DNA of 8,743 nt from a bacterium (lineage in GTDB: Bacteria; Blakebacterota; Blakebacteria; Blakebacterales; Blakebacteraceae): NCBI GenBank assembly GCA_025774615.1, contig JALGVQ010000190.1, positions 1 to 8,743 on the forward strand, read 5' to 3'. The position numbers were made by a program, and so were the translations under genes. Shown here one piece after another: positions 1 through 8,743 of the stretch (within the stretch, counting starts at the first letter, position 1; each line of letters opens with the position of its first letter). The notes beneath the pieces are model-generated. The model made no database searches. It was not told where the DNA came from and saw only the letters and a program-made list of their open reading frames with translations.

Positions 1-99
1 GGACGTGGATCGATGGGCCGGGGACAAGCCGGTTTCAGCCGTGGACGTGGATCGATGGGTCGGGGACAAGCCGGTTTCAGTCGTGGACGTGGATCGATG
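1..99 (+). repeat. 42-bp in-frame tandem repeat, about 2.4 copies
   Basis: Copies lie at 1-42 and 43-84, with a partial third copy of 15 bp at 85-99. The first two are identical except at unit positions 18 (C/T) and 39 (C/T). Both changes are synonymous in the frame of the surrounding CDS. More copies may lie upstream of the window. Confidence 0.85.
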
Positions 100-201
100 C
101 CGGGACGTGCCGGGTCTGGTCGCAGTGGCAGCATGGGCATGATGAACCGGGGGCGGATGATCCCTCCCGTTCCGCCGCCTCCTCCGCCACCTGCAGGCTG
201 A
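1..201 (+). CDS. C-terminal part of a repeat-containing Gly/Arg/Ser/Met-rich protein (5' end outside window)
   Basis: The reading frame is open from the first base and ends at TGA 199-201, so only the last 66 codons are visible and the true start lies upstream. The segment is low complexity. A 14-residue unit, GRGSMGRGQAGFSR, occurs twice and then partly a third time. It is followed by a diverged Gly/Ser/Arg/Met stretch and a proline run (PPVPPPPPPPAG). The two full DNA repeat copies differ at two bases, both silent third-codon positions in this frame, which supports real translation. The composition resembles disordered RGG-like tails of nucleic-acid-binding or surface proteins, but there is no domain here to assign a function. 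A rho-independent terminator follows about 60 bp after the stop, consistent with this being the last gene of its transcript. Confidence 0.6.
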   Translation, partial: GRGSMGRGQAGFSRGRGSMGRGQAGFSRGRGSMPGRAGSGRSGSMGMMNRGRMIPPVPPPPPPPAG

Positions 202-261
202 TCGGTCGTAGTCAGAACACCTCGAAACACAGCTCAGCAATTACGGAACGGTATTCGCAGG

Positions 262-304
262 AAGGGGCCGGTAGGAACGCACGTCGTTTCGCCGGCCCTT
301 TTTT
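262..304 (+). terminator. Rho-independent terminator of the repeat-protein gene
   Basis: A GC-rich stem pairs GGGGCCGG (264-271) with CCGGCCCT (292-299), with A-U pairs extending its base. It is followed by six T residues at 299-304. The loop can fold further through AACG (276-279) and CGTT (285-288). The T tract lies only on the + strand side, so it terminates the rightward gene ending at 201. The stop codon of the convergent leftward gene (303-305) overlaps the T tract. Confidence 0.8.
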
Positions 305-902
305 ATTGCCCCTCTTTCTGCCGGGCGTCGAGATCCCTGGTAATGAGGTTTTCCCGCGTGGAGAAGCTTTGCCAGTGCCAGAAACTCTCCGGAGGGCTCT
401 GGCTGAGACTCCGGCTCCAGATTGCGTAGGTGTAGATCGTCTCATTCGCCTGATGCAGTCGGTCGCTTAGAACAGCCGCGGCGCGGTTGGCGATCTTCAC
501 TGCCAGGTGCGGTTTTTCCTCCACCAGCCGGAAGTAGGTGTCGCGGTCGATGGAGATCGTCGTGGCCGGTTCCGAGGTTTCAACAGAGGCGGTATGAGGG
601 ACCTCGTCGAACATTGAGGCTTCCCCGATGATATCACCCCGATGAAGGGTCGCCAGCACGATGCCTTCTTCATTATCCCCTATGCCCTTGATGATCTTGA
701 CCTCTCCCTCCAGGATGATCTGGATACCCTTGTTGCGGAGGTCTTCGCCGAATATCAGTCCCTCCTCAGGCCGGTACCGGAACAGCTTGAGGTAGGGCAT
801 GAGCTCCCTGAGGTCCGTTTCGGAATAATCTTTAAAAAACTCTAGAGGGGTCAGGTCCTCGAGTTGTAGACTCAAATCTTGTTCCTTTTCCATGGAGGGC
901 AT
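303..902 (-). CDS. Stand-alone cyclic-nucleotide-binding-like (Crp/cNMP) domain protein
   Basis: The 199-residue product is mostly one cNMP-binding fold. A helical N-terminus (LTPLEFFKDYSETDLREL, residues 17-34) leads into beta strands ending in IILEGEVKIIKG (62-73). The phosphate-binding cassette GEASMFDEVPHTASV spans residues 93-107, and a C-helix-like segment follows at about 133-155. In cAMP/cGMP binders the cassette usually has Arg where His103 sits here, so ligand binding may be altered or lost. There is no helix-turn-helix: the C-terminal 40 residues are polar and unlike a Crp DNA-binding domain. A signal-sensing or protein-interacting module is therefore more likely than a transcription factor. 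The start at 902 has AGAAGG 9 nt upstream; an alternative ATG is at 893. It is divergent from the 70-residue gene, with 53 bp between start codons. Confidence 0.85.
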   Translation of the reverse strand: MPSMEKEQDLSLQLEDLTPLEFFKDYSETDLRELMPYLKLFRYRPEEGLIFGEDLRNKGIQIILEGEVKIIKGIGDNEEGIVLATLHRGDIIGEASMFDEVPHTASVETSEPATTISIDRDTYFRLVEEKPHLAVKIANRAAAVLSDRLHQANETIYTYAIWSRSLSQSPPESFWHWQSFSTRENLITRDLDARQKEGQ

Positions 903-945
903 GATAACAAGCCTTCTGACAGTGGTCTACACATCGTTTTCCCCC

Positions 946-950
946 GGAGG
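946..950 (+). promoter_or_regulatory. Shine-Dalgarno site setting a TTG start
   Basis: GGAGG ends 5 nt before TTG 956-958. It is the only strong ribosome binding site in this gap and decides the non-ATG start of the downstream small gene. Confidence 0.65.
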
Positions 951-955
951 TTCTG

Positions 956-1168
956 TTGGACCAACTCAGTCTGGATACCACAACACTCTCCATCATGGTG
1001 CAGGCCTCTGGTCTTGCAACTCTGCTGCTCATGCTTCGGGAATTCCGGCAGGATGACCGGGAATTGAACGAAGAGGAATTGCAGGGACTGGTGATCGCCT
1101 ATCGCTACCAGTACCAGTTCACGCTCGATCTCATGCTGGAAGGGATGCGAACCGACGAAGAGTCCTGA
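956..1168 (+). CDS. Small acidic hypothetical protein, 70 residues, TTG start
   Basis: I do not recognise this protein. It begins at TTG with GGAGG at ideal spacing and ends at TGA 1166-1168. The product is acidic and looks fully helical. A hydrophobic N-terminal part (residues 10-23, including GLATLLLMLREF) is followed by a charged turn (RQDDRELNEEEL) and an aromatic-rich helix (VIAYRYQYQFTLDLMLEGM). There is no signal peptide or clear membrane span and no cysteine. It reads away from the cNMP-like gene, so the two may share a control region. No promoter hexamers are convincing in the 53-bp gap. It could be a small regulatory or adaptor protein, but that is only a guess. A start at ATG 995 would leave a truncated protein with no good ribosome binding site. 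Confidence 0.6.
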   Translation: MDQLSLDTTTLSIMVQASGLATLLLMLREFRQDDRELNEEELQGLVIAYRYQYQFTLDLMLEGMRTDEES

Positions 1169-1220
1169 TATCGGCAGGCTCTTCTCGATAGTGAGACAAC
1201 AGATACCGGTACCGGGCGTA

Positions 1221-2732
1221 TTACCGCCCTCCGGATGAATGACGCGCCTCGGTGACCATCTCTCTGACCTCCTCCATCAGTACCGCGCCCCGGTAACAGA
1301 AGCCATCCTTGATGGTCCATTCCACGGTTCCACCCGGTCGCACCGCGCCATCTTCGTATACATCGGTCCCGGTCGGGTAGAGCAGCTTGAAATTCTCCTG
1401 GGGATTGCCGTTCACCAGGATGAGGTCTGCCCGGTATCCGGCCTTCACCCGACCCAGCTCATCCTCCATTCCGAGCATCAGAGCGTTGTTGCCGGTAGCG
1501 TGCCTGATCACATCCAGGGGGTGGAAGCCGGCCTCCTGCTGCAGTTCGAGCTCCCTGATGTATCCGAACCCATAGAGCCGGTAGATGAAGCCCGCGTCCT
1601 CGCCGGCACAGATGATGCCACCCCGTTCGGCGAACTCGCGCAGGGCGGCGAACCAGATCTGGTAGTTCCGGCTCCATTCGATCTCATCCTTCGTCGTCCA
1701 GCCGAGGAAGTAGGAACCGTGGCTGCCCAGATCGGGAGTGAAGTACTGCTCAAGTGCCGGGTGGAGATAATCCTCGAACCACGGTTGGGTCCGGGCGCGC
1801 TGTACGTCACGGCTTGCTTCATAGATGGTGAGGGTGGGGCACCAGGCTACCCCGGCGTCAGCCATACCCTGCAGGACGAGACTGAGCTTCTCCGGGTCGG
1901 CATCCCTGAAGAGCCTGCCGGCCCATCTGAACCGGTCGACTTCATTGTTGTAGTTGTAGTCGGGAGGAAAACTCTGAGATCCGTAAGGGATTGCCGCGTC
2001 GGGAATCCCGTACCAGTGCTCGATGGTGGTCGTGCCGCCGGCAATGTCATCCCAGACGTCGCTCTCCTCGACACCGACATGATGGGCGACCCGCAGGCCG
2101 AGTTTCTTTGCCTCATCGAGAAGTGCGGCCAGGGGGGCGCGATCCATCCCGAAGATCTTCACTCCATCAGCTCCGGCTTCGTGTACCGCCCGAACGCTCT
2201 GGCGGGCTTCCTCCGGGGTGCCGCCGCCAGCGCGCATGTAGATGAAGATGCGCGGCGCCACAAGCGATCCGCGATCGCTCTGACGCTTCAGTCGTTCCGC
2301 CTTTTCGAAATCGCTTCCCACATCCCGCACGGTTGTGATGCCGCTGGCGAGCCAGAGGTTCATCTGATACTGGAACGGCATCGGCATGTTGCCGCGGGAA
2401 TCCTGAAGGTGAACATGCAGGTTGATGAATCCCGGGAGCAGGTACCTGCCCTCGCCGTCGATCTCGGCATCGAAGTCACCCGATGAGCGGCCGCCAACAG
2501 ACACGATCCGATCATTCTCGACGACCACGTTCACAGGGCCCCGTGTCGGAGTGCCGTTTCCATCGATGACGTATACGTTACGGATCAGAAGGCGGTCGTA
2601 TCTCCGGCCGTGTTCCGCGGTCGGATTCGAGGGTGTCTCATCCACCTGCCTGGCGGAGACTGTTGATGACAGAACCGGGAGAGCGATCACGATCGCTCCG
2701 GCGAGGATCCGTGAGATGGAGTATCGTTGCAT
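1221..2732 (-). CDS. Exported amidohydrolase, imidazolonepropionase-like metal-dependent hydrolase
   Basis: The 503-residue product starts with a typical signal peptide: basic MQRYSISR, hydrophobic ILAGAIVIALPVL, and a likely cut after VSA (residue 27). The amidohydrolase fold follows, with the small beta domain at about 45-100 (RNVYVIDGNG, RIVSVGG). HVH metal ligands are at 106 and 108, a Lys at 192 (GADGVKIF) sits at the possible carboxylated-lysine position, and His218 and His239 (TTIEHW) follow. Asp379 lies in GEDAGF, where relatives usually have GTDAG. The C-terminal LGRVKAGYRADLILVNGNP (427-445) closes the beta domain. Such enzymes hydrolyse cyclic amides or Xaa-Pro/Xaa-Arg peptides, and the substrate cannot be read from sequence. 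The start at 2732 has only a modest site (AGGGTGA). A 15-codon ORF with a stronger site lies just upstream in the same frame. Confidence 0.9.
   Translation of the reverse strand: MQRYSISRILAGAIVIALPVLSSTVSARQVDETPSNPTAEHGRRYDRLLIRNVYVIDGNGTPTRGPVNVVVENDRIVSVGGRSSGDFDAEIDGEGRYLLPGFINLHVHLQDSRGNMPMPFQYQMNLWLASGITTVRDVGSDFEKAERLKRQSDRGSLVAPRIFIYMRAGGGTPEEARQSVRAVHEAGADGVKIFGMDRAPLAALLDEAKKLGLRVAHHVGVEESDVWDDIAGGTTTIEHWYGIPDAAIPYGSQSFPPDYNYNNEVDRFRWAGRLFRDADPEKLSLVLQGMADAGVAWCPTLTIYEASRDVQRARTQPWFEDYLHPALEQYFTPDLGSHGSYFLGWTTKDEIEWSRNYQIWFAALREFAERGGIICAGEDAGFIYRLYGFGYIRELELQQEAGFHPLDVIRHATGNNALMLGMEDELGRVKAGYRADLILVNGNPQENFKLLYPTGTDVYEDGAVRPGGTVEWTIKDGFCYRGAVLMEEVREMVTEARHSSGGR
2681..2698. repeat. 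18-bp inverted repeat inside the signal-peptide codons
   Basis: GAGCGATC and GATCGCTC are perfect 8-bp arms separated by AC. On the - strand mRNA this could form a 7-8 bp hairpin with a 4-nt loop, about 35 nt after the amidohydrolase start codon. It may simply reflect Ile/Ala codons in the signal peptide. Confidence 0.5.
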
Positions 2733-2738
2733 TGTCGT

Positions 2739-2786
2739 TCACCCTGTTCGATAGGTGACAGTGTCGTCCGGGAACCGGCGGGACAT
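2739..2786 (-). CDS. Possible 15-residue leader ORF upstream of the amidohydrolase
   Basis: ATG at 2786-2784 is preceded by GGAGGAG (2798-2792) with a 5-nt spacer, the best ribosome binding site near this gene. The ORF encodes MSRRFPDDTVTYRTG and stops at TGA 2741-2739, six nucleotides before the amidohydrolase ATG and in the same frame. It could be a leader peptide that couples or tunes translation of the hydrolase. It could also be an upstream start lost to a nonsense change. The downstream ATG already gives a complete signal peptide, so no N-terminal extension is needed. There are no runs of one amino acid that would suggest attenuation. Confidence 0.35.
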   Translation of the reverse strand: MSRRFPDDTVTYRTG

Positions 2787-2830
2787 CGGTGCTCCTCCGG
2801 TGTGAAGAGGACGATACAGAACGTTCCTGC

Positions 2831-2846
2831 CGCCCGTCAACGGGCG
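2831..2846. promoter_or_regulatory. GC-rich hairpin in the divergent control region
   Basis: CGCCCG and CGGGCG form a perfect 6-bp stem around TCAA. No T tract follows on either strand, so it is not a standard terminator. It sits 9 bp from the 14-bp palindrome, between the amidohydrolase and the lyase gene, and may be part of a 5' leader or operator. Confidence 0.4.
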
Positions 2847-2855
2847 CACCTGATA

Positions 2856-2869
2856 ATGTCACGTGACAT
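2856..2869. promoter_or_regulatory. Perfect 14-bp palindrome, candidate operator
   Basis: ATGTCACGTGACAT is exactly self-complementary and lies in the 223-bp gap between the divergent amidohydrolase and tyrosine phenol-lyase genes, 86 bp before the lyase start. The half-site element TGACA recurs at once (2869-2873) and again at 2756-2760 near the amidohydrolase, where it forms a looser dyad GACAGTGTC. A -10-like GATAAT (2852-2857) overlaps its left edge, but I see no convincing -35. A dimeric repressor or activator site is a reasonable inference; the regulator is unknown. Confidence 0.45.
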
Positions 2870-2955
2870 GACACTGGTTCCGTACGTAGGTTCCAACATG
2901 CCGGTCGAGAGCCGCGTCGTAACCAGCTTGTTCAGCCGAAATCAGCAGAAGAGAG

Positions 2956-4353
2956 ATGGAGAAGATGACAGAGGATAAGCGCCGCAGATCGTGGGCAGAA
3001 CCATTCAAGATCAAGGTAGTCGAGCCGGTACGCATCACCTCACATGAGGAACGGACTGATGCACTCGATGAAGCGGGGTGGAACACATTCCTGCTGAAGA
3101 GCAGGGATGTCTACATCGACCTCCTGACCGACAGCGGGACGAGTGCCATGTCTGCCAGTCAATGGGCCGGCATGATGCTGGGGGATGAGGCATACGCCGG
3201 AAGCATCAACTTCTACAACCTCTGCGAGGCCGTCGAGGAGATCTACGGCTTTCCCTACCTGGTGCCGACCCACCAGGGTCGAGCCGCCGAACATATGATC
3301 AGCCAGATCCTGATCTCTGAAGGTGACTTCATTCCCGGGAACATGTATTTCACCACCACGAAGCTGCACCAGGAACTCGCCGGCGGGACCTTCGTGGATG
3401 TGATCATCGACGAGGCGCATGATCCAGCGAGTGAGCACCCCTTCAAGGCCAACGTCGATCTGAACAAGCTGGAGGATCTCATCAACCGGGTGGGGGCCGA
3501 TCGGATTCCCTACTTCTGTCTCGCCACCACGGTGAACATGGCCGGTGGACAGCCGATAAGCATGGAGAACATCCGGGACCTCCACACACTCTGCCGGAAG
3601 CACGATATCCCTGTCTATCTCGACAAGACCCGTATCGCAGAGGGCGCCTATTTCATACAACAGCGGGAGCCGGGATATGAAGGGAAGAGTGTCGCAGAGA
3701 TCGTTCTCGAGATCTGTTCCCTTATGGAAGGGGCATGGATGAGTTCGAAGAAGGACCATCTGGTGAACATCGGGTATCTGGCACTGCGTGACGCAGACGT
3801 CTTCGAGCAGGCCCGGAACATGGTGGTCATCTACGAGGGACTGCACACCTATGGTGGAATGGCCGGCCGTGACATGGAGGCTCTAGCGCGCGGGATTTAC
3901 GAATCAGTGGAGGATGATCATATCGCGGCTCGTGTCGGTCAGGTTGTCTACCTCGGCGAGAAGATAGCCGCTGAGGGAGTTCCGATCATTCAGCCGGTCG
4001 GCGGCCATGCGGTCTTCCTCGACGCCAGGGCATTTCTCTCCCATCTCGATCAGGAGGAGTTCCCGGCCCAGCGGCTGGCAGGGGAAATATATCTCGAGGG
4101 TGGAGTGCGCAGTATGGAACGGGGTATTGTATCTGCCGGGCGGAACAGTGAAACCGGTGAGAACATCCGCGTCGGCCTGGAACTGGTGCGTCTTACCATC
4201 CCTCGGAGGGTCTACACTCAGGCACATATGGATGTGACCGCCGAAACGATCTGGGAGGTCTGGGACCGTCGCGATTCGATCAGGGGCCTCGAGATGGTGC
4301 ACGAACCACAATACCTGAGATTCTTCCAGGCACGCTTCCAGCCGAAGGATTGA
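2956..4353 (+). CDS. tpl: Tyrosine phenol-lyase (beta-tyrosinase)
   Basis: This 465-residue PLP enzyme should split L-tyrosine into phenol, pyruvate and ammonia. It follows the Citrobacter freundii enzyme from end to end, from my memory of that sequence. The PLP lysine is Lys266 in MSSKKDHLVN. Asn194, Asp223 and Arg226 hold the cofactor and Arg412 (VRLTIPRR) the carboxylate. Residues separating it from tryptophanase are of the phenol-lyase type: Thr133 (YFTTT; tryptophanase has Asp), Arg389 (SMERG) as the equivalent of Arg381, AGRDMEA at 303-309, and Phe456. Tyr80, the proposed proton donor to phenol, is kept. Differences include DKTR for DATR and NIGYLAL for NIGGFL, with one residue fewer. 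It is cytoplasmic, with no signal peptide. The start could be Met1 (2956) or Met4 (2965), as neither ribosome site is ideal. It nearly abuts manC. Confidence 0.87.
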   Translation: MEKMTEDKRRRSWAEPFKIKVVEPVRITSHEERTDALDEAGWNTFLLKSRDVYIDLLTDSGTSAMSASQWAGMMLGDEAYAGSINFYNLCEAVEEIYGFPYLVPTHQGRAAEHMISQILISEGDFIPGNMYFTTTKLHQELAGGTFVDVIIDEAHDPASEHPFKANVDLNKLEDLINRVGADRIPYFCLATTVNMAGGQPISMENIRDLHTLCRKHDIPVYLDKTRIAEGAYFIQQREPGYEGKSVAEIVLEICSLMEGAWMSSKKDHLVNIGYLALRDADVFEQARNMVVIYEGLHTYGGMAGRDMEALARGIYESVEDDHIAARVGQVVYLGEKIAAEGVPIIQPVGGHAVFLDARAFLSHLDQEEFPAQRLAGEIYLEGGVRSMERGIVSAGRNSETGENIRVGLELVRLTIPRRVYTQAHMDVTAETIWEVWDRRDSIRGLEMVHEPQYLRFFQARFQPKD

Positions 4354-4359
4354 GTGACA

Positions 4360-5460
4360 ATGGCAGAAGAACGGAAACGATACGCCATCATCCTGGCCGG
4401 AGGCGTCGGAGAGCGCTTCTGGCCGTTGTCTCGCACAACACGACCGAAGCAGCTGCTTCCCCTCGGCGAGGGAGGAAACTCACTGCTCGCTGATGCCATT
4501 GATCGGCTCAACATGGTCATTCCGCCTGAGGATACGTACGTGGTCACCGGGCGGTCTCTTCTGGAAACCATTCGCTACTCCGGACTTGCCGTGCCGCGTG
4601 AGAACGTGATCGCCGAACCGGCCAAACGGAATACTGCCGGAGCGCTCGTATGGGCAGCCGCCTGGCTCCTTGCCACCAGGGGAGAGGAAGCTCTCGACGC
4701 GAGTCTTTCGGTGTTTCCAGCCGACCACCAGATCGATTCGACCGATGCCTTCAAGACCGATGTGACCAGAGCCCTTGAGCACGTCGAGGAAGAAGGCGGC
4801 CTCATGGTGATGGGAGTGCCGCCCACCCGTCCCGCGACAGGATATGGATACATCGAGGTCGCGGAAGCCATCGAGGAGGAGGACTCCGTTGTTCCGGTAT
4901 CGGCATTCCATGAGAAACCGGACGCTGAGACTGCTCAGGAGTACGTGGATTCAGGTCGGCACTTCTGGAATTCGGGGATGTTCTTCTGGACGATCTCCGA
5001 CTTTCTGCTCGAACTGGAAAAGGCCTCGCCTGCGCATTTCGAAACTGCCGGACAACTGGTAGAGGCCATCAGCACCGGGGATGAGGTCGAGATCCGGACT
5101 CTCTTCGAACAGCTGGAGGACATCTCGATCGATTACGCGCTTATGGAGAAGGCATCAGAGGTCTCGATGATCCCCGCGTCGTTCAGGTGGGATGATCTGG
5201 GTGCCTGGGATGCACTCATGAGAACCCTCGAAAGTGATGATGAGGGAAATGTGACGCTCGGTCCTTCTATCCGGATCGACACCCGGGACTGTATGGTCCT
5301 CAATGATGAGGGAGAACACGCAACGGTAGCGCTCCTTGGAGTCGAAGGGCTGACAGTCGTGATGACCGGAGACGCGGTCCTCGTCATGCGTTCCGACCGG
5401 GCCCAGGATGTCCGGGATGTTGTGAAGCAGTTGAAAGAGAGAGGGAGCCCTCACCTGTAG
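4360..5460 (+). CDS. manC: Mannose-1-phosphate guanylyltransferase
   Basis: The 366-residue product joins mannose-1-phosphate and GTP to make GDP-mannose for polysaccharide, LPS or glycan synthesis. The nucleotidyltransferase signature LAGGVGERFWPLSR is at 12-25, with the PKQ lysine at 30. Other family motifs follow in order: EPAKRNTA (86-93), FPADH (119-123; usually TPADH), GYGYI (161-165), EKP (185-187), WNSGMFFW (203-210), IDYALMEK (257-264) and WDDLGAW (277-283). The C-terminal 80 residues form the usual left-handed beta-helix part. There is no phosphomannose isomerase domain, so this is the short single-function form. The chosen ATG at 4360 lies 10 nt after GAAGGA; a GTG at 4354, directly after the lyase stop, is a two-codon-longer alternative. 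The tight junction implies cotranscription with tpl, although no metabolic link is evident. Confidence 0.93.
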   Translation: MAEERKRYAIILAGGVGERFWPLSRTTRPKQLLPLGEGGNSLLADAIDRLNMVIPPEDTYVVTGRSLLETIRYSGLAVPRENVIAEPAKRNTAGALVWAAAWLLATRGEEALDASLSVFPADHQIDSTDAFKTDVTRALEHVEEEGGLMVMGVPPTRPATGYGYIEVAEAIEEEDSVVPVSAFHEKPDAETAQEYVDSGRHFWNSGMFFWTISDFLLELEKASPAHFETAGQLVEAISTGDEVEIRTLFEQLEDISIDYALMEKASEVSMIPASFRWDDLGAWDALMRTLESDDEGNVTLGPSIRIDTRDCMVLNDEGEHATVALLGVEGLTVVMTGDAVLVMRSDRAQDVRDVVKQLKERGSPHL

Positions 5461-5473
5461 TCGTCGATCCGCC

Positions 5474-5479
5474 AGGAGG
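5474..5479 (+). promoter_or_regulatory. Consensus Shine-Dalgarno site of the S9 peptidase
   Basis: A full AGGAGG sits 8 nt before ATG 5488, in the 27-bp gap after manC. It fixes the start and suggests independent strong translation of the secreted peptidase within the transcript. Confidence 0.75.
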
Positions 5480-5487
5480 TATCTCAT

Positions 5488-7602
5488 ATGAATCCCCGAA
5501 TGATCGCCCGGAGGATATCTTCACCCACGCTGGTTCTTGTTCTCATCCTGTCCATATTCTCTCAGCGCGCCGGCGCACAGGAAGTTGAACTCGAACAGAT
5601 CATGAGCTTCCACTTTCCCTCGAACCTCGTGGCAGCACCGGCGGGAGAGAAGATCGCCTGGATCGGTAACCAGGAGGGCAGAAGAAACGTCTGGGGGGCA
5701 GAAGCTCCTGGCTGGGAGGCACGCCGCCTCACCAGGTATCTCGAAGATGACGGGCAGGAACTGAGCGGACTTTCCTTTCTGCCGGACGGTCAACGGCTGA
5801 TCTATCTGAGGGGAGGCGCATCCAACCGGGACGGAGAACTCCCCAATCCCGTCAGCGATCCGGGTGGGGTCTCCCGTGACCTGTGGCTGGTGTCATGGAC
5901 CGGTGATGATCCGATCCGCATCGCAGGCGCCGTCTCGCCCCGTGTCTCCCCCGTCGATGAAAAGATCGTATGGGTCGCCGCCGGCCGATGCATGCTGCTC
6001 GATACGGCAGAAGAGATCACCCATCCCATGCCGACGGTCCTGTTCCAGGTGCGCTCAGGCCTGAACGACCTGCAGTGGTCTCCCGACGGCACGATGCTTG
6101 CATTCTCCAGCGCCCGCGACGGGCGGGAGATCCTGGGTGTCTACGACCTCAAGAGGGAAGAACTGCGTTGGCTCACCAACACGGTAGACCGCGATTCCTC
6201 GCCGCGGTGGTCACCGGACGGCAGCCGACTTGCCTTTCTCCGCCGGCCGGTAGATCACCGGGGATATGCGCTCTGTGTCGTGGATGTCGCCAGCGCAGAA
6301 GCAACCGAGTTGTGGCGTTCTTCCGGTGACGGTTCCGGTTACTATCCGGGCGCGATCGCCGGGTCGTACGGACTCATGTATGGTGACGGCCACATAGTCT
6401 TTGCGGGTGAGTGGTCGGGGTGGAACCATCTCTACGTGATCCCCGATGGAGGTGGAGAAGTACGTGAACTGACTCCGGGAGAGGGGGTCATTGAGAATGC
6501 CGTACTCTCACCCGATGGGCAGTGGGTCTATGTGAGTCATAACCTGCATTCGATCGACTTCCGCCAGCTCAGCCGGATTCACCTTGCAGACGGGGCTGTG
6601 CAGTCGATCGAGGAGGGGGATGTCATCGCCTGGAACCCGGTCATGGTCCGTGACCATGATTGGCTCGCCTATCTTCGTTCCGACGCCCTCGAACCGGCCA
6701 GCGTCTATCTCAGGGCATCGGAGAGTGATGAGGGATCACGCATCTCGCCCATGCCGGATGGGTATCCCCTGACCGGTCTGGTCGAACCGCAGCAGGTGGT
6801 GTTCGAGGCGGCTGACGGTGTCATGATCCACGGCCAGCTCTTCGTACCCGACGGACTCAGGCGACGGGACCGGGTGCCGGCGGTCATCTTCATGCACGGT
6901 GGATCGCGCCGGCAGATGCTGTTGGGATGGCACAACCGCGGCTACTATCACAACGCCTATGGATTCAACCAGTACCTGGCGTCGCGGGGGTACGTGGTCC
7001 TCTCGGTGAACTACCGGAGCGGGATCGGGTATGGGGTCGGTTTCAGGGAGCCGGATGAGTTCGGCTACCAGGGAGCGTCGGAGTACCAGGATATCGTCGC
7101 CGCGGGACGCTACCTGCAGGACCTCGACACGGTCGATCCCGACCGGATCGGCCTGTGGGGCGGCTCGTATGGCGGATATCTGACCGCGTTGGGTCTGGCG
7201 CGTGATTCCGATCTCTTCAAGGCAGGTGTCGATCTTCACGGGGTCCATAACTGGGCAGACCAGCTCAGGTGGTGGGGCAGGGGTGAGTCGGCCGGAATGA
7301 ACCAGACAGTCCTCGATTCGATGATGAAGACAGCCTTCGAATCGAGCCCGGTGGCCGATATCGATTCCTGGAGATCACCGGTACTCATCGTACATGGTGA
7401 TGACGACCGGAATGTTCCTTTTGAAGCGAGTATCGATCTTGTGAAGAGACTGCGCCGCAAAGGGGATGTTATCTTCGAGGAACTCTATTTCATTGATGAC
7501 GTCCACGGGTTCCTGCTCCACCGGAACTGGCTGGAGGTCTACCGGAGGGCGACGACGTTTTTCGATCGCTACCTGAAAGAGGGAGCCGACAGGAATCACT
7601 GA
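5488..7602 (+). CDS. Secreted S9 family prolyl oligopeptidase-like serine peptidase
   Basis: The 704-residue product starts with a signal peptide: basic MNPRMIARR, hydrophobic LVLVLILSIF, and a likely cut after AGA (residue 30). A beta-propeller of PD40-type repeats follows (FLPDGQRLIYL about 98, WSPDGTMLAF 197, WSPDGSRLAF 241, LSPDGQWVYV 340). An alpha/beta hydrolase domain begins near 440. The catalytic triad is Ser560 in GGSYGG, Asp640 in HGDDDRNVP and His673 in DVHGF. MHGG at 469-472 contributes to the oxyanion region. The order matches DPP4 / acylaminoacyl-peptidase-type S9 enzymes, which cut short peptides, often after proline. I see no membrane anchor beyond the signal peptide and no lipobox, so periplasmic or extracellular action is likely. 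It is 27 bp after manC with a consensus ribosome site. The exact S9 subfamily is uncertain. Confidence 0.92.
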   Translation: MNPRMIARRISSPTLVLVLILSIFSQRAGAQEVELEQIMSFHFPSNLVAAPAGEKIAWIGNQEGRRNVWGAEAPGWEARRLTRYLEDDGQELSGLSFLPDGQRLIYLRGGASNRDGELPNPVSDPGGVSRDLWLVSWTGDDPIRIAGAVSPRVSPVDEKIVWVAAGRCMLLDTAEEITHPMPTVLFQVRSGLNDLQWSPDGTMLAFSSARDGREILGVYDLKREELRWLTNTVDRDSSPRWSPDGSRLAFLRRPVDHRGYALCVVDVASAEATELWRSSGDGSGYYPGAIAGSYGLMYGDGHIVFAGEWSGWNHLYVIPDGGGEVRELTPGEGVIENAVLSPDGQWVYVSHNLHSIDFRQLSRIHLADGAVQSIEEGDVIAWNPVMVRDHDWLAYLRSDALEPASVYLRASESDEGSRISPMPDGYPLTGLVEPQQVVFEAADGVMIHGQLFVPDGLRRRDRVPAVIFMHGGSRRQMLLGWHNRGYYHNAYGFNQYLASRGYVVLSVNYRSGIGYGVGFREPDEFGYQGASEYQDIVAAGRYLQDLDTVDPDRIGLWGGSYGGYLTALGLARDSDLFKAGVDLHGVHNWADQLRWWGRGESAGMNQTVLDSMMKTAFESSPVADIDSWRSPVLIVHGDDDRNVPFEASIDLVKRLRRKGDVIFEELYFIDDVHGFLLHRNWLEVYRRATTFFDRYLKEGADRNH

Positions 7603-7635
7603 TACCTGCGGCAACCAATGAAACCGGCAGGGTAT

Positions 7636-7657
7636 CGCGCCCCGGAGAGAGGGCGCG
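7636..7657 (+). other. Strong GC hairpin between the S9 peptidase gene and selD
   Basis: CGCGCCC (7636-7642) pairs perfectly with GGGCGCG (7651-7657) around an 8-nt purine-rich loop. It begins 33 bp after the peptidase stop and ends 41 bp before selD. No U tract follows, so it is not a classic terminator. It could protect an mRNA end, weaken readthrough or be part of the selD leader. Confidence 0.5.
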
Positions 7658-7698
7658 TGAACGACCAGTGAACACACATGTGAGGGAAAGGAAGAAGC

Positions 7699-8736
7699 AT
7701 GGCCGGTGATATCACCAGGCTGACGGCACTCGTCACCTGCGCTGGTTGAGCGTCCAAACTGGGTCCGGCGGACCTGTTCAGGGCACTCAGCGCGCTCGAA
7801 GTAGAGGATCACCCGGATCTCCTGGTGGGAACCGCCACCATGGATGACGCCGGAGTATTTCGTCTCGACGAGGAGACCGCTCTGATCCAGACGGTCGATT
7901 TCTTCACCCCGGTCGTTGATGATCCCTCGACTTTCGGGGCCATTTCGGCCGCGAACAGTCTCTCAGATGTCTACGCGATGGGCGGCCGTCCCATCACTGC
8001 GCTCGGTATCGCGTGCGTTCCTGATGATTTCGACATGGACGTGCTCGGGCTGATATTGCGGGGTGGGCAGGAGAAGGCGCACGAAGCGGGTGTTCCGGTC
8101 GTTGGTGGTCACACGGTCAAGGCGCCAGAGCTGAAATTCGGCCTTGCCGTGACCGGCATAGCCCATCCCGACCGGCTGGTGACGAATGCCGGCGCGCAGT
8201 CGGGAGATCGTCTCTATCTCACCAAACCGCTCGGTACGGGCGTGATCAGTACGGCCGTGAAGTCAGAGAAGTGTCCTCCCGAAGTGCTCGACGAGGCCAT
8301 CGAAGTGATGCTTACCCTGAATGCCGCCGCTGCTGAAGCGATGCTCGAAGCGGGGGCGGTCGCCTGCACCGATGTCACCGGATTCGGTCTCGGAGGTCAT
8401 GGTCATCAACTGGCCCTCTCGAGCGGCGTCGCGCTCGAGATCAACCTTGCCGCGCTTCCGGTGCTGACCGGAGCAGTGGATATGATCGGTGAGGGGCTCA
8501 TCCCGGGTGGTCTTGCCACGAACCGGAAATTCCTCGAATCGTGGGTGTCCGGGACATCACCGACAGGGGGGCAGATCGAACTGCTCTACGATACTCAGAC
8601 GAGCGGAGGGTTACTAATCTCGATCCCGGAGAGTGGGGCCGCCGCGCTTGAAAAAGCCTTGATGGAGCGAGGCGTCCCCGTTCACCAGATAGGCAGGGTG
8701 GTGGAAGGACGCCCCGGTTCGATAACCATATATTAG
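7699..8736 (+). CDS. selD: Selenide,water dikinase (selenophosphate synthetase), selenocysteine-containing; TGA 7747-7749 read as Sec
   Basis: SelD uses ATP and selenide to make selenophosphate, the selenium donor for selenocysteine tRNA and selenouridine. The gene starts at ATG 7699 after AAGGAAG and is 345 codons, close to the E. coli 347. Codon 17 is TGA. The surrounding protein, TCAGUASKLGP, aligns with the catalytic loop where E. coli has Cys17 and Lys20, here Sec17 and Lys20. Asp50 (MDDAGVF), Asp67, Asn86 and Asp90 (AANSLSDVYAMGG), GGHT (136-139), Asp225 (TDVTGFGLGGHGH) and DTQTSGGLL (298-306) cover the metal/ATP sites and C-terminal domain. An in-frame start after the TGA (GTG 7825) would remove the catalytic loop. 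The stop is TAG 8734-8736. It lies 96 bp after the peptidase gene; no selA, selB or selC is in the window. Confidence 0.95.
7754..7783 (+). promoter_or_regulatory. Candidate bacterial SECIS element in selD
   Basis: Just after the Sec codon, GGUCC (7762-7766) and GGACC (7770-7774) form a perfect 5-bp stem with loop GGC. A lower helix CUG (7759-7761) / CAG (7779-7781) plus CC/GG lies beyond a UGUU bulge. The loop starts 17 nt after the TGA and carries G at its first two positions. This fits the general bacterial SECIS description (short loop with an early G, about 16-37 nt from the UGA). SelB should bind it to direct Sec insertion. Confidence 0.7.
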
Positions 8737-8743
8737 GTCACAG

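Follow-up and report, generated by a model that had tools for sequence, protein, structure and literature searches.

An in-frame TGA at codon 17 of selD, and a predicted selenocysteine-containing selenophosphate synthetase, in a sparsely sampled bacterial phylum

The selD frame and its catalytic loop

The window, which is the whole stretch of DNA analysed here (8,743 nt), is the entire contig C273 of the draft MAG G000 (3.3 Mb, 324 contigs, 82% complete). In our comparison its phylum comprises four genomes from two genera of one family, in which G001 belongs to the same genus as G000 and G003 to the sister genus. Upstream of selD, the window encodes in order a CRP-like protein, an amidohydrolase, a tyrosine phenol-lyase, ManC and an S9 peptidase, and this order is the same in G001, where selD is split over two contigs. 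The tyrosine phenol-lyase-like protein (2956-4353) reaches 715 bits against TIGR02618, slightly below the cut-off of 720.7, and its gene is directly followed by the mannose-1-phosphate guanylyltransferase-like gene, again as in G001. Positions 1-201 encode the C-terminal part of a glycine/arginine-rich repeat protein (GRGSMGRGQAGFSR repeats) with a proline run at its end; in G001, the N-terminal part of its relative (L060:7840-8595, minus strand) is LTEDQ/Spy-like. Rfam gave no match on the window, and no tRNA was found in it. The features of selD are as follows.

7684-7696, plus strand: purine-rich ribosome-binding stretch GGGAAAGGAAGAA, 5' of ATG 7699, by inspection only
7699-8736, plus strand: selD, predicted Sec-containing selenophosphate synthetase (345 aa, Sec17), from TIGR00476 and alignment with E. 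coli 3u0o and Aquifex 2yye
7738-7758, plus strand: Se-binding/catalytic loop C14-A-G-U17-A-S-K20, from translation and alignments
7747-7749, plus strand: in-frame TGA, codon 17, predicted Sec, from translation; also in G001, G003 and other genomes
7825-8736, plus strand: mechanical ORF expected from standard gene calling, start GTG 7825 (303 aa, without Sec17 and Lys20)
8734-8736, plus strand: selD stop TAG, from translation of the window

Read from ATG 7699 on the plus strand, the protein begins MAGDITRLTALVTCAG-U-ASKLGPADL... and extends over 345 residues to the TAG; codon 17 is the only TGA in the frame. The earlier note had placed this TGA at the catalytic Cys/Sec residue, and both the translation and the alignment with E. 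coli SelD agree with it to the base. Against the TIGR00476 selD model (cut-off 125), the read-through protein reaches 357.6 bits over residues 7-312, and it carries both AIRS domains, AIRS and AIRS_C (PF00586, 90.7 bits; PF02769, 59 bits). In a phmmer search against solved structures it matches E. coli SelD 3u0o at 1e-66 over residues 5-341, and Aquifex SelD 2yye was also matched. Residue 17 is aligned with E. coli Cys17 and Lys20 with Lys20, likewise in Aquifex 2yye (SSGCAAKVGPGDL), and the N-terminal loop thereby presents the Cys/Sec position and the lysine of the family. The note had also claimed that the residues flanking the TGA match the family loop; this holds for Lys20, but the loop reads CAG-U-ASK where E. 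coli has AG-C-GCK. Cys14 and Sec17 form a CxxU pair. Elsewhere in the window TGA serves as an ordinary stop (e.g. 4351-4353 and 7600-7602), and there is therefore no general code change.

Conventional calling was said to give 303 residues from GTG 7825 and to lose the active site, and the ORF list agrees exactly. If GTG 7825 (or ATG 7840) were the true start, the product would be a shorter SelD-like protein lacking the catalytic loop. This form is the default ORF and still reaches 323.8 bits against TIGR00476, about 34 bits less than the read-through protein, with the first 40 model positions lost. However, 7825 lies 3' of the family loop and its Lys20, a ribosome-binding stretch precedes 7699, and codons 1-16 are conserved with mainly synonymous changes. 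Indeed, we counted three synonymous and no non-synonymous differences between G000 and G001 in these codons, and six synonymous and two non-synonymous between G000 and G003; few as they are, these differences suggest purifying selection 5' of the TGA and so speak against translation from 7825. By inspection, stretches resembling the ribosome-binding stretch of the window stand at the equivalent start position in G001 (AAAGGACGGAGC-ATG) and G003 (GGAAGGGAGGATGCC-GTG). We consider a late start extremely unlikely.

Conservation of the TGA and the hairpin downstream

The TGA at codon 17 is kept in the selD genes of G001 and G003, at a position where homologues have Cys. Among the 41 genomes compared, 23 SelD genes or fragments besides that of the window contain exactly one in-frame TGA; wherever their N-terminus was translated, it lies at the codon-17 position, and the same is true of nine further named loci. 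The recurrence of a single TGA at one codon across genomes is more than chance. The named SelD relatives, from Fermentibacterota and others, are not close (40-53% identity).

These data bear on whether the gene is an ordinary Cys-SelD in which codon 17 was misread in sequencing or assembly, or mutated to a stop in a pseudogene. A single base change would suffice to restore TGC or TGT and the MAG is a draft, but the TGA recurs in the independent assemblies of G001 and G003, which makes a base-call error at 7747 very unlikely, and apart from the TGA the frame is uninterrupted, with conservation both before and after it. With the Sec machinery and other selenoproteins also present (see below), this explanation is in practice refuted by the relatives and keeps only a negligible probability.

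Directly 3' of the TGA, the mRNA can fold into a hairpin.

7750-7790, plus strand: predicted bacterial SECIS
7761-7766/7770-7775, plus strand: apical stem GGGUCC/GGACCU, 6 bp, 17 nt after the TGA
7767-7769, plus strand: apical loop GGC, 3 nt, beginning with GG, from folding

The bSECIS model, as quoted in PMC13188914, requires a loop of 3-9 nt, an upper stem of 4-16 bp, a G in the first two loop positions, a distance of 16-37 nt from the UGA and an MFE of -7.5 or lower, and the hairpin at 7761-7775 agrees with it in every term. The 44 nt from the UGA have an MFE of -20.2 kcal/mol (z -2.55 against dinucleotide shuffles). We also compared selD with shuffles in which the protein was fixed and the codons were redrawn from the usage of this genome; the hairpin score admitted spacings of 13-36 nt, slightly wider than the bSECIS model at the low end. 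The selD of the window stands out for the hairpin (P 0.0095) and for the MFE (P 0.025). A hairpin of this strength came up in 0.95% of the shuffles of G000, in 9% of those of G001 and in 3% of those of G003; the overall MFE signal is weak in G001 and G003 taken singly (P 0.11 and 0.32), and the lower stem varies among relatives and is not conserved. Many other Sec-SelDs also lie in the tail of the shuffle distribution. The Cys-SelDs with a full N-terminus in the 41-genome set are three (G003, G004 and G032), all of them NifS-SelD fusions, and their genes gave no hairpin signal against shuffles (P 0.54, 1.0 and 0.63).

Selenocysteine machinery and other candidate selenoproteins

The earlier note held that this genome makes Sec and called for a search for selA, selB and selC; all three are present in the MAG, on contigs other than the window. 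SelA is encoded at C132:4303-5682 (509 bits; PF03841). SelB (C262:843-2924, 693 aa) scores 321 bits in its main stretch, or 346 when the matches along the frame are added up, and has the GTPase, the SelB beta-barrel and winged-helix domains 2 and 3 (PF09106/PF09107), the winged helices being the SECIS-binding part. The tRNA-Sec gene selC (C184:26225-26318) reaches 66.2 bits against RF01852 (cut-off 47) and is called tRNA-SeC with anticodon tca by ARAGORN. As the four sel genes are on four different contigs, their linkage rests on binning. One SelD copy was found, and no second one, in this 82% complete genome.

Besides SelD, we identified 13 likely selenoproteins in the MAG, nearly all of the thioredoxin fold, with TGA at a redox-motif position and mostly with SECIS-like hairpins (C171 has no clear one).

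PF00578 candidates with one in-frame TGA: C72, C244, C47, C51, C141:9511, C109, C213, C111 and C171 (L091-L099)
SelW-like Rdx protein, YCAVU: C48 (L100), TGA also in G003
PF13899 candidate, WUGYC: C64 (L174)
PF13899 candidate, GUHWC: C155 (L175)
PF13899 candidate, YUPHC: C44 (L176)

The nine PF00578 candidates come from 16 matches to this family in G000; orthologues with TGA are present in G001-G003, and many of the 13 likely selenoproteins have orthologues that keep it. The TGA motifs include FTFVUATE in a peroxiredoxin, WUPPC, WUGPC and TUGGC in TlpA-like proteins, and the deiodinase-like FGSFTUPPF (PF00837). Deiodinase-like selenoproteins, apparently secreted (FGSFTUPPF/Y), are shared by at least three of the phylum's four genomes (L097 and L098 on C213 and C111 of G000, L107 on C117 of G002, L108 on C461 of G001), with PF00837 tested on the two from G000.

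With SelD, these partial searches give 14 candidates; since organisms with at least six selenoprotein genes are regarded as selenoprotein-rich (PMC5029168), this organism belongs among them. Four of the candidates (C44, C47, C48 and C51) lie in a 520 kb sample (C1-C60), which would very roughly correspond to 25 in this genome, an estimate and not a count. A codon-bias scan of this sample for TGA-interrupted genes was noisy: its first version missed known cases, and in the second, C44, C51 and C47 were picked up along with many false positives, and the short SelW gene was missed. For this reason we claim no firm total.

No TGA is seen in the PF00384 matches of the phylum's four genomes (that of the window being 82% complete), so FdhA is not the Sec consumer in the genomes examined; the AhpD/CMD and DsbA families gave no match in the MAG of the window. 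Sec-decoding organisms without FdhA were reported to all have Sec-SelD (PMC1794560), and the presence of Sec-SelD without a Sec-type FdhA fits this report. It is about an even chance that this barely sampled phylum (four genomes) is selenoprotein-rich, with perhaps 20-30 per genome, most of them thioredoxin-fold proteins that are secreted or lipoproteins (TlpA-like, peroxiredoxin, deiodinase-like), and with no Sec-type formate dehydrogenase detected, and that SelD, rather than FdhA, may sustain the Sec trait.

A TGA read as another amino acid (Trp, Cys or a near-cognate) with no Sec is another reading, and Sec-independent read-through of an SPS UGA was proposed for selenoproteinless insects (PMC4561486). 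However, residue 17 is the catalytic Cys/Sec site, selA, selB and selC are all present in this genome, and it encodes many redox proteins in which a TGA comes with a SECIS-like hairpin; we give such a reading hardly any weight.

A predicted Sec-SelD and its known counterparts

Altogether, 7699-8736 is almost certainly a functional selD in which the UGA of codon 17 is decoded as selenocysteine, a reading made from sequence comparison. For Sec insertion itself and for the chemistry of the protein, we infer from the known family the following course. Translation would start at ATG 7699, and Sec would be delivered at codon 17 by SelB, which would bind both Sec-tRNA-Sec and the hairpin immediately 3' of the UGA. 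Sec17 and Lys20 would then form the mobile catalytic loop that handles selenide, with ATP used to produce selenophosphate, which may in turn feed SelA for the synthesis of SelD itself and of the other selenoproteins of the organism.

Among prokaryotic selenoproteins, Sec-SelD ranks second in how widely it occurs, and it is already known to depend on its own product. The arrangement is thus well known, and the earlier note rightly acknowledged that Sec-SelD occurs in some bacteria. Its call for a recoded stop in the annotation was justified, the default ORF truncating SelD; without one, SelD would be truncated or missed, as would at least a dozen redox proteins of the lineage. A poorly known phylum would also join the heavy selenium users, with its main demand in thioredoxin-fold selenoproteins and not in FdhA. 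What remains mildly interesting is this selenium-rich lineage in a sparsely sampled phylum.

Aquifex aeolicus SelD (PDB 2yye/2zod; Sec-containing SelD/SPS2 type, TIGR00476), which is naturally Sec-containing and was crystallised as a Cys form, is homologous to the protein of the window over its whole length. With Sec-containing bacterial SelD/SPS2 in general, the protein of the window also shares Sec/Cys at the equivalent loop position, the Lys after it and a SECIS-like hairpin directly 3' of the UGA, but its loop differs, being CAG-U-ASK with a CxxU pair. This variant is on record, in about 5.6% of the single-domain Sec-SelDs of a marine set (PMC2398784), and a Sec-SelD here is not a surprise. 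E. coli Cys-SelD (PDB 3u0o) aligns end to end (5-341) with equivalent Cys17/Lys20 positions, whereas the protein of the window has Sec for Cys, followed by ASK where E. coli has GCK.

Finally, the NifS-SelD and Ndh-SelD fusions (PMC4561486, PMC2398784) have the SelD domain in common with the protein of the window, and a NifS-SelD occurs in the same family, in G003. Only two prokaryotic NifS-SelD fusions were reported in 2015 (PMC4561486). Here, NifS (cysteine desulfurase)-SelD fusions with Cys (GLGCACK) were found at L064:773-2989 (G003), L029 (G004) and L067 (G032). As G003 has both a Cys-containing NifS-SelD and a Sec-SelD, the Cys form could bootstrap Sec synthesis there. In contrast to the fusions found here, which carry Cys, the SelD of the window is a single-domain protein with a predicted Sec.
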